Source of the DNA: Wenyingzhuangia fucanilytica
GTDB lineage: Bacteria > Bacteroidota > Bacteroidia > Flavobacteriales > Flavobacteriaceae
DNA: 64,000 nucleotides
Direction of reading: 5' to 3'
Assembly: GCF_001697185.1 (NCBI RefSeq)
Contig: NZ_CP014224.1
Span: forward strand, 124,001-188,000
Shown piece after piece: positions 1 through 64,000 of this stretch (position 1 is the first letter of the stretch; each line of letters begins with the position of its first letter). Under the pieces are notes generated by a model that made no database searches, was not told where the DNA came from, and was given only the letters and a program-made list of their open reading frames with translations. Made by a program: the position numbers and the translations under genes.

Positions 1-47
1 TAACATCAAATAACGTTTTTCTACTTTTTGTTGATTTTTTTGTATAC

Positions 48-677
48 CTAAATAGGAAAGCCTAGCATTTTTCCCATTCCAACTGTAAATAACCATCCAC
101 CGTAAATAATATGCTCAACACTTACCCATAACATAGACTTTGTTTTTTGATAGGTATGAGCAAAAAAATAGCCACCAATAAAGGTGATGAGCATTACCAA
201 AGGACTATTAAACATTAAATGTCCCAGAGAAAACACCAATGCATTTACCAGGTTAAATTTCCAAGAAGATTTAAAAAAGTGTTTGTATCGATAAAAGTAA
301 AATACTCTATAAATATATTCTTGTGGAATCACAGAAAATAAGGTGTACACAAAAATCATTTCTATCCATAAAATTGGTTTTGTAGTGATAGAAATAAACA
401 ATAAATCTTTGTTGGTTAACATGATGTATATCACTGAGGAGATGATGACACAAATTAAACGGATGGCGGTTGTTCTCCAAAAATAATGTGGTTTTAAAAC
501 TTTTCTTTTAGCGAATAGTTTTTTTCTGAGTTGATAACTGATATAAGAAATATAAATTACTACAAAAGGGATGCTGTATAGTTTGTAAACTAAAGAGATT
601 GAGGTGCTTAAAAAAAGCGGATATATTATAAAACAAATAACAAATTCAATGCTGTTTTTGGGAAGTGTTTTTTTCAT
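48..677 (-). CDS. CPBP-family intramembrane metalloprotease-like protein
   Basis: Predicted membrane protein of the CPBP (CAAX protease/Abi) superfamily, 209 residues, mostly hydrophobic with about six likely membrane segments. Visible superfamily motifs are QEYIYR at residues 119-124 (motif 1, usually EExxxR, with Gln at the first position), FSLGH at 149-153 (motif 2) and a conserved-type His at 189. The family cleaves membrane or prenylated substrates, but many bacterial members have no known substrate and none can be named here. The gene starts 3 bases after the stop of the upstream lipoprotein gene, so the two are probably co-transcribed. Family assignment is by motif only; activity is inference. 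Confidence 0.75.
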   Translation of the reverse strand: MKKTLPKNSIEFVICFIIYPLFLSTSISLVYKLYSIPFVVIYISYISYQLRKKLFAKRKVLKPHYFWRTTAIRLICVIISSVIYIMLTNKDLLFISITTKPILWIEMIFVYTLFSVIPQEYIYRVFYFYRYKHFFKSSWKFNLVNALVFSLGHLMFNSPLVMLITFIGGYFFAHTYQKTKSMLWVSVEHIIYGGWLFTVGMGKMLGFPI

Positions 678-680
678 CTG

Positions 681-1118
681 TTACCAAGGAATTATCCCTC
701 CACCTAATCGTTGGTTGTACTTTTGTTGGAAGTAAAGAAAATAGTTGTAAAGTAAGTAGTTTACCTCGTAGCCATATTTAATATTAGGGTCGTAGTCTAT
801 TCTTAAAGTGTATAAATCTGAATAATACTGACGAGGATTATTAACCCTAGCATTCCATTCTATAACATAGAGGTAGTTTTTGTTTTCTAAAAATTGAAGT
901 GAGTAAAATCCTCTTGATTTGGCTCTACTTGTTAACCATGATCTAAATCCAGGGTCTATAATAATTACCTCGTACTCTTCCTCTTCGTTTACAATTTTAA
1001 TAGTATCGGTTTCTGAGTGTAGGTTTTTATCAGTGTTTTTGTTTTTTGCTGAAGAACAATTGGTGATGCTAGCAATGATAAATATGGTAAAAAAGAAATT
1101 TAAAATAAAAGATTTCAT
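681..1118 (-). CDS. DUF6146-like lipoprotein
   Basis: Small predicted lipoprotein of 145 residues. The N-terminus is a hydrophobic signal ending in SITNC, which fits a lipobox with the acylated Cys at residue 21. The mature part begins with a polar, Glu-rich linker followed by a compact domain containing the segments IIIDPGF, YVIEWN and YDPNIKYG, a pattern I associate with the Bacteroidota family DUF6146. The role is unknown. It is the first gene of a probable two-gene unit with the CPBP-like protein, with 3 bases between them. The family call rests on recalled similarity and is less secure than the lipoprotein call. Confidence 0.7.
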   Translation of the reverse strand: MKSFILNFFFTIFIIASITNCSSAKNKNTDKNLHSETDTIKIVNEEEEYEVIIIDPGFRSWLTSRAKSRGFYSLQFLENKNYLYVIEWNARVNNPRQYYSDLYTLRIDYDPNIKYGYEVNYLLYNYFLYFQQKYNQRLGGGIIPW

Positions 1119-1150
1119 GGCAGAGGCATTTACATAAAGTTACAAAAAAA

Positions 1151-1186
1151 AAAGAGCTTCTTATTCAATTTGATAAGAAGCTCTTT
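1151..1186 (-). terminator. Intrinsic terminator of the M3 peptidase gene
   Basis: A 14-bp perfect inverted repeat (1151-1164 with 1173-1186) with an 8-base loop. Reading on the minus strand it is followed by a run of T, directly after the stop of the peptidase gene at 1205. The A/T runs on both sides could let it work in both directions. Confidence 0.8.
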
Positions 1187-1204
1187 TTTTAAATTAGATA
1201 TGTT

Positions 1205-3253
1205 TTACAACAATCCCGCTCTTTTTAGCAAAGCATTTGGAGTAGGTTCTTGCCCTCTAAATTGTTTATACAATTCCATAGGTTTTTGTGTTCCTCCTTG
1301 GCTTAGCACAAAGTCTTTAAATTTAGTGGCAGTTTCTTTGTTAAAAATTCCTGTTTCTTTAAAATATTCAAAAGCATCGGCATCTAATACTTCTGCCCAT
1401 TTGTAAGAATAATACCCAGCAGAATATCCTCCTTGAAAAATGTGAGAGAATGCGGTACTCATACAATTCTCTGAAACATCAGGGTATAGTTGCGTGCTTT
1501 TAAAAGCTTCATTTTCAAATTCTTTTACGTTTTTTATTACGTTGCCGCTGTCAAAACTATTCGGACTTAGTCCGTGCCATGCCATATCTAGAAGACCAAA
1601 ACTTAATTGTCTTAACGTTTGTAGACCTTCTAAAAAGTTAGAAGCTTTTTTGATTTTCTGAATCAATTCGTTAGGAATGATTTCTCCTGTTTTATAATGT
1701 TTGGCAAATAATTCCAAAGCTTCTTGTTCAAAACACCAGTTTTCCATAACCTGACTTGGTAGTTCTACAAAATCCCAAGAAACTGATGTTCCAGACAAAC
1801 TAGGATAGGTAGTGTTGGCTAACATTCCGTGTAAAGCGTGTCCAAATTCGTGAAACAAAGTAGTTACCTCGTTAAATGTTAATAAGCTAGGTTTGGTAGC
1901 GGTAGGTTTGGTAAAGTTACAAACTATAGAAATGTGTGGTCTAGAATTTTCACCATCCAAAATCCATTGACTTTTATAACCTGTTTTCCAAGCTCCATTT
2001 CTCTTTCCTGCTCTAGGATGAAAATCGGCATAATACACAGCAATAAAATCGCCATTTCCGTTGGTAACTTTATAAGTTTTAACGTCTTTGTGATACTTTT
2101 CTATATTGTGAACTTCTTCAAAACACAAATCGTATAAACGTTTAGCAATTTCAAAAGAACCGTTGATCACGTTTTCTAATTGAAAATAAGGTTTTAGAAT
2201 TTCTTCATCAAAATCGAATAATTCTTGTTTTAGTTTTTCACTGTAATAAGCACCATCCCATTTTTGAAAATCTTTAATTCCATCTTTTTTACGAGCAAAT
2301 TCTTTTAGCTGGTTAAATTGTTCAGTAGCTTTTGGTTTTGCTTTTTGTAAAAAGTCTTCTAAAAATTCAGTTACTTTTTCTGCCGATTCCGCCATGCGTT
2401 CTTCTAAAACAAAATGAGCATGAGTGTTATATCCTAATAACTGAGCGCGTTTGGCACGTAATTCAACTATTTTTAGAACAATTTTTTCGTTGTTGTTCTT
2501 GTTGCTTTGAAATCCTTTTTTACCAGCGGCAATAGCCATTTCTTTACGCAATTCTCTATTGTCTGCGTAAGTTAAAAATGGAATGTAGCTAGGAAAGTCT
2601 AAAGTAAATATCCAACCATCTTTGTTTTTGTCTTTGGCAGTTTGGGCAGCATCTTCTATAGCTCCTTCTGGTAAACCGCTTAAGTCCTCTTTGTTGGTAA
2701 TGTGTAACTCGTAGTTATGAGTTTCTGCCAATACATTTTCTCCAAAGGTTAAAGAAAGTTTAGATAATTCTTTATCTATTTTTCTTAATTCCTCTTTTTT
2801 ATCATCACTTAAATTGGCTCCGTTTCTAGAAAAACCTTTGTATTTTTTTTCTAGTAACATCAATTCTTCAGGAGTTAAATCTAAAGATTCTCGTTGCTTG
2901 TAAACTTCTTTAACACGTTTAAACAACTCTTCGTTTAAACTTACATCATTAGAAAACTCTGTTAAAATAGGAGAAACCTCTTGTGCAATTTTTTGCATTT
3001 CATCATTGGTTTCAGCAGAATTTAAGTTAAAAAATATTGAAGAAATTCTACTTAATTGATGACCAGAAAAATCTAAAGCTTTAATGGTGTTTTTAAAAGT
3101 AGGAGTTTCTGCATTGTTGGTAATATCATCAATTTCTTGTCTTGCCTGTTTAATGGCTTGCTCAAAGGCGGGTTTGTAATGCTCGTTTTTTATTTGTTCA
3201 AAAGGAGCAGTGTTATATGGCGTGTTAAATTCTTGTAATAATGGGTTGTTCAT
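1205..3253 (-). CDS. dcp: M3-family zinc metallopeptidase (peptidyl-dipeptidase Dcp/oligopeptidase A type)
   Basis: Cytoplasmic thimet-type zinc peptidase that trims peptides. The zinc-binding HEFGHALHG motif of family M3 lies around residue 465, and the C-terminal part has the typical FSHIFQGGYSAGYYSY segment of the Dcp/OpdA group. Length is 682 residues, normal for the family. An in-frame ATG 57 bases further upstream would add 19 residues rich in unusual sequence. I prefer the ATG at 3253 because MNNPLLQEFNTPY is the typical family N-terminus. No signal peptide is seen. It stands divergently from the trp operon and has its own terminator. Dcp and oligopeptidase A are hard to separate by reading alone. 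Confidence 0.9.
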   Translation of the reverse strand: MNNPLLQEFNTPYNTAPFEQIKNEHYKPAFEQAIKQARQEIDDITNNAETPTFKNTIKALDFSGHQLSRISSIFFNLNSAETNDEMQKIAQEVSPILTEFSNDVSLNEELFKRVKEVYKQRESLDLTPEELMLLEKKYKGFSRNGANLSDDKKEELRKIDKELSKLSLTFGENVLAETHNYELHITNKEDLSGLPEGAIEDAAQTAKDKNKDGWIFTLDFPSYIPFLTYADNRELRKEMAIAAGKKGFQSNKNNNEKIVLKIVELRAKRAQLLGYNTHAHFVLEERMAESAEKVTEFLEDFLQKAKPKATEQFNQLKEFARKKDGIKDFQKWDGAYYSEKLKQELFDFDEEILKPYFQLENVINGSFEIAKRLYDLCFEEVHNIEKYHKDVKTYKVTNGNGDFIAVYYADFHPRAGKRNGAWKTGYKSQWILDGENSRPHISIVCNFTKPTATKPSLLTFNEVTTLFHEFGHALHGMLANTTYPSLSGTSVSWDFVELPSQVMENWCFEQEALELFAKHYKTGEIIPNELIQKIKKASNFLEGLQTLRQLSFGLLDMAWHGLSPNSFDSGNVIKNVKEFENEAFKSTQLYPDVSENCMSTAFSHIFQGGYSAGYYSYKWAEVLDADAFEYFKETGIFNKETATKFKDFVLSQGGTQKPMELYKQFRGQEPTPNALLKRAGLL

Positions 3254-3451
3254 AATGATATTAAACCTTTTGAGTTGATGAGTACAATTTGTATTTATAA
3301 ATAAAAACAAATTACTTGATTAAATAGCAGAAAGACAAAAAACAACAACTTAAAATATAAGTTGGCTTCTTAATTTTTAGCAAGCAAATATAGTTAAATA
3401 GGAGTGTGTGTAGAGTCTTAAAGGATAAGGTAAATTTTAGAACTCAAATAA

Positions 3452-3482
3452 TTTGGTTTATTAAAAATGAATGTTAAATTTG
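3452..3482 (+). promoter_or_regulatory. Promoter of the trp operon
   Basis: TTTG at 3452-3455 and TAAATTTG at 3475-3482, with a 19-base spacer, fit the Bacteroidota sigma-A consensus TTTG-N17..23-TAnnTTTG. Transcription would start about 4-6 bases downstream, at about 3486-3488, which coincides with the ATG of the Trp-rich leader peptide at 3488. Confidence 0.7.
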
Positions 3483-3487
3483 TGCTA

Positions 3488-3535
3488 ATGAAAATGATTA
3501 CAAAAAATACTTGGTGGTGGTACACTCTTAATTAA
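3488..3535 (+). CDS. trpL: trp operon leader peptide with three consecutive Trp codons
   Basis: A 15-codon reading frame, MKMITKNTWWWYTLN then TAA, lies between the trp promoter and trpE. Three tandem TGG codons at 3512-3520 are the hallmark of a leader peptide that senses charged tRNA-Trp. The stop codon lies inside the first of three overlapping RNA hairpins, as in classical enteric attenuators. No Shine-Dalgarno sequence is possible, because the predicted transcription start is within a few bases of the ATG, so the peptide would be read from a leaderless or nearly leaderless mRNA. The gene is too short for ordinary gene finders. The call is based on sequence alone. Confidence 0.8.
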   Translation: MKMITKNTWWWYTLN

Positions 3536-3608
3536 TTAAGCGTGAGTATCAATGTGTATTTTATTAAAATAAATATATAAAGGCTTATCTCACGATAAGC
3601 CTTTTTTT
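3523..3608 (+). promoter_or_regulatory. Ribosome-mediated transcription attenuator of the trp operon
   Basis: Three mutually exclusive pairings are visible. The pause hairpin 1:2 pairs 3523-3531 with 3536-3544 (CTTAA/TTAAG plus CAC/GTG around one mismatch). The antiterminator 2:3 pairs CGTGAG at 3541-3546 with CTCACG at 3589-3594, extended by two pairs across a bulge. The terminator 3:4 is the hairpin at 3579-3604. A ribosome stalled on the Trp codons at 3512-3520 would cover the left arm of 1:2, free CGTGAG and disrupt the terminator. A ribosome reaching the stop at 3533-3535 would mask region 2 and allow termination. The mechanism is inferred from this geometry. Confidence 0.75.
3579..3608 (+). 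terminator. Attenuator terminator upstream of trpE
   Basis: An 11-bp perfect stem (3579-3589 with 3594-3604) with a 4-base loop, followed by an unbroken run of seven T at 3602-3608, ends 15 bases before the trpE start codon. Its position between promoter and first structural gene makes it a conditional terminator. Confidence 0.85.
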
Positions 3609-3622
3609 ATAGCATATAACGT

Positions 3623-5017
3623 ATGAAAAAATTACAATTTAAGACCGTTATTAAAGAACAAATGGCTGATACGGTAACTCCTGTATCACTTTATTTAAGA
3701 TTTAGAGATCGTTTTGCAAACACTGTGTTGTTAGAGGGGTCAGACTATCATTCTAAAGAAGATAGTTATTCTTTTATGGGAATAGATCCTTTGGTTCATA
3801 TCAAAGTTGAAAAAGATGCTTTAAATTTATCTTATAGAGATGAATTATTAACAAGTGCTCCATTACAAAGAAATTTTCATGAAATTTTTCAGCACTATAG
3901 CGATTTAATTCAGACAGATTGTGATCCAAAACACAAAGCTTATAATGGTTTGTATGGATATACTACTTTTGATGCGGTTCAGTATTTTGAAAACATAAAG
4001 TTAAATGCTAAGCAAGCAGAGTCTGCCATTCCTTTTTTACACTATAGTTTTTTTAGATATGTAATTGCAATCAACCATTTTAATGATGAAATGGTGGTTA
4101 TAGAAAATGTGCCAGAAGGAGAGGAGTCTAATATTGATGAAATCATTTCAATCATTAACAATCCAACATATCAAACACAAAGTTTTTCTTATGATGCAGA
4201 TAGCGAAACATCAAGCTGTACAGATGAAGAATTTAAAGAATATGTAAGAAAAGGAAAAGCACACTGTAAGCGTGGAGATGTTTTTCAAATTGTATTGTCT
4301 AGACAATTCCAACAAAAATATAAGGGTGATGATTTTAACTTGTACAGAGCTTTACGTTCTATCAACCCATCTCCTTATTTATTCTATTTTGATTATGGTA
4401 GTTTCCGTTTAATGGGGTCGTCACCAGAAGCACAAATTAAAGTGCAAAATGGAACAGCAACCATTAATCCAATTGCAGGAACGTTTAGAAGAACAGGAAA
4501 TGTAAGAGAAGATCATATTTTAGGAGAAAAATTATCAAACGATAAAAAAGAAACTGCAGAACACGTAATGTTGGTTGATTTGGCTCGTAATGATTTAAGT
4601 AAACATGCCGATAATGTTACGGTTGAAGTATTTAAAGAAGTACAGTATTTTAGCCATGTAATTCACTTAGTGTCTACTGTAGAAGGACAAATAAAAGGAA
4701 ATCCTTTAAAAATTGTAGGAGATACTTTTCCTGCAGGAACTTTAAGTGGGGCTCCAAAGTACAAAGCCATGCAGTTGATTGATACATACGAATCTCAAAG
4801 TAGAGGTTTTTATGGTGGAGCAGTAGGGGTTATTGGTTTGTCTGGTGATGTAAATTTAGCCATTGCTATTAGATCATTTGTTAGTAAAAATAACACGTTG
4901 TACTACCAAGCTGGAGCAGGAGTTGTAATAAATTCTACCGAAGAAGGAGAGCTACAAGAAGTAAATAATAAATTAGCAGCACTAAAGAAAGCTTTGGTGA
5001 TGGCAGAGAAAATATAA
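3623..5017 (+). CDS. trpE: Anthranilate synthase component I
   Basis: Converts chorismate and ammonia or glutamine to anthranilate, the first committed step of tryptophan synthesis, together with TrpG. 464 residues with the N-terminal TrpE domain and a C-terminal chorismate-binding domain; typical segments are PFAGTLSGAPK-like (FPAGTLSGAPK), AGAGVV and the conserved NPIAGTFRRTG region. The N-terminal tryptophan feedback motif, normally LLES, reads LLEG at 36-39, so feedback inhibition may be altered. It is the first structural gene after the attenuator. The partner TrpG follows after an 88-base gap that contains a dispersed repeat. It could also serve as PabB, but the operon context fixes the call. 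Confidence 0.96.
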   Translation: MKKLQFKTVIKEQMADTVTPVSLYLRFRDRFANTVLLEGSDYHSKEDSYSFMGIDPLVHIKVEKDALNLSYRDELLTSAPLQRNFHEIFQHYSDLIQTDCDPKHKAYNGLYGYTTFDAVQYFENIKLNAKQAESAIPFLHYSFFRYVIAINHFNDEMVVIENVPEGEESNIDEIISIINNPTYQTQSFSYDADSETSSCTDEEFKEYVRKGKAHCKRGDVFQIVLSRQFQQKYKGDDFNLYRALRSINPSPYLFYFDYGSFRLMGSSPEAQIKVQNGTATINPIAGTFRRTGNVREDHILGEKLSNDKKETAEHVMLVDLARNDLSKHADNVTVEVFKEVQYFSHVIHLVSTVEGQIKGNPLKIVGDTFPAGTLSGAPKYKAMQLIDTYESQSRGFYGGAVGVIGLSGDVNLAIAIRSFVSKNNTLYYQAGAGVVINSTEEGELQEVNNKLAALKKALVMAEKI

Positions 5018-5039
5018 ATTAGTATTGAGTAAAAAGGAC

Positions 5040-5098
5040 AAAGTACAAAGTTAGCGTTGCTACGGTACTTAATACTTAATACTCAGTACTCAGTACTA
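5040..5098 (+). repeat. TACT-rich dispersed element, copy 1
   Basis: A 59-base element that matches 7645-7703 at 55 of 59 positions. It is built from repeated AGTACT/TACTTAATACT words and can fold through AAGTAC and GTACTT arms. It ends 7 bases before the trpG start codon. The second copy ends 7 bases before the trpF start codon. Confidence 0.85.
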
Positions 5099-5105
5099 AA
5101 AGAAT

Positions 5106-5699
5106 ATGAAAATATTAATATTAGATAACTACGATTCTTTTACCTATAACTTAGTTCATATGGTAGAAGAAATTACAGGAGAAACACCAGATGTTTTTAG
5201 AAATGATGAAATTCCACTAGAAGTAGTGGGAGATTATGATTTAATTATGTTGTCTCCAGGGCCAGGAGTTCCTGATGAAGCAGGGATTCTAAAAGAAGTT
5301 ATAGCAGAGTATGCAGGAAAGAAGCCTATTTTTGGAGTTTGTTTAGGGTTACAAGCTATTACAGAAGTGTTCGGTGGGAAAATTATCAATATGGATGATG
5401 TTTTCCATGGTGTAGCTACAGAAATGAAAGTAGTAGATGAAGACGCTTTAATCTTTAAGAAAATACCAACATTATTTACGGCAGCTCGTTATCATTCTTG
5501 GATTGCTGATGCAGCAACAATGCCTAAAGATTTAAAAATTACTTGTATTGATGAAGATGGTGGAGTAATGGCTATTCAACATAAAAAATTCAACATCAGT
5601 GCGGTTCAATTTCATCCAGAGTCTATCTTAACTCCTGATGGTGAAGTAATGGTTAGAGAATTTATTGAGAATGTAAAAAAAGGAATGAGTAGCAAGTAG
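5106..5699 (+). CDS. trpG: Anthranilate synthase component II (glutamine amidotransferase)
   Basis: Supplies ammonia from glutamine to TrpE. A class I glutamine amidotransferase of 197 residues with the nucleophile Cys79 in GVCLGLQA, the oxyanion region SPGPG at 50-54 and the catalytic pair His170/Glu172 in QFHPES. Length and motifs are complete for the stand-alone TrpG/PabA family. Placement between trpE and trpD argues for a main role in tryptophan synthesis, although in many bacteria the same subunit also serves PabB in folate synthesis. The RBS is weak, as expected for this phylum, and the upstream bases belong to a repeat element. Confidence 0.95.
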   Translation: MKILILDNYDSFTYNLVHMVEEITGETPDVFRNDEIPLEVVGDYDLIMLSPGPGVPDEAGILKEVIAEYAGKKPIFGVCLGLQAITEVFGGKIINMDDVFHGVATEMKVVDEDALIFKKIPTLFTAARYHSWIADAATMPKDLKITCIDEDGGVMAIQHKKFNISAVQFHPESILTPDGEVMVREFIENVKKGMSSK

Positions 5700-5755
5700 T
5701 AAACTTAACAGATTAGTTTTAACAATTTGCTATTTAGAGATCCAATACCAAAAAA

Positions 5756-6745
5756 ATGAAGAAATTATTAGCGAGATTATTTGAGTACGAACATTTAAGT
5801 CAACAAGAAGCTAAAGAGGCGTTGATAAAGATTGCCAATGGTGATTGTAATCACTCACAAATAGCATCATTTGTAACTGTGTTTTTAATGAGGCCTATTA
5901 CCGTAGCAGAACTTTCCGGATTTAGAGAAGCTTTGTTAGAATTGGCGTTAAAAATTGATTTATCTGAGTTCAACACAATAGATTTATGCGGTACGGGTGG
6001 TGATGGAAAAAACACGTTTAATATTTCTACATTAACCTCTTTTATAGTTGCAGGAACAGGAAACAAAGTAGCTAAACATGGTAATTACGGTGTTTCTTCG
6101 GCTTCTGGTTCTTCAAATATGTTAGAGCATTTAGGGTATAAGTTTACCAATAATGAGAGTGTTCTTAAAAATCAAATAGACAAAGCAAATATCTGTTTTT
6201 TACACGCACCTCTATTTCATCCTGCTATGGCGGCCGTTGGACCTGTTAGAAAGGAATTAGGAATGAAAACCTTCTTTAATATGCTAGGGCCTTTGGTAAA
6301 TCCAAGTATGCCACAAAATCAAATGGTTGGGGTTTTTAATCTATATGTAGGAAGATTGTATAAAGAAGTGTTGAGTAAAACCTCTGAAAATTTTGCTGTA
6401 GTACATGCCTTAGATGGGTATGATGAAATTTCTTTAACAGGAAATTTTAAAATGTATACTAAAGAAAAAGAACAGATTATTAAGCCTTATGAAATCGGAA
6501 TGGATATTATTAAACCTTCTGATATTTTTGGAGGAAATAGTGTTCCAGAAGCTGCAGAAATTTTCACTTCAATTTTAGATGGAAATGGAACCGATGCACA
6601 AAACAATGTAGTGTTAACAAATGCCGCTTATGCATTAATGACTTTTGATAAAACCAAAACATTTAAAGAGGCTTTTGCTCAAGCCAAAGATTCTTTAATG
6701 GGAGGTAAAGCAAAACAAAGTTTAAAAGTATTAATTAACAATTAA
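5756..6745 (+). CDS. trpD: Anthranilate phosphoribosyltransferase
   Basis: Transfers phosphoribose from PRPP to anthranilate. 329 residues, the usual size. The PRPP-binding motif GTGGDGKNTFNIS lies near residue 80, followed by KHGNYGVSSASGSSN, and the C-terminal half has the typical GPLVNP segment. The fold is the nucleoside phosphorylase-like family with an N-terminal helical domain. It stands third in the operon, 56 bases after trpG, and is followed by a repeat-filled gap before trpC. Nothing appears truncated. Confidence 0.96.
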   Translation: MKKLLARLFEYEHLSQQEAKEALIKIANGDCNHSQIASFVTVFLMRPITVAELSGFREALLELALKIDLSEFNTIDLCGTGGDGKNTFNISTLTSFIVAGTGNKVAKHGNYGVSSASGSSNMLEHLGYKFTNNESVLKNQIDKANICFLHAPLFHPAMAAVGPVRKELGMKTFFNMLGPLVNPSMPQNQMVGVFNLYVGRLYKEVLSKTSENFAVVHALDGYDEISLTGNFKMYTKEKEQIIKPYEIGMDIIKPSDIFGGNSVPEAAEIFTSILDGNGTDAQNNVVLTNAAYALMTFDKTKTFKEAFAQAKDSLMGGKAKQSLKVLINN

Positions 6746-6840
6746 CAGAGAACAATTGACAATGAGATGATTGACAATAAAAAATGTAAAGGCATAAAAT
6801 AATTGTTAATTGTACATTGCTCATCGCTAATTGATAAAGT
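6746..6840 (+). repeat. AATTGTTAATTG-type dispersed inverted-repeat element in the trpD-trpC gap
   Basis: The gap is filled with short ACAATTGACAATGAG-like words on the left and their approximate reverse complements (ATTGTTAATTGTACATTGCTCAT region, from about 6803) on the right, forming a long imperfect hairpin that ends at the trpC start codon. A related element fills the atpD-atpC gap at 21061-21155. Confidence 0.7.
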
Positions 6841-7623
6841 ATGACAATTTTAGAAAAAATAATCGCACATAAAAAAAAGGAAGTAGCTAAAATAAAAAGT
6901 GAAGTTCCTGTTCAAAAATTGGTAGAAAGTCCAAATTTTAAAAGAACACCACTTTCATTAAAAAGATCTTTGTTAGAGGTGGGGTCAACTGGAATTATAG
7001 CTGAGTTTAAAAGACAATCACCATCTAAAGGAATTATTAATGATAAGGCCGATATTTTAGAAGTAACCAATGGTTATTTAGATGCCAATGTTGCTGCACA
7101 ATCTATTTTAACAGATACTCATTTTTTTGGTGGGACTATGGTAGATTTAATGAAAGCACGAAGCATTAACGAAGTAAAACCAATCCTTAGAAAAGACTTT
7201 ATTGTTGATGGTTTTCAAATTGTAGAAGCCAAAGCGATTGGTGCTGATGTTATTTTGTTAATAGCGGCATGTTTAACCAAAGAAGAGTTAAAAAATTACG
7301 GTCAGTTAGCAACTGATTTAGGAATGGATGTGTTGTATGAAATTCATACTCAAGAGGAGCTTGATAAAATTGATGCTCACGATAAAATCATTGGAATTAA
7401 CAACAGAAACTTAAACACGTTTAAGGTAGATTTAGAGCATTCTATAGAATTAGCTTCTAAAATTCCAGATAGCTGTATCAAAGTTTCTGAAAGTGGAATT
7501 AGCGATCCTAAAATTATTATGGGATTAAAACAATATGGTTTTCAAGGATTTTTAATTGGTGAAAACTTTATGAAAACAGATAATCCAGGACAAGCTTGTA
7601 AAGAGTTTGTAGGGCAATTGTAA
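6841..7623 (+). CDS. trpC: Indole-3-glycerol phosphate synthase
   Basis: Closes the indole ring from carboxyphenylamino-deoxyribulose phosphate. A TIM barrel of 260 residues. Conserved segments include IAEFKRQSPSKG (active-site Lys and phosphate loop), LRKDFI, GINNRNL and SESGI, in the expected order. It is separate from TrpF here, not fused as in E. coli. The start codon directly abuts the upstream repeat element and the next gene follows after an 87-base gap with a second TACT-rich element. Confidence 0.96.
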   Translation: MTILEKIIAHKKKEVAKIKSEVPVQKLVESPNFKRTPLSLKRSLLEVGSTGIIAEFKRQSPSKGIINDKADILEVTNGYLDANVAAQSILTDTHFFGGTMVDLMKARSINEVKPILRKDFIVDGFQIVEAKAIGADVILLIAACLTKEELKNYGQLATDLGMDVLYEIHTQEELDKIDAHDKIIGINNRNLNTFKVDLEHSIELASKIPDSCIKVSESGISDPKIIMGLKQYGFQGFLIGENFMKTDNPGQACKEFVGQL

Positions 7624-7644
7624 AATAGTACAAAGTAGTAGTAA

Positions 7645-7703
7645 AAAGTACAAAGATAGCATTGCTACGGTACTTTATACTTAATACTCTGTACTCAGTA
7701 CTA
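7645..7703 (+). repeat. TACT-rich dispersed element, copy 2
   Basis: Second copy of the element at 5040-5098, 55 of 59 bases identical. It ends 7 bases before the trpF start codon, the same distance as copy 1 from trpG, so position as well as sequence is conserved. Confidence 0.85.
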
Positions 7704-7710
7704 GAAAAAA

Positions 7711-8340
7711 ATGAAAATCAAAGTTTGTGGAATGAAATATGGAGAGAATATCCAAGAGGTGTCTGCCTTAAAGCCAGACTATCTAGGGTTTATATTCTAT
7801 CCAAAATCGCCAAGAAATTTTGAAGGAGAAATTCCAGAGATTGATGAAAACATCAAAAAAACAGGAGTATTTGTAAATGCTCCAATTGATTTTGTTGTTG
7901 AAAAAATAAATCAATACGGATTTAAAGCAATTCAATTACACGGTTCAGAATCTGTGGCCTATTGTCAAGAATTAAATAGTTATGATTTGGATATCGAGCT
8001 ATTTAAAGTCTTTTCAATTAAAGATGAGTTTGATTTTTCTGTATTAGCACCATACGAACCTTTTGTAGATTTCTTTTTGTTTGATACCAAAGGGAAAGAT
8101 AAAGGAGGAAACGGCTATACTTTTGATTGGTCAGTGTTAAAAAACTATCCATCAAAAAAGCCTTTTATTTTAAGTGGCGGAATTGGAGTTGCAGAAATAG
8201 AAAAAGTAAAAGAAATTTTAAAAACAGAATTGCCTATTTACGCACTAGACATCAATAGCAAGTTTGAGGTTGATGGGGTAAAAAAGGATGTAAATTTGTT
8301 ACATCAGTTTTTTAAAGAAATAAAGGGGGAGTGTGTTTAA
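7711..8340 (+). CDS. trpF: Phosphoribosylanthranilate isomerase
   Basis: Catalyses the Amadori rearrangement of phosphoribosylanthranilate. A TIM barrel of 209 residues. The general base Cys lies in KVCGMK at the N-terminus (Cys6) and the catalytic Asp in FDTKGKDKGGNG around residue 130. SGGI and ALDINSKFE near the C-terminus are the usual phosphate and product loops. Fifth gene of the operon. A GC-richer hairpin element follows immediately. Confidence 0.95.
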   Translation: MKIKVCGMKYGENIQEVSALKPDYLGFIFYPKSPRNFEGEIPEIDENIKKTGVFVNAPIDFVVEKINQYGFKAIQLHGSESVAYCQELNSYDLDIELFKVFSIKDEFDFSVLAPYEPFVDFFLFDTKGKDKGGNGYTFDWSVLKNYPSKKPFILSGGIGVAEIEKVKEILKTELPIYALDINSKFEVDGVKKDVNLLHQFFKEIKGECV

Positions 8341-8350
8341 AATAATAACA

Positions 8351-8405
8351 TCTCGACTCCGCTCGATGACCTAATTACGAAAGAGGTGTTCGAGCGTAGT
8401 CGAGA
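8351..8405 (+). repeat. CGACTCCGCTCGA-type inverted-repeat element in the trpF-trpB gap
   Basis: Arms 8351-8366 and 8390-8405 pair at 15 of 16 positions around a 23-base loop. It is markedly richer in G+C than the surrounding DNA. There is no run of T afterwards, so it does not look like an intrinsic terminator. I recall similar sequences scattered in flavobacterial genomes, which I could not check here. Confidence 0.75.
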
Positions 8406-8502
8406 ACGGTTTAGAAATAAGGATTAAAAAAGTTGATTTGTTTTTTGAGTAATCGTTAAATCAATTTCACAAATAAACAGTTCAGCAAATAAACATAAAG
8501 AG

Positions 8503-9708
8503 ATGTCAAAATTTCAAGTAGACAAAAATGGTTATTACGGACAATTTGGAGGAGCTTATATTCCAGAATTGTTGTATCCAAACGTAAAAGAATTAGAAGA
8601 TAATTATTTAGATATTATCAACTCTGAAGCTTTTCAAAAAGAGTATTTATACTTGTTAAAACAATATGTTGGAAGACCAACACCATTGTATTACGCTCCT
8701 AATTTATCCGATAAATACGGAGCACATATTTATTTAAAAAGAGAAGATTTAAACCATACAGGTGCGCACAAAGTAAACAATACTATTGGGCAAATTTTAA
8801 TTGCTAAGCATTTAGGTAAAAAGAGAATTATTGCCGAAACAGGTGCAGGTCAGCATGGAGTGGCTACAGCAACAGTTTGTGCTTTAATGAACTTGGAGTG
8901 TATTGTGTTTATGGGAGAGGTAGACATCAAACGTCAGGCTCCAAACGTAGCACGTATGAAAATGTTAGGGGCAAAAGTAGTAGCAGCAACTAGTGGTTCT
9001 AAAACTTTAAAAGATGCAACTAACGAAGCTATTCGTGATTGGATTCAACACCCAGAAGAAACTTATTATTTAATAGGTTCTGTAGTGGGGCCACATCCAT
9101 ATCCAGATATGGTAGCACGTTTACAAGCCATTATTTCCGAAGAAATTAAATGGCAATTAAAAGAACAAACAGGAAAAGAAAATCCAGATACAATTATAGC
9201 TTGTGTTGGTGGAGGTTCTAATGCGGCTGGAGCTTTTTATCATTATATGGATGATGAAGAAGTAGATTTGGTAGCGGTAGAAGCTGCAGGATTGGGAATA
9301 GACTCGGGAGAAAGTGCTGCAACTTCTCAATTAGGAGAGGTTGGTGTAATTCACGGTTCTAAAACCATTTTAATGCAAGATGAGTACGGGCAAATTATTG
9401 AGCCTTATTCAATTTCTGCAGGATTAGATTATCCAGGAGTTGGGCCTTTACACGCACATTTATTTGATACCAAAAGAGGAACTTTTTTAAACGCAACCGA
9501 TCAAGAAGCTTTAGATGCGGCTTTTGAATTAACAAAGTTAGAAGGAATTATTCCAGCTTTAGAAAGTTCTCATGCTTTAGCGGTACTTGGTAAGATGGAT
9601 TTAAGCAAAGATCAAGTAGTTGTGGTTAATTTATCAGGAAGAGGAGATAAGGATTTAGAAACTTATATCAACGAATTAGAAAAAAGAGAAGCTAGAAATC
9701 ATGAGTAA
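8503..9708 (+). CDS. trpB: Tryptophan synthase beta subunit
   Basis: PLP enzyme that condenses indole with L-serine. 401 residues, the size of the standard TrpB1 group. The PLP Lys is Lys90 in HTGAHKVNN, and the phosphate-binding loop GGGSNAAG lies near residue 236. The 162-base gap to trpF holds a GC-rich hairpin element. The stop overlaps the trpA start by 8 bases, so translation of the two subunits is probably coupled, as expected for an alpha2beta2 complex. Confidence 0.97.
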
Positions 9709-10468
9709 GTTAAATCAATTATTTAAAGAAAAACCAAACAGACTTTGTTCGGTATATTTTACATCAGGATATCCAAAATTAAATGATACTGCAACTGTAG
9801 TAAAGAATTTAGAAGCTGCAGGAGTAGATTTTTTAGAAGTAGGTTTTCCTTATTCAGATCCTATGGCCGATGGTCCTACTATTCAAGAAAGTAGTTCTGT
9901 TGCCTTAAAAAATGGGGTTAATTTAGACATCATTTTTGATCAATTAGCAGCAATAAAAGAGCAAATAAATATTCCTTTAGTTGGAATGGGCTATTTAAAT
10001 CAAATGTTGCGTTACGGAACTGAAAAGTTTTGTGAAAAATGTATATCAGTAGGTATAGAAACTCTAATTTTACCTGATATGCCTATGATTGAGTACGAAA
10101 CAATTTATAAAGATTTGTTCGCAAAATATGGGCTTACCAATGTGTTTTTAATTACCCCTCAAACATCAGAGGAGCGTATTAAAAAGATAGATGAAATGAC
10201 CAATGCGTTTATATATGTGGTAGCATCATCTTCTATCACAGGAGCTAAAGGAACTATTTCAGAAGAGCAAATAGCATACTTTAACAGAATTAAATCTTAC
10301 AATTTAAAAAGTACGTTAATTGCAGGGTTCGGAATTTCTAGCAAGGAAACGTTTAATACGGTTTGTAGTCATGTAAACGGAGCTATTATCGGTTCTGCTT
10401 TTGTAAAACATGTTGGGACAAATGGTGTAGACACTATTGATGCTTTTGTAAAAAATATCATTAATTAG
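9701..10468 (+). CDS. trpA: Tryptophan synthase alpha subunit
   Basis: Cleaves indole-3-glycerol phosphate to indole, channelled to TrpB. A TIM barrel of 255 residues. Catalytic residues are Glu46 in [11 protein letters not shown] and Asp57 in MADGP. The phosphate loop is GFGIS and the C-terminal GSAFVKH segment is present. It is the last gene of the operon and overlaps trpB by 8 bases. Confidence 0.96.
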
Positions 10469-10565
10469 GGCGTTCCCTTCGGTCGGGCTTTTACCACTCG
10501 CTTTTTGTATACTGAAACAAGTTCAGCATCCAAAAGAGCTCAAACAAAGGTGCAATCCCTAACGC
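10468..10565 (+). repeat. Composite GGGCGTTCCCTTCGGTCGGGC-type repeat after trpA
   Basis: A GC-richer segment that starts in the trpA stop codon with GGGCGTTCCCTTCGGTCGGGC and ends with CCCTAACGC, so its ends can pair (GGGCGTT region with AACGC). Inside it is a separate small inverted repeat, CTGAAACAAGTTCAG, at about 10512-10526. Both words are ones I recall as dispersed repeats in flavobacteria. No protein is encoded. Confidence 0.6.
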
Positions 10566-10574
10566 AAAAAAAAA

Positions 10575-10610
10575 CAAAACAGCCTTCTGAAAATTCAGAA
10601 GGCTGTTTTG
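10575..10610. terminator. Bidirectional terminator between trpA and carbonic anhydrase
   Basis: A 16-bp perfect stem (10575-10590 with 10595-10610) and a 4-base loop, flanked by A-rich sequence on the left and T-rich sequence on the right, between two convergent genes. It can serve both. Confidence 0.85.
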
Positions 10611-10612
10611 TT

Positions 10613-11239
10613 TTATGAGATTCTATAAATTTCTTGAATGTCTTTTAATTTGTCTTCAAAGTTAATTTTTAAATCAATCAATTTACCAGAGTGAATATCA
10701 AAAACCCAACCATGAACAGTTACATTTCTATCTGCAAATGCCTTTTGATATTGAGAGGTTTTAATCACATTCACACATTGTTCTTGTACGTTTAACTCTA
10801 CAAGTCTTTTGTATCTTTCATCTTCATTTTCAATAGCATTTAATTCTTTTCTATGAATTCGGTAAACATCTCTAATATTACGTAACCAAGGATTTAAAAT
10901 TCCTAAATCTTCAGATTGCATAGCTGCTTTTACCCCTCCACAATAATAATGTCGACAAACAACTACATGGTTTACTTTTAAATGGGTTAAGGCGTAGTCT
11001 ATAACAGACATGGCACTTAAATCAGTATTAGGAACCATGTTGGCAATGTTTCTATGTACAAAAGCTTCCCCAGGACCAACTCCCATAAGCTCTTCGGCAG
11101 TAACGCGACTGTCTGCACAACCTATGTATAAAATTTCAGGGCTTTGTCCTTTAGACAGGTTTTTAAAATAATCTTTATCAATAGCTAATTGATTTTGCAC
11201 CCATTGTTTATTGTTTTCAAATATCTTTTGAATCTTCAT
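10613..11239 (-). CDS. Beta-class carbonic anhydrase (first)
   Basis: Interconverts CO2 and bicarbonate. 208 residues. The zinc and active-site residues are all present: Cys41, Asp43 and Arg45 in CADSRV, His97 and Cys100 in CRHYYCGG. No signal peptide is seen, so it is probably cytoplasmic. It lies downstream of a second, different carbonic anhydrase and a SulP transporter on the same strand, 104 bases after the former's stop, with a terminator hairpin between them. The grouping suggests a shared role in bicarbonate supply, for example for carboxylases. Confidence 0.93.
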   Translation of the reverse strand: MKIQKIFENNKQWVQNQLAIDKDYFKNLSKGQSPEILYIGCADSRVTAEELMGVGPGEAFVHRNIANMVPNTDLSAMSVIDYALTHLKVNHVVVCRHYYCGGVKAAMQSEDLGILNPWLRNIRDVYRIHRKELNAIENEDERYKRLVELNVQEQCVNVIKTSQYQKAFADRNVTVHGWVFDIHSGKLIDLKINFEDKLKDIQEIYRIS

Positions 11240-11295
11240 GCTTTAGAGCTTTTAGTGTTGTTGTTCCTATCTCTAAGATAGTGTTATATACTAAA

Positions 11296-11317
11296 AAAGA
11301 GGTCATATGACCTCTTT
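11296..11317 (-). terminator. Terminator after the second carbonic anhydrase gene
   Basis: A 22-base perfect palindrome, effectively a 9-bp GC-containing stem with a 4-base loop, followed on the minus strand by a T run. It lies between the two carbonic anhydrase genes, so the downstream one may depend on readthrough or its own promoter. Confidence 0.75.
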
Positions 11318-11343
11318 AAAACTTGATGTAATTTTATTTTAAA

Positions 11344-11970
11344 TTAAAAAAATGATACTGAACCATCGTTAACATCGTACATGGCTCCAACAATCATAAT
11401 TTCTCCTTTTTGTTCCATATCAGCTAAAACATCACTTTCGTTTCTAATTCTTTCAATAGTAAGTTTAACGTTTTTTACAGCAACACTATCTACAAATTCT
11501 AAGTTAGCAGAAGTTCTTAAGTTTTCTTCTTTTGGTTCTGCAACAGAGTTTACAGCAGGTTTAATATTATTAAGCATTGCTGTTAAGTTTCCTAACTTAG
11601 CATTGTCACAAGCACCTTTTACAGCACCACAACTCGTGTGTCCTAAAACAACTACTAGTTTTGTTCCGGCTAATTTACAAGCAAACTCCATAGAACCTAA
11701 TATATCTTGGTTTACAAAGTTCCCTGCAATTCGGATACTAAAAATATCTCCTAATCCTTGGTCAAATACTAGTTCTGCAGAAACTCTAGAATCTATACAG
11801 CTTAAAATTGTTGCAAAAGGAAATTGTCCATCACTTGTATCATTCACTTGCTCTAATAAGTTTCTATGAGCTTTTAAATTGTCTTGAAATCTTTGGTTTC
11901 CTTCTTTTAAAAATTGTAATGACTTTTCAGGAGTCATTGTTGCTTGTGTTTCTTTAGTATGAGCTTTCAT
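11344..11970 (-). CDS. Beta-class carbonic anhydrase (second)
   Basis: Second CO2/bicarbonate-interconverting enzyme, 208 residues. Active-site residues are Cys58, Asp60 and Arg62 in SCIDSRV and His111 and Cys114 in LGHTSCGAVKGA. It differs clearly from the neighbour at 10613-11239: the short CGAVKGAC signature and the GSMEFA segment place it in another beta subclass, so the pair is not a recent duplication. It begins with a polar N-terminus and no obvious signal peptide. The SulP transporter gene lies 59 bases upstream on the same strand. Confidence 0.93.
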   Translation of the reverse strand: MKAHTKETQATMTPEKSLQFLKEGNQRFQDNLKAHRNLLEQVNDTSDGQFPFATILSCIDSRVSAELVFDQGLGDIFSIRIAGNFVNQDILGSMEFACKLAGTKLVVVLGHTSCGAVKGACDNAKLGNLTAMLNNIKPAVNSVAEPKEENLRTSANLEFVDSVAVKNVKLTIERIRNESDVLADMEQKGEIMIVGAMYDVNDGSVSFF

Positions 11971-12029
11971 CTTTTTGTGTTTTTTATAAGATAAATAAGT
12001 TATTTAAATACAAATATTGTTCCTTAAAA

Positions 12030-13553
12030 TTACGATTTCACTACTTTTAAATGAGGCATTGGTTGGTCGTACTTGTGCAAGTTAAGATCTAAGTCTACCA
12101 AGGTTAATTCAATTTCTTTATTAGCCGCTTTAATAGCAAAATCTTGAATAATTTCAATAATATCCAAATGTATAAATTGTGTTTTAGTTGCAATAATAGT
12201 TACCTTACTTTTTTGTGGAATTTTATCTAATATCTTTAAAACAGATGCTTTGTTTAAAAAAGTAACATCTTCGGACAATTCAATAGTATAAGATCCAATT
12301 TCTCCATTTTTAGAGTGTTCTAAAAAATATGGAATCTTGTAGTTGTTTCTTAAAATAATAAAAATAGCAACACCAACACCTAAACCAATACCTATTAATA
12401 AGTCAGTGGCTACAATACCAACAACGGTTACCACATATGGAATAAATTGATCTAATCCCTCCTTGTACATCTTTTTGAAGTTTGCAGGACTAGCTAGTTT
12501 GTATCCTATAATTAATAAGATAGCAGCTAGGGTTGCTAAAGGAATTTGATTTAAAAGAGTTGGGATAGATAAGATGCTTATGAATAATAATATTCCGTGA
12601 AAGATAGTTGAGGTTTTACTTTGTCCTCCCGCTTGTTGGTTAGCAGAACTACGAACAATTACTTGGGTTACTGGTAATCCTCCAATAAACCCTGCACACA
12701 TGTTTCCTATACCTTGAGCAATTAGTTCTTGATTGGTAGAAGTTGTTCTTTTTTTAGGGTCTTGTTTGTCTGATGCTTCTACACATAATAAGGTTTCTAA
12801 ACTTGCAACTACAGCAATAACAATAGCAGTGGAGTATACCTTAGGATTGGTTAATCCAGCTCCAAAATTAGGAAATGTAAAGTTGTTAAAAAATTCAGTA
12901 GGTGAGGTAGAGATAGGTATTTCTACTAAGAATTCTGAGTTGATAGGTAAAGTGTATAATTGTAATAATATACCAACAACAACCGCTAATAATGCACCAG
13001 GAACAGCTGCTAAAAACTTAATGTTTTGAATGATCTTTGATTGCCATAGCAATAAAATTCCTAAAGAAACAAATGTAATAATGGTAACATTCATGTCAAT
13101 ACCATCGGTAATACTCTGGATAGATTCAGTTCCAAATGCTTTAGGGATTTGTTTGTAAAAAATTAAAATACCAATACCAGAAAGCATTCCCTTAATAACC
13201 GAGGAAGGAAAATAATAAGCAATAATTCCTGCTTTTAAAATTCCCATAATTAATTGTAGTAGTCCCCCAATAATTACAGCGACAAGAAAAATGTTAAAAC
13301 TTCCTAAATCGGTAATGGCGTTAAGAACTATTACAGCAAGCCCGGCAGCAGGACCACTAACTCCTAATGCAGAATTAGAAAAACTCCCGACAACAATTCC
13401 TCCAATAACACCACTAATAATACCCGAGTATAAAGGTGCTCCAGAGGCTAAAGCAATTCCTAAGCACAAAGGAAGAGCTACTAAAAAGACAACGATACTT
13501 GCAGAGAAGTCTTTTTTTAGATTTTTTTTAAAGTTATTGTTAGATGGTTTCAT
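12030..13553 (-). CDS. SulP-family anion transporter with STAS domain, probable bicarbonate transporter
   Basis: Polytopic inner-membrane anion transporter of the SulP/SLC26 family, about 507 residues. It has the family N-terminus (FLVALPLCLGIALASGAPLYSG), a long membrane domain, and a C-terminal STAS domain of about 75 residues. Members carry sulfate or bicarbonate. The two carbonic anhydrase genes directly downstream make bicarbonate the more likely substrate, as proposed for BicA-like proteins in marine flavobacteria. That substrate is inference. An alternative start 21 bases upstream at 13574 is possible. Confidence 0.85.
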   Translation of the reverse strand: MKPSNNNFKKNLKKDFSASIVVFLVALPLCLGIALASGAPLYSGIISGVIGGIVVGSFSNSALGVSGPAAGLAVIVLNAITDLGSFNIFLVAVIIGGLLQLIMGILKAGIIAYYFPSSVIKGMLSGIGILIFYKQIPKAFGTESIQSITDGIDMNVTIITFVSLGILLLWQSKIIQNIKFLAAVPGALLAVVVGILLQLYTLPINSEFLVEIPISTSPTEFFNNFTFPNFGAGLTNPKVYSTAIVIAVVASLETLLCVEASDKQDPKKRTTSTNQELIAQGIGNMCAGFIGGLPVTQVIVRSSANQQAGGQSKTSTIFHGILLFISILSIPTLLNQIPLATLAAILLIIGYKLASPANFKKMYKEGLDQFIPYVVTVVGIVATDLLIGIGLGVGVAIFIILRNNYKIPYFLEHSKNGEIGSYTIELSEDVTFLNKASVLKILDKIPQKSKVTIIATKTQFIHLDIIEIIQDFAIKAANKEIELTLVDLDLNLHKYDQPMPHLKVVKS

Positions 13554-13643
13554 TCTCTTTATGTTTTTAAGCACAGCAAAGAATACACCTTAGTTTAAAA
13601 CAGGGTGTAATTGGTGTAGCTTGGTTAATGTATAGGTTAAATT

Positions 13644-13979
13644 TTAGCTTAAAAAAATAAAAAAGTCCGGTGGTGGGGTGTGTACCTTTAAATAAGGGTT
13701 AGAAAATTTTATTAAGGATTTAAAAACACTTTTTAAAGAAGGATTTATAAAATTTACTTCAGCAAAGTCTTGAGAAAAATGATATTTGGTAAAAACCTCT
13801 TTTCCTACTTTAATTTCTTTTTCATTAGGTTCTTCTTCTAAAAGTTGTTGAGAAGTCACTTTTTTTGCAGTCTTACCTAAATCTGTAGCAACTTTAAGAG
13901 ATGAGGCAAACACAATACAAAGTACCATAGTAAACATTACTAGTAGTGTTATAGGTTTGGCTTTGTACTGTGTTTGCAT
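13644..13979 (-). CDS. Small exported or membrane-anchored protein of unknown function
   Basis: 111 residues. Residues about 10-27 form one strongly hydrophobic segment (signal peptide or membrane anchor), followed by a charged middle part with several Lys and Glu and a C-terminus ending in HTPPPDFFIFLS. I do not recognise a characterised family. It lies between serS and the SulP gene on the same strand. The Pro-rich conserved-looking tail and the normal codon use argue for a real gene. Confidence 0.6.
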   Translation of the reverse strand: MQTQYKAKPITLLVMFTMVLCIVFASSLKVATDLGKTAKKVTSQQLLEEEPNEKEIKVGKEVFTKYHFSQDFAEVNFINPSLKSVFKSLIKFSNPYLKVHTPPPDFFIFLS

Positions 13980-14006
13980 ATTTTTTTTGATGATATCAAG
14001 TAATTA

Positions 14007-15281
14007 TTACCTAATATAATCAAAACCTGTGTAAGGAACTAATACTTCTGGAATTTTAATACCATCTTCTGTTTGATAGTTTTCTAAAATGGCAGCTAAT
14101 ACTCTAGGTAAAGCTAAAGAACTACCGTTTAAAGTATGTGCTAGTTGACTTTTTCCTTCGCTGTTTTTGTAGCGTAATTTTAATCGGTTTGCTTGGAATG
14201 TTTCAAAATTAGATACAGAACTAATTTCTAACCATCTGTCTTGACCTGTAGAAAAAACTTCAAAGTCATAAGTTAAAGTTGAGGTAAATCCTAGGTCACC
14301 ACCACATAAGTTTAAAATTCTATATGGTAATTTTAATTCATTTAAAATTTCTTTAACATGATCTACCATCCCGTTTAGGGCTTCAGCAGATTTATCAGGA
14401 TGTTCAATCCTTACAATTTCTACTTTGTCAAATTGGTGTAATCTGTTTAATCCACGAACATGTGCTCCATAAGAACCAGCTTCGCGTCTAAAACATGGAG
14501 TGTAACCTGTTAAGCAAATAGGAAAATCTTCTTCTTTTAAAAGTTCATCTCTAAAAATATTTGTCATAGGAACTTCTCCTGTTGGGATCAAGTATAAATC
14601 ATCAATAGTAGCATGATACATCTGACCCTCTTTATCTGGTAATTGTCCTGTTCCAATTCCAGAAGCTTCGTTTACCAAATGAGGTACTTGTGTTTCCTCG
14701 TAACCTGCAGCGGTATTTTTATCTAAAAAGTAATTGATTAAGGCGCGTTGTAACCTAGCTCCTTTCCCTCTGTAAACAGGAAAACCAGCACCAGTAATTT
14801 TATTACCTAATTCAAAATCAATTAAATTGTATTTTTTTGCCAATTCCCAATGAGGTAAAGCTTCTGTATGAAGTTTAGGAATATCCCCTTCTTCAAAAAC
14901 TGTTTCGTTATCTTCTTCAGAAGATCCCGCAGGAACAATTTTATTAGGTACGTTTGGAATGGTATATAATAAGTCTAATAAGTTTTGCTCAGCCTTGTTA
15001 AATTCTTCTTGTAACTCTTTAGAGCTTACTTTTAGTTGAGCAGATTTTTCTTTTAGAATATTGGCTTTTTTTGCTTCGCCAGATTTATATAGTATTCCTA
15101 TTTCTTTGTTTAAAGAATTGGATTCAGCCAAACTATTGTCTAGCTTTACTTGAATACTTCTTTTTAATTCATCAGTAGCAAGTACTTCATTAATAATTGC
15201 CTCGGCATTTTTAAAATTACGCTTGGCTAAACCAATTAATACCTGTTCTTTATTTTCTCTAATAAAAGGGACTTGTAACAT
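14007..15281 (-). CDS. serS: Seryl-tRNA synthetase
   Basis: Class II aminoacyl-tRNA synthetase charging tRNA-Ser. About 424 residues: an N-terminal coiled-coil arm (residues about 30-100) that grips the tRNA, then the catalytic domain with motif 2 (FRREAGSYGAHVRGLNRLHQF) and motif 3 (NGSSLALPRVLAAILENYQ). I place the start at 15281 (MLQVPFIRENKE), the family N-terminus, rather than at the upstream ATG at 15335. A promoter-like TAACTTTG on the minus strand at 15302-15309 would put transcription start downstream of the longer alternative. Confidence 0.96.
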   Translation of the reverse strand: MLQVPFIRENKEQVLIGLAKRNFKNAEAIINEVLATDELKRSIQVKLDNSLAESNSLNKEIGILYKSGEAKKANILKEKSAQLKVSSKELQEEFNKAEQNLLDLLYTIPNVPNKIVPAGSSEEDNETVFEEGDIPKLHTEALPHWELAKKYNLIDFELGNKITGAGFPVYRGKGARLQRALINYFLDKNTAAGYEETQVPHLVNEASGIGTGQLPDKEGQMYHATIDDLYLIPTGEVPMTNIFRDELLKEEDFPICLTGYTPCFRREAGSYGAHVRGLNRLHQFDKVEIVRIEHPDKSAEALNGMVDHVKEILNELKLPYRILNLCGGDLGFTSTLTYDFEVFSTGQDRWLEISSVSNFETFQANRLKLRYKNSEGKSQLAHTLNGSSLALPRVLAAILENYQTEDGIKIPEVLVPYTGFDYIR

Positions 15282-15301
15282 ACCTATAATAATATTTGCA
15301 A

Positions 15302-15335
15302 CAAAGTTAAACTTTCCGTTGAAACACAGAAACAA
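15302..15335 (-). promoter_or_regulatory. Promoter of serS
   Basis: On the minus strand, TAACTTTG at 15302-15309 preceded by TTG at 15333-15335 with a 23-base spacer. It matches the Bacteroidota consensus and supports the serS start at 15281. Confidence 0.5.
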
Positions 15336-15343
15336 TCTTTTGT

Positions 15344-16291
15344 TTAAGATGCAGTGTTAGGCGTAATTGTTTGGATGAAGTTTAAGCTGTCGTTTTGGTC
15401 TTTTTCTAACTGCTCTTTAAGACCCTCTACAGAATGAAAATTTTGTTCTTCTCTTAAAAAATGTAAGAACTCAATTTTTATTTCATCACCGTAAATATCA
15501 TTGTTAAAATCAAAAAGATGAGCTTCAATAGTTTGGTTTTTTCCGTTAACAGTAGGTCTGTTTCCGATGTTTAACATTCCAAAATATTTGTTTTCTTGAT
15601 GAGTGGCTCTAACAATATAAGCTCCATTTTTAGGAGTTAATTTATAAACTTGCGAAATTTCTATATTGGCGGTTGGGAATCCAATAGTGTTTCCTAATTG
15701 CTGGCCTTTAACTACTGTTCCTTTAATAAAAAATGGAGTAGTTAAAAATTCATTAGCAGTTTTAATATCCCCAGCTTGTAGTGCAGTTCTAATTTTAGTA
15801 GAGCTTACTGCGGTATTATTGATGTCTTGTGCTTTGATTTCTTTGATGTTAAAATCAAAAGTATGACTGTATTCTTTTAATTGTTCAAAATCACCTTCTC
15901 TATTTTTTCCAAAACGATGATCGTAACCCACTACCAATTCTTTTACATTTAGCTGATTCACCAAAACATCTCTAACAAAATCAAAAGCGCTAAGGTTAGA
16001 AAAATCTTTGTCAAAAGGGTGAATCACTAAATAATCCAAATCAGTTTCAGATAAAATTTCAATGCGCTCTTCTATAGTGTTGATGAGTTTGATAGAGTTA
16101 TCTGCCTGTATCACCATTCTTGGGTGGGGAAAAAAAGTAAGGAGTACAGATTTTAGACCTTTCTTTTTAGATTCAGAAATAAGTTGGTCTAAAATTTTTC
16201 TGTGGCCTATGTGAACACCATCAAAGGTTCCTATAGTAACTACAGTACTGATGTTTTCTGGAAAATTATGATAGTTGTGAATTACTTGCAA
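15344..16291 (-). CDS. ribF: Bifunctional riboflavin kinase/FAD synthetase
   Basis: Makes FMN and then FAD from riboflavin. The N-terminal adenylyltransferase domain has GTFDGVHIGH near residue 20, and the C-terminal kinase domain has KGTVVKGQQLGNTIGFPTANI. I choose a TTG start at 16291, giving 315 residues and the usual family N-terminus. The ATG at 16399 would add 36 hydrophobic residues with no counterpart in the family. A minus-strand promoter match, TAAATTTG at 16310-16317 with TTG at 16335-16337, lies just upstream of the TTG start and excludes the longer version. Confidence 0.93.
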   Translation of the reverse strand: MQVIHNYHNFPENISTVVTIGTFDGVHIGHRKILDQLISESKKKGLKSVLLTFFPHPRMVIQADNSIKLINTIEERIEILSETDLDYLVIHPFDKDFSNLSAFDFVRDVLVNQLNVKELVVGYDHRFGKNREGDFEQLKEYSHTFDFNIKEIKAQDINNTAVSSTKIRTALQAGDIKTANEFLTTPFFIKGTVVKGQQLGNTIGFPTANIEISQVYKLTPKNGAYIVRATHQENKYFGMLNIGNRPTVNGKNQTIEAHLFDFNNDIYGDEIKIEFLHFLREEQNFHSVEGLKEQLEKDQNDSLNFIQTITPNTAS

Positions 16292-16309
16292 ATTCAAAAT
16301 ATTTGAGAG

Positions 16310-16337
16310 CAAATTTAAGAATACTATTTTAAAATCA
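16310..16337 (-). promoter_or_regulatory. Promoter of ribF
   Basis: Minus-strand TAAATTTG at 16310-16317 and TTG at 16335-16337, 17-base spacer. It places the transcript start about 10-15 bases before a TTG start codon. Confidence 0.55.
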
Positions 16338-16448
16338 ATATCGATAAAACGATAAATAAACAATCTAAAATAATGAAAAGTAAAATTACTTTTTAACATA
16401 TGTTTATTTTTTGTATTTTACGTTAAACACTATTAAACTATTAATAAT

Positions 16449-19367
16449 ATGAAAACTAATTGCTTATTCTTTTTAATGATGCTTTTTTGTGTCAATTTTT
16501 ATGCTCAGCAGACGATTAATGTGAAAGGGAAGGTGTTAGAAGAGAAAAATGGAAAGCCAATCACATCGGCAACAATTTCAGTTACTGGCTCGTCTGAGGT
16601 CGTAATTACAGATGCTAAAGGAGGCTTCGTTTTAGAATTATCTGAATCACTTCCTGTAGAAATTGTTATTAATGCTTTAGGGTTTAAAGACTATAGATAT
16701 ATCATCACTCAAAGAGAAGAAGATATTACAATAAGGTTAAAAGAAGGAGTTACTAGTTTAGATGCGATTGTAATTTCAGCATCAAGAACTCCTGAAAGTG
16801 TTTTTGAATCTCCAGTATCTATAGAGCGTTTGGGGACTAAGCAAATAGAGAATACAACATCGGCTACTTTTTATGATGGATTAGAAAATTTAAAAGGGGT
16901 TGATGTAAATACAAGTAGTTTAACTTTTAAGTCTATCAATACTCGTGGTTTTGCAACTTTTGCAAATACTCGTTTTGTGCAATTGGTGGATGGTATGGAT
17001 AACTCTTCACCGGGTTTAAACTTTCCTTTAGGAAACTTAATAGGTTTAAATGAATTAGATGTGCAGTCTGTTGAATTATTGCCTGGGGCATCATCTGCTT
17101 TATATGGAGCCAATGCATTTAACGGAATTTTGTTTATGCGTAGTAAAAGTCCATTTAGCCAAGAAGGAACTAGTGTTTATGGAAAAACAGGAGTAACTTC
17201 TTCTGAAAATGCTGGAACAAATGAATTTATAGATGTTGGAGTTAGAGTGGCTAAAAAAGTAACAGATCAGTTTGCTGTTAAATTTACCACATCATTATTA
17301 AAAGCTACAGATTGGTTTGCTACCGACAGTAGAAATATTGATGAAGATGGAAAGATTATAGATGGGAGTAGAAGTACCGAGATAGATTATAATGGTATCA
17401 ATATATATGGAGATGAATTTACAAATCCTACAGATTTAGGATTTGGAATAGTGTCAAGAACAGGATATAGTGAGCAAAGTTTAATTAACCCAGACACCGA
17501 TAGTTTTAGAGCTGCATTGGCTATGCACTGGAGACCTTTTAAAGATAATGACGAAACGGAAGTTATTTATAGTAGTAAATATGGAACGGGAAATACTATT
17601 TACCAAGGAGCTAGTAGGTATGCACTTCGTAATTTTGTAATGCACCAACACAAATTAGAAATCCAATCAAAACATTTAATGTTGCGTAGTTATGTAACTA
17701 TAGAAAATGCTGGGGATTCTTATGATATCCGATTTGCGGGGATTAATACACTTAGGGCTGAAAATGCTGCAACAAAAGCATATAATCAAGTAAATGGAAC
17801 TAATTTGTCTGTGGATGAATTATGGTTTGGAACTTATGGGAATGCCTTGGCAGGAAATATTCCTGGAGTACCTGCCGGAAATAGAGTAGCAGCAAGAGGA
17901 GCAGCTGACGCTTCTTTTAGAACAGATCCTAATAGCGCTGAGTTTAGATCAATTTTTAACTCAGTTATTAATAATCCAGATTTAACTCAAGGGGCAAAAT
18001 TTGTTGATAGTTCAAGATTGTATCATACAGATATTAATTACAATTTTCATGAATTGATTGATTTTGCGGAGGTACAAATTGGAGGTTCTGCAAGAAGATA
18101 TGTGTTGAACTCTGACGGAACAATATTTACAGATACCTCAGATGGAAACATTACTTATGATGAATATGGTATTTATACGCAATTGCAAAAGAAAGCCTTA
18201 GACGATAGGTTAAAGTTAACAGGATCTATTCGTTATGATAAAGCGCAAAATTTTAATGGTAATTTTTCTCCAAGACTTTCAGTTGCTTTTAGTCCAGATA
18301 CTGAAAGTAATCATATTTTTAGAGCTTCTTATCAAACTGGGTTTAGAAACCCTACAACACAAGATCAGTATATTGGGTTGAATTTAGGGAACACCATTTT
18401 ATTAGGGTCTGCACCAGATAACCCAATAAGATATAACAAAGTATTTAGCGTTGATTCTCCTGCGGGTCAATCAGCTGTTGGTGGTGCTACTGTTAATTTT
18501 AATGGATTACAAGGGTATAACAACTCTTTTACAAGATCTTCGGTTGAAAAATTTGGGGAAGCTGTAGAGGCTACATCTAATTATTTACAGTCTCCTGCTG
18601 GAGGAGGGCATAGTAAACCTGCTGCCGATGCAATGGCTGCTGGAGCAAATGCAGGATTATTAAAAAAATCAAATGTAAATTATGTAAAGCCTGAACAAGT
18701 AACATCTTATGAGTTAGGGTATAGAGGTAGATTAGGAGGAACTATTGTAGTTGATTTAAGTGCATACTATAATAAGTATAAAGATTTTATTGCTGTAGTT
18801 ACAACCGTTTCTCCTTTATATGGAAATGTGTCGGCAATAAAGCCTGCAGAAGCAGCGACAGATGTAAATACGCAATTGTTGTTAAATGCATTAGGAAAAG
18901 ACGAGTTCACTCCAACTTCTTTATACACAAATACAAGTGCTGATATAGCTTCATACGGAGCTAACATAGGTATAGAGGCTAAAATTTTTGGAAACTATGA
19001 TTTTGGAATTAATTATAGTTATGCTAAACAAGATTTTGATCAATCTCAAGATCCAGATTTTGAAACAAGTTTTAATACTCCAGAACATAAAGTAAAGTTG
19101 TCTTTTGGAAATTCAGATTTCTATAAAGGTTTAGGATTTGGTATAAATGCGCGTTGGCAAGATGCTTATTATTGGGAGTCTACTTTTGTAGATGGTCAAA
19201 TTGATGCTAGAACATTATTAGATGTTCAGTTGATGTATGATATTAAAAATTGGAATTCTAATGTAAAAATAGGAGGAGCTAATATTTTAGGAAACGAATA
19301 TGAGGCAGCTCCTGGAGCAGGAACAATTGGTTCTCAGTTTTACGGATCATGGACCTATAATTTTTAA
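16449..19367 (+). CDS. TonB-dependent outer-membrane receptor
   Basis: 972-residue outer-membrane receptor. The signal peptide ends near residue 20 (FYAQ). A CarboxypepD_reg-like domain (about 23-100, VKGKVLEEKNGKPI...) is followed by a plug domain (about 115-230, with SINTRGFATFANTR and VELLPGASSALYGANAFNG) and a large beta-barrel ending in the aromatic C-terminus WTYNF. No SusD-like gene lies beside it, so it is not a standard SusCD glycan pair. The substrate cannot be read from the sequence. It stands alone between ribF and atpD, divergent from ribF. Confidence 0.92.
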   Translation: MKTNCLFFLMMLFCVNFYAQQTINVKGKVLEEKNGKPITSATISVTGSSEVVITDAKGGFVLELSESLPVEIVINALGFKDYRYIITQREEDITIRLKEGVTSLDAIVISASRTPESVFESPVSIERLGTKQIENTTSATFYDGLENLKGVDVNTSSLTFKSINTRGFATFANTRFVQLVDGMDNSSPGLNFPLGNLIGLNELDVQSVELLPGASSALYGANAFNGILFMRSKSPFSQEGTSVYGKTGVTSSENAGTNEFIDVGVRVAKKVTDQFAVKFTTSLLKATDWFATDSRNIDEDGKIIDGSRSTEIDYNGINIYGDEFTNPTDLGFGIVSRTGYSEQSLINPDTDSFRAALAMHWRPFKDNDETEVIYSSKYGTGNTIYQGASRYALRNFVMHQHKLEIQSKHLMLRSYVTIENAGDSYDIRFAGINTLRAENAATKAYNQVNGTNLSVDELWFGTYGNALAGNIPGVPAGNRVAARGAADASFRTDPNSAEFRSIFNSVINNPDLTQGAKFVDSSRLYHTDINYNFHELIDFAEVQIGGSARRYVLNSDGTIFTDTSDGNITYDEYGIYTQLQKKALDDRLKLTGSIRYDKAQNFNGNFSPRLSVAFSPDTESNHIFRASYQTGFRNPTTQDQYIGLNLGNTILLGSAPDNPIRYNKVFSVDSPAGQSAVGGATVNFNGLQGYNNSFTRSSVEKFGEAVEATSNYLQSPAGGGHSKPAADAMAAGANAGLLKKSNVNYVKPEQVTSYELGYRGRLGGTIVVDLSAYYNKYKDFIAVVTTVSPLYGNVSAIKPAEAATDVNTQLLLNALGKDEFTPTSLYTNTSADIASYGANIGIEAKIFGNYDFGINYSYAKQDFDQSQDPDFETSFNTPEHKVKLSFGNSDFYKGLGFGINARWQDAYYWESTFVDGQIDARTLLDVQLMYDIKNWNSNVKIGGANILGNEYEAAPGAGTIGSQFYGSWTYNF

Positions 19368-19445
19368 AAATCGAAAATAAAACTGCAAATCCCTAAGGCA
19401 ATTTATATTATAAATAAAAACTCCTCTATTTTTTTGAGAAATGAG

Positions 19446-19475
19446 TTGTAGGCATTGATAAAAAAATTATCTTTG
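19446..19475 (+). promoter_or_regulatory. Promoter of atpDC
   Basis: TTG at 19446-19448, a 19-base spacer, and TATCTTTG at 19468-19475, leaving a 5' leader of about 60 bases before the atpD ATG at 19544. Confidence 0.6.
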
Positions 19476-19516
19476 CAAACACTTAATTCGGACTGATTGA
19501 ATTGAGGGAAAACTAG

Positions 19517-21058
<1,542 letters not shown>

Positions 21059-21060
21059 TC

Positions 21061-21155
21061 AATGAACAATTTGCAATGAGCAATTAACAATAAGTTTTAA
21101 TTGACCATTTGTAAGTATTGAACATTGTTAATTATTAATTGTTAATTGATAAAAA
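21061..21155 (+). repeat. AATTGTTAATTG-type dispersed element in the atpD-atpC gap
   Basis: Same word composition and layout as 6746-6840: GAACAATTTGCAATGAGC-like words on the left and TTAATTGTTAATTGAT-like complements on the right, with the right end touching the atpC start codon. Confidence 0.7.
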
Positions 21156-21449
21156 ATGTATTTAGAAATAGTATCACCAGAAGCCGTATTGTTTTCATCT
21201 AAAGTTGATTCAGTATCGGTACCTGGAATTCAAGGAGAGTTTCAAATGTTGAACAATCACGCACCTATAGTTTCTGTATTAGGAAAAGGAGTTGTGAAAA
21301 TTCATGTACATACTCAAGAACACCTAGAATTAGATAATATGTCTGGTATTATTGAACCACATGCTGATGATGATAAAGTGTTAACTATAAAAATCAAAAG
21401 CGGTACAATTGAGATGAAAGACAATAGAGCAATCATCTTAGCAGACTAA
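21156..21449 (+). CDS. atpC: ATP synthase F1 subunit epsilon
   Basis: Part of the central stalk, coupling rotor to catalytic head. 97 residues: the N-terminal beta-sandwich domain is complete (MYLEIVSPEAVLFS, GEFQMLNNHAPIVSVLGKG), but the C-terminal helical hairpin that inhibits ATP hydrolysis in E. coli is absent, as is common in this phylum. It is the second gene of the atpDC unit and ends in a strong terminator. Confidence 0.94.
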   Translation: MYLEIVSPEAVLFSSKVDSVSVPGIQGEFQMLNNHAPIVSVLGKGVVKIHVHTQEHLELDNMSGIIEPHADDDKVLTIKIKSGTIEMKDNRAIILAD

Positions 21450-21470
21450 GAAATCTAATCAAAATATTTA

Positions 21471-21500
21471 AAAACGCTACCTAACTATAGGTAGCGTTTT
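21471..21500 (+). terminator. Terminator of atpDC
   Basis: A 13-bp perfect stem (21471-21483 with 21488-21500) and a 4-base loop, then TTTTTT. The T run leads directly into the -7 box of the bioF promoter. Confidence 0.85.
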
Positions 21501-21501
21501 T

Positions 21502-21509
21502 TACTTTTG
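21502..21509 (+). promoter_or_regulatory. Promoter -7 element of bioFDA
   Basis: TACTTTTG, a full match to TAnnTTTG, begins inside the T tract of the atpC terminator and ends 4 bases before the bioF ATG at 21514. This predicts a leaderless or nearly leaderless mRNA. I see no good -33 TTTG. Confidence 0.5.
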
Positions 21510-21513
21510 TAGC

Positions 21514-22656
21514 ATGCAGGAACTCCCAACATCATTACAGAAAAAACTACAAGACAGACGCAAAGATAATGCGTTAAGAACTTTGCATGTAGCCAATCCT
21601 TTAGGAGTGGATTTTTATTCTAATGATTATTTAGGTTTTGCAAAATCATCAGTAATAGCCAATAGGGCATCTCATGTTTTATTGGATTCTGGTGTGCAGA
21701 ATGGTAGTACGGGTTCAAGACTGATTTCGGGAACTCATCCTTTACATTTAGAGGTAGAAAATGAATTGGCTCAATATCACAATGCTCAATCGGGCTTGCT
21801 ATACAATTCTGGCTATGATGCCAATGTTGGTTTGTTTTCATCCATTCTTCAAAAAAATGACGTTTTGTTGTTTGATGAATTGATTCACGCTTCTGTAAGG
21901 GATGGAATAAGATTAAGTACTGCAAATAACTATAAGTTTAAGCACAATAATTTAGCGGATTTAGAAGCTAAAATACTTAGGTTTAAAACAGCTGCAACAA
22001 CTATATATATTGCAGTAGAAACTGTGTATTCTATGGATGGTGATGTTGCTCCTTTAAAGAAGCTAGTTGCTTTATGTGAAAAACACAATGCAAATTTAAT
22101 TGTTGATGAAGCCCATTCAGGAGGAGTTTTTGGTGACTATGGAAAAGGTTTGGCTTGTGAATTAGGAGTCGAATCTAAAATTTTTGCAAGAGTCCATACT
22201 TTTGGAAAAGCATTAGGTTGTCATGGAGCAGTTGTTTTAGGTTCTTCGGATTTAAGAGATTATTTAATCAATTTTTCTAGAGCTTTTATCTATACTACTG
22301 CTATTCCGTTACACGCTGTAGCAACTATAAAGGCTGCTTTTGCTGAGTTGAGTAAAGGAAAAGCAATTAATTTACTTAAAGAGAACATTACTTATTTTAA
22401 AAATGAGCTAGAGGAATTACATCTAAAAGATTATTTTATTGAAAGTATCAGTGCTATTCAATGTTGTTTAGTTCCTGGAAATGACGAAGTAAAAAAAGTA
22501 GCTTTAAGTATTCAAGAGCAAGGTTTTTTAGTAAAACCTATTATGTCCCCAACGGTTCCTAAAGGTCAGGAACGATTGAGAATTTGTTTACACGCTCATA
22601 ATAGCAAAAAAGAAATTAAGGACTTATTGTTATTGTTGAGTTCACTTGTTAAATAA
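21514..22656 (+). CDS. bioF: 8-amino-7-oxononanoate synthase
   Basis: PLP enzyme joining pimeloyl-ACP or -CoA with alanine in biotin synthesis. 380 residues, alpha-oxoamine synthase family. The glycine-rich NGSTGSRLISG segment, the Asp-His pair in DEAHSGGVFG, and the PLP Lys in HTFGKALGCHG are present. It is the first gene of bioFDA. bioB and bioC are not in this window. Family paralogues (Kbl, serine palmitoyltransferase) look alike, but the neighbours bioD and bioA settle the call. Confidence 0.93.
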   Translation: MQELPTSLQKKLQDRRKDNALRTLHVANPLGVDFYSNDYLGFAKSSVIANRASHVLLDSGVQNGSTGSRLISGTHPLHLEVENELAQYHNAQSGLLYNSGYDANVGLFSSILQKNDVLLFDELIHASVRDGIRLSTANNYKFKHNNLADLEAKILRFKTAATTIYIAVETVYSMDGDVAPLKKLVALCEKHNANLIVDEAHSGGVFGDYGKGLACELGVESKIFARVHTFGKALGCHGAVVLGSSDLRDYLINFSRAFIYTTAIPLHAVATIKAAFAELSKGKAINLLKENITYFKNELEELHLKDYFIESISAIQCCLVPGNDEVKKVALSIQEQGFLVKPIMSPTVPKGQERLRICLHAHNSKKEIKDLLLLLSSLVK

Positions 22657-22670
22657 AAGAATTATAAGCC

Positions 22671-23297
22671 ATGTCAAAATCAATTTTTGTAACAGGTATT
22701 TCTACAGAAGTAGGAAAAACATTAGTGTCTGCTATTTTGGTTGAGGCATTAAATGCAGATTATTGGAAACCAGTACAGGCTGGAGAATTATCATTTTCTG
22801 ATGCAGATAAAGTAAAGAGTTTAATTTCTAATCAGATTTCTACTTTTCATCCTATCACTTATGCCTTAAATACGCCAATGAGTCCACATGCGGCTGCTGA
22901 TATTGATGGAATAACTATTGAGCTTGATAAAATCATCACCCCAAAAACTGAGAATAATTTGGTTATTGAGGGAGCAGGAGGAATTTTAGTGCCAATCAAC
23001 CATCAAGAATTAATAATAGACATCATTCCAAAAGAAGCTTTAGTAGTGGTGGTATCTAGACATTACTTAGGAAGCATCAACCACACTTTAATGACTGTTG
23101 AATTGTTAAAGCAAAAAGGTTTTAATGTTGTGATTGTTTTTAGTGGAAATGAGCATAAAACTACCGAAGACATTATTAAAAAGATGACTGGGGTAAAGGT
23201 GATTGGTCGAGTAGAAGAAGAGGCTGTAATTGATAAATCTGTAGTAAAAAAGTATGCAGATTTATTTAAAGAAAATTTAGAAAATGAGCTTAAATAA
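22671..23297 (+). CDS. bioD: Dethiobiotin synthetase
   Basis: ATP-dependent ring closure of diaminopelargonic acid to dethiobiotin. 208 residues. The P-loop GISTEVGKT lies at the N-terminus, and KPVQAG and EGAGGILVPIN are the family's substrate and metal-binding segments. It begins 14 bases after bioF and overlaps bioA by 14 bases, a tight operon. Confidence 0.94.
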   Translation: MSKSIFVTGISTEVGKTLVSAILVEALNADYWKPVQAGELSFSDADKVKSLISNQISTFHPITYALNTPMSPHAAADIDGITIELDKIITPKTENNLVIEGAGGILVPINHQELIIDIIPKEALVVVVSRHYLGSINHTLMTVELLKQKGFNVVIVFSGNEHKTTEDIIKKMTGVKVIGRVEEEAVIDKSVVKKYADLFKENLENELK

Positions 23298-24549
23298 AAG
23301 AGATCAAAAACATTTATGGCATCCGTTAACCCAGCACAAAATGACCAAAGATCATTTGGCTATAAAAAGTGCTAAAGGCATTTATTTATATGATGAACAA
23401 GGGCATAAATATATAGACGCTATTTCTTCTTGGTACACATGTGTGTATGGACATTGTCATCCGCAGGTGGTAAAAAAAGTTACAGATCAGGTCTCTCAAT
23501 TAGATCAGGTTGTGTTTGCTGGGTTTACTCATGAACCCGCTGTGGAGCTTTCAGAAAAGTTGATGGAAATTTTGCCGTCGAACCAACAAAAAATATTCTT
23601 TTCGGACAATGGTTCTACTACGGTCGATATCGCAATGAAAATGAGTTTGCAATACCATTTTAACCAAGGTAAAAAAAAGTTGAGAATCATTGCTTTTGAA
23701 AATGCATTTCATGGAGATACTTTTGGAGCAATGTCTGTTTCTGGCCTAGATGTGTATAATGGTCCTTTTGAAGACGTTGTTTTAAATATAGATAGAATTT
23801 CGGTTCCTAATGATGCTAATTTAAAAGATGTCATTAACGCTTTTACAGCAATTGTAGAAACAGATGAAGTGGCTTGTTTTGTGTTTGAGCCTTTGGTGCA
23901 AGGAGCTAATTGTATGCGTATGCATAAAGCTGAACATTTAGATATGCTGATAGAAATAGCACAGAAAAATGATGTGATTTGTGTGGCAGATGAGGTGATG
24001 ACTGGTTTTGGTAAAACAGGAAGTATTTTTGCTGCTGATGAGTTGCAAAACAAACCTGATATTATGTGTTTGTCTAAGGCCTTAACGGCTGGAATGGTTC
24101 CAATGGGATTGACAACCTGTACTCAGAAAATTTATGATGCTTTTTATGCAGATGAGATTGCTAAGGGTTTTTTTCACGGTCATACTTATTCGGCTAATCC
24201 CATTACTTGTGCCGCAGCAATTGCTAGTATTGAGTTGATTCAATCTGACGAAATACAGCAAGGAATTAAAATGATTAACCAAAATCACTTAATTTTTGCT
24301 GATAAATTAAGGAATCATTCTAAGGTTGAAAACATTAGAGTTAAAGGGGTGATTTTAGCAATTGACCTAAATATTTCTATTGATAGGTATGGAAAAGACA
24401 GAAATGTAATCTTTAATTATTTTATGGATAAGGGGATTTATTTAAGGCCTTTAGGGAATACTTTGTACATAGTTCCTCCATATATTATGCAAGAAGAACA
24501 GTTAAACTTTATTTATGAAGAAATTTTTCGCTATATTTATGAAGCATAG
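23284..24549 (+). CDS. bioA: Adenosylmethionine-8-amino-7-oxononanoate aminotransferase
   Basis: Class III PLP aminotransferase using SAM as amino donor to make diaminopelargonic acid. 421 residues. It opens with the typical HLWHPLTQHK segment, has the substrate-type ISSWYTCVYGH motif and the PLP Lys in CLSKALTAGMVPMG. The 14-base overlap with bioD suggests translational coupling. It is the last gene of the operon; no clear terminator follows in the 70-base gap to the convergent methyltransferase. Confidence 0.95.
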   Translation: MSLNKRDQKHLWHPLTQHKMTKDHLAIKSAKGIYLYDEQGHKYIDAISSWYTCVYGHCHPQVVKKVTDQVSQLDQVVFAGFTHEPAVELSEKLMEILPSNQQKIFFSDNGSTTVDIAMKMSLQYHFNQGKKKLRIIAFENAFHGDTFGAMSVSGLDVYNGPFEDVVLNIDRISVPNDANLKDVINAFTAIVETDEVACFVFEPLVQGANCMRMHKAEHLDMLIEIAQKNDVICVADEVMTGFGKTGSIFAADELQNKPDIMCLSKALTAGMVPMGLTTCTQKIYDAFYADEIAKGFFHGHTYSANPITCAAAIASIELIQSDEIQQGIKMINQNHLIFADKLRNHSKVENIRVKGVILAIDLNISIDRYGKDRNVIFNYFMDKGIYLRPLGNTLYIVPPYIMQEEQLNFIYEEIFRYIYEA

Positions 24550-24619
24550 CACTTTATATTTATAAATATATGATTGCAGGCGACACGAAATGTGTTCATG
24601 ACAATAGAAAAAGGAAAAT

Positions 24620-25792
24620 TTATATTTTTTTAGAAAGAAGAACAATTTGTTCTTCTTTCTTATTTGTGGTAAAAAACAAATAAATATCTCCTCCGTCTTT
24701 GATTCCTGTTTTTTTGCGAATATTAGCTACACTTTCTTTAAAGTTTCTTGTGGTGATATTGGCCTTTTTTAAGGGTAATCTTTTTAAAAGTTCCTTTTTA
24801 TTATAGGATAATACTTCAAGAATTTCAAATTGCCTTCCAGGAAAATCAATAAGATCATCAGAAGTGTATAAGTGGGAGTGTTGATGTAATTTACCAAGCC
24901 TAAATTGATTTGCAACGGCCGAAAATCCACCAGATTTTAAAATAGCACTATTGGGTTCGTATAAATATTTTAAAGGTAGAGAAAGCTCGTAATCGTAATC
25001 TTGTAAGTAAGTAAATTCAAAACTTTGTGTTTCTTTTCCTAAGTTGGTAGCTTTTATAGTTATTTCATTAGCATGATCTTTTTCTATAAAAACCAATACC
25101 TCTTTTACCTCATTATGTAGCGCAATAATGTGTATTTCTTTTACAAATTGTAGTTCTTGAACACAACTTGTAATATCCATTAAAGGAGAGTTTTTAATAA
25201 GTATTTGTTGGCTTTTTTCTAATAAATCTTTAAGATGTAAAGGAACGTTTGGCAAACAATCTTCTAATAGAAATACTTTTCCTTTTATATCATTTCTTCT
25301 TGATGGATCTATGTAAATCCAATCATAAGAAATGTTGTTGTTTAGAATGTAATCAATTCCATTTCCATCAACTGTGGTAATATTTTTAACCTCAAGCTGT
25401 TGGAAATTGTGGTTTACAATAGCCGATAAATCACTGTTTAATTCGCAATGCTTAACAGAATTAAAATGTTTTGAAAATGCATAGCAATCTACTCCAAATC
25501 CACCAGTAACATCAATAATAGTATTTCCGCTAATTAAAGAACTTTTAAACTGAGCAGTAGCTTCTGATGAAGTTTGCTCTATGTTTAATTTGTTTGGATA
25601 GTATATATTATCTGTTTTGTACCAATTAGGTAATTTTTTGTCGCACTTTTTTTTAGCTTCAATTTGTTCAACAAGTTCAGGAGTAGTAATGGTTTTAAAA
25701 GGACTTCCTTTTAAAACCAATTTGGTAATATCTGTTTGTAGGTTTTGAGAAATAAAATCTTGAACCTCTTTTTGTAAAATGGCTACGTTCAA
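24620..25792 (-). CDS. SAM-dependent methyltransferase with THUMP-like domain
   Basis: 390 residues. The SAM-binding motif I is DVTGGFGVDCYAF near residue 95, and motif IV is YIDPSRR, characteristic of a Bacteroidota methyltransferase family related to RNA guanine-N2 methyltransferases, with a C-terminal THUMP-like/PG1098-type domain. It probably methylates RNA, but the substrate is not known to me. It sits 1 base before the AI-2E gene's stop on the same strand, so the three genes 24620-27456 form a tight unit. Confidence 0.8.
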   Translation of the reverse strand: MNVAILQKEVQDFISQNLQTDITKLVLKGSPFKTITTPELVEQIEAKKKCDKKLPNWYKTDNIYYPNKLNIEQTSSEATAQFKSSLISGNTIIDVTGGFGVDCYAFSKHFNSVKHCELNSDLSAIVNHNFQQLEVKNITTVDGNGIDYILNNNISYDWIYIDPSRRNDIKGKVFLLEDCLPNVPLHLKDLLEKSQQILIKNSPLMDITSCVQELQFVKEIHIIALHNEVKEVLVFIEKDHANEITIKATNLGKETQSFEFTYLQDYDYELSLPLKYLYEPNSAILKSGGFSAVANQFRLGKLHQHSHLYTSDDLIDFPGRQFEILEVLSYNKKELLKRLPLKKANITTRNFKESVANIRKKTGIKDGGDIYLFFTTNKKEEQIVLLSKKI

Positions 25793-25793
25793 A

Positions 25794-26876
25794 TTAAAAA
25801 TCTTTGGTCAGTAATTTTACTGCTTGGTACTTATAAAAAAATTCTTTAGCAATTACTTTTAAAGCAGTGTAAACTGGAATAGAAATCACCATTCCTAAAA
25901 TGCCAAAAAGGTTTCCAAAAATCATAATCACTAAAAAAATTTCTAAAGGATGTGACTTTACACTTTTAGAAAATATAATGGGTTGACTAACAAAATTATC
26001 AATCAACTGTGCAATACCATACCCTATCATGATGTATAAAGTATTAGGTAAAATTTCTGTTTGAAAATCTAAAGCTAAGTTATTAGTGGTGGCAAAAATA
26101 AACATTACAACCGCACCAATTAAAGGACCTATGTAAGGAATCAAATTAAATAAGGCACATAAAAAGGCAATAATAATAGGATTTTCTATGTTAAAAATAC
26201 TTAGAATTAAAGTGTAGATACAAAATAGAATACTGATTTGAATTACCAAGCCAATAAAATAACGAGAGAGTAAATCTTTAATAGTTTCTACAGACCTTAC
26301 TGCGTGAATTAGATGGTTTTGAGGTATTAAAACAAAAGTTCCTTTTGATAAAATCTTAGCATCTAACATAAAGAAAAAAGTAATAAACAAGATAGAGAAC
26401 AAAGCCATGCTAAAAGAACCTAGTTTTGATAAAACAACATTGATTACATTAGGAATGTTTTTTACTCCAGGTAAAAAATCTATGTTTTTTGTTTTTTCTA
26501 AAATATCAATATTCTTAAGAAGTAAATATTCGTTTACTTCATTGCTAATATGAGTGATGTTCTTTTTAAAAGTTTCGGAGTTTAATAAAGCAATATTTTC
26601 ACTTTGTTTGCTAATTAATGGTGCAAATAAATTGATGATAACCGCAATAAAAAAGGTGTAAATTAAAATAGTAGTGATTACAGCAAAACTGTTTTTAAAC
26701 TTTAATTTTTGTTTAAAAAACCTAACCAAAGGTCTAGAAATTAAAGCCAAAACAGCAGAGACAAGTATGTAAACAATAATGGTTTGTATTTGTATAAAAA
26801 ACCAAATTAAAGCAATAATTCCAGCGAGTATTGCAATGGTTCTTAAAAGTCCGTTACTTATGGTTTTTGCTGTCAT
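25794..26876 (-). CDS. AI-2E family transporter
   Basis: Polytopic membrane protein of the AI-2 exporter/TqsA-YdiK superfamily. 360 residues with about eight membrane segments and the family's conserved NLIPYIGPLIGAV and QPIIFSKSVKSHPLEI segments. Substrates vary; some members are ion antiporters, so no substrate is claimed. It overlaps the upstream acpH-like gene by 23 bases. Confidence 0.87.
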   Translation of the reverse strand: MTAKTISNGLLRTIAILAGIIALIWFFIQIQTIIVYILVSAVLALISRPLVRFFKQKLKFKNSFAVITTILIYTFFIAVIINLFAPLISKQSENIALLNSETFKKNITHISNEVNEYLLLKNIDILEKTKNIDFLPGVKNIPNVINVVLSKLGSFSMALFSILFITFFFMLDAKILSKGTFVLIPQNHLIHAVRSVETIKDLLSRYFIGLVIQISILFCIYTLILSIFNIENPIIIAFLCALFNLIPYIGPLIGAVVMFIFATTNNLALDFQTEILPNTLYIMIGYGIAQLIDNFVSQPIIFSKSVKSHPLEIFLVIMIFGNLFGILGMVISIPVYTALKVIAKEFFYKYQAVKLLTKDF

Positions 26877-27456
26877 AATTTTTTAGATAAGTTGATGAAA
26901 ATGCTTCTAATTCTTTAAAAAAGGCAGTAAAATCTTTTTCAAAAATAGTGTAATTCTCTTTAAGGTCTATAACGGCTTCATTCATTTTGGATAAACCTTT
27001 AGTTCTTACATTCATGTCATGCAAAATACTTGTGATTCCATGAATGGTTCTATAGCTGTACAGCCAATTTTGATTAGACATATATGGCAAGAGGTGTTTA
27101 GCTCTGTCGGGTAAAATTTCAAAATGATCGTACAATAAGGTGTAAATTTCTTGGCTAAAAACATCTAATGGAGTAGTTGAATATTGCAGCCAGTTTTTAG
27201 CTAAAAAGTGATCGTAAATAATGTCTATAATTACGCCTTTGTACAATCTATATTTATCGTCTAGTCTTCTTTTACTTTGTCTAAAAATAGGATGTTCGTC
27301 CGTAAAAACATCAATAGCTCGATGCATTTTAATACCGAACTGAATTTTATCAGAAAAGTGATGAAATTGATTTCCTTTAATTGTATCAGCTATAAAATTA
27401 CCGATGATGATTTCTTTATCGGTGTTTGCTAAATACAAGTGGGCAAGAAAATTCAT
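26854..27456 (-). CDS. Acyl carrier protein phosphodiesterase-like protein
   Basis: 200 residues, AcpH family (DUF479). The start MNFLAHLYLA and the segments GNFIADTIKGN, HRAIDVFTDEHP and YDHFLAKNW match the family, whose E. coli member removes phosphopantetheine from ACP. It overlaps the AI-2E transporter gene by 23 bases. Function is inferred from family membership. Confidence 0.85.
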   Translation of the reverse strand: MNFLAHLYLANTDKEIIIGNFIADTIKGNQFHHFSDKIQFGIKMHRAIDVFTDEHPIFRQSKRRLDDKYRLYKGVIIDIIYDHFLAKNWLQYSTTPLDVFSQEIYTLLYDHFEILPDRAKHLLPYMSNQNWLYSYRTIHGITSILHDMNVRTKGLSKMNEAVIDLKENYTIFEKDFTAFFKELEAFSSTYLKNYDSKNHK

Positions 27457-27488
27457 AGCTGTTTTTTTGACAAGATGAAGTTAATAAA

Positions 27489-27522
27489 AAAAGGCGTTTC
27501 ACACGAATGCGAAACGCCTTTT
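27489..27522 (-). terminator. Terminator of dnaN
   Basis: A 12-bp stem (27489-27500 with 27511-27522) with A/T runs on both sides, 19 bases after the dnaN stop on the minus strand. Confidence 0.8.
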
Positions 27523-27540
27523 GAATATAAAGTATAATTG

Positions 27541-28659
27541 TTAGTTGCTTAACATTACAGGCATTACTAACATGGTAATTTCTTCTCCTTCTTCGGTACC
27601 ATCAGCAGGGGTTAAAATTCCAGCTCTGTTTGGTAAAGACATTTCTAATTGAACATCTTCTGAAGCTAAATTGTTTAACATTTCTGTTAAAAAACGAGAA
27701 TTAAATCCAATTTCTAAATCGTCTCCTTGATAATCACAGTTCAAACGTTCGTTTGCTTTGTTAGAAAAATCAATGTCTTCTGCAGAAATATTTAATTCTG
27801 TTCCTGCCATTTTTAAACGAATTTGGTGTGTTGTTTTGCTAGAGAAAATAGACACACGTTTGGTAGAGTTTAAAAAAGAACCTCTAGAAATGGTTAACTT
27901 ATTTGGGTTTTCTTTAGGAATTACCGCATTGTAGTTAGGGTATTTTCCATCAATCAATCTACAAGTTAAAGTTACGTTGTCAAAAGTAAATTTAGCATTA
28001 GATTCGTTGTAAGAAATAGAAACTTCAGCATCCGAAGTCGCTAAAATTCCTTTTAAAATATTTAAAGGTTTTTTAGGCATGATAAATTCTGCCAACTCAT
28101 CTGCTTTTACATCTGTACGAGTATATTTAACCAATTTATGAGCATCTGTAGCAACAAAAGTTAAGTTTTCTGTTCCAAATTGAAAGAAAACACCACTCAT
28201 TACAGGTCTTAAATCATCGTTACCAGCAGCAAAAATAGTTTTAGAAATAGCATTGGCTAAAACATTTGCAGGAACTAAAGTAGTGCTTGGGTTTTCTAAA
28301 GAAACAGCTTTAGGAAAATCACTTCCTTCAAAAAATGGCATTCCATAATTTCCTTGTTCAGAGGTAATTTCAACTTCACTATTTCCTTCAATCTTAAAAG
28401 TCAAAGGTTGGTTAGGAAGCGTTTTTAAAGTGTCTAATAAAATTCTTGAAGGAACAGCAATAGATCCTTCACTATCAGATTGTACTTCGATAGTAGTAGA
28501 CATAGTCGTCTCTAAATCCGAAGCAGATATTTTTAGTTCGTTTTCGCTTAATTCAAATAAGAAATTATCTAAAATAGGTAAGGTGCTGCTTGCGCTAATA
28601 ACACCGCTTAAAACTTGCAACTGTTTTAACAATTGTGAGCTTGAGACTATAAATTTCAT
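27541..28659 (-). CDS. dnaN: DNA polymerase III sliding clamp (beta subunit)
   Basis: Ring-shaped processivity clamp. 372 residues made of three similar clamp domains. The N-terminus MKFIVSSSQLLKQLQVLSGVI and the C-terminal MLVMPVML are typical. The gene is not beside dnaA here. It lies next to the gldG-gldF genes, an arrangement I recall for Flavobacteriaceae. It appears to be monocistronic, with its own terminator. Confidence 0.96.
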   Translation of the reverse strand: MKFIVSSSQLLKQLQVLSGVISASSTLPILDNFLFELSENELKISASDLETTMSTTIEVQSDSEGSIAVPSRILLDTLKTLPNQPLTFKIEGNSEVEITSEQGNYGMPFFEGSDFPKAVSLENPSTTLVPANVLANAISKTIFAAGNDDLRPVMSGVFFQFGTENLTFVATDAHKLVKYTRTDVKADELAEFIMPKKPLNILKGILATSDAEVSISYNESNAKFTFDNVTLTCRLIDGKYPNYNAVIPKENPNKLTISRGSFLNSTKRVSIFSSKTTHQIRLKMAGTELNISAEDIDFSNKANERLNCDYQGDDLEIGFNSRFLTEMLNNLASEDVQLEMSLPNRAGILTPADGTEEGEEITMLVMPVMLSN

Positions 28660-28847
28660 ATGGTTATGTTGTATGGAATAATACTTTAAATATAGTAGCT
28701 AATATAGGTTGAAATGCTGTTGATTGCAATAAATCTTTTGAACATAATTCGCCAAAGTGTTAATAACCTTTTTGATGAGATATAGGCTTAACTTTGAGTT
28801 GTTAAACAGCTATTTTAAACAGTTTTACCTTTATAAAATCACTGTTT

Positions 28848-30485
28848 TTACTGTAAGGTTCGTTTTCGGAGATAAAAATGAATCAAACCAAAAATAGCTA
28901 AAATGCTTACTGGAATAGTAAGGTTGATCAACTGCCATTTTAATTTTTCTTGATAGGCTTTGGGTTTGTTAATAGTATTAAGTACTACTTTTTTAGAACG
29001 TAGTTGTATCAAACCATCATCGTTTAGGAGATAGTTAACAGCATTCATTAAAAACTCTTTGTTGCTGTAGTATTGATGATTCCATTTGTCTAATCCAAGT
29101 TCTAAAGGTTGTCCTTTACTTATTTGATTGGTGCTAATATCTCCATCGGCAATCACAATCATTTTGTTTTTTGTTCCTTTTGAAATGAAATTATTTTTAA
29201 AAGGCTTGATTCTGTTTTTGTATGCAGATTCAAAATTTCCTTCTAACAAAACTCCTAATAATTTACTCCCTTGGTTGTAAGTTTTGATATCTGCATTTTC
29301 TGCAATGCTAGCCAAATCTACATAACTAGGAACGGTAAGTGTTTTGGTAAGTGCGGAACTTTCTAACAAAGGTGTTTTTTTGATATTCGGATTTAAAGTA
29401 TCAATACTATTAACAAATTCTAATTTTACTTCTCCAATATTTTTGCTAATTACATGTTTGTTGTTGCTTTTGATGAGCGGATAATAGTCCCATAAAAATT
29501 CATCAAACTGAGGGTTGTTTCCTACTTTTCCTGTGGCTAAAGGAATACTAGCTGCGTATAAATCTCTCACCAAATGTTTTTTAATTCTAACTCCGTAGTT
29601 AAATAAATAGTCGGTTAGATGTAAATCTCGCTGATAAGCCAAAACTTTTCCATTTTGCATTAAACTGTCTTTGGGTGTGTGAACCATGTCTAATAGCCAA
29701 ATAGATTTTCCTCCGTTAATGGTAAATTGATCTAAAACAAATTTTTCTTTTTCGGTAAAAGCTTCTGTGGGTTTGCTAATAATTGCTAAATCAAATTGCT
29801 GTAATTCTGTTAATGTTTTTTGTGGTTGATGGTTAACAGAATCTAAGGTAATTGGAGCAAGTAAGTAATTTTCTCCCAAAGTTTTTAACCAGTCATATTG
29901 ATAAATATCTTCTAACTCACCATTTCCTTTAATAATGGCAATTTTTTGTCTTTTTACGGCGGTTACTTTTTGAATAGCATCTGCAAAAGCAAATTCTAAA
30001 TGTTGAATAGAGTTCTCTATTTGTGAGTCTTGACTTTCAAAATAAGAACTTTTTAATAAGTTAACCAATGCTTTTTTCTTACCGCTACTTACAATAGCAT
30101 AAGGAAAAATAACACTTTCTGATACTTTTCCATCTTCTTGAACAGTTAGTCTACTTGGATTTAATCCTTGGTTTATCAAACTTTCTTCTTTTCCTTGCGG
30201 ATTGATAAACTTAAAAGTAATACTGCTTTTTTTAGCATTAATTTCTTCTAGAAAGTAAAGAGTTTCTTTGCTTAATCTTTCAAAATCAAAAGGTAAATCA
30301 CCAGTTAAAAAAACGGAAATCTCTACTTCTTTTTTTAAGTTTTTTAATAGCGTTTTGGTGGGTGTAGAAATGGAATAACGTTGGTCGTTGGTTACATCCC
30401 ATCTATAATGTATTTGAGTGGCGATAATGTTTACCAAAACAAGAAATGCCATCATTAAAAAGATCTGTTTTTTCTTTTTATTCAT
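28848..30485 (-). CDS. gldG: Gliding motility ABC transporter component GldG
   Basis: Component of the GldA-GldF-GldG ABC transporter needed for gliding in Flavobacterium johnsoniae. 545 residues with one membrane segment near the N-terminus (residues about 8-25), a large extracytoplasmic ABC-type domain, and a C-terminal membrane segment around residues 515-535. It overlaps gldF by 8 bases. GldA, the ATPase, is not in this window. Confidence 0.92.
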   Translation of the reverse strand: MNKKKKQIFLMMAFLVLVNIIATQIHYRWDVTNDQRYSISTPTKTLLKNLKKEVEISVFLTGDLPFDFERLSKETLYFLEEINAKKSSITFKFINPQGKEESLINQGLNPSRLTVQEDGKVSESVIFPYAIVSSGKKKALVNLLKSSYFESQDSQIENSIQHLEFAFADAIQKVTAVKRQKIAIIKGNGELEDIYQYDWLKTLGENYLLAPITLDSVNHQPQKTLTELQQFDLAIISKPTEAFTEKEKFVLDQFTINGGKSIWLLDMVHTPKDSLMQNGKVLAYQRDLHLTDYLFNYGVRIKKHLVRDLYAASIPLATGKVGNNPQFDEFLWDYYPLIKSNNKHVISKNIGEVKLEFVNSIDTLNPNIKKTPLLESSALTKTLTVPSYVDLASIAENADIKTYNQGSKLLGVLLEGNFESAYKNRIKPFKNNFISKGTKNKMIVIADGDISTNQISKGQPLELGLDKWNHQYYSNKEFLMNAVNYLLNDDGLIQLRSKKVVLNTINKPKAYQEKLKWQLINLTIPVSILAIFGLIHFYLRKRTLQ

Positions 30486-31197
30486 GGTCTAGTTTTAATT
30501 TGGTAAGTGCTAAAAAAGCAAAACTAATAGAGATAAAATAGACAAGGTCTGTAGTATCAATCACTCCTCTACTAATGCTATTAAAATGTTCTGGAATTCC
30601 TAAAGCGTTCCATCCGTAAGTAGTTGTTTCTGATAAATTTTCTAAAGCAGAAAAACCAAAGTACAATAGGGTATTAATGAGTATGCTTAAAATAAAAGCA
30701 CTGATGTTGTTTTTCATGATGATAGAACTAAAAATTCCGATAGCTATATAAGTAGCGGATAGTAAAATCAATCCTAAATAAGAGGCAAAGGTACTCCCTA
30801 AGTCTATATTTCCAACAGGGTTTCCTAGTTGATAAGTACTGTATACAAAAACCAAAGAAGGAATAAGTGCAATGATTATAATGGCAATATAAGCCCAAAA
30901 TTTCCCAAGAATTATTTGAGTGTGAGAAATAGGTAATGTTTTTAAAATCTCTAAAGTTCCGTTGTTGTATTCATCAGCAAAACTTTTCATCGTGATGGCA
31001 GGAATCAACAGAGCTAGTACCCAAGAACTATTGTTAAAAAAAGCGTTGATATTGGCAAATCCACTATAAATAACATTGCTGTATCCTTTAAAAACCCAAA
31101 GCAACAATCCGTTTATAATTAGAAAAGAAGAGACTAATAAATAGCCTACCGCATGACTAAAAAAAGATTGTATTTCTTTGTTAAAAATGGCTTTCAT
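30478..31197 (-). CDS. gldF: Gliding motility ABC transporter permease GldF
   Basis: ABC-2 type permease, 239 residues with six likely membrane segments and the characteristic SFADEYNNGTLEILKTLPIS loop. It works with GldG and the ATPase GldA. The start overlaps the stop of the upstream SAM hydrolase-type gene by 1 base and its end overlaps gldG by 8 bases, so the three are one transcription unit. Confidence 0.92.
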   Translation of the reverse strand: MKAIFNKEIQSFFSHAVGYLLVSSFLIINGLLLWVFKGYSNVIYSGFANINAFFNNSSWVLALLIPAITMKSFADEYNNGTLEILKTLPISHTQIILGKFWAYIAIIIIALIPSLVFVYSTYQLGNPVGNIDLGSTFASYLGLILLSATYIAIGIFSSIIMKNNISAFILSILINTLLYFGFSALENLSETTTYGWNALGIPEHFNSISRGVIDTTDLVYFISISFAFLALTKLKLDHE

Positions 31198-32039
31198 TAG
31201 GCAGGTGTGTCTTTTTCAAATTCTACACTAACGCTACTTCTATAATCTAAACCAAGTAGACTAGAAGCTCCTCCAACGGTTTGTAAATTACTTTTGTAAA
31301 TGGCAATTTCTAAATAATTTCCAGAGTTGAACAAAGCCAACTTACTCCCCGCAGAATTTCGTTCGTTAATAGGTAGTTTAAAGTCAACAATATCGCTGTA
31401 TTTACTTAATACTTTTTTAAAGTTGTACCTTCCTGCGGATAAGGTAAATTTTCTTCCTTTACCCACTGTGTTAAACATTTCTTTGGTGATGTTAGAAATT
31501 ACATTTCCGTAATTATCAATATAAATAACAGAACCAATAATTTTACTCTCCGAAACAATTTGAGGTTGTAACTCTACCATTTTAGTAATTTCAGAAAGAG
31601 GTTTTCCTATAACTTCTAAAGTACCTCCTCTAGCAATATGGCAAGCTACATTTACAAATACATCTAACACAGAAAAACTAGTTTCTATTCTGTCGTGTAT
31701 ATTAATTTCTACCACTTTTGTCGGGTTGATTTCCGAAGCAATCATAGACATAATTCCATTGTCTGGACAAACAAAATAATGACCGTCTAACAACAAGGCA
31801 ATGTGTTTGTTTTCAGGAGTCATTTCCGAATCTACCCCAATAATATGGATAGTTCCTTTAGGAAAACTTTTATAAGCATTCTTTAGAATATAAGCAGTTT
31901 CCGTAATGTTAAAAGGAGAAATTTCGTGAGATACATCAACAATATTAGCCTCTGGCAATAAAGTGTATATGGCTCCTTTTACTGCAGACACAAAATGATC
32001 TTTTCTTCCAAAATCTGTAGTTAGGGTAATAAATGCCAT
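31197..32039 (-). CDS. S-adenosyl-L-methionine hydroxide adenosyltransferase family protein
   Basis: 280 residues of the DUF62/SAM hydrolase family, related to the fluorinase and chlorinase. The N-terminus ITLTTDFGRKDHF and the segments DVSHEI, FVCPDNGI and YIDNYGNVISN are conserved. Members without the halogenase loop hydrolyse SAM to adenosine and methionine, and I infer that activity here. It is the first gene of a unit with gldF and gldG, with a minus-strand promoter match CAAATTTA (TAAATTTG read on minus) at 32084-32091. Confidence 0.85.
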   Translation of the reverse strand: MAFITLTTDFGRKDHFVSAVKGAIYTLLPEANIVDVSHEISPFNITETAYILKNAYKSFPKGTIHIIGVDSEMTPENKHIALLLDGHYFVCPDNGIMSMIASEINPTKVVEINIHDRIETSFSVLDVFVNVACHIARGGTLEVIGKPLSEITKMVELQPQIVSESKIIGSVIYIDNYGNVISNITKEMFNTVGKGRKFTLSAGRYNFKKVLSKYSDIVDFKLPINERNSAGSKLALFNSGNYLEIAIYKSNLQTVGGASSLLGLDYRSSVSVEFEKDTPA

Positions 32040-32150
32040 ACAATGGGAGTGGTAATAAGTTTTTTTGTGATAATTATTCTAAGCAAATTTACAGAATTGT
32101 AAATGATATTTATGTACTTTGTAAGGGCAATTTATAAACAGATTTTTAAC

Positions 32151-33098
32151 TTGAACGAACGCTTAATAACCCTAGAAGAAATCAATCCAGTAGACTTTTT
32201 TGGATCTAATAATTCGCATTTAAATTTAATTAAATCTTACTATCCTAAATTAAAAATAGTATTTAGAGGCAATGTGATTAAAGCCTTTGGAGAACCTGTT
32301 TTGTTAGATGAATTTGAAAAAAGAATTCAAGTACTTGTCAATTATCTTATTAAGTATAATAAGTTAGATGAAACCAGTATAGAACAATTGTTATTGGCAT
32401 CGCAAAAAGAATTACAAAAGAAACGCGTATACGATGATGTTTTGGTACATGGAGTAGGTGGGAATTTTATCAAAGCCCAGACAGAAAATCAACAAAACAT
32501 GGTAAAAGCCATTGCTGTTAATGATATGTTGTTTGCAGTAGGTCCTGCTGGTACAGGTAAAACTTATACTGCTGTTGCCATGGCAGTAAGAGCTTTAAAA
32601 GAAAAGGAAGTCAAAAAAATTATTTTAACAAGACCTGCGGTGGAGTCTGGAGAAAATTTAGGTTTTTTACCTGGAGATATGAAGGAAAAGTTAGATCCTT
32701 ATATGCAACCTTTATACGATGCATTAAGAGATATGATTCCGGCAGAACGTTTGGCTTCTCATTTAGAAAAAGGAGTCATACAAATTGCACCTCTAGCTTT
32801 TATGCGTGGTAGAACTTTAGACAATGCTTTTGTTATTTTAGATGAAGCCCAAAACACCACTCATAGCCAAATGAAAATGTTCTTAACTCGTATGGGAAAA
32901 AGAGCCAAGTTTGTGATTACAGGAGATCCAGGACAAATAGATTTACCAAGAAAACAAGTTTCCGGATTAAAAGAAGCTTTATTGGCTTTAAAGGATGTAA
33001 AAGGAATTGCGCAGGTTTATTTAGATGGAAAAGATGTGATTCGTCACCGTTTGGTAAAAGAAATTATTACGGCATATAAAAGTATAGAAACTGAGTAA
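32151..33098 (+). CDS. phoH: PhoH-family ATPase
   Basis: Cytoplasmic P-loop NTPase of the PhoH family, linked to RNA metabolism and stress. Walker A is GPAGTGKTYT and Walker B is VILDEAQN. I prefer a TTG start at 32151 (LNERLITLEEINPVDFFG), which is where the family normally begins; an ATG at 32103 in the same frame would add 16 mostly hydrophobic residues. It is divergent from the SAM hydrolase gene. Despite the name there is no Pho-box-like repeat upstream like those at 49.7 and 52.2 kb. Confidence 0.9.
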   Translation: MNERLITLEEINPVDFFGSNNSHLNLIKSYYPKLKIVFRGNVIKAFGEPVLLDEFEKRIQVLVNYLIKYNKLDETSIEQLLLASQKELQKKRVYDDVLVHGVGGNFIKAQTENQQNMVKAIAVNDMLFAVGPAGTGKTYTAVAMAVRALKEKEVKKIILTRPAVESGENLGFLPGDMKEKLDPYMQPLYDALRDMIPAERLASHLEKGVIQIAPLAFMRGRTLDNAFVILDEAQNTTHSQMKMFLTRMGKRAKFVITGDPGQIDLPRKQVSGLKEALLALKDVKGIAQVYLDGKDVIRHRLVKEIITAYKSIETE

Positions 33099-33102
33099 GT
33101 CA

Positions 33103-33172
33103 AAAGTTATCAAGTTGGTAAAGATATAAAAGGTCGGTCTTTAAACTTTTAACTTTGTAACCTGATAACTTT
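33103..33172 (+). repeat. AAAGTTATCA-type inverted-repeat element between phoH and purC
   Basis: Left arm 33103-33123 and right arm 33153-33172 share AAAGTTATCA/TGATAACTTT and GTT/AAC blocks, forming an imperfect hairpin of about 17 pairs. No T tract follows. It resembles in style, but not sequence, the elements in the trp and atp gaps. Confidence 0.65.
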
Positions 33173-33184
33173 ATAAACTTTAGT

Positions 33185-33192
33185 TATTTTTG
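33185..33192 (+). promoter_or_regulatory. Promoter -7 element of purC
   Basis: TATTTTTG is a full match to TAnnTTTG, 19 bases before the purC ATG at 33212. The only TTTG upstream is 27 bases away, longer than usual, so the promoter is less certain. Confidence 0.4.
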
Positions 33193-33211
33193 CATCAAAT
33201 TAATTCATAAG

Positions 33212-34159
33212 ATGAGTAACACCATTAACGATACCAATTTTAACTTTCCTGGGCAAACAGCTATTTATAAAGGAAAAGTTCGTGAAGTATATACCGTAAA
33301 CGAAAAATTAGTGATGATTGCATCAGACAGACTTTCTGCTTTTGATGTAATTATGCCAAAACAAATTCCTTATAAAGGACAAATCTTAAATCAGATTGCG
33401 GCTAAAATGTTAGAAGCCACCAAAGATATTTGTCCAAACTGGGTGTTGGGAACACCAGATCCTAATGTAACTGTTGGGTATGCTTGTGAGCCTTTTAAAG
33501 TAGAAATGGTAGTGCGTGGGTACTGTACAGGTCATGCTTGGAGAACTTATGCTAGTGGAGAAAGAGTGTTGTGTGGAATTACCATGCCAGAGGGATTAAA
33601 AGAAAATGATAAGTTTCCAAATCCAATTATTACTCCAACCACTAAGGCTGATTTAGGAGATCATGATGAAGATATTTCTAGAGAAGAAATTTTAGCTAAA
33701 GGAATTGTATCTCAAGAAGATTACGAACAATTAGAGGCTTATACCTTGGCTTTGTTTAAAAAAGGAACTGAGTTAGCTGCAGATAGAGGATTGATATTGG
33801 TAGATACCAAATATGAGTTTGGAAAAACAGCAGATGGAAAAATTGTGGTGATTGATGAAATTCACACGCCAGATTCTTCTCGCTATTTTTATGCAGAAGG
33901 ATATCAAGAAAGACAAAACAAAGGAGAAGCTCAAAAGCAATTGTCTAAAGAATTTGTTCGTCAATGGTTAATAGAAAACGGTTTCCAAGGAAAAGAAGGA
34001 CAACAAATTCCTGAATTGACTGATGAAAAAATAGAAGAAATTTCTAACAGATATATTGAGTTATACGAGCAAATTACAGGAGAAACTTTTGTAAAAGCAG
34101 ATATTTCTAATGTGTTAGACAGAATAAACAAAAACGTAACTGAGTTTTTAACAAAGTAA
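33212..34159 (+). CDS. purC: Phosphoribosylaminoimidazole-succinocarboxamide synthase
   Basis: Joins CAIR and aspartate in purine synthesis. 315 residues, the longer form of SAICAR synthase (like yeast Ade1). Typical segments are [31 protein letters not shown] and the ATP-binding region LVDTKYEFG with [11 protein letters not shown]. It is followed by a bidirectional terminator. Confidence 0.96.
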
Positions 34160-34181
34160 ATTATCAGTTATAAAAGCATAA

Positions 34182-34216
34182 AAAACAGCCCAATCATTTT
34201 TTGATTAGGCTGTTTT
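34182..34216. terminator. Bidirectional terminator between purC and the DUF2063 gene
   Basis: Arms 34182-34196 and 34202-34216 pair at 14 of 15 positions, with A-rich and T-rich flanks, between two convergent genes. Confidence 0.8.
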
Positions 34217-34246
34217 GGTTTTTAATTAGTCTTGGGTTAGGGGTAA

Positions 34247-34963
34247 TTATTTAAATAGTAATTGTGTAACCAAAGATTGCTCAATAAATTCTTTAAAAGC
34301 AACATTTACATCATTTTCGGATGCGTATTTTTTTAGAATTTGTTTGATGTTTTGTTCCGTCAAAGGATTTGCAGATAAATGTTCTAAAACATCTACAAAG
34401 GGAATAGATAAATTGGTAAATTGAACTGAGCCTGTATCAGGATTTCGGTGAAGAGAAACAAAATAAGAACCTCTATCCTCTTCTGTAATTAAATGTGGAC
34501 TTTTAATATGTACAGGGTAAGAAAGCATCAATATATCTATTTCCGGGTTTAGTACATAAAAACCATCTTTAGGTTTTTCATAAGGCACATCAGGCATCAT
34601 AAAAATTTCTACTTCAAGCCATTCAAATTCTAATAGATTTTCTAAAAAAGGGTAGGTTTTTAATAGCTCATCTTCTTGTTTAATAAGGTAGTTTTTAAAT
34701 TCTTCGGGCATCCTCCAAATTTGTGGACTTTGTATGTTGTAAGTACTAAAAAAACAATTCACAATGTTTTCCCAATGGTCATCGCCTAATAAGTTTTTAG
34801 CAACAGGATAGGCAGTTTCTAAAGTATCTAACACATTGTTAAAAACCAAACGCCTGTAATGTGTTAGGTTTTTTTGCACAGCACCTTTTATGTCAACAAG
34901 GTCTCCTGTTCTACAATAAGTAGCCAAGCTACTTTGGTGTTGATGTGTTTTAGCTAATAACAT
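34247..34963 (-). CDS. DUF2063 protein, probable partner of the MNIO enzyme (BufC/HvfC-like)
   Basis: 238 residues. The N-terminal domain, with NLTHYRRLVFNNVLDTLETAYP and LLGDDHWENIVNCFF, is the DUF2063 family, whose members accompany DUF692 enzymes and help present the peptide substrate. The C-terminal half has a typical LSANPLTEQNI-like tail. It overlaps the DUF692 gene by 14 bases, so the two are translationally coupled, as in known bufferin and oxazolin operons. The role as substrate-binding partner is inferred from those families. Confidence 0.85.
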   Translation of the reverse strand: MLLAKTHQHQSSLATYCRTGDLVDIKGAVQKNLTHYRRLVFNNVLDTLETAYPVAKNLLGDDHWENIVNCFFSTYNIQSPQIWRMPEEFKNYLIKQEDELLKTYPFLENLLEFEWLEVEIFMMPDVPYEKPKDGFYVLNPEIDILMLSYPVHIKSPHLITEEDRGSYFVSLHRNPDTGSVQFTNLSIPFVDVLEHLSANPLTEQNIKQILKKYASENDVNVAFKEFIEQSLVTQLLFK

Positions 34964-35780
34964 GGGAATGTTTTTTTAAACTATTGGTTTTTATGTTTTG
35001 TAATTGATTCATTTCATATTGTAAAATGTCCAATTCAGGAATGTTAAAATCTCGCTCTAACAATACGGGTACATCACGTTGTAATTGTTGCATGGCGAAA
35101 CCAAACAAATCATAAACGGGATCTATAATGTTTTCTCCATGGGTGTCAATAATCAAATCATCAGAAACTTGAGTGTGACCTGCCATGTGTATGTATTTTA
35201 CCCTGTCTAAATCAAGGTTTGCTAAAAATTCTTTAGCATTGTATTGATGATTAAAACTGTTAACATATATATTATTTACATCTAACAATAGATTACAGTC
35301 TGCTTCTTTTACTACGTTGTTAATAAATTCCAATTCCGTCATTTCTGCTGCAATTGGAGAGTAGTAACTCACAATTTCTATGGCAATTTTTCTTTCTAAA
35401 ATATCTTGAGCCAAACGAATATTTTTGGCTACGTGTTTTACTGCATCTTGGGTAAAAGGAATGGGTAATAAATCAAATAAATGAGCATTATCGCATTTAG
35501 AAAAACTTAAATGCTCAGAGTATTCAACCGTGTTGGTATCGTCTAAAAACTGTTTTACTTGTTTTACAAAGTCAATATCAATTCCTTCAGGACTTCCTAC
35601 AGATAAAGATAGGCCGTGTACAAAAAGTGGATGTTTTTCTAAAGCTTTGTCAAATAACTTTTTATAATATCCACCAACGTTCATCCAGTTTTCTGGAGCT
35701 ACCTCTATAAAAGAAGGTGTTAGAATGTTGTTGCTTGCAAAATCTTCTGCAAAGTCTTTTCTGTATCCAATTCCTACCAT
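34950..35780 (-). CDS. DUF692/MNIO-family peptide-modifying enzyme (BufB/HvfB-like)
   Basis: 276 residues of the DUF692 family, multinuclear non-heme iron oxidases that modify cysteines in ribosomal peptides. The expected metal ligands are present: His55 in VHGLSLSVGS, Glu89-His90 in YSEHLSFS, Glu135, Asp167 and Asn170 in LLLDVNN, His178, His198 and His202 in YIHMAGH, Asp212 and His214 in IDTHGE, and Glu242. It lies directly after a cysteine-repeat precursor gene and before DUF2063. By family knowledge it should oxidise the precursor's Cys residues into heterocycles. The exact product is not predictable from sequence. Confidence 0.9.
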   Translation of the reverse strand: MVGIGYRKDFAEDFASNNILTPSFIEVAPENWMNVGGYYKKLFDKALEKHPLFVHGLSLSVGSPEGIDIDFVKQVKQFLDDTNTVEYSEHLSFSKCDNAHLFDLLPIPFTQDAVKHVAKNIRLAQDILERKIAIEIVSYYSPIAAEMTELEFINNVVKEADCNLLLDVNNIYVNSFNHQYNAKEFLANLDLDRVKYIHMAGHTQVSDDLIIDTHGENIIDPVYDLFGFAMQQLQRDVPVLLERDFNIPELDILQYEMNQLQNIKTNSLKKHSHVIS

Positions 35781-35796
35781 AATTTTTTGTTTAAAA

Positions 35797-35828
35797 TAGA
35801 CGGATCAATATTAAAATCGATCCGTCTA
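35797..35828 (-). terminator. Hairpin between the precursor gene and the MNIO enzyme gene
   Basis: A 10-bp perfect stem (35797-35806 with 35819-35828) followed on the minus strand by TTTT. It lies 22 bases after the precursor's stop and 16 bases before the enzyme's start. A leaky terminator here would give more precursor than enzyme; a 3' stabilising hairpin is the other option. Confidence 0.65.
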
Positions 35829-35849
35829 ATAAATTTTTAGGGGCGATTG

Positions 35850-36275
35850 TTATTTCTTTTCACCACATTTAGCATCCTTAGCTTTTGCCTCACCGCATTT
35901 AGCGTCTTTCGCTTTCGCTTCACCACACTTAGCATCCTTAGCCTTTGCTTCACCACATTTAGCATCTTTAGCTTTTGCTTCTCCGCATTTAGCATCCTTA
36001 GCTTTAGCCTCACCACACTTAGCGTCTTTAGCCTTTGCTTCACCGCATTTTGCATCAGTCGTTTTCTTTTCTCCACAAGCTCCTTGAATAGATTTTAATC
36101 CATCAACAGCAGAAGATAAAAGATTGGTAGTGTTAGTTAATAATTGTGTACGAACTTGTGATCCTGTTCCTAAATAATCAACAGTTAAATTTGTTGCAGT
36201 TGCATCGGTAGATGATACTAAAGCTCCAGCAATTAATGATCCTGTTAATAACGAGTTTTTTGTGAAATTTTTCAT
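35850..36275 (-). CDS. Secreted cysteine-repeat precursor peptide, probable oxazolin/bufferin-like RiPP substrate
   Basis: 141 residues. Residues 1-28 are a signal peptide (basic start, hydrophobic SLIAGALVSS core, ATA before the likely cut). A short spacer (29-65) precedes a Cys-rich part: ACGE at 66-69, then six perfect copies of the decapeptide KCGEAKAKDA (76-135) and a final KCGEKK. Cys are at 67, 77, 87, 97, 107, 117, 127 and 137. The KCGE core matches the EGKCG-type motif of HvfA/BufA substrates of DUF692 enzymes, but those usually carry fewer Cys. The gene lies 22 bases after the DUF255 gene and 69 bases before the DUF692 gene. Metal (probably copper) binding after modification is inferred. 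Confidence 0.88.
   Translation of the reverse strand: MKNFTKNSLLTGSLIAGALVSSTDATATNLTVDYLGTGSQVRTQLLTNTTNLLSSAVDGLKSIQGACGEKKTTDAKCGEAKAKDAKCGEAKAKDAKCGEAKAKDAKCGEAKAKDAKCGEAKAKDAKCGEAKAKDAKCGEKK
35871..36050 (-). repeat. Six 30-bp tandem repeats inside the precursor gene
   Basis: Six 30-bp units each encode the identical decapeptide but differ from one another at several third codon positions (AAA/AAG, GCT/GCC/GCA, GGT/GGA/GGC types, TGC/TGT). Protein identity with silent divergence points to selection on the peptide, not fresh slippage. Confidence 0.9.
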
Positions 36276-36297
36276 AAGATTTGATTTTTAATAATTA

Positions 36298-38016
36298 TTA
36301 TTTGTTTTTATTTAATTCTTTTTTGAGTTCCTCCTCCGAGTATATAGGTGTAGAGCAATAAGTAGAAGTACAGCTAAACAGTACATTTTCTTTAAAGCTT
36401 CCAAATAGTTCTTGTTTTTCTTTTGGGAGTTGATGAATTTTCCCGCTATAAACCATACTGTAAAATGGCAACATACTTTGTAAAGCATGGTTAAATTCAT
36501 TTCCTTTTCCAGTATCTAAATACACATATTGTGTAGGTTCTTGTTTTAACTCATAGGCTAAAAGCAGTAAAGAGGCTTCTGAATAATAATCTTTAATCAA
36601 TGCCTTTGAGGTTAAAAACTGAAATGTTTTTTTAGCAATATTGATATAGTTGTTGTCTTTTGAGTAGTATCCATACCAGTTAAAAATTCTTGCTATACTG
36701 ATGTTTTCTTCCTTTAATGGTTGGGCTGTCAACCCATTGTTTCCGCTAAAACTTTTAAAAGCACCATTTTCTAATAAATAGTTCTTTTTAATTTGCATAC
36801 AAATTGATCTTAGCTCTTGTTTTGCTTTACTGTTGTTGATGTCATTTTTAACAAGGCTGATTAAAAAATTAGCCATAGCTATTTGATCTCTTAGACTTGT
36901 AATTTTGCTCTCTTCACTGCCATGTGCGTATAAACCAGATGTTTTCTTTCGCTTGTACAAAGCATTTTCTATGTTTTTAACTTTGTTTAAATACTTTTTG
37001 TTATGTGTAACATGGTACATTCTTAATAGGGCAGTACCCATAGCTGCATTGTTGTCTGTAAAAGTGTTTTGGTCAACTTTTGGAATTCCTAACTTTCTTC
37101 TTTCTATATTGTTTAGCTTAAAATAATCAGCAGCATGTTTACCTTGAATTAAATCTGCGTCTTGTGCGTTACTATACAGTCCGTTTTTATGGATTAAAAA
37201 TTCATCAATATATTTAATGATGTTTTGAGCATATACTAAAGAATTTTCATCTCTGTTATATTGGTAATTCAGTAAAAAAATATTTAAATACCTAGCCTGT
37301 ATTTTTAATAATTTTTCAAAATGTAGATGTTCCCAATCTCCATGAGTTGAATATTGATAAACACCACCCCAAACAGGGTCGCTTAGTTTTTTAGCTCCTT
37401 TAATACTATTGTAAATCCATGTTTTTATATTAGGATGTTTGCTGTTAAATAGTGCTTTTTCAAAAGTGGCGTATTCAATATATTTTTGAGCTTGATTAAA
37501 TCCTCCTTGTTTAAAATCTAAAGAGTTGATAAAGTTATTCTCTAAGGTGGATATTAGAGTGTTGTTGTTTTGATTGTTATTGATGACTTTAGTAAAATCA
37601 ACAGGGTTTTCTTCTGGACTTGGGTCTTTAACAATGGCTTTTAATAGTTTTAGAAAATTATCAGGAGCTATAAACCCAGCTCTTTTTACAATATCAATTC
37701 CATCTGCATTAATAAAAATAGTAGCAGGCCAACCGTAATCCTTATACCTGTTAGACAATTCAGGGTTTGCATCTTGATCTGCTTTTACACTAATAAAATG
37801 TTGATTTAAAAAACTGATGACTTTGTTGTTTTCATAAGTTTCATCATCCATTACATGGCACCAATGACACCAGTTAGCAGCCAGATTTAAAAGAATAATT
37901 TTATTTTCTTTTTTGGCTTGTTCAAAGGTTTTGGCAGATAACTCTTGCCAGTCAATTGCATTGGCAAAAGAAAAGCTATGAATTAAGATGATAAGAATAC
38001 TGCAAAAACGTTTCAT
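36298..38016 (-). CDS. Secreted DUF255/YyaL-like thioredoxin-fold protein
   Basis: 572 residues with a signal peptide ending near residue 20 (FANA). The N-terminal DUF255 thioredoxin-like domain has WCHWCHVM with Cys50 and Cys53, the signature of the YyaL/SPATA20 family. The rest is the family's alpha-helical glycosidase-like domain, and the C-terminal CTSTYC pair (Cys549, Cys554) matches the usual CxNxxC-type tail. It is shorter than typical members (about 680 residues) and is exported, which is unusual. It is 22 bases upstream of the Cys-repeat precursor, so the unit reads DUF255, precursor, DUF692, DUF2063. A redox or metal-handling role for the precursor is inference. Confidence 0.85.
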   Translation of the reverse strand: MKRFCSILIILIHSFSFANAIDWQELSAKTFEQAKKENKIILLNLAANWCHWCHVMDDETYENNKVISFLNQHFISVKADQDANPELSNRYKDYGWPATIFINADGIDIVKRAGFIAPDNFLKLLKAIVKDPSPEENPVDFTKVINNNQNNNTLISTLENNFINSLDFKQGGFNQAQKYIEYATFEKALFNSKHPNIKTWIYNSIKGAKKLSDPVWGGVYQYSTHGDWEHLHFEKLLKIQARYLNIFLLNYQYNRDENSLVYAQNIIKYIDEFLIHKNGLYSNAQDADLIQGKHAADYFKLNNIERRKLGIPKVDQNTFTDNNAAMGTALLRMYHVTHNKKYLNKVKNIENALYKRKKTSGLYAHGSEESKITSLRDQIAMANFLISLVKNDINNSKAKQELRSICMQIKKNYLLENGAFKSFSGNNGLTAQPLKEENISIARIFNWYGYYSKDNNYINIAKKTFQFLTSKALIKDYYSEASLLLLAYELKQEPTQYVYLDTGKGNEFNHALQSMLPFYSMVYSGKIHQLPKEKQELFGSFKENVLFSCTSTYCSTPIYSEEELKKELNKNK

Positions 38017-38140
38017 GTGAATGTTATTTGCAATATCTACGAGAAAGAAATCTAAACGGTTTTATTTTTTTTCAAAAAAAAATAAATTTTGGGAGAAAGA
38101 GAGGGGAGTATTGGGTAAAGCGTTAATGGTAGTGGATAAA

Positions 38141-39001
38141 TTATTGATTCTTTTTACTTAGAATCCACATTAATATTCCTCCTGTAATATACATCCAAAT
38201 AGAATAAGCAGCTGTAGGTATGGCCATTTCAATATTGTTTAACATAGAAGTTGAAATAACAATGGCTAAAGTTGCATTTTGTATACCTCCGTCTACCCCA
38301 ATAGCTATGGCATCAGAAAAATGAAGTTTAAAAATTTTGGCTAATAAAAATCCAGATGCAATAATGCTAAGGTTTAATAGTAAAGTTACCCATCCTACTC
38401 TTTGAATCGCATCTCCTATAGTACTGTAGTTTGTGGCAATAATTCCGGTTAAAATCAAAATAAAAATAATTGTAGAGGCAGTTCTCATAGGTTTTATCAT
38501 ACGAGATGAAACCTTTGGATGATATTTTTTTATCATCATTCCTATTGTGATTGGAAGAACGGTAATAGCCATAATTTGCATTACGGTTTCGGCAAATGGT
38601 AGTTCTATTTTAATGTTAGAGTAAGTGTTAAAATAACTTAGCGCATAGGAAATAGTAACTTGTGTAGAGATAATACTGATAAAACTGATAACAGCAGTTA
38701 AAGTAACAGATAGGGCTAAGTTTCCATTACAAATTTGGGTGATGATATTACTTGTAGGACCTCCAGGGCAGGAAGCTAAGATAATTAAACCTACAGCCAT
38801 GGTGGTATCTAGTTTAAAAAAAATGGCTAGACCAAAAGCAATTAGTGGCAGTATAATGGTTTGATTGATAATTCCTAAAATAGCGGCTTTGGGCTGTCTA
38901 AAGATTCTTGAAAAATCACGAATGGTAAGTGACATCCCCATCCCAAGCATAATGATGGCTAAAGAACAAGGTAAAAATAAATCTAGCAGTATGTCAGACA
39001 T
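38141..39001 (-). CDS. Bile acid:sodium symporter-family transporter
   Basis: Polytopic membrane protein of the BASS family, about 286 residues with nine or ten membrane segments. Conserved segments are LGMGMSLTIRDF near the N-terminus, ASCPGGPTSNIITQ (the sodium-site crossover region) and GGIQNATLAIV. I choose the start at 39001 (MSDILLDLFLPCSLAIIMLG); an ATG at 39037 would add 12 residues. Bacterial members carry various organic anions, so no substrate is claimed. Confidence 0.85.
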   Translation of the reverse strand: MSDILLDLFLPCSLAIIMLGMGMSLTIRDFSRIFRQPKAAILGIINQTIILPLIAFGLAIFFKLDTTMAVGLIILASCPGGPTSNIITQICNGNLALSVTLTAVISFISIISTQVTISYALSYFNTYSNIKIELPFAETVMQIMAITVLPITIGMMIKKYHPKVSSRMIKPMRTASTIIFILILTGIIATNYSTIGDAIQRVGWVTLLLNLSIIASGFLLAKIFKLHFSDAIAIGVDGGIQNATLAIVISTSMLNNIEMAIPTAAYSIWMYITGGILMWILSKKNQ

Positions 39002-39064
39002 GAATATGGAATGGATAATATTATTGACGCATAACAAATATAGAGAATAAGTTATGAATAAAAA

Positions 39065-39087
39065 CGCCTAAACAATATGTTTAGGCG
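39065..39087 (-). terminator. Terminator of the DoxX-like gene
   Basis: A 9-bp perfect stem (39065-39073 with 39079-39087), 5-base loop, followed by TTTTT on the minus strand, 22 bases after the gene's stop. Confidence 0.8.
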
Positions 39088-39108
39088 CTTTGTGGTTTTG
39101 TTTAGTTT

Positions 39109-39486
39109 TTATTTAAGTAAGGGTGTGTATTTGTCTTTATTTTCTATCATCACCCAAGCAAGAATTGCGCTTAAAACAAATGGCATAATTAATTCATCTG
39201 GTTCGGTAACAATATGAAAAAGTACAATCCCTACCATTACAGGTAAAATAATAATAGCTCCCAAGGCTCTTGTTTTGTTAAAAATAAATAGAACTCCTCC
39301 AACAATTTCCGCCACAGCTACTAAAGGCATCAACCATTTAAGACTCATCATTGCTGTCATAGCATCTAATAATTCTTGAGGCATTTCTTCGGGCATGGGC
39401 ATGTAGTTAAAAAACTTATTGAGTCCAGCATTTATAAACATTAGCCCAAATAATAGGCTCACTACAAAAAGAATTTTGTTTTTCAT
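39109..39486 (-). CDS. DoxX-like small membrane protein
   Basis: 125 residues with four hydrophobic segments. The N-terminus FGLMFINAGLNKFFNYMP and the middle VAVAEIVGGVLFIFNKTRALGAIIILPVM match the DoxX/DoxD-like family. DoxX proteins are common companions of MNIO operons, but here a BASS transporter gene and a terminator separate it from that cluster, so any link is loose. The function is unknown. Confidence 0.82.
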   Translation of the reverse strand: MKNKILFVVSLLFGLMFINAGLNKFFNYMPMPEEMPQELLDAMTAMMSLKWLMPLVAVAEIVGGVLFIFNKTRALGAIIILPVMVGIVLFHIVTEPDELIMPFVLSAILAWVMIENKDKYTPLLK

Positions 39487-39539
39487 TGTTTTTTAGATTT
39501 TGGTTTAGTGTTCTAAATTTAGTGAAAAAACTTTATTTT

Positions 39540-41066
39540 TTATTTTTTCTTCAATTCGTATAAATCTTTTCTTCTGTCTTTTAAGTTTCTTACACTACCA
39601 TGTTGGTTTAATTCTTTTAACAAACTTAAATCTACATCAGCAATTAAAATCATTTCGGTATTTGGGGTGGCTTCTGCTTTAATTCCGTTGGTAGGAAAGG
39701 CAAAATCACAAGGAGTAAATACCATAGATTGTGCGTACTGAATATCCATGTTTTCTACTTTTGGTAAGTTACCCACACTACCGGCTATGGCAACATAACA
39801 TTCGTTTTCTATAGCTCTTGCTTGTGCACAATACCTAACTCTAGAATATCCATTTTGAGTATCGGTTAAAAAAGGAACAAATAAAATATCCATACCATCA
39901 TCGGCTAGTAGTCTACTTAGTTCTGGAAATTCAGAATCGTAACAAATTAAAATTCCAATTTTTCCACAATCGGTATCAAAAGTTTTTACTTCAGTTCCTC
40001 CTTGCATTCCCCATACTTTTTCTTCATCTGGTGTAACGTGAATTTTTTCATATCGTTCTACAGATCCATCTCTTTTACATAAATATCCTACGTTATAAAG
40101 TTTGCTCCCTTTCATTTCGGGCATACTTCCGGCAATAATATTAATGTTGTAAGAAATAGATAGTTCTGAAAATTTTTGAACAATATCCTGTGTGTGTTTG
40201 GCTAGTTCTCTAATAGCTTCGGACACAGGTAGGTGATTGTTTTCTGCCATCAAAGGAGCGTTAAAAAACTCTGGAAACAAAGCAAAATCAGATCTGTACC
40301 CAGATACAGCATCAACAAAAAACTCTGCCTGTTGTAATACATCATCTAAGTTTTTATAGGGTCTCATTTGCCATTGTACCAATCCTAAACGAACAATTTC
40401 TTTTGTTTGAGCTGCTACTTTAGTAGGCTTTTGATAGTAAATATTATCCCAACGCATTAAAACCGCAAAATCATTAGAAGCAGTATCTCCTTCTAAATAA
40501 CCAGTCATAATTTTAGTAGGGTGGAAATCGTTAGAAATCTGAAAGTTTAAAACGGGATCATTAATTTCTTTACGTTTAACTTTTTCTATATAAGTCTTGG
40601 GTTTTATCCTGTGGGCGTGTTTGTGGTAATTAGGAATTCTTCCTCCAAAAACAATTCCCTTTAAGTTTAGGTTTTCGCACAATTCTTTTCGGTAATCATA
40701 CAAACGTCTACCTAGTCTTAAACCTCTAAACTCAGGTTTTATAAATACATCAATTCCGTACAACATATCTCCCTCGTTGCTGTGGGAGTTAAAAGTGTAG
40801 TTGGCTGTAATTTCTTCGTAAGTGTGATTGTCAGAAAATTCATCGTAATTTACAATAATAGAAAGGGCGCAACCGGCCAATTGTCCGTTTACTTTAATTA
40901 CAATTTGTCCTTCCTTAAATTTATCTATCAAAGATTGTATTTGATATTTTTCCCAATAAGAATCGTCTAGAGCTTTGTAGGCAACCATCATAGCTTCTTT
41001 TAACTCTTGATAGTCGTTTATATCTAGATATTTTAATTCAATATTGTCTATTTCCTCAATATTCAT
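39540..41066 (-). CDS. Bifunctional GNAT acetyltransferase-nitrilase fusion protein
   Basis: 508 residues with two domains. Residues about 10-200 are a GNAT N-acetyltransferase (VFIKPEFRGLRLGRRLYDYR is the acetyl-CoA loop). Residues about 225-500 are a carbon-nitrogen hydrolase with the catalytic triad in FALFPEFF (Glu), YEKIHVTPDEEKVWG (Lys) and LICYDSEFPE (Cys). This fusion is known in Bacteroidota and Proteobacteria. The substrate is unknown to me. The gene is on its own, between the DoxX-like gene and the divergent rpoN. Confidence 0.9.
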   Translation of the reverse strand: MNIEEIDNIELKYLDINDYQELKEAMMVAYKALDDSYWEKYQIQSLIDKFKEGQIVIKVNGQLAGCALSIIVNYDEFSDNHTYEEITANYTFNSHSNEGDMLYGIDVFIKPEFRGLRLGRRLYDYRKELCENLNLKGIVFGGRIPNYHKHAHRIKPKTYIEKVKRKEINDPVLNFQISNDFHPTKIMTGYLEGDTASNDFAVLMRWDNIYYQKPTKVAAQTKEIVRLGLVQWQMRPYKNLDDVLQQAEFFVDAVSGYRSDFALFPEFFNAPLMAENNHLPVSEAIRELAKHTQDIVQKFSELSISYNINIIAGSMPEMKGSKLYNVGYLCKRDGSVERYEKIHVTPDEEKVWGMQGGTEVKTFDTDCGKIGILICYDSEFPELSRLLADDGMDILFVPFLTDTQNGYSRVRYCAQARAIENECYVAIAGSVGNLPKVENMDIQYAQSMVFTPCDFAFPTNGIKAEATPNTEMILIADVDLSLLKELNQHGSVRNLKDRRKDLYELKKK

Positions 41067-41178
41067 AAAGTGTTATATTACTTTGTTGTTATAGTTAAAT
41101 ATAGTCATTTAGCCTTTGTGTAACAATATTTTTAATTTCTTAAACAATGTTAAAAAACACGTTTTAAAAGTTTGGTAT

Positions 41179-41186
41179 TAATTTTG
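41179..41186 (+). promoter_or_regulatory. Promoter -7 element of rpoN
   Basis: TAATTTTG, a full TAnnTTTG match, lies 75 bases before the rpoN ATG at 41261. I see no clear -33 TTTG at the right distance. Confidence 0.35.
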
Positions 41187-41260
41187 ATAAGGCATTCGCT
41201 TGTTTCTAATAAATACTTTATTATCTTAGAGAAATAGTTCTGTAGAACCCAACCAATATT

Positions 41261-42715
41261 ATGTTAAAACAAAGCTTAAATTTAAAATTATCTCAAAAAT
41301 TATCTCCTCAGCAAATTCAGTTGATGAAGATGATTCAGCTACCTACCCAAGCTTTTGAACAGAGGTTGAAACAAGAAATTGAAGAAAATCCTGCGTTAGA
41401 GTCTGGGAAGGAACAAGAGGAAACGTACGAAGATAACTACGATGATTACGCAGATGAAGGAAATGAGTCTATTGCGGCTGATGACATCAATATTGATGAG
41501 TATTTAAGTGATGATGATATTCCTAGTTACAAGCTACAAGCAAACAATTATTCTGCCGATGACGAAGATAGAGAAGTGCCTTATGCGGGTGGTTTAAGTT
41601 TTCATCAATCCTTAATCAATCAACTAAATACATTTAGTTTAAGTGATGAAGAATATTTAATTGCCGAATTTTTGGTAGGGAGTATTAATGATAATGGATA
41701 CTTAAGACGAGATACGATTGATATTGTTGATGATTTGGCATTTACCCAAAATATTTTTGTTGATGAAAATAAAGTTGATGACATCTTGTATGATGTGGTT
41801 CAGAAATTAGAGCCAACAGGAGTGGGAGCAAGGGATTTAAAAGAATGTTTAGTTATTCAGTTAGAAGCCAAAAATCAAACAAGATCGGTTGAGTTGGCTG
41901 CTAAAATGCTAGACACTGCTTTTGATGCTTTTGTAAAAAAACATTACGATAAGTTATTAGCTAAATTTGATATTACAGAAGAGGAATTAAAATTAGCAAT
42001 TAAAGAGGTTGAAAAATTAAATCCAAAGCCAGGAGGAGCTATAGTTGGGAATTCTAAAATAGCAGAACAAGTTGTGCCAGACTTTACCATAAGAATTAAT
42101 GATGGTGAGTTAGAGTTGTTGTTAAACTCAAGAAATGCACCTGAATTACACGTTTCTAGAGAGTATAATAACATGTTAAAAGGTTATCAAGAGGCAAAAG
42201 TAAAAACCAAATCGCAAAAGGATGCTGTGCAGTTTATTAAGCAAAAATTAGATTCTGCAAAATGGTTTATAGATGCTATTAAACAGCGTCAACAAACTTT
42301 AATGGTAACCATGAGTACCATTATGGAAATGCAACAAGAATATTTGCTGTCTGGAGATGAAAGCAAACTAAAGCCAATGATTTTAAAAGATGTGGCAGAG
42401 AAAATAGACATGGACATCTCCACTGTTTCAAGGGTTGCTAATAGTAAATATTGTTCAACACCATACGGAACTAAATTGGTAAAAGAATTTTTCTCAGAGT
42501 CGATGAAAAACGATCAAGGGGAAGATATTTCTACTAGAGAAATTAAAAGTATTTTAAAAACGGTTATTGAAGATGAGGATAAAAAGAAACCGTTAACCGA
42601 TGATAAGTTATCAGCACATTTAAAAGAAAAAGGGTATTTAATTGCTCGTAGAACAGTAGCAAAGTATAGAGAACAGCTGGATATTCCTGTTGCGAGATTA
42701 AGAAAGGAAATATAA
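41261..42715 (+). CDS. rpoN: RNA polymerase sigma-54 factor
   Basis: Alternative sigma factor needing AAA+ activators. 484 residues. The Gln-rich region I is LKLSQKLSPQQIQLMKMIQL, followed by an acidic region II (about residues 45-100), the core-binding region, the HTH domain and the RpoN box ARRTVAKYRE near residue 465. Targets are not visible in the window. It is 3 bases upstream of a membrane protein gene and probably co-transcribed with it. Confidence 0.95.
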   Translation: MLKQSLNLKLSQKLSPQQIQLMKMIQLPTQAFEQRLKQEIEENPALESGKEQEETYEDNYDDYADEGNESIAADDINIDEYLSDDDIPSYKLQANNYSADDEDREVPYAGGLSFHQSLINQLNTFSLSDEEYLIAEFLVGSINDNGYLRRDTIDIVDDLAFTQNIFVDENKVDDILYDVVQKLEPTGVGARDLKECLVIQLEAKNQTRSVELAAKMLDTAFDAFVKKHYDKLLAKFDITEEELKLAIKEVEKLNPKPGGAIVGNSKIAEQVVPDFTIRINDGELELLLNSRNAPELHVSREYNNMLKGYQEAKVKTKSQKDAVQFIKQKLDSAKWFIDAIKQRQQTLMVTMSTIMEMQQEYLLSGDESKLKPMILKDVAEKIDMDISTVSRVANSKYCSTPYGTKLVKEFFSESMKNDQGEDISTREIKSILKTVIEDEDKKKPLTDDKLSAHLKEKGYLIARRTVAKYREQLDIPVARLRKEI

Positions 42716-42718
42716 AGT

Positions 42719-43318
42719 ATGGACAAAATATACAAGGCTTTATCTGTAATATTACACCCTATTTTTTTGCCCATGTTTGGTACGTGGGTTTACTTAAATG
42801 TATTGCCTTTGCCCATATCTAAAATGCAGATATATTTAATCTTTTTCATTGTAACTGGAGCTACATTTTTGGTGCCTTTGTTAACCATATTTTTATTAAG
42901 ATTTATGGGTTACATTAAAAGTGTTCAAGTAACTACTGCACATGAAAGAAAATTACCAGTGGCTTTAATGATTGTTAATTATGTGTTCTTAGCACAAATG
43001 CTAGGACGTATTTGGCAATTAAGAGAGCTAACTATTTTAGCTTATGCTACGGCATTAGGATTAATAGTCACTATTTTTTTGTTGTATAAAAAAATAAAGG
43101 TGAGTTTGCATATGCTAGGGATGGCAGGCTTGTTAGGTTTTACCATTGTATACGGATCTGTATACGATTATCCTGTTCTTGTTATTGCTTTATTGTTTAT
43201 ATTAACCGGTTTGTTAGCAACGGTAAGGTTAAAATTAAAAGCGCATAATTTTAAAGAAATTATACTTGGAACTGCTTTGGGCTTGTTATTGCCTATTTTA
43301 ATCAGTTTTGTGTTATAA
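42719..43318 (+). CDS. Integral membrane protein, possibly degenerate PAP2-like
   Basis: 199 residues with about six membrane segments. The order SLHMLGMAG then ATVRLKLKAHNFKEI near the C-terminus resembles the PSGH and SRxxxxxHxxxD motifs of PAP2 phosphatases with key residues changed (Glu in place of the last Asp, no PSGH). It may be an inactive PAP2 relative or an unrelated membrane protein. It follows rpoN after 3 bases and overlaps the convergent beta-barrel gene by 6 bases. Confidence 0.75.
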   Translation: MDKIYKALSVILHPIFLPMFGTWVYLNVLPLPISKMQIYLIFFIVTGATFLVPLLTIFLLRFMGYIKSVQVTTAHERKLPVALMIVNYVFLAQMLGRIWQLRELTILAYATALGLIVTIFLLYKKIKVSLHMLGMAGLLGFTIVYGSVYDYPVLVIALLFILTGLLATVRLKLKAHNFKEIILGTALGLLLPILISFVL

Positions 43319-44005
43319 GATGTAAAACATTACACCAACTTTTAGTTGATTAAAGCTTAGTTTTTCTCCAGTTTCGGTTCTTACACTGTCTTTAAACGGA
43401 GGATTTAAGTAATATTTTACGTGAAAATTCCAAGTACCAAAACCAATAGAAGTATACAAAGTAAAGTTTGTGCTGTTAAATGCAGATAGGTTTGTAAATT
43501 TTGTTGTGTTTCCACTATTATCATCAAAACTAGCACTGTTACTTAGGTTGTAAACAAAAGAGGCACCAGAATATATTCGCCAGAAACTATCGTTGGTAGG
43601 TGTTGAGGTTCTCCATCGGTATTCTATTGGAAACTCAAGGTTGTGTGAGCTATAATCATACCTGCTGTAGTTGTTGTTAATGTTGTAGACCAAATCATCA
43701 CCATTTTTAGTAATGGCAATATTGGGTCTTAAAACATCAAAGTTGTAACCTATACCTATTCCTAAAGCTTTGTTTCTAGCTCGGTTTAAAGGAATATCTT
43801 TTATAAATCCTGTTTCAATACTAAAAGGGACTCCTGTGTTTTCAATGCCGTTTTTTGTGCCTAAAAGAAAGTTGTATTGAATTCCTAAATAAAATTGATC
43901 TTCAAGATAATGGTCATCTATATAAATTTCAACCTCATCATCTTCTTGTTGCGCAAAAAGAGAGCAAGAAAGCATGAGTAATAAAATGACGCTTTTGAAA
44001 TTCAT
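43313..44005 (-). CDS. Outer-membrane beta-barrel protein (PorT-like)
   Basis: 230 residues with a signal peptide ending at SLFAQ (residue 19) and a series of amphipathic beta strands ending in an aromatic/hydrophobic C-terminus (VGVMFYIL). The general pattern is that of the PorT/outer-membrane beta-barrel families common in Bacteroidota. I cannot assign it to type IX secretion. It shares 6 bases with the convergent gene and starts exactly where rsmG ends. Confidence 0.75.
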   Translation of the reverse strand: MNFKSVILLLMLSCSLFAQQEDDEVEIYIDDHYLEDQFYLGIQYNFLLGTKNGIENTGVPFSIETGFIKDIPLNRARNKALGIGIGYNFDVLRPNIAITKNGDDLVYNINNNYSRYDYSSHNLEFPIEYRWRTSTPTNDSFWRIYSGASFVYNLSNSASFDDNSGNTTKFTNLSAFNSTNFTLYTSIGFGTWNFHVKYYLNPPFKDSVRTETGEKLSFNQLKVGVMFYIL

Positions 44006-44650
44006 TTATTTACCTGGTTTAAATTTTAATGGCAGGTGTACTACTTTTTTGGTTTCAAAAAATGCTTCTTCAAAATAATTTGGTAAATCATATAAAGTAC
44101 AGCTAGGAAAATCTTTTAACTCTTCGGTTAAATCACCTCCTTTTAAATATAAGATACCATTTTTTAATGGATGATTGCTTTTTTTAGCACATTTGGTTTT
44201 TACCCATTTTACAAAATCTGGCATGGCAGTAACGGCTCTACTTACTATAAAGTCAAATTCACCTTTTACTTTTTCTGCTCTCATGTGCTCAGCTTTTAAA
44301 TTGCTTAAACCAATTCCTTGAGCAACACCATTAACAACCTTTATTTTTTTTCCGATAGAATCTACTAATAAAAATTCAGTTTGAGGAAATAAAATGGCTA
44401 ATGGAATTCCAGGAAATCCTCCACCAGTACCCACATCTAAAATTTTAGAACCTGGGTTAAAAGTTTGGACTTTAGCAATTCCTAAAGAATGTAAAATATG
44501 TCTGATATATAGCTCATCTATATCTTTTCTAGAAATAACATTTATTTGAGCATTCCACTCTTTATAAAGGTTTTCTAGTTGTGTAAATTGAGCTATTTGC
44601 GTTTCCGTTAAATCCGGAAAGTATTTTAAAATTATGTCTACTGTTATCAT
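44006..44650 (-). CDS. rsmG: 16S rRNA (guanine527-N7)-methyltransferase
   Basis: Methylates G527 of 16S rRNA. 214 residues with the SAM motif DVGTGGGFPGIPLAI, the RxxEK-like region and the family's VSRAVTAMPDFVKWV segment. A minus-strand -7 match TACTTTTG at 44658-44665 lies 8 bases before the start codon. The beta-barrel gene downstream begins in the next base, so the two are probably one transcript. Confidence 0.95.
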   Translation of the reverse strand: MITVDIILKYFPDLTETQIAQFTQLENLYKEWNAQINVISRKDIDELYIRHILHSLGIAKVQTFNPGSKILDVGTGGGFPGIPLAILFPQTEFLLVDSIGKKIKVVNGVAQGIGLSNLKAEHMRAEKVKGEFDFIVSRAVTAMPDFVKWVKTKCAKKSNHPLKNGILYLKGGDLTEELKDFPSCTLYDLPNYFEEAFFETKKVVHLPLKFKPGK

Positions 44651-44759
44651 CGTAGTGCAAAAGTAATTGATTTCCTGTGAAAATAAATAGGAAACCTTTG
44701 GTTAAATGTTCTTTACATTTATATAAAATACGTTTAAATCTTAAATTTCTTATTGCCGA

Positions 44760-44794
44760 TTTGAAATAAAGTGAGTAAAAATTAGTTACTTTTG
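44760..44794 (+). promoter_or_regulatory. Promoter of the fatty-acid desaturase gene
   Basis: TTTG at 44760-44763, a 23-base spacer and TACTTTTG at 44787-44794, 22 bases before the ATG at 44816. It matches the Bacteroidota consensus at the long end of the spacing range. Confidence 0.55.
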
Positions 44795-44815
44795 TAGGCT
44801 GAATATTAATAACAA

Positions 44816-45907
44816 ATGCTACAAGTAAGTTTTTCAAGGGAAACTAATAACCAGTTTTTTAAAACTCTAAATCAAAGAGTTAATAAGTACTTTAAGGATA
44901 ATAACCTTAAACGTACAGGGAATTGGGTACTTTACTCAAAAGCTGTATTGATGTTTTCTTTATTGTTTATACCCTATCTAGCTTTGATGTTTTTCCCTAT
45001 GGGGAATGCTTATCGTATTTTGATGTGTGTATTAATGGGCTTAGGAATGGCAGGAGTAGGGATGAATGTGATGCACGATAGTAATCACGGATCTTTTTCT
45101 AGCAAATGGTGGGTAAACCAATTGATGGGAAACAGTATTTATATTCTTGCAGGAAATGTGTATAACTGGAAAGTACAACATAATTTATTGCACCATACAT
45201 ACACAAATATAGAAGGGATTGATGAGGATATTGATATACAAGGAGTAATACGTTTGTCTAAGCATGAGCCTTGGAAGCGTTTTCATAAGTATCAAAGATT
45301 TTATGCTTTCTTTTTATATGGTTTGTTAACCATACAATGGGCTTTGGTGGTAGATTTTAGACAAACACCTAAATACATCAAACACAAATTAAGTGCAGAG
45401 GGGGAGTTGAATCCTGCTAAAGAATGGACCCTTTTAATCATGACCAAAATAGTGTATTACTTATTTTGGTTGGCATTACCTTTATTAGTGATGCCAATTG
45501 CATGGTATCAATGGCTAATAGGATTTATGGTAATGCATTATGTAGCTGGTTTGGTATTAAGTGTTGTGTTCCAATTGGCACATATTACAGATGCTGTTGA
45601 GGTAATTTCTCCTGAGCAGTTAGAAAGTGAAAAAAGAAGTTGGGCTGCACATCAATTACAAGAAACAGCAAATTTTGCAACTAAAAACAAGGTGGTTTCT
45701 TTCTTTTTAGGAGGATTAAATTATCAAATAGAACACCATATATTTCCTACAATTTCGCATGTTCACTACAAAGACATTTCTAAAATTGTAAAAAAGACAG
45801 CCAAAGAGTTTGAGTTGCCATATCACGAATATGAAACAATAAAAGAAGCTTTAGCTGCACACATCAATCAGTTAATTATTTTAGGGAAACAACCCCAAAT
45901 GGGATAA
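44816..45907 (+). CDS. Membrane fatty-acid (acyl-CoA) desaturase
   Basis: Di-iron desaturase that introduces double bases into acyl chains, 363 residues with about four membrane segments. The three histidine boxes are HDSNHGS, HHTYTN and QIEHHIFP, in the standard order. The QIEHH form is typical of front-end/delta-5 to delta-9-like desaturases without a fused cytochrome b5. Regiospecificity cannot be read. The aminotransferase gene follows after 26 bases and may share its promoter. Confidence 0.9.
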   Translation: MLQVSFSRETNNQFFKTLNQRVNKYFKDNNLKRTGNWVLYSKAVLMFSLLFIPYLALMFFPMGNAYRILMCVLMGLGMAGVGMNVMHDSNHGSFSSKWWVNQLMGNSIYILAGNVYNWKVQHNLLHHTYTNIEGIDEDIDIQGVIRLSKHEPWKRFHKYQRFYAFFLYGLLTIQWALVVDFRQTPKYIKHKLSAEGELNPAKEWTLLIMTKIVYYLFWLALPLLVMPIAWYQWLIGFMVMHYVAGLVLSVVFQLAHITDAVEVISPEQLESEKRSWAAHQLQETANFATKNKVVSFFLGGLNYQIEHHIFPTISHVHYKDISKIVKKTAKEFELPYHEYETIKEALAAHINQLIILGKQPQMG

Positions 45908-45933
45908 AGAATATATAATAAGTAAATTTCACA

Positions 45934-47121
45934 ATGAAACAAGTTTTATCAGACAGAATTACGAGTTTACCAGCATCTGCTACATTAGCAATGGCTGCAA
46001 AAGCAAGAGAGTTAAAAACAGCTGGAAAAGATATCATTAGCTTAAGCTTAGGAGAACCAGATTTTAACACTCCAGATTATATTAAAGATGCAGCTATTCA
46101 AGCTATTAACGACAACTATAATTCTTATAGTCCAGTTGATGGTTATGCTGATTTAAAAGAGGCAATTTCTTTAAAGTTTAAAAGAGATAATAATTTAGAT
46201 TATAAGCCTAGTCAAATTGTTGTTTCTACAGGAGCAAAACAATCTTTGGCAAATATTACTCAAGTTTTGTTAAACCCAGGAGATGAGGTTTTGTTGCCTG
46301 CACCTTATTGGGTTTCTTATTCTGCATTAGGGATTTTAGGTGGAGCTACTTTTAAAGAAATTCCTTCTACTATTGAAAATGATTTTAAAATTACTCCTGA
46401 GCAATTAGAAGAAGCGATCTCTCCTAAAACTAAATTAATTTTCTTTAACTCTCCAAACAACCCAAGTGGAACTGTTTATACAGAGGAAGATTATAGAGCT
46501 TTGGCAGCAGTATTAGAAAAGTATCCAGATATTTATATTGTTTCTGATGAAATCTATGAACACATCAATTACGGAACACCAAACTTTAGTATTGCTTGTA
46601 TTCCATCTATGTACGATAGAACGATTACTGTAAACGGATTGGCAAAAGCATTTGCAATGACAGGTTGGAGAATTGGATATATTGGAGCGCCAGAGTGGAT
46701 TGCAAAAGCTTGTACAAAAATGCAAGGGCAAATTACTTCAGGAACTAACTGTATCGCTCAAAGAGCTGCAATTACTGCATTATCAGAGCCTGTTTCAAGA
46801 ATTGACTACATGGTAGTTGAGTTTGAAAAAAGAAGAAACATGATGTTAGAATTGTTAGGTGAAATTGAAGGATTTAAATTAAATGTTCCTAAAGGAGCTT
46901 TTTATATCTTCCCTGATGTTTCTGCTTTCTTAGGAAAAACAATTAAAGGTCATGCAATTAATACAGCAGCAGATTTTTCTATGTTGTTGTTAGAAGAGGC
47001 TAATGTTGCTACCGTATCTGGTGAAGATTTTGGAGCACCAACATGTATACGTATTTCTTATGCAGCTTCTGAAGCGCAATTAAGAGAGGCAGTAGCTAGA
47101 ATTAAATCAGTATTGTCATAA
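45934..47121 (+). CDS. Aspartate aminotransferase (class I, PLP-dependent)
   Basis: 395 residues, aminotransferase subgroup I-gamma. PLP Lys lies in VNGLAKAFAMTGWRIGY, and the typical LSLGEPDFNTP start, FNSPNNPSGT and the C-terminal CIRISYA with the substrate Arg are present. It probably interconverts aspartate and oxaloacetate, with some prephenate activity possible in this group. It ends in a strong terminator. Confidence 0.92.
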   Translation: MKQVLSDRITSLPASATLAMAAKARELKTAGKDIISLSLGEPDFNTPDYIKDAAIQAINDNYNSYSPVDGYADLKEAISLKFKRDNNLDYKPSQIVVSTGAKQSLANITQVLLNPGDEVLLPAPYWVSYSALGILGGATFKEIPSTIENDFKITPEQLEEAISPKTKLIFFNSPNNPSGTVYTEEDYRALAAVLEKYPDIYIVSDEIYEHINYGTPNFSIACIPSMYDRTITVNGLAKAFAMTGWRIGYIGAPEWIAKACTKMQGQITSGTNCIAQRAAITALSEPVSRIDYMVVEFEKRRNMMLELLGEIEGFKLNVPKGAFYIFPDVSAFLGKTIKGHAINTAADFSMLLLEEANVATVSGEDFGAPTCIRISYAASEAQLREAVARIKSVLS

Positions 47122-47145
47122 TTAGATAATTTTAATTTATATCAC

Positions 47146-47174
47146 AAAACCGCTTTTGAAACAAAAGCGGTTTT
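47146..47174 (+). terminator. Terminator of the aminotransferase gene
   Basis: A 13-bp perfect stem (47146-47158 with 47162-47174) with a 3-base loop and a T run. The -33 TTTG of the next promoter lies inside its left arm. Confidence 0.85.
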
Positions 47175-47183
47175 TTAATTTTG
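47155..47183 (+). promoter_or_regulatory. Promoter of the first OprO/P-like porin gene
   Basis: TTTG at 47155-47158, a 17-base spacer and TAATTTTG at 47176-47183. It overlaps the preceding terminator, and the -7 box starts in its T tract. Confidence 0.6.
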
Positions 47184-47202
47184 TATTAGATACTAAAACA
47201 TT

Positions 47203-48402
47203 ATGAAGTTAAATACCCCAGTACTATCCTTTATTTTATTTTTTCTTACAAATTCCCTTTTTGCTCAGGATGATAATGACTTTTCATTAGACCATGATCA
47301 AAACATAAAGTTAATATCCAATGAAAAGTCATTGAATATTGGAGGACGAATTATGTTTGACAATGCGGTGTTTTCCGAATCGAATCTGTTAAATGCTTCA
47401 TATGCAGAAAAGCAAATTAAAAGTGGTGAACAATTTAGAAGATTGTTTTTTTATGCAACGGGGGCGCTTTATTCTAATTTAGAATACAAATTACAGTTGA
47501 ATTTCATCAATGGTCAAGTAGGAATAAGAGATGCGTTTATAGGGCTTAAAAACGTTCCTATAGTGGGAAGAATTAGAATTGGTCAGGTAAAAGAACCTAT
47601 TAGGTTAGATGTTTTAAATAGTAGTAACTATTTAACTTTTTTAGAACGTTCTTTTAATACGGATTTTATGCCCATTCGTAATAGTGGAATTTTGTTGATG
47701 GATGATTATTACGAACACAGACTTTCTTATCAACTAGGAGCCTTTAGAAATTCAGATAAAAACACTGGGAATGATAAGATTGCTGATGACAGTTTTGTGG
47801 TTACAGGAAGGTTTACAGGGATGCCTATTTATGAACAAACAGAGTTTTTACATTTAGGAATTGCTGGTTCTTATAGAAAATATGATGATCATGAGTTTAA
47901 TGTAGATGCTAAACCAGAGGTAAATTTAAGTAACATTTCTTATGTAGCCATTACAGGCTTAACAGATGTGAATCATGTAAATATTGTTAACTCAGAAATA
48001 GCCTATAGTAACAAAGCTTTTAATTTTCAAGGAGAGTATATGTATGTTGATGTTAGACGTTATAATTCTGTAAATCATTTTTCTACCTACTATGGTCAGG
48101 TAAGTTGGTATCTTACCGGGGAGCATAAGCAAATAAAGAATCCTTACAGTATGTTCAACCGCTTTAGGCCTAAGCATAATCTTAGTGCGAACAAAAGTGG
48201 AGCTTGGGAACTTGCTTTTAGATATTCACACGTAGACATGAATCATAGAGATGTGGCTGGAGGTATTCAAGATGATTATACTCTTGGTTTAAATTGGTAT
48301 TTAAATCCGTATACAAGATTTATGTTTAATCAGATTTATGCCGATGTTTATGATAAAGGAAATGCAAACATCTCTCAGCTAAGAGTTCAGATAGATTTTT
48401 AA
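47203..48402 (+). CDS. OprO/OprP-like porin
   Basis: Outer-membrane beta-barrel of 399 residues with a signal peptide ending at SLFAQ (residue 22). The segments LNIGGRIMFDNAVF, LEYKLQLNF and RIRIGQVKEPIRLD are typical of the phosphate-selective porin O and P family, with C-terminal RVQIDF. It faces a second family member at 48458-49681 across a shared terminator. Phosphate or pyrophosphate selectivity is a family inference. Confidence 0.88.
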   Translation: MKLNTPVLSFILFFLTNSLFAQDDNDFSLDHDQNIKLISNEKSLNIGGRIMFDNAVFSESNLLNASYAEKQIKSGEQFRRLFFYATGALYSNLEYKLQLNFINGQVGIRDAFIGLKNVPIVGRIRIGQVKEPIRLDVLNSSNYLTFLERSFNTDFMPIRNSGILLMDDYYEHRLSYQLGAFRNSDKNTGNDKIADDSFVVTGRFTGMPIYEQTEFLHLGIAGSYRKYDDHEFNVDAKPEVNLSNISYVAITGLTDVNHVNIVNSEIAYSNKAFNFQGEYMYVDVRRYNSVNHFSTYYGQVSWYLTGEHKQIKNPYSMFNRFRPKHNLSANKSGAWELAFRYSHVDMNHRDVAGGIQDDYTLGLNWYLNPYTRFMFNQIYADVYDKGNANISQLRVQIDF

Positions 48403-48405
48403 TAT

Positions 48406-48441
48406 AAAAACGCCCTCTTTTACCAAAAAGAGGGCGTTTTT
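48406..48441. terminator. Bidirectional terminator between the two porin genes
   Basis: A 15-bp perfect stem (48406-48420 with 48427-48441), 6-base loop, A-rich and T-rich flanks, between convergent genes. Confidence 0.88.
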
Positions 48442-48457
48442 ATTTAGAATGTTTTTT

Positions 48458-49681
48458 CTAAAAATGAACTTCAAATTGTAATCTATATTGTAATCCATCC
48501 GAAGCACCATCAACAGTAGTATAGCTTAAATCTGTTTGAATTTTTAAGGCATGTCCTACAATGTATTTAGAGACTCCAACTGTATATTGTTCTTTGGTAT
48601 TGGCAATTCCTTTATAATCTACTTGACTATATCTTGTCGTTATTTCATAGTTGTTGTGAAATAAATATCCTGCAGTTAAATTATATCCTTTTCCTACTTT
48701 AACAGGATTTGTACCTATTGTGGTGTCATCTGCATTTCTATAAGCAAATTCTCCCATCATTGAATAACCATTGTGCTTGTACATAAAATCTACAAAAGAA
48801 GTATTTACATCCGTAGTAGCAAATACATGGTCTTCTGGGCTTCCACTATCGTCAATTAATTCTATAATACTTCCTTGACTTCCTCTTTGTCTAGAAGCTC
48901 TATCATTGTGATTGTAGGTTAGTCCCACGGATAGTTTTGGCTTAGGCTCTCTTTTTAAATCACCTCCTTTATAATCCCCTTTACTAGTAAAGGTTCCATA
49001 AGGTAAAAATTCTATTCTACTAGTGTATTGTTGACCTCCAACATTTCCAGTGGTAATGTTTCTTCCTTCTCCTTGAGTAATGGCAAAAACTTCTCTAATT
49101 AAAAACTGTTTACCAATGGTGTGATGGTTTCTTAATTGAAACCCCATATCTCTATCTAAAGTAAACTCTCTGTTTAAGATAGATCTGTCAACCAATTGCA
49201 TGTTTGCTGATGAAATTACACGTTCACGGTTACCAGGTAATTTGGTTTGACCTGCCCAGATTTCTAAGTTTTTATAAAAGTTCCATTTTAAAACGGCGTC
49301 TAAAATCAACTTAGGGCCAAGTTTAGTGTATTCATTAGAAGATCCTGTGTCGTTGTTAGACATTCCTAATTCAATTTTATATTTAACCTTTGGGCTTAAT
49401 ACAAATCCATCAAATTTTAATCTATATCTCCTAACTTTAGTGTCTGTCTGAAGGTTTTTTGGGTCAAAGTCAAAATTATTGTTTGCATCTGCATCCAAAC
49501 CTACAGAAGTAAGGTATTGCATACGCAATCCAAACTTCATGCTCCAAGTACTATCTTTAGCAACTGAATTAAAAATTCCCTTTCCAAATGTGTCTTTTCC
49601 TATCTTTTGAGCACTTAAGTTTGAGATGGTTAAGGTTAGAACGAGTAAAGTAAATAGTTTAGCTGTCTTCATGTTTTTCAT
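48458..49681 (-). CDS. Phosphate-selective porin (OprO/OprP family), probable Pho-regulated
   Basis: 407 residues (an alternative ATG at 49672 gives 404). A signal peptide ends at NLSAQ, followed by a beta-barrel with FGLRMQYL, RYRLKFDGFVLSPKVKYKIELGMS and WNFYKNLEIWAGQTKLPGNRERV, the OprO/P signature, and a C-terminal LQFEVHF. It lies downstream of the PiT transporter gene on the same strand but has its own promoter region of 247 bases with direct repeats of 11-bp period. Together they would move phosphate across both membranes. Confidence 0.88.
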   Translation of the reverse strand: MKNMKTAKLFTLLVLTLTISNLSAQKIGKDTFGKGIFNSVAKDSTWSMKFGLRMQYLTSVGLDADANNNFDFDPKNLQTDTKVRRYRLKFDGFVLSPKVKYKIELGMSNNDTGSSNEYTKLGPKLILDAVLKWNFYKNLEIWAGQTKLPGNRERVISSANMQLVDRSILNREFTLDRDMGFQLRNHHTIGKQFLIREVFAITQGEGRNITTGNVGGQQYTSRIEFLPYGTFTSKGDYKGGDLKREPKPKLSVGLTYNHNDRASRQRGSQGSIIELIDDSGSPEDHVFATTDVNTSFVDFMYKHNGYSMMGEFAYRNADDTTIGTNPVKVGKGYNLTAGYLFHNNYEITTRYSQVDYKGIANTKEQYTVGVSKYIVGHALKIQTDLSYTTVDGASDGLQYRLQFEVHF

Positions 49682-49691
49682 TAATGAAGTG

Positions 49692-49737
49692 CAAAACTAC
49701 GTTACTTTTTTGTTAACTAACGTTAATTCAATGTTAA
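49692..49737 (-). promoter_or_regulatory. Pho-box-like repeats and promoter of the phosphate porin gene
   Basis: On the minus strand a full -7 box, TAGTTTTG (49692-49699), has no -33 TTTG at the right distance. Directly upstream lie GTTA/TAAC half-sites starting (plus coordinates) at 49701, 49712, 49722 and 49733, spaced 11, 10 and 11. The core TTAACATTGAATTAACGTT matches the repeat upstream of the PiT gene. An activator site in place of the -33 box is the architecture of E. coli Pho promoters. Confidence 0.55.
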
Positions 49738-49848
49738 GATGTAAGGGTGTGGTTAAGGGAGGAATGTTATAGTAAAGGCTTCGTAGTTCTTGTTTGCTAA
49801 TGGATTTAGGCTTATGTCTCAGATAAAGTGAGTGTTAATTCAGTTCTC

Positions 49849-49869
49849 TAATGTTAAATTAATGTTAAC
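49849..49869 (-). promoter_or_regulatory. Second Pho-box-like direct repeat upstream of the porin
   Basis: Minus-strand TTAACATTAATTTAACATTA has two TTAACATT units 11 bases apart (GTTA at 49853 and 49864 on plus). It sits next to the PiT terminator, about 160 bases upstream of the porin promoter. Confidence 0.45.
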
Positions 49870-49870
49870 A

Positions 49871-49906
49871 AAAAATCCGTCTACATTTTTATGAAGACGG
49901 ATTTTT
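49871..49906 (-). terminator. Terminator of the PiT transporter gene
   Basis: A 12-bp perfect stem (49871-49882 with 49895-49906) followed by a T run on the minus strand, 22 bases after the stop codon. Confidence 0.85.
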
Positions 49907-49928
49907 GAATTATTGTTGATAAGGTGAC

Positions 49929-52178
49929 TTATCTTTTTACATTAGATTGTATTTCATTAATCAATTCAGATAAATTAATTAATGCCATAATTAAATCTTT
50001 AGATTCCATAATAATACCAAAGTGTAGAGTGGTGTTTTTTGGACTTGTTTCTACAGTTCTAATTCTATCAATTTGTTTTCCTAAAGAGTCAGAAACATTT
50101 TCTAATAAAGCTTGTTTCTTTTCTAAAATAATAGAAAGCTCATCAAAATTTTGTTCTTTTAAAACCAAAGAAATATCAGTTAATACAGCGTCTAATCCTT
50201 TCATGATTGCTTTTAAATCACTGATTTGTTCCTTGTTTAAAGGTTTGTGATTGTTATTAACGTGCTTGTAGCTAATTTTAGAAATATAGCTAATAGATTG
50301 AGAAATATCTTCTAAATATCCTAATACAGAAATGTAGAACTTACTTGCTTCAACAGAACTTTTCTCTAAAGATTTGATAAAATAGAAAACATCATTACGC
50401 AACTCGTCAATTTCTTGATTTAATTTGTTAACGTGCTTGTCATTTTTCTTTAGCTTGTCTAAGTTTTGATCAGCTAAGTTATTTACCACATTAGAGTAAA
50501 GTTTTTGTACTCTACCTAATACTTGTATAATGTGATCAGAGCTTTCATTAATTACTCCGTTAATCGTGTCTATAGTTTCTTTTTTGATAGCTTTTTTAGC
50601 TTCTTTTTCTTTTTCTTTTTGAGAGTGTTTAACGTAGTTTCTTCCAATTAAGAAAAGAACTGTTAAAAGTAAAATAGCAATCATTAATGGTCCTCCTAAA
50701 TTGATTAGGAAAGCAACAATAGCAGCAAAAGTAAAGGCTACAATAGCAGTTAAGAACCAACCACCAATTACGCTTAATACCCCTGCAATTCTATAAACAG
50801 CACTTTCTCTTCCCCAAGCTCTATCAGCCAAAGAAGTACCCATAGCTACCATAAATGTAACGTAAGTAGTAGATAAAGGCAGTTTTAAAGAAGTACCTAT
50901 AGAAATTAAAATACCTGCAACAACTAAGTTAATAGAGGCTCTTACCATATCAAAAGCAGGAACTTCGTAGCTCTTGTTTTTAGAGATGACAATAGAAGGT
51001 CTTTCGAATCTTGAATCTATATATTTTCTAGTTTTTTGAGGAATAAAAAAGTTTATTCCTGTATTGATTAACATACCAAATCTAACAATCCCTCTAGATG
51101 CTGGGTTAGGTTCAAACTTTTCATGTCCATCACCTTGTCTAGATAAGTTTACTCCAGTTTCAATAACAGTTTTTGCTTTTTTAGAAAACCATAAGGTAAC
51201 AACCATCACCCCTCCAGCAAATACTAATAATAGTGGGTTAGAAGGTACTTTTTCTGCTAAAATTCCCATAGAGAATTCATTGGCAGCTATACCAGAAACA
51301 GACCACGCTTGGAAAGAGTTCCATGCGGCAATTGGTACCCCTACAAAGTTTACCAAGTCGTTTCCAGAGAAAGCCATGGCTAAAGAAAAGGTTCCGATAC
51401 CAATAATTACTTTTAAAATATCAATTTTAAAAAGACTTATAAGTAATTGCGAGATTAAGGTCCAACCTAAAAATCCAAGAACAAGAATATTAAAAGTTTG
51501 TCCTTCAATTAAGTGTTTTGTGTTTGAGTAATAAGGCGTTCCTTTCATTCCTTTTACAAAAATGAAATATGTAATTGCAGTAATAGCCAAACCACCAAAG
51601 ATAGCGTTGATATAAGATTTTTTATCGTTTAAGTTAAAAGAGTATACAATTCTAGATAAGAATTGAACTAATGCTCCTACTGTAAAGGAAATAGCTACAG
51701 AGAGCAGAATTCCAAAAATAATAAGCAAGGCTTTTTCATGGTTGATGTATTGCCAAATATCAGCGATGTTTTTTGAGTCATCTCCAGATATTTTAATCAA
51801 TGCCATAGCAACAGCAGCTCCTAATAATTCAAATACAATAGAAACTGTAGTAGAAGTAGGCATTCCCAAGGTGTTAAAGATATCGAGTAACAAAATGTCT
51901 GTAATCATTACAGCCATAAATATGTACATGATTTCATCAAAATAAAATTGACTTGGAACAAAAATTCCTTTACGGGCTACTTCCATCATTCCGCTAGAAG
52001 TAACAGCACCTACAAGTACACCTATACTTGCAATAATCATTATCTTTTTTGGCGTTATTGCCTTAGATCCAATTGCTGAATTTAAAAAGTTAACGGCATC
52101 ATTACTAACACCAACTACTAAATCTATTGTGGCTAATACAGCCAAAGCAATGATCATTAAAAAATACACGTCTTCCAT
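49929..52178 (-). CDS. PiT-family inorganic phosphate transporter with PhoU-like C-terminal domain
   Basis: 749 residues. The N-terminal half and centre form the PiT (PF01384) sodium- or proton-coupled phosphate permease, with the duplicated signature GVSNDAVNFLNSAIGSKA near residue 25 and GNDLVNFVGVPIAAW near residue 270, and LPLSTTYVTFMVAMGTSLADRAWG. Residues about 530-749 are a soluble, helical, PhoU-like tail (ESSDHIIQVLGRVQKLYSNVV). It has its own promoter with a Pho-box-like repeat. The phosphate porin is next on the same strand. A regulatory role for the tail is inferred. Confidence 0.92.
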   Translation of the reverse strand: MEDVYFLMIIALAVLATIDLVVGVSNDAVNFLNSAIGSKAITPKKIMIIASIGVLVGAVTSSGMMEVARKGIFVPSQFYFDEIMYIFMAVMITDILLLDIFNTLGMPTSTTVSIVFELLGAAVAMALIKISGDDSKNIADIWQYINHEKALLIIFGILLSVAISFTVGALVQFLSRIVYSFNLNDKKSYINAIFGGLAITAITYFIFVKGMKGTPYYSNTKHLIEGQTFNILVLGFLGWTLISQLLISLFKIDILKVIIGIGTFSLAMAFSGNDLVNFVGVPIAAWNSFQAWSVSGIAANEFSMGILAEKVPSNPLLLVFAGGVMVVTLWFSKKAKTVIETGVNLSRQGDGHEKFEPNPASRGIVRFGMLINTGINFFIPQKTRKYIDSRFERPSIVISKNKSYEVPAFDMVRASINLVVAGILISIGTSLKLPLSTTYVTFMVAMGTSLADRAWGRESAVYRIAGVLSVIGGWFLTAIVAFTFAAIVAFLINLGGPLMIAILLLTVLFLIGRNYVKHSQKEKEKEAKKAIKKETIDTINGVINESSDHIIQVLGRVQKLYSNVVNNLADQNLDKLKKNDKHVNKLNQEIDELRNDVFYFIKSLEKSSVEASKFYISVLGYLEDISQSISYISKISYKHVNNNHKPLNKEQISDLKAIMKGLDAVLTDISLVLKEQNFDELSIILEKKQALLENVSDSLGKQIDRIRTVETSPKNTTLHFGIIMESKDLIMALINLSELINEIQSNVKR

Positions 52179-52200
52179 GGGGAAAATTTAAATTAGGGCT

Positions 52201-52248
52201 CAAAATTACTAAAAAAAAGCAAGTTCAAATGTTAATTAAATGTTATGA
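52201..52248 (-). promoter_or_regulatory. Promoter and Pho-box-like repeat of the PiT gene
   Basis: On minus, TTTG (52226-52229) and TAATTTTG (52201-52208) with a 17-base spacer form a full Bacteroidota promoter. Immediately upstream (52228-52246) is TAACATTTAATTAACATT, a direct repeat of 11-bp period that differs from the porin's at only two internal positions. Confidence 0.6.
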
Positions 52249-52281
52249 AATGTACATCCTATTTAAGTGCATTTCACAGTG

Positions 52282-52959
52282 TTAAAGTTTATTTTTTTGA
52301 GGGGTTACCATAAAATCTTTCAAATAAAACGGTTCAAAATAGGCTGTATCTTCAAAAGATTTATTTTGATATTTTTCTTCGGCTAAAACAGCCATTTCTT
52401 TTGCAGATGGAAATTTTTCATCAATAAAAACAGCATTTTTATGTTTAATGAGGTCTTTACATTTAGCAGCTCCATCTCCTAAAAAATAAACAGATTGCTC
52501 GTTTAATAAGTTTTGATAAGAAGTTTCATCAATAATTTCTGCTTCTGGATTTCTACTGTATTCGTAGTTCTGATTAAAAACAGCGCTATATACTTCTAAT
52601 CTTCTTGCATCAATCATAGGAACAATAATTCCTTGTTCAATACGAATACTTTTAGCTAAAGCTTTTAAAGTATCTACAGAAATTAATGGTTTGTTAATAG
52701 CATAAGCCAATCCTTTTGCAGTAGAAACACCAATTCTTAAACCTGTATATGATCCAGGACCTTTACCTACGGCAATAGCATCTAAATCTGTTGCCTTAAT
52801 GTTTTCGGATTTTAAAGCATCTTCTATAAAAACATGTAGCTTTTCGGCGTGTGAGTAGTCTCCGTTATTCTCTTCTTTTAAATAAAGACAAATACCATCT
52901 TTTGCTAGGCTTATAGAGCAGTTTTTGGTAGAGGTTTCTATATTTAGGATCAATGCCAT
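52282..52959 (-). CDS. tsaB: tRNA threonylcarbamoyladenosine biosynthesis protein TsaB
   Basis: 225 residues, ASKHA fold. Works with TsaD and TsaE to make t6A37 in ANN-decoding tRNAs. The N-terminal ILNIETSTKNCSISLA and the AVGKGPGSYTGLRIGVSTAKGLA segment are diagnostic. A minus-strand -7 match TATATTTG lies at 52977-52984. It stands apart in function from the phosphate-related genes on either side. Confidence 0.94.
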   Translation of the reverse strand: MALILNIETSTKNCSISLAKDGICLYLKEENNGDYSHAEKLHVFIEDALKSENIKATDLDAIAVGKGPGSYTGLRIGVSTAKGLAYAINKPLISVDTLKALAKSIRIEQGIIVPMIDARRLEVYSAVFNQNYEYSRNPEAEIIDETSYQNLLNEQSVYFLGDGAAKCKDLIKHKNAVFIDEKFPSAKEMAVLAEEKYQNKSFEDTAYFEPFYLKDFMVTPQKNKL

Positions 52960-53015
52960 GTGACTAGTTTTAAAAACAAATATACTTTACTATTCTTAAA
53001 ATTTTAAGATTAATT

Positions 53016-54065
53016 TTAGTTGTTTTCTTTGATAAGATAGCTATAAACAGGATAATGATCGCTATATCCACCTAAATAACTACTTCCCGAAAAACTTCTT
53101 TTAGGGCTTCCCTTGTAAGTTCCTTTTTGTAATGTCATATAATTGGGGTTAAATATTCCTGCTTTATAAAATTTAAATTGATGGTAGTTTTTGTTTAAAG
53201 TAATATAATTATCACTAAAAAATATTTGATCAAACAAAAAGAGTTCTCCTTGATAAGTTAAGGTGTTAAAACCATTTTTAAACATCTTTTCAAAAGGGTT
53301 GTATAGGTCTCCTGGTTTTAATTTGGTCTTAGAGTTCTTGGTGTTTAATATTTTTTTAAAGCTTTTGTCTGTTGGGTTGTCGTTAAAATCTCCCATTCCA
53401 ATAATTTTGGCATTAGGTTCTTCTTCGTGAATTAAGTCAATAATCGCTAAATTTCTTTTGGCAACATGCTCTCTTAAAATACTGCTTTTTTGAGCTCCTC
53501 CTCGCCTTGATGGCCAATGATTTACCAAAACGTGTATTTTTTCATCAATCAAATAGCCAGTAATCCAAAGAATATCTCGAGTGTGAATTTTAACATTGTT
53601 GTGATATAAGTTTGCTGGAATGGCTTCGCTATGTGTGGGTTTAAAAACTTCTTTGTTATATAACAATGCAGTGTCTATACCACGAAGATCTGGTGAGTCA
53701 AAATGAATAATTCCGTAGTGATAATTACTCAAAGGAGGAGTTGCAATTAAATCTTCTAAAACTTTTCGGTTTTCTACTTCTGCTACTCCAATAATAGATG
53801 GTGGTAATTTGTTTTGCTCTTTTCCTATTTCGCAAAGTACTTGAGAAAGTTTTGATAGTTTGTCTTGGTAAATTTCTTTTCGATTAGATTTTATTTCCAT
53901 CATTGGACTTAGTTCATCCAATTTGTTTGGGTCGTTAATAGTATCAAAGAGATTTTCAAGATTGTAAAACGCAACGGTTTGAACGATATATGATTTCTGT
54001 GCATAAAAACTACTGTAACAGAGGGTTAAAACAATGAGTGTTATTTGATTGATTTTCGATAGCAT
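53016..54065 (-). CDS. Secreted endonuclease/exonuclease/phosphatase-family protein
   Basis: 349 residues with a signal peptide ending at SFYAQ. The EEP catalytic pattern is complete: FYNLENLFDT (Asn), VAEVENRKVLEDL (Glu), LVNHWPSRRGG (His), GMGDFNDNPTD (Asp, Asn) and GGYSDHYPVY (Asp, His). It should cut nucleic acids or a phosphodiester in the periplasm or outside. It is divergent by 51 bases from a TonB receptor gene that is followed by a DUF5689 lipoprotein, which suggests a joint role in using extracellular nucleic acid or another phosphodiester. That link is inference. Confidence 0.88.
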   Translation of the reverse strand: MLSKINQITLIVLTLCYSSFYAQKSYIVQTVAFYNLENLFDTINDPNKLDELSPMMEIKSNRKEIYQDKLSKLSQVLCEIGKEQNKLPPSIIGVAEVENRKVLEDLIATPPLSNYHYGIIHFDSPDLRGIDTALLYNKEVFKPTHSEAIPANLYHNNVKIHTRDILWITGYLIDEKIHVLVNHWPSRRGGAQKSSILREHVAKRNLAIIDLIHEEEPNAKIIGMGDFNDNPTDKSFKKILNTKNSKTKLKPGDLYNPFEKMFKNGFNTLTYQGELFLFDQIFFSDNYITLNKNYHQFKFYKAGIFNPNYMTLQKGTYKGSPKRSFSGSSYLGGYSDHYPVYSYLIKENN

Positions 54066-54116
54066 GTTTTTTTGAAATTAAAAATAACTTAATTTAGAAA
54101 GAAAAGGAAAAGAAAA

Positions 54117-56891
54117 ATGTTGCTAAATCACAAGGTACTTTGTTGCTGTTTGTTCAGCATTTCTGTGTTCTGTCAAGAGCAATCTTTGTTTAAGGGAGTG
54201 GTTAAAGATTTTAAAACCAACAAACCCTTGTCTGTTTTTGAGGTTGAAATAGCTAATACCAATAAGCAGTATTTGTTTACAGATCCTTTAGGAAGGTACG
54301 ATTTATTGCTGCCAACTAATGTAAATGAATTGGTATTTAAATCTAAAGGATATCAAAACTTACGGACAACCGTTAAGAAAATAAAGTCAGCTATTATTTA
54401 TTTAAAACCAATTGAGGATGATCATGAAGAATTTAGTTTACTGAATTTAACAGAGGATCAGTTAGAGGATGAAAGTGGGGAAGTGACGAATATTACTGGA
54501 ATTTTTTCTGCTTCGGATGATGTGTATCTAAATACAGTTGGGTTTGAGTTTCAAGGAGTCTTTTATAGTGCTAGAGGTTTAGGGTTAAATCAAAGAGCTT
54601 TTTTGTTAAATGGTGTTCATCAAAATAGATTGTATGATGATAGACCCGCATGGAACAATTGGGGAGGAGTAGAGGGAATATATAGAACCCAAGTGGTAAC
54701 AGAGCCTTTAGGAGCTTCAGAAAAAACTTTTGGTGGTGCTTTGGGAGTTACTTCTTTAACCACTAGAGCTTCGGAGTACAGAAAGGGATCAAGAGTTGTC
54801 TATGCTCGTTCCGATAGAACTTATCAAAACAAAGTTGCTTTAAGTCATGTAGGAAGCATGCCAAATCAGTGGTATTATGTTGTTTCTGCTAGTAGGCGTT
54901 GGGGGAATCAAGGGTACAGAACAGGAACGTTTTATGAAGCAAATTCTTTAATGCTTAGTGTGGAGAAATACATAAATACTAAAAATAGTTTCACCGCAAG
55001 TTTTTTATATACACCAAACAGGAGAGGGATGGCGGGAGCTTATACTCACGAAGTATATTCTTTAAAAGGAAATAGTTACAATGGGAATTGGGGATTTCAG
55101 CATGGGAATAAAAGAAATGCTAGGATAAGGACTATTGAGGAACCTATATTATTGTTTACTCATACTTTTAAAAATAAAGATAAAACGCGTTGGGAAAATT
55201 CACTCATGTTACAAAAAGGAAGTATTGGCTACTCTAGATTAGATTACAATGGAGGTACAAACCCCGATGCGGCTTATTATCAAAAAATGCCGAGTTATTG
55301 GTTGTCAAGAAATACAGTTGATTATGAAAATGTTTATAGATATCAACAAGCTTTTTTTAATGATGGTCAGTTAGATTGGAATTCTTTATATCAAGCAAAT
55401 GCAGAGATGAAAGCAATCAATCAAAATGCAGCTTATGTGTTATATGATGATAAAAGAGCGGAGAGTAGAATTCAGCTAAATTCAAATATTACTCAAAAAA
55501 TAAAGCAAAACGGACAATTTAATGCAAGTGTAGAATATAGAACTACTAGATCAGAAAATTATGCAGAAGTTTTAGACTTACTAGGCGGAATAGGATATTT
55601 AGATGTAGCAAGTTTTACTTTAGCTCAAAGTGATTTAAATCATCCTAATAGAGTGGTAAAAGAGGGTGATAGATTTAAATACAATTACAACATCAATAGT
55701 TCAAGTATATTAGGATTTGCCCAAGTAGGTTGGAAAGAAAAAAAGTTTGAGTGGTCTGGTGCTTTGGGTGCTTTTTATGTTCACCATCAAAGAGAGGGTT
55801 TGTATGATTATGAAAACAATGCTGAGGCACAAGGGAAAAATAAAAAAGTAAGTTTGTGGGCTTATCAAGCCAAAGGCGAGCTGTTGTATAAGCTTTCGGG
55901 TAGACAGTTGTTCAATTTTAAAACGGCTTATATTCAAAAAACGCCAAGTGTAAAACAAATATTTCCTAATGCTCGTGTAAGTAATGCTGTTCTAAGAAAC
56001 TTAGCAACAGAAAATCTATTTAGCAATGCGCTTAGTTATATTCATAGAGGATTAAACTACAATTTAAAATTAACAGGTTATTACAACTTACAAACAAATG
56101 TAACCGAAACTGGTTTCTATTTTGCCGAAGGTTTTGGAACTGCAGCAGATGATAATCCCAATGCGGGAGATTTACAAAATGAAAACGGATTGTTTGTTCA
56201 AGAAGTTTTAAACAATATCAATAAAAAATATATGGGTTTGGAGTTGGGAACTTCATATAATATTAGTTCAAGTCTAAAATTAACAGGAGTAGTAGGTTTA
56301 GGAGATTATATGTATTCTAATAACCCAAATTTATTGTTGTATACCGAAGATGTTTCAAGTGCACAAAATTTAGGTTTTGTATATGGAGTAAAAAATTTAG
56401 GAACTACTCATATTAAGAACAAAAAGTTATCGGTGGGTCCTCAACAAGCATTTTCTATCATGTTGGCTTATAACGATCCTGATTATTGGAGAATTAGGTT
56501 GAGTGTTAACCATTTTAGAAATAGTTATGCAGATATTGCTCCCATTCGTTATACCAGTAATTTTACCAACGAAGTTAATGGAACTCCCATTGCTAATATG
56601 AATCAACAGTTGGTGACTTTGTTTAGGGAGCAAGAACAGTTAAAAAACTTTACGTTTATAAATTTATCTGGAGGGAAATCCTGGAGATTAAATACTGGCT
56701 ATTTAAGTCTGTATTGGAATGTTCAAAACTTGTTAAATATTCAATATAATACTGGAGGTTTTGCAAGTAGTAGGGCGGCAAATTATAGTGAACAACTAAA
56801 GGAGTATAATAGGGAATTACCCTTGTTTGGAAATAGATATTTTGTAGGAAATGGGAGGACTTTTTTCACGGGTTTATACTATTCATTTTAA
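54117..56891 (+). CDS. TonB-dependent outer-membrane receptor
   Basis: 924 residues. A signal peptide ends near FCQE (residue 20), then a CarboxypepD_reg-like domain (about 24-100), a plug domain (about 140-225, with SARGLGLNQRAFLLNGVHQNR and a plug end at GGALGVTSL) and a beta-barrel ending in GLYYSF. No SusD gene is adjacent. The next gene, 10 bases on, is a DUF5689 lipoprotein and the divergent neighbour is a secreted nuclease/phosphatase. I expect an outer-membrane uptake system, the substrate being possibly nucleic-acid derived. Confidence 0.9.
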   Translation: MLLNHKVLCCCLFSISVFCQEQSLFKGVVKDFKTNKPLSVFEVEIANTNKQYLFTDPLGRYDLLLPTNVNELVFKSKGYQNLRTTVKKIKSAIIYLKPIEDDHEEFSLLNLTEDQLEDESGEVTNITGIFSASDDVYLNTVGFEFQGVFYSARGLGLNQRAFLLNGVHQNRLYDDRPAWNNWGGVEGIYRTQVVTEPLGASEKTFGGALGVTSLTTRASEYRKGSRVVYARSDRTYQNKVALSHVGSMPNQWYYVVSASRRWGNQGYRTGTFYEANSLMLSVEKYINTKNSFTASFLYTPNRRGMAGAYTHEVYSLKGNSYNGNWGFQHGNKRNARIRTIEEPILLFTHTFKNKDKTRWENSLMLQKGSIGYSRLDYNGGTNPDAAYYQKMPSYWLSRNTVDYENVYRYQQAFFNDGQLDWNSLYQANAEMKAINQNAAYVLYDDKRAESRIQLNSNITQKIKQNGQFNASVEYRTTRSENYAEVLDLLGGIGYLDVASFTLAQSDLNHPNRVVKEGDRFKYNYNINSSSILGFAQVGWKEKKFEWSGALGAFYVHHQREGLYDYENNAEAQGKNKKVSLWAYQAKGELLYKLSGRQLFNFKTAYIQKTPSVKQIFPNARVSNAVLRNLATENLFSNALSYIHRGLNYNLKLTGYYNLQTNVTETGFYFAEGFGTAADDNPNAGDLQNENGLFVQEVLNNINKKYMGLELGTSYNISSSLKLTGVVGLGDYMYSNNPNLLLYTEDVSSAQNLGFVYGVKNLGTTHIKNKKLSVGPQQAFSIMLAYNDPDYWRIRLSVNHFRNSYADIAPIRYTSNFTNEVNGTPIANMNQQLVTLFREQEQLKNFTFINLSGGKSWRLNTGYLSLYWNVQNLLNIQYNTGGFASSRAANYSEQLKEYNRELPLFGNRYFVGNGRTFFTGLYYSF

Positions 56892-56901
56892 AAGAAACGT
56901 C

Positions 56902-58281
56902 ATGAAAAAATATAGTTTATTTATATTATTACTGCTTTTAATTTCTTGTGTAGAAGATGTAAATCACAAAATGATTGATACTGATATTGTCAATCCAGAC
57001 ATCAGTCAAAAAACAGAAATTACCTTTAAACAACTTTATGATTTACACGGTAATGAAATTGGAAAAGATACTGTGGTGGTAGGCTATGTGGTTTCTTCGG
57101 ATATTCAAGGGAATTTTTATAAAGAAGTTTTTATTCAAAACACTACAGGGCTTTCTGATATTGCTCCTGAGAACCCTAGAATGGGAATGAGAATTCGTGT
57201 GGGGATTGCCTCAGCTAGTACAAAATATGCTCTAGGAAGAAAAGTAATCATTAACCTAGAGGGTTTAAAAAGAACCACGAGCAATAAGTTATTAACTTTA
57301 GGAAAGCCAAATGGTACTTATATTAAAGATATTTTAGAGTTTGACCTAGATACCCATATTTTAAAAACAACCGAGGTGGCCGAGGTCGTTCCAAAACCAA
57401 TTGAGTTGTCTAATTTAACAAGTAGTGATTTAAATACTTTAGTAAAAATTAAAGATGTCCATTTTAAAGAAAACCAAATAGGTTTACCTCTTTCGGGCTT
57501 ACCAACGGATGATTTTAATGGGTTAAGAACTTTAGTGTTTTGTAATACCTTTAGGAAGGATTCTATTTTGTTAGAAACTAGTAATTTTGCAGATTTTTCG
57601 GAAGAACAAATTCCAAATGCTCAAGTAGATATTACAGCTATTTACCATATTAGTTTTGATAAAGAACCTATTTTGGTGTTGAACCAAATAGAAGATTTAA
57701 TTCCATCTGGACCTTATGTTAATTGCTCTGAAATTATAACTCCAGATCTTTTGATAACCGAAGTAGCTGACCCTAAAGTTGGAACCGGTGAGGTTGCTAG
57801 GTATGTTGAAATTTTTAATCCAACTCCAAACACTGTTTCTTTGGAGGGATGGAATTTGGTTAGATACAATAAAACTTCTGCCAATAACTATTCTTATATC
57901 ATTTCTTTAGATGACTTGTCTATAGCTCCGAATTCAACTTTATTGATTGCAAATGATGCTCTGGACGATCAAACTAATAAAACTTGGTTCGAAACTTATT
58001 TTGGATTTGCTCCAATGATTTCCCATAGTAATATTGATGGAAACGGAGATGATGCATATGAGTTGATTGACCCTTTAAACAAAGTGAAAGATGTGTATGG
58101 GGTTCCAAATGTTGATGGTACAGGTTCTGCTTGGGAGTATGAAGATGGAGTGGCTGTTAGGAAAATAGATATTTCAATTCCGAATACTGTTTTTGATGAA
58201 AGTGAATGGCAAATTAAAAAGAATGTGCCACAATTAAATATTGACGGAGGAAATATGGATTTTACACCAGGTGTTAGATAG
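56902..58281 (+). CDS. DUF5689 and lamin-tail-domain lipoprotein
   Basis: About 459 residues. The N-terminus MKKYSLFILLLLLISC is a lipoprotein signal. Residues about 35-265 form a DUF5689 OB-like domain (QLYDLHGNEIGKDTVVVGYV, FIQNTTG) and residues about 285-455 a lamin-tail domain (LLITEVADPKVGTGEVARYVEIFNPT). The ATG at 56902 is chosen; an in-frame ATG at 56851 lies inside the receptor gene and would destroy the signal. Co-transcribed with the TonB receptor 10 bases upstream. Both domains are associated with extracellular nucleases and nucleic-acid binding, but its function is not established. Confidence 0.88.
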   Translation: MKKYSLFILLLLLISCVEDVNHKMIDTDIVNPDISQKTEITFKQLYDLHGNEIGKDTVVVGYVVSSDIQGNFYKEVFIQNTTGLSDIAPENPRMGMRIRVGIASASTKYALGRKVIINLEGLKRTTSNKLLTLGKPNGTYIKDILEFDLDTHILKTTEVAEVVPKPIELSNLTSSDLNTLVKIKDVHFKENQIGLPLSGLPTDDFNGLRTLVFCNTFRKDSILLETSNFADFSEEQIPNAQVDITAIYHISFDKEPILVLNQIEDLIPSGPYVNCSEIITPDLLITEVADPKVGTGEVARYVEIFNPTPNTVSLEGWNLVRYNKTSANNYSYIISLDDLSIAPNSTLLIANDALDDQTNKTWFETYFGFAPMISHSNIDGNGDDAYELIDPLNKVKDVYGVPNVDGTGSAWEYEDGVAVRKIDISIPNTVFDESEWQIKKNVPQLNIDGGNMDFTPGVR

Positions 58282-58287
58282 GTTTTA

Positions 58288-58295
58288 TATCTTTG
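58288..58295 (+). promoter_or_regulatory. Promoter -7 element of the redoxin gene
   Basis: TATCTTTG, a full TAnnTTTG match, ends 15 bases before the ATG at 58311. I see no convincing -33 element. Confidence 0.4.
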
Positions 58296-58310
58296 AAAAA
58301 AAGATAAATT

Positions 58311-58868
58311 ATGGCGTTGACCCCTTCTAATACTATGCGAGTTGGAACCATTGCTCCAGATTTTGTATTGCCTGATACGGTTTCAGGAGTTCATATTCCT
58401 TTAGAAGCTATCCAAGGAGAAATAGGAACATTGGTCTTGTTTATTTGCAATCACTGCCCTTTTGTGATTCATGTCAATAAATTATTGGTGAAATTGGCAA
58501 ATCAATATCAGCCTCAAGGAATTAATTTTATTGCCATTAGCAGTAATGATGTAGAAAGATATCCTCAAGATAGTCCGGAGTTGATGAAATCACATGCGAT
58601 AGAAAATAAATATCCTTTTCCTTATTTATATGATGAAAGTCAAAACGTAGCAAAAGAATACAATGCTGCTTGTACTCCAGATATTTACTTATTTGATAAG
58701 GATTTAAAATTATATTATCATGGTCAGTTAGATGATTCTAGACCAGGAAATGCTGTTAAAGTTACAGGTGATGATATAAAAATTGCCTTCGAAGATTTGA
58801 TAAACAATAAACGTTATACCCACAAAGGCAAACCAAGTGTAGGTTGTGGAATCAAATGGAAGGGGTAA
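58311..58868 (+). CDS. Thioredoxin/AhpC-TSA family redoxin
   Basis: 185 residues, thioredoxin fold of the AhpC/TSA-redoxin type without a signal peptide. The redox motif is CNHC at Cys46-Cys49 in LFICNHCPFVIH, with the cis-Pro region TPDIYLFD and a C-terminal SVGCGIKWKG. It belongs to a group commonly annotated as thioredoxin family protein in Bacteroidota. The substrate is unknown. It is followed by a long noncoding tandem array. Confidence 0.88.
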   Translation: MALTPSNTMRVGTIAPDFVLPDTVSGVHIPLEAIQGEIGTLVLFICNHCPFVIHVNKLLVKLANQYQPQGINFIAISSNDVERYPQDSPELMKSHAIENKYPFPYLYDESQNVAKEYNAACTPDIYLFDKDLKLYYHGQLDDSRPGNAVKVTGDDIKIAFEDLINNKRYTHKGKPSVGCGIKWKG

Positions 58869-58894
58869 AATATATTTTTCTTTTCAAGAATTAC

Positions 58895-60070
58895 TACTGT
58901 CACTTCGAGTGAATCACATAATAAAATGAAGTGCTTTGTATCGAGAAGTATTTTCTTGAAAGATTTTCTTCTTATTCCTTCAGAGGATATTACTATAATA
59001 TTTGTCCACTGTCACTTCGAGTGAATCACGTAATAAGATGAAGAGGTTTGTATCGAGGAGTGCTTTTTAGAAAGATTTCCTTCCTATTCCTTCTCATGAT
59101 ATTACTATAATATTAGCCACTGTCACTTCGAGTAAATCATGGAATAAGATGAAGTGCTTTGTATCGAGAAGTGTTTTTAGAAAGATTTTCTTCTTATTCC
59201 TTCACAGGATATTACTATAATATTTGTCCACTGTCACTTCGAGTGAATCACATAATAAGATGAAGTGATTTGTATCGAGAAGTGTTTTTTAGAAAGATTT
59301 TCTTCCTATTCCTTCTCAGGATATTACTATAATATTTGTCCACTGTCACTTCGAGTGAATCACATAATGAGATGAAGAGGTTTGTATCGAGGAGTGCTTT
59401 TTAGAAAGATTTTCTTCTTATTACTTCTCAATACATTACTATAATATTTGTCACTGTCACTTCGAGTGAATCACATAATGAGATGAAGAGGTTTGTATCG
59501 AGGAGTGCTTTTTAGAAAGATTTTCTTCTTATTCCTTGACAGGATACTACTATAATATTTTGCCACTGTCACTTCGAGTAAATCACGGAATAAGATGAAG
59601 AGGTTTGTATAGATAAGTGCTTTTTAGAAAGATTTTCTTCTTATTCCTTCACAGGATATTACTATAATATTTGTCCACTGTCACTTCGAGTGAATCACAT
59701 AATGAGATGAAGAGGTTTGTATAGATAAGTGCTTTTTAGAAAGATTTTCTTCTTATTACTTCTCAATACATTACTATAATATTTGTCACTGTCACTTCGA
59801 GTGAATCACATAATGAGATGAAGAGGTTTGTATCGAGGAGTGCTTTTTAGAAAGATTTTCTTCTTATTCCTTCACAGGATACTACTATAATATTTTGCCA
59901 CTGTCACTTCGAGTGAATCACATAATGAGATGAAGAGGTTTGTATCGAGGAGTGCTTTTTAGAAAGATTTTCTTCTTATTCCTTCACAGGATATTACTAT
60001 AATATTAGCCACTGTCACTTCGAGTAAATCACGTAATAAAATGAAGTGATTTGTATCGAGAAGTACATAG
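58895..60070. repeat. Tandem array of eleven ~111-bp repeat units
   Basis: The stretch 58869-60149 has no gene. It holds eleven head-to-tail units whose CACTTCGAGT cores start at 58901, 59013, 59123, 59235, 59347, 59458, 59570, 59682, 59793, 59905 and 60016, spacing 110-112 bp. The last unit is cut after about 50 bases. Each unit starts with a small palindrome, CACTTCGAGTG, has a partial complement GAGAAGTG or GAGGAGTG about 40 bases on, and ends with a TTACTATAATATT tail. There are no unique spacers and no coding potential. The unit resembles a dispersed inverted-repeat element I recall from flavobacteria. Confidence 0.92.
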
Positions 60071-60098
60071 AAGTTTCTTTCTTTTATGGTATAAAACA

Positions 60099-60128
60099 AC
60101 AAAGCCTCCCTAAATAGAGAGGCTTTGT
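60099..60128 (-). terminator. Terminator of the GH31 gene
   Basis: A 10-bp perfect stem (60099-60108 with 60119-60128) followed by TGTTTTAT on the minus strand, 22 bases after the stop. It also separates the gene from the tandem array. Confidence 0.7.
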
Positions 60129-60149
60129 ATTTTGATAAGCAAGTAACTA

Positions 60150-62546
60150 CTATGCTAAAACTTCTAATTGATTAAAGTTTTTAGTAATCTCTAAAACTCT
60201 GTGTCCTACTTTTACATCATCTAAGTTGATGTCTTCGTTATCAACTCTAACCGTTTTAATTTGGAATGGTAATCCAATCAAATTAATTTTAAAGGTTTCG
60301 TATTCAGTAATAAAAGTACCAGACTTATGTTGCTTAATAGTTAGTTTGTCCTCTTTACCATTTACAGTAAAGTGTCTTAAACTAAAACGTCCTTTAGTGT
60401 AGTCATATCCATCATTGGCATCTTCGTATACACTAGATTCTTCTTTACCAGATTTATAATAAACATCAAGAGTTAATTGGTCAATATTTTTTTCACCAAC
60501 ATATTGTTGAATAGGGTATTTAGGAATAATAGCTCCTTCTTTTACAAAGACTGGCATGCTATCAATATCTGCATCTACCCACATTTCTCTACCTCCTTCA
60601 ACCATTTCGTGGTTCCAGTAATTATACCAGTTCCCTCTTGGGATATACATTCTACGACCTTTAGCATTTGGTTCTCCAATAGGGCAAGCCAAAATATGTT
60701 CTCCAGCTAAGAACTCATCTGTTCTATGGTGAGTTTGAGCATCTTCTTGGTCAAATAAAACCAATGATTTTAACATAGGAATTCCTTCTTCAATGTACTT
60801 GTAAAAAGAAGTGTATAAATATGGTAATAATTGATATCTGATTTCAATAAACTTACGAACAACATCCGTAATCTCTTGACCAAAAGTCCAAGGTTCTTGA
60901 TCTCCGTGATCTCCAGAAGAGTGTGTTCTACAGAAAGGGTGGAAAATACCTAATTGTATCCAACGTGCGTATAATTCTCCATTAGGTTGTTGTGCAAATC
61001 CACCAATATCAGATCCTACAAAAGAGAAACCAGACATGGCCATTCTTTGTGCTTGTACATTCGCAATCCATAAATGTTCCCAAGTAGCAACATTATCTCC
61101 TAACCATGTTGAGGTGTATCTTTGTGTTCCAGAATATGCAGAACGTGTAATAACAAAAGGTCTTAAAGGATAGTTGTATTTTTTCAACCCCTTATAAGTT
61201 GCTTTAGCCATTTGCATTCCATATATGTTGTGCGCTTTACGGTGAGAACAAGGGTTTCCATCGTAATCATGGCGAACATCATCAGGGAAAGATTTACCAG
61301 GAACGTCCATTACAGCAGGTTCGTTCATGTCATTCCATACTCCTTTAACACCAATGTCTTCAATTAGACCTTGGAACAAAGTGGCCCACCACTCACGTAC
61401 TTCTGGTTTAGTAAAGTCTGGGAAATAACATTCTCCTGGCCAAACTTTTCCTTTCATATATGGTCCATCGGCTCTTCTACAGAAATAATCTTTTTCTAAA
61501 CCTTCGCGAAAAACATCATATTCCATGTCAATTTTAATACCTGGATCAATAATAACAACGGTTTTAAATCCGTCATCAGCCAATTCTTTAACCATTCTTT
61601 TTGGTTCAGGGAAATATTCCTTACTCCAAGTAAAACAACGGAAACCTTCCATATAGTCAATATCTAAATAGATAGCATCACATGGTATTTGTAAGTCTCT
61701 AAACTTCTGTGTAATTTCTTTTACATTAGATTCTGGATAATAACTCCATTTACATTGGTGGTATCCTAATGCCCATAAAGGTGGTAGTTCTGGAGCTCCT
61801 GTAAGATTGGTGTAGCTAGCTACTACATCTTGCATTTTAGGTCCATAAATAAAATAGTAATTCATTTCTCCACCTTCTGCCCAAAAACTGGTAACATTTC
61901 TTCTTTCTGAACAGAAATCAAAATGAGATCTAAAAGAGTTGTCAAAGAAAACTCCGTAAGCTTTTTTGTTTTGTATAGCAGTGTAAAAAGGAATTGCCTT
62001 GTAAATAGGATCTGTATTACGTCCAAATGCATAAGAGTCTGTAGCCCAGTTTTGGAAACGTTTTCCTTTAAGATTGGTGTGTTCAGGTTTATCTCCTAAA
62101 CCATAAAAGCTTTCTCCTGTTGGAGAGCTTTTAGTCATTTTTACAATATTTCCACCAAGCTCGTAACTTTCTTCCCAGTGAAATCCTAATTCATCTTCAG
62201 AAATTAAAGTTTCGTCTATAGCATCGTAAATACGAGTTCTTAAATCTTCTTTAGAAATGTAACAGATTAACTTTGAAGTGGTAACAATATACTTTTCAAT
62301 ATCTTCTGTAATTTCTAATTTGTTGTATCCTTTTACAGCTTCTTTAGCTATAGCGTATGAAAAATCTGGTTCAAATTTAGCGTCAGTTGTAAATCTAAAA
62401 CGCAACATACTATCTCTAAGTACAGTCATTTGTAGAATAACACCATTTTCAGAATGAAAGTAAAGTGTATCTACGTCCTTTTTAAAATCTATCACTTTTG
62501 AAGGAAACGCATTTCCTTTGTGTTCGATTCTTTCGTTTAAAATCAT
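60150..62546 (-). CDS. Glycoside hydrolase family 31 alpha-glucosidase
   Basis: 798 residues without a signal peptide, so probably cytoplasmic. The GH31 catalytic nucleophile lies in GVWNDMNEPAVM and the acid/base Asp in FVGSDIGGF. The N-terminal beta-sandwich, YHQCKWSYYPESNVKE, and a C-terminal DUF5110-like domain complete the family's layout. It should release glucose from alpha-glucans or maltooligosaccharides. Its neighbour on the same strand is the glycogen branching enzyme, which fits a glycogen/starch metabolism role. Confidence 0.93.
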   Translation of the reverse strand: MILNERIEHKGNAFPSKVIDFKKDVDTLYFHSENGVILQMTVLRDSMLRFRFTTDAKFEPDFSYAIAKEAVKGYNKLEITEDIEKYIVTTSKLICYISKEDLRTRIYDAIDETLISEDELGFHWEESYELGGNIVKMTKSSPTGESFYGLGDKPEHTNLKGKRFQNWATDSYAFGRNTDPIYKAIPFYTAIQNKKAYGVFFDNSFRSHFDFCSERRNVTSFWAEGGEMNYYFIYGPKMQDVVASYTNLTGAPELPPLWALGYHQCKWSYYPESNVKEITQKFRDLQIPCDAIYLDIDYMEGFRCFTWSKEYFPEPKRMVKELADDGFKTVVIIDPGIKIDMEYDVFREGLEKDYFCRRADGPYMKGKVWPGECYFPDFTKPEVREWWATLFQGLIEDIGVKGVWNDMNEPAVMDVPGKSFPDDVRHDYDGNPCSHRKAHNIYGMQMAKATYKGLKKYNYPLRPFVITRSAYSGTQRYTSTWLGDNVATWEHLWIANVQAQRMAMSGFSFVGSDIGGFAQQPNGELYARWIQLGIFHPFCRTHSSGDHGDQEPWTFGQEITDVVRKFIEIRYQLLPYLYTSFYKYIEEGIPMLKSLVLFDQEDAQTHHRTDEFLAGEHILACPIGEPNAKGRRMYIPRGNWYNYWNHEMVEGGREMWVDADIDSMPVFVKEGAIIPKYPIQQYVGEKNIDQLTLDVYYKSGKEESSVYEDANDGYDYTKGRFSLRHFTVNGKEDKLTIKQHKSGTFITEYETFKINLIGLPFQIKTVRVDNEDINLDDVKVGHRVLEITKNFNQLEVLA

Positions 62547-62714
62547 AGTATCTAGTTCATTAATTATTTGTTAGTATTCCAATTTAGTAAAAAATGTTAA
62601 CAATCAAACTTTTATAATCTTTTTTTTATTTAGGATTTTTATATTGATGAACCCTTATAAACACTGGGTTTGTGCTTGGGTTGTTGTAGAGGGTCGGGAT
62701 TGGAGTATTGATAA

Positions 62715-62752
62715 AAAAACGCCCTTTATTTTGTTGAATAAAGGGCGTTTTT
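62715..62752 (-). terminator. Terminator of glgB
   Basis: A 16-bp perfect stem (62715-62730 with 62737-62752), 6-base loop, T run on the minus strand, 24 bases after the glgB stop. It separates glgB from the GH31 gene. Confidence 0.85.
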
Positions 62753-62775
62753 ATAGTATCGTTAGAAATATGATT

Positions 62776-64000
62776 TTATTTTACCTGAAAAATAACGATT
62801 GAAAGGGGTGGAAGGGTCACTTTTGCAGAATAGTCCTTCCAGTTCCAAGGTTTGTCAGAAACGTCAATTTGCTTGCTATTTTTGATTCCACTACCTCCAT
62901 ATTTTTTCAAATCGGAGTTAAAAATTTCTTTAATTTTTCCCTTTTTATGAACTCCAATTAGGTAATCCTCTTGAACTGTTGGAGTTGCGTTACACAACAC
63001 AATAATGTCGTTTTTGCTTTCGTGTCCTTTTCTAATATAGCTTAAAACAGATTTTTCTCCATCTTCATGGTTAATCCATTCAAATCCTTCTTGAGAAAAT
63101 CCTTTTTCGTACAATGCAGGAGTGTCTTTCAAGAATTGATTTAAGTCTTTCATATAAGTTTGAACAGCTTTGTGTTCTGGGTTTTCTAACAAGTGCCAAT
63201 CTAAGCTATTAGCGTAGTTCCACTCGTTTTCTTGCCCAAACTCTGCTCCCATAAACAATAAGTTACCTCCGGGGTGTGAGTACATATAACCGTATAACAA
63301 TCGTAAGTTGGCCATTTTTTGCCATCGATCACCAGGCATTCTACCTAGAATAGATCCTTTACCGTATACTACCTCATCATGAGATAAGGGTAACATATAT
63401 CTTTCAGTAAAAGCATAAGCCATACTAAAAGTAATTTCGTTATGATGGTATTTTCTATGGATGGAATCTTTTTTAAAGTATCCTAAAGTATCGTGCATCC
63501 AACCCATCATCCATTTCATTCCAAATCCTAAACCACCGTGTTCAACAGCTCTTGTTACTCCAGGAAATGCAGTAGATTCTTCTGCAATAGTTTGTATACC
63601 AGGGAAACTGTTGTAAACTTCGGTATTAAAATCTTTTAAGAATTCTATAGCTTCTAAGTTTTCGTTTCCACCATATTTATTTGGCTCCCATTCACCATCT
63701 TCTCTGGAATAATCTAAATAAAGCATAGAAGCAACAGCATCTACTCTTAATCCATCAATATGGTATTTGTCTAGCCAAAAACAAGCGTTTGAAATCAAGA
63801 AAGAACGAATTTCATTTCTTCCGTAATTAAAAATTAAACTTTTCCAGTCTTTATGGTATCCTCTTCTTTTATCTGGGTGTTCATACAAATGAGAACCGTC
63901 AAAAAATCCTAAACCGTGGTCGTCAGAAGGAAAGTGCGAAGGAACCCAATCTAAAATAACTCCAATATCATTCTTGTGGAATTCATCAATTAAGTTCATA
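62776..64000 (-). CDS. glgB: 1,4-alpha-glucan branching enzyme, 3' part (cut by the window end)
   Basis: Forms alpha-1,6 branches in glycogen, GH13 family. The 407 visible residues are the C-terminal two thirds of a protein usually about 630 long. The catalytic nucleophile lies in [12 protein letters not shown], the acid in [10 protein letters not shown] and the third carboxylate in [12 protein letters not shown]. The C-terminal all-beta domain is complete. The Met at the window edge ([24 protein letters not shown]) is an internal family residue, not the start, so the gene continues past 64000. Confidence 0.95.

Follow-up and report, generated by a model that had tools for sequence, protein, structure and literature searches.

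A probable oxazolin/captophorin-type RiPP cassette with an unpaired cysteine array in Wenyingzhuangia fucanilytica

We identified four neighbouring genes and one hairpin in the window, the 64,000-nucleotide stretch of Wenyingzhuangia fucanilytica DNA analysed here (Table 1). The original prediction, a RiPP cluster of the HvfA (oxazolin) kind with MNIO and DUF2063 genes, agrees with the NCBIfam and Pfam family models. On sequence grounds, the cassette is of a known kind, the precursor repeat falling in the HvfA family and the MNIO in the HvfB family. The A-B-C gene order is that of HvfABC of Haemophilus influenzae. The open reading frames confirm the precursor as first described (141 residues, eight CGE motifs, six perfect KCGEAKAKDA decapeptides) and the 14-nt overlap of the MNIO and DUF2063 genes (34950-34963). 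The precursor is probably exported, its putative signal showing a hydropathy peak of 1.95 across residues 10-20. Our reading of the cassette draws on the gene set, leader motif, conserved residues, array, co-inheritance and hairpin, all established here by sequence.

Table 1. Features of the cassette.
Feature	Coordinates	Strand	Basis
DUF2063 partner (HvfC-like)	34247..34963	(-)	238 aa; PF09836 over cut-off; NF050145 115.9 bits, below cut-off 142
MNIO (DUF692), HvfB family	34950..35780	(-)	276 aa; NF003818 375.9 bits vs cut-off 360; PF05114; 3bww alignment
Hairpin	35797..35828	(-)	fold -19.2 kcal/mol, z -6.6
HvfA-like RiPP precursor gene	35850..36275	(-)	141 aa, 8 Cys; NCBIfam NF050137 30.3 bits vs cut-off 19.5
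Core array, Cys67 to Cys137, exact 10-residue spacing	35853..36080	(-)	TRF, sequence
Leader motif LGTGSQVR, residues 35-42, possible recognition element	36150..36173	(-)	motif match
Probable Sec signal peptide, residues 1-27	36195..36275	(-)	hydropathy; A-T-A cleavage site judged by eye
DUF255 thioredoxin-like gene	36298..38016	(-)	572 aa, CHWCH motif, signal-like N-terminus; PF03190 93.1 bits vs 27

Nine residues of the MNIO (H55, H90, E135, D167, N170, H198, D212, H214 and E242) are invariant across 13 aligned MNIOs. This fits the original prediction that all expected metal ligands are present, the ligands being among these conserved residues. The enzyme aligns to PDB 3bww (E 2.4e-69). By residue count on that alignment, N170, D212 and H214 correspond to HvfB N175, D242 and H244, replacement of which abolished activity (PMC13419390). 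Alignment and counting also place D244/F245 at FonB D249/F250 and R7/K8 at R15/R16, the second of these conservatively changed; the FonB residues are ones that matter (PMC13097082). The window's MNIO falls inside a 31-row, mostly Bacteroidota clade (support 100/100), as expected of the Bacteroidota version that had been proposed. An LG[ST][GA]..[EQDA][VIL]R-type leader motif occurs in 22 of 77 precursors, all with an MNIO inside this clade.

The predicted structure of the DUF2063 protein (pLDDT 88) has its best fold matches to 3dee (E 1.2e-8) and TglHI, with MbnC weaker. Its HvfC model score below the cut-off counts against the oxazolin/captophorin-type reading; the partners at three other loci (L044, L048 and L051) also fall below. 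The DUF255 gene, which the text of the original prediction passed over although it lay inside the range given, has its place 21-22 nt upstream of the precursor gene in each of the four carriers. The DUF255-hvfA-hvfB-hvfC block is present in one congener (G002) and absent at the same place in two others (G006 and G004), so that the DUF255 gene is present or absent together with hvfABC. Judged by this position and pattern of inheritance, it is the fourth cassette member. DUF255 matches at L046 (18 bits), L052 (a fragment of 69 aa where the locus ends) and L072 (60 bits) were left out as not full-length.

No HvfX-type DoxX gene was identified in the cassette; the genome's two HvfX matches lie elsewhere and below the cut-off (best 40.3 vs 80 bits). 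HvfX in or by the operon is common, not universal, in the HvfABC/oxazolin group. A DoxX gene at 39109-39486 was considered as HvfX and rejected, having no HvfX model match; the 15 kb around the G002 cassette likewise contain no match to DoxX. No ECF sigma/anti-sigma pair was seen by eye among the cassette ORFs listed. Thus, unlike in several relatives, no regulator is visible. The lack of HvfX and of such a pair in the cassette counts against the oxazolin/captophorin-type reading.

The 30-nt tandem array was located by TRF at 35859-36056. At least 10 nucleotide changes separate its six perfect units, and every one is synonymous (P ~1e-7 under a crude independence model in which 20% of random changes are synonymous). 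Thus, the repeat is kept at the protein level. The first Cys of the array (QGACG) is without the acidic residue and Lys, and the full-length HvfA model NF050188 gives the precursor 14.2 vs 95 bits; both count against the oxazolin/captophorin-type reading. An AlphaFold2 model of the precursor, from 11 alignment rows, has pLDDT 42.9 and pTM 0.16 and so neither supports nor opposes a beta-helix like that described in a longer relative (PMC12452194).

A check of MNIO neighbours gave KCGE-type precursor calls at 77 of 93 loci. The precursor also adjoins the MNIO in all three other congeners having the enzyme. At least eight Cys-Gly sites are present in 37 of the 77 called precursors, and eight cysteines are thus ordinary among MNIO-adjacent precursors. 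The notion of an array expanded to unusual length is not supported, as longer ones are common (up to 24 Cys-Gly sites among the 77; 58 Cys reported in PMC12452194). The unpaired 10-residue layout is what is unusual. In the four congeneric precursors (7, 8, 8 and 9 sites) 32 of 32 sites are unpaired and 10 residues apart, whereas in the 73 others 90 of 569 sites are unpaired and 479 paired. L130 (truncated at a contig end) and L108 (3 sites only), neither of which contains a pair, are included in these 73. The 16 loci without a call were excluded; of these, at least two, L068 and L138, have a paired precursor that was lost because the MNIO ORF start had been set too far upstream.

The NCBIfam precursor model matched 4 of 395 genomes of the phylum and, at E 0.001, did not recover even the genome of the window itself; it is therefore too insensitive for a base rate. 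All precursors of the four matched genomes contain CxxxxC pairs. In one relative (G060, locus L049) a KCGE precursor and DoxX gene occur with no MNIO match on the 11-kb contig, which counts against the oxazolin/captophorin-type reading. A match in G068 (L009/L047), with neither an MNIO nor a KCGE precursor, was dropped as false. Ile at MNIO position 136 (E-I for the usual E-N) was considered as a mark of unpaired substrates and rejected, as it occurs in 12 of 93 MNIOs, including those of L048, L061 and L063, which have paired precursors.

The hairpin between the precursor and MNIO genes, absent from the original prediction, has compensatory changes in 3 of 10 pairs across four species. The test sample comprised those 54 of the 77 loci whose gap was 30-160 nt, counting related species separately and possibly including gaps misplaced by ORF starts; the control lay inside coding sequence. 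Rfam gave no match at gathering score in 34000-38400, and the hairpin thus reaches no known RNA family.

We favour, at a probability of about 0.7, a four-gene cassette of the oxazolin/captophorin type that forms thiooxazoles and buffers Cu(I), with the DUF255 protein as redox partner. The MNIO and its DUF2063 partner would recognise the leader (LGTGSQVR region) and, by analogy with characterised relatives, oxidise the Cys residues of the CGE array, each becoming a 5-thiooxazole by loss of 4 H. The mature peptide would have a monoisotopic mass of 11664.887 Da before modification if cleaved after residue 27. The predicted change is -32.25 Da if all eight are modified and -28.2 Da for seven; the loss of about 4 Da per Cys originally predicted agrees with published relatives (PMC12538549, PMC13097082). 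The peptide, presumably exported by Sec, would buffer Cu(I) in the periplasm, the metal being that of characterised relatives. The DUF255 protein, presumably exported as well, may keep the thiols of the rings (or Cys left unmodified) in a reduced, binding-competent state, and the hairpin may allow the transcript to yield more precursor than enzyme.

Published work bears in both directions on whether unpaired sites are modified. In MmrA, mutating one Cys of a pair to Ala did not prevent the other from losing 4 H (PMC12538549); this suggests that a Cys can be modified without a partner. FonBC in vitro modified a two-EGKCG-repeat substrate and not a single-repeat one, and modified an AKCGA double repeat once only (PMC13097082); full modification is thus not assured. 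With 32 of 32 sites in the genus unpaired, the single-repeat result favours a precursor that is only partly modified and largely a metallothionein-like, unmodified Cys/Lys-rich peptide. We consider this improbable, as the MNIO and partner are kept in four of four carriers with the listed residues intact, and the array units differ by synonymous changes only.

The same RiPP cassette could instead serve mainly in redox or oxidative stress, with modified or free thiols cycling with the DUF255 protein and copper incidental. The extra gene is thioredoxin-like and travels with hvfABC, and such pathways are reportedly induced by oxidative stress as well (PMC13097082); however, the characterised products reportedly bind Cu in general (PMC13097082, PMC12538549) and no redox substrate is known. 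This alternative is unlikely, though we rate it above the metallothionein-like one. Against the favoured role in copper buffering, MmrA-C proteins were undetected in Microbulbifer even with copper added, and the authors hesitate over copper protection (PMC12538549). That a low-complexity repeat stands merely by chance next to an enzyme unrelated to it is very unlikely: Lys/Ala/Glu-rich repeats arise easily and AlphaFold2 gives the precursor no confident fold, but the curated family match, the synonymous-only divergence and the frequency of KCGE-type precursors at MNIO loci argue against it.

Aligned with FonA, the array is better seen as thinned in Cys, each unit consisting of two pentamers, the second of which has had its Cys replaced. 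DAKCGEAKAK keeps A2, K3, C4, G5, E6 and K8 of the FonA core EAKCGEGKCG. A more speculative proposal, which we regard as possible but doubtful, is a captophorin unpaired by design. Removal of the second Cys-Gly of each two-repeat unit, with the five-residue register kept, would leave isolated thiooxazoles without a close intrachain pair or disulfide; Cu(I) would be held between distant units or chains, and a dedicated periplasmic thioredoxin-like protein would keep the thiols reduced. If true, this would be a third design beside ordered bufferins and paired EGKCG peptides.

The unpaired array, a natural "every second Cys replaced" variant kept in four species, offers a test of whether copper is held by neighbouring thiooxazole pairs or stochastically along the chain, as has been suspected (PMC13097082), and of whether two repeats must be adjacent for the enzyme to act. 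The DUF255 gene linked to it may encode a thiol-redox partner of such peptides. Other redox genes (oxidored_molybd, ferric reductase) are named in a few clusters (PMC12452194); neither PMC12452194 nor PMC13097082 uses the word "thioredoxin" in its main text. The locus is also a record of hvf clusters beyond Pseudomonadota. The running main texts of PMC12452194, PMC12538549 and PMC13097082 do not contain "Bacteroid"; PMC12636315 deals with a different MNIO group of Bacteroidota.

Compared with known systems, the window's precursor has no match to the bufferin families (BufA1 DUF2282, BufA2), and its MNIO scores 261.6 against the bufferin-type model NF050167 (cut-off 310). Nor is the enzyme of the methanobactin (MbnABC) type by the MbnB model TIGR04159 (50.1 vs 325). 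Bulbicupramide MmrABC of Microbulbifer shares multiple KCG sites and the MNIO/DUF2063 pair, and there 4 H are lost per Cys and Cu(I) is bound (PMC12538549). Unlike the window's precursor, the MmrA examined there carries three cassettes with two Cys apiece, and the genes flanking MmrABC are not thought to be involved (PMC12538549). Among captophorins (fontiphorin, FonABC, and gonophorin; PMC13097082), the FonA core agrees with the window's decapeptide at 6 of 10 positions, with a conservative E1 to D change that leaves residue 1 acidic in both; the second Cys-Gly is replaced here, mostly by Ala-Lys or Thr-Lys.

The hvf-type loci of the 31-row clade (L044-L046, L048, L050-L054, L061-L078) have MNIOs 52-64% identical to the window's in one comparison and up to 70% in another, and most have a similar LGSG-type leader. 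However, every precursor called there has at least one CxxxxC pair and the window's has none; several of these loci have ECF sigma/anti-sigma and L051-type DoxX genes (that of L051 is HvfX over the cut-off), and a full-length DUF255 gene is near L048 only. Oxazolin HvfABC of Haemophilus influenzae (Buf_EGKCG/oxazolin, PMC12452194) is like the window in its signal-peptide KCGE precursor (the signal being putative here), HvfB-family MNIO, DUF2063 protein and A-B-C order. HvfA has three paired AEGKCGEGKCG units (PMC13419390), in contrast to eight unpaired units at 10-residue steps here, and paired EGKCGEGKCG units are absent from all four congeners (0 of 32 sites). Relative to HvfABC, the window's cassette has the LGTG..VR leader, lacks HvfX and adds the DUF255 gene.

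The cassette is real and was correctly observed, and it belongs to a known family that NCBIfam already names. It is a genus-level variant with an uncommon, testable array layout and a linked thioredoxin-like gene. At 375.9 vs 360 bits the MNIO scores above the NCBIfam cut-off for the HvfB family, as does the precursor for the KCGExKCG domain of the "HvfA family" (30.3 vs 19.5); at 14.2 vs 95 the precursor falls below the full-length HvfA model, and at 115.9 vs 142 the DUF2063 partner falls below the HvfC model. The partner exceeds the Pfam cut-off for DUF2063, and the fold of its AF2 model (pLDDT 88) matches 3dee (E 1.2e-8), TglHI (8.6e-7) and, weakly, MbnC (0.019). The alignment of 3bww with the MNIO spans query residues 2-270, and H55, H90, E135, D167, N170, H198, D212, H214 and E242 are invariant among 13 aligned MNIOs of the order.

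Coordinates of the cassette genes in the window and of the gene at the empty site in two congeners
Feature	Position	Strand	Remark
DUF255 gene	38016-36298	-	first in transcription order; 22 nt before precursor
Precursor gene	36275-35850	-	second; 69 nt before MNIO
MNIO gene	35780-34950	-	third
DUF2063 gene	34963-34247	-	fourth; overlaps MNIO by 14 nt
122-aa gene marking the empty site (G006, G004)	L172 11104-11472; L168 11167-11535		

The original prediction described a precursor of 141 residues with eight CGE motifs and six perfect KCGEAKAKDA units, and these counts are correct. Because the nucleotide changes among the six perfect units, at least 10 in number, are all synonymous, the array is under selection at the protein level. 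Its layout was compared across 93 MNIO loci (the window, 12 members of the order, three of them congeners, and the best 80 of at least 587 candidate contigs), at 77 of which a precursor was called. Eight sites is an ordinary number, since 37 of the 77 precursors have eight or more CG sites (maximum 24); the accessible text of PMC12452194 describes precursors as long as 506 residues, one of them carrying 58 Cys, and repeats of 17 residues that each hold two EGKCG motifs. Among the 77, the window and its three congeners alone show uniform spacing across at least five intervals, with 10-residue steps between their 8, 9, 8 and 7 sites. All 32 sites in these four precursors are unpaired, that is, lack a CxxxxC partner; in the remaining 73 precursors this holds for 90 of 569. 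Two further precursors are pairless, one with three sites (L108) and one truncated (L130). Arrays with some unpaired sites are present in Shewanella, Thiohalobacter, Acinetobacter and others (8/12 sites in L090, 5/7 in L081, 4/6 in L110), and the unpaired layout is therefore the extreme of a range. A description of a fully unpaired array was not found in the available portions of the literature on MNIO/DUF692, bufferin, oxazolin/HvfA and captophorin, supplements aside, and "KCGE" is absent among the matches listed for the partly available literature on oxazolin/HvfA/thiooxazole/copper.

The DUF255 protein (572 aa; PF03190, 93.1 vs 27 bits) has a CHWCH motif and, by eye, a signal-like N-terminus; its relatives in the PDB by sequence are 7tkv and 3ira. 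The gene lies 21-22 nt upstream of the precursor in all four carriers. Across the seven genomes of the genus, PF03190 occurs in open frames of 583-619 aa only in these four, at the hvf locus, and the remaining matches fall in shorter (155-194 aa) or longer (640-746 aa) frames. Beyond the genus, a full-length DUF255 gene was identified near one other examined locus (L048, 646 nt before the precursor), and none was identified in the sequence around each of 80 named loci. We infer a redox role for this protein in the cassette. In the accessible parts of the respective papers, one product is prone to aggregation, attributed there to disulfides (PMC13097082), and a disulfide is inferred in another (PMC12538549). 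The same portions of the MNIO/DUF692, bufferin, oxazolin/HvfA and captophorin literature, supplements again aside, yielded no description of a DUF255 partner.

Several relatives have what we take to be an ECF sigma factor adjoining a small Cys-containing protein, plus DoxX, which in L051 scores above the HvfX cut-off. The window cassette lacks all three. The DoxX gene at 39109-39486 in the window has no HvfX match in NCBIfam and no match in the 15 kb around the G002 cassette.

The gap between the precursor and MNIO genes in the window folds into a 13-bp stem. In a 10-pair stem compared across four congeners, 39 of 40 cells pair; three pairs have changes on both sides, all from one species (G002), vs none in any of the six slid controls; three such pairs are reached in 5 of 500 shuffles. 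Where the gap is 30-160 nt long (54 loci), z is below -2.5 in 37 gaps, vs one of 54 control stretches taken from within the MNIO gene. In this comparison related species count separately, the control is coding rather than intergenic sequence, and ORF starts may have misplaced some gaps. The hairpin seems to be common to many operons of this type. Its T run is weak, and its putative role is probably in precursor excess over enzyme. An inverted repeat read by eye at 34186-34212, with A/T runs on either side, lies between purC and the DUF2063 gene and is probably a shared two-way terminator. At 58896-60064, TRF reports a 112-bp unit repeated in tandem about 10.5 times (about 90% matches).

A precursor search of 99 genomes, the window's own among them, gave 10 matches: the own genome, three of six congeners, none of 53 same-family genomes from other genera, and six of 39 from other families of the order. 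One of these six (G068) was judged false. For another (L049), no MNIO match was identified on the 11-kb contig, where the KCGE precursor and a DoxX gene after it occupy 6934-7861 and are preceded by sigma-like ORFs and small ORFs containing Cys; either the precursor stands alone or its enzymes are encoded elsewhere. PF05114 is present in the same four of seven genus genomes as the precursor, and one of the three without it is 85% complete. Of 395 genomes in the order, 38 have an MNIO match, and many of these matches are of other kinds. One genus (g79) accounts for seven of the genomes, and in the four of them in which neighbourhoods with this layout were read (L056, L057, L059, L060), the MNIO follows a protein of 192-195 aa that contains 13-14 Cys and lacks an obvious signal peptide; the L056 protein matches the BufA2 model weakly (21.3 vs 60 bits). 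A 504-aa protein, presumably ferritin-like, precedes this protein, and a 279-aa protein follows the MNIO (L056 4905-8774). In a 1.3-Mb genome (G369, L028/L058), two TAA codons interrupt the frame of an MNIO match that has a short DUF2063-like ORF close by; this is probably a decaying cluster.

In a tree of 93 MNIOs, the four congeneric proteins group at 100/100 within a 31-row clade (100/100), inside which support is uneven; the bootstrap of the tree had yet to converge. Besides Bacteroidota and members of the window's order, the clade has one row each labelled Chlamydiota, Verrucomicrobiota and Beijerinckiaceae; by tree path, Chitinophaga costaii and a Sediminibacterium MAG are the closest named rows. 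This placement suggests that the window comes from Bacteroidota. The Beijerinckiaceae row (L064, a MAG contig), 63% identical to the window's MNIO, reflects either transfer or a mis-binned contig.

Neighbouring genes are presumably PhoH, PurC, RpoN and a nitrilase-GNAT gene. The order in G002 is the 122-aa gene, DUF2063, MNIO, precursor, DUF255 and nitrilase-GNAT gene; in G006 and G004, which lack the cassette, the 122-aa gene adjoins the nitrilase-GNAT gene. By BLAST, one 3.9-kb block in G002 stands against 11 bases at the same place in G006. The 122-aa protein has a signal-like start, with no NCBIfam match and no tblastn match within the window. The cassette occupies the same region in the window, G001 and G003, but because DoxX and SBF genes separate it there from the nitrilase-GNAT gene, its position is not exactly the one seen in G002. 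The empty-site evidence thus holds against G002 only, and the G005 fragment is uninformative.

Written from its acidic residue, the unit is DAKCGEAKAK, which agrees with the two-repeat core of FonA of the fontiphorin system (EAKCGEGKCG) at A2, K3, C4, G5, E6 and K8. Because of this agreement, the decapeptide looks like the known pair with the second Cys-Gly replaced and the register kept. In the accessible text of PMC13097082, FonBC modified a two-repeat peptide and not a one-repeat peptide, and E6 of the core mattered; the equivalent Glu is retained at 32/32 congeneric sites. In that of PMC12538549, on the bulbicupramide system, one Cys of a pair was mutated to Ala and the other was still modified. 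As far as these portions go, the two results point in different directions on whether a lone Cys is modified; on balance, we would expect modification at the unpaired Cys as well.
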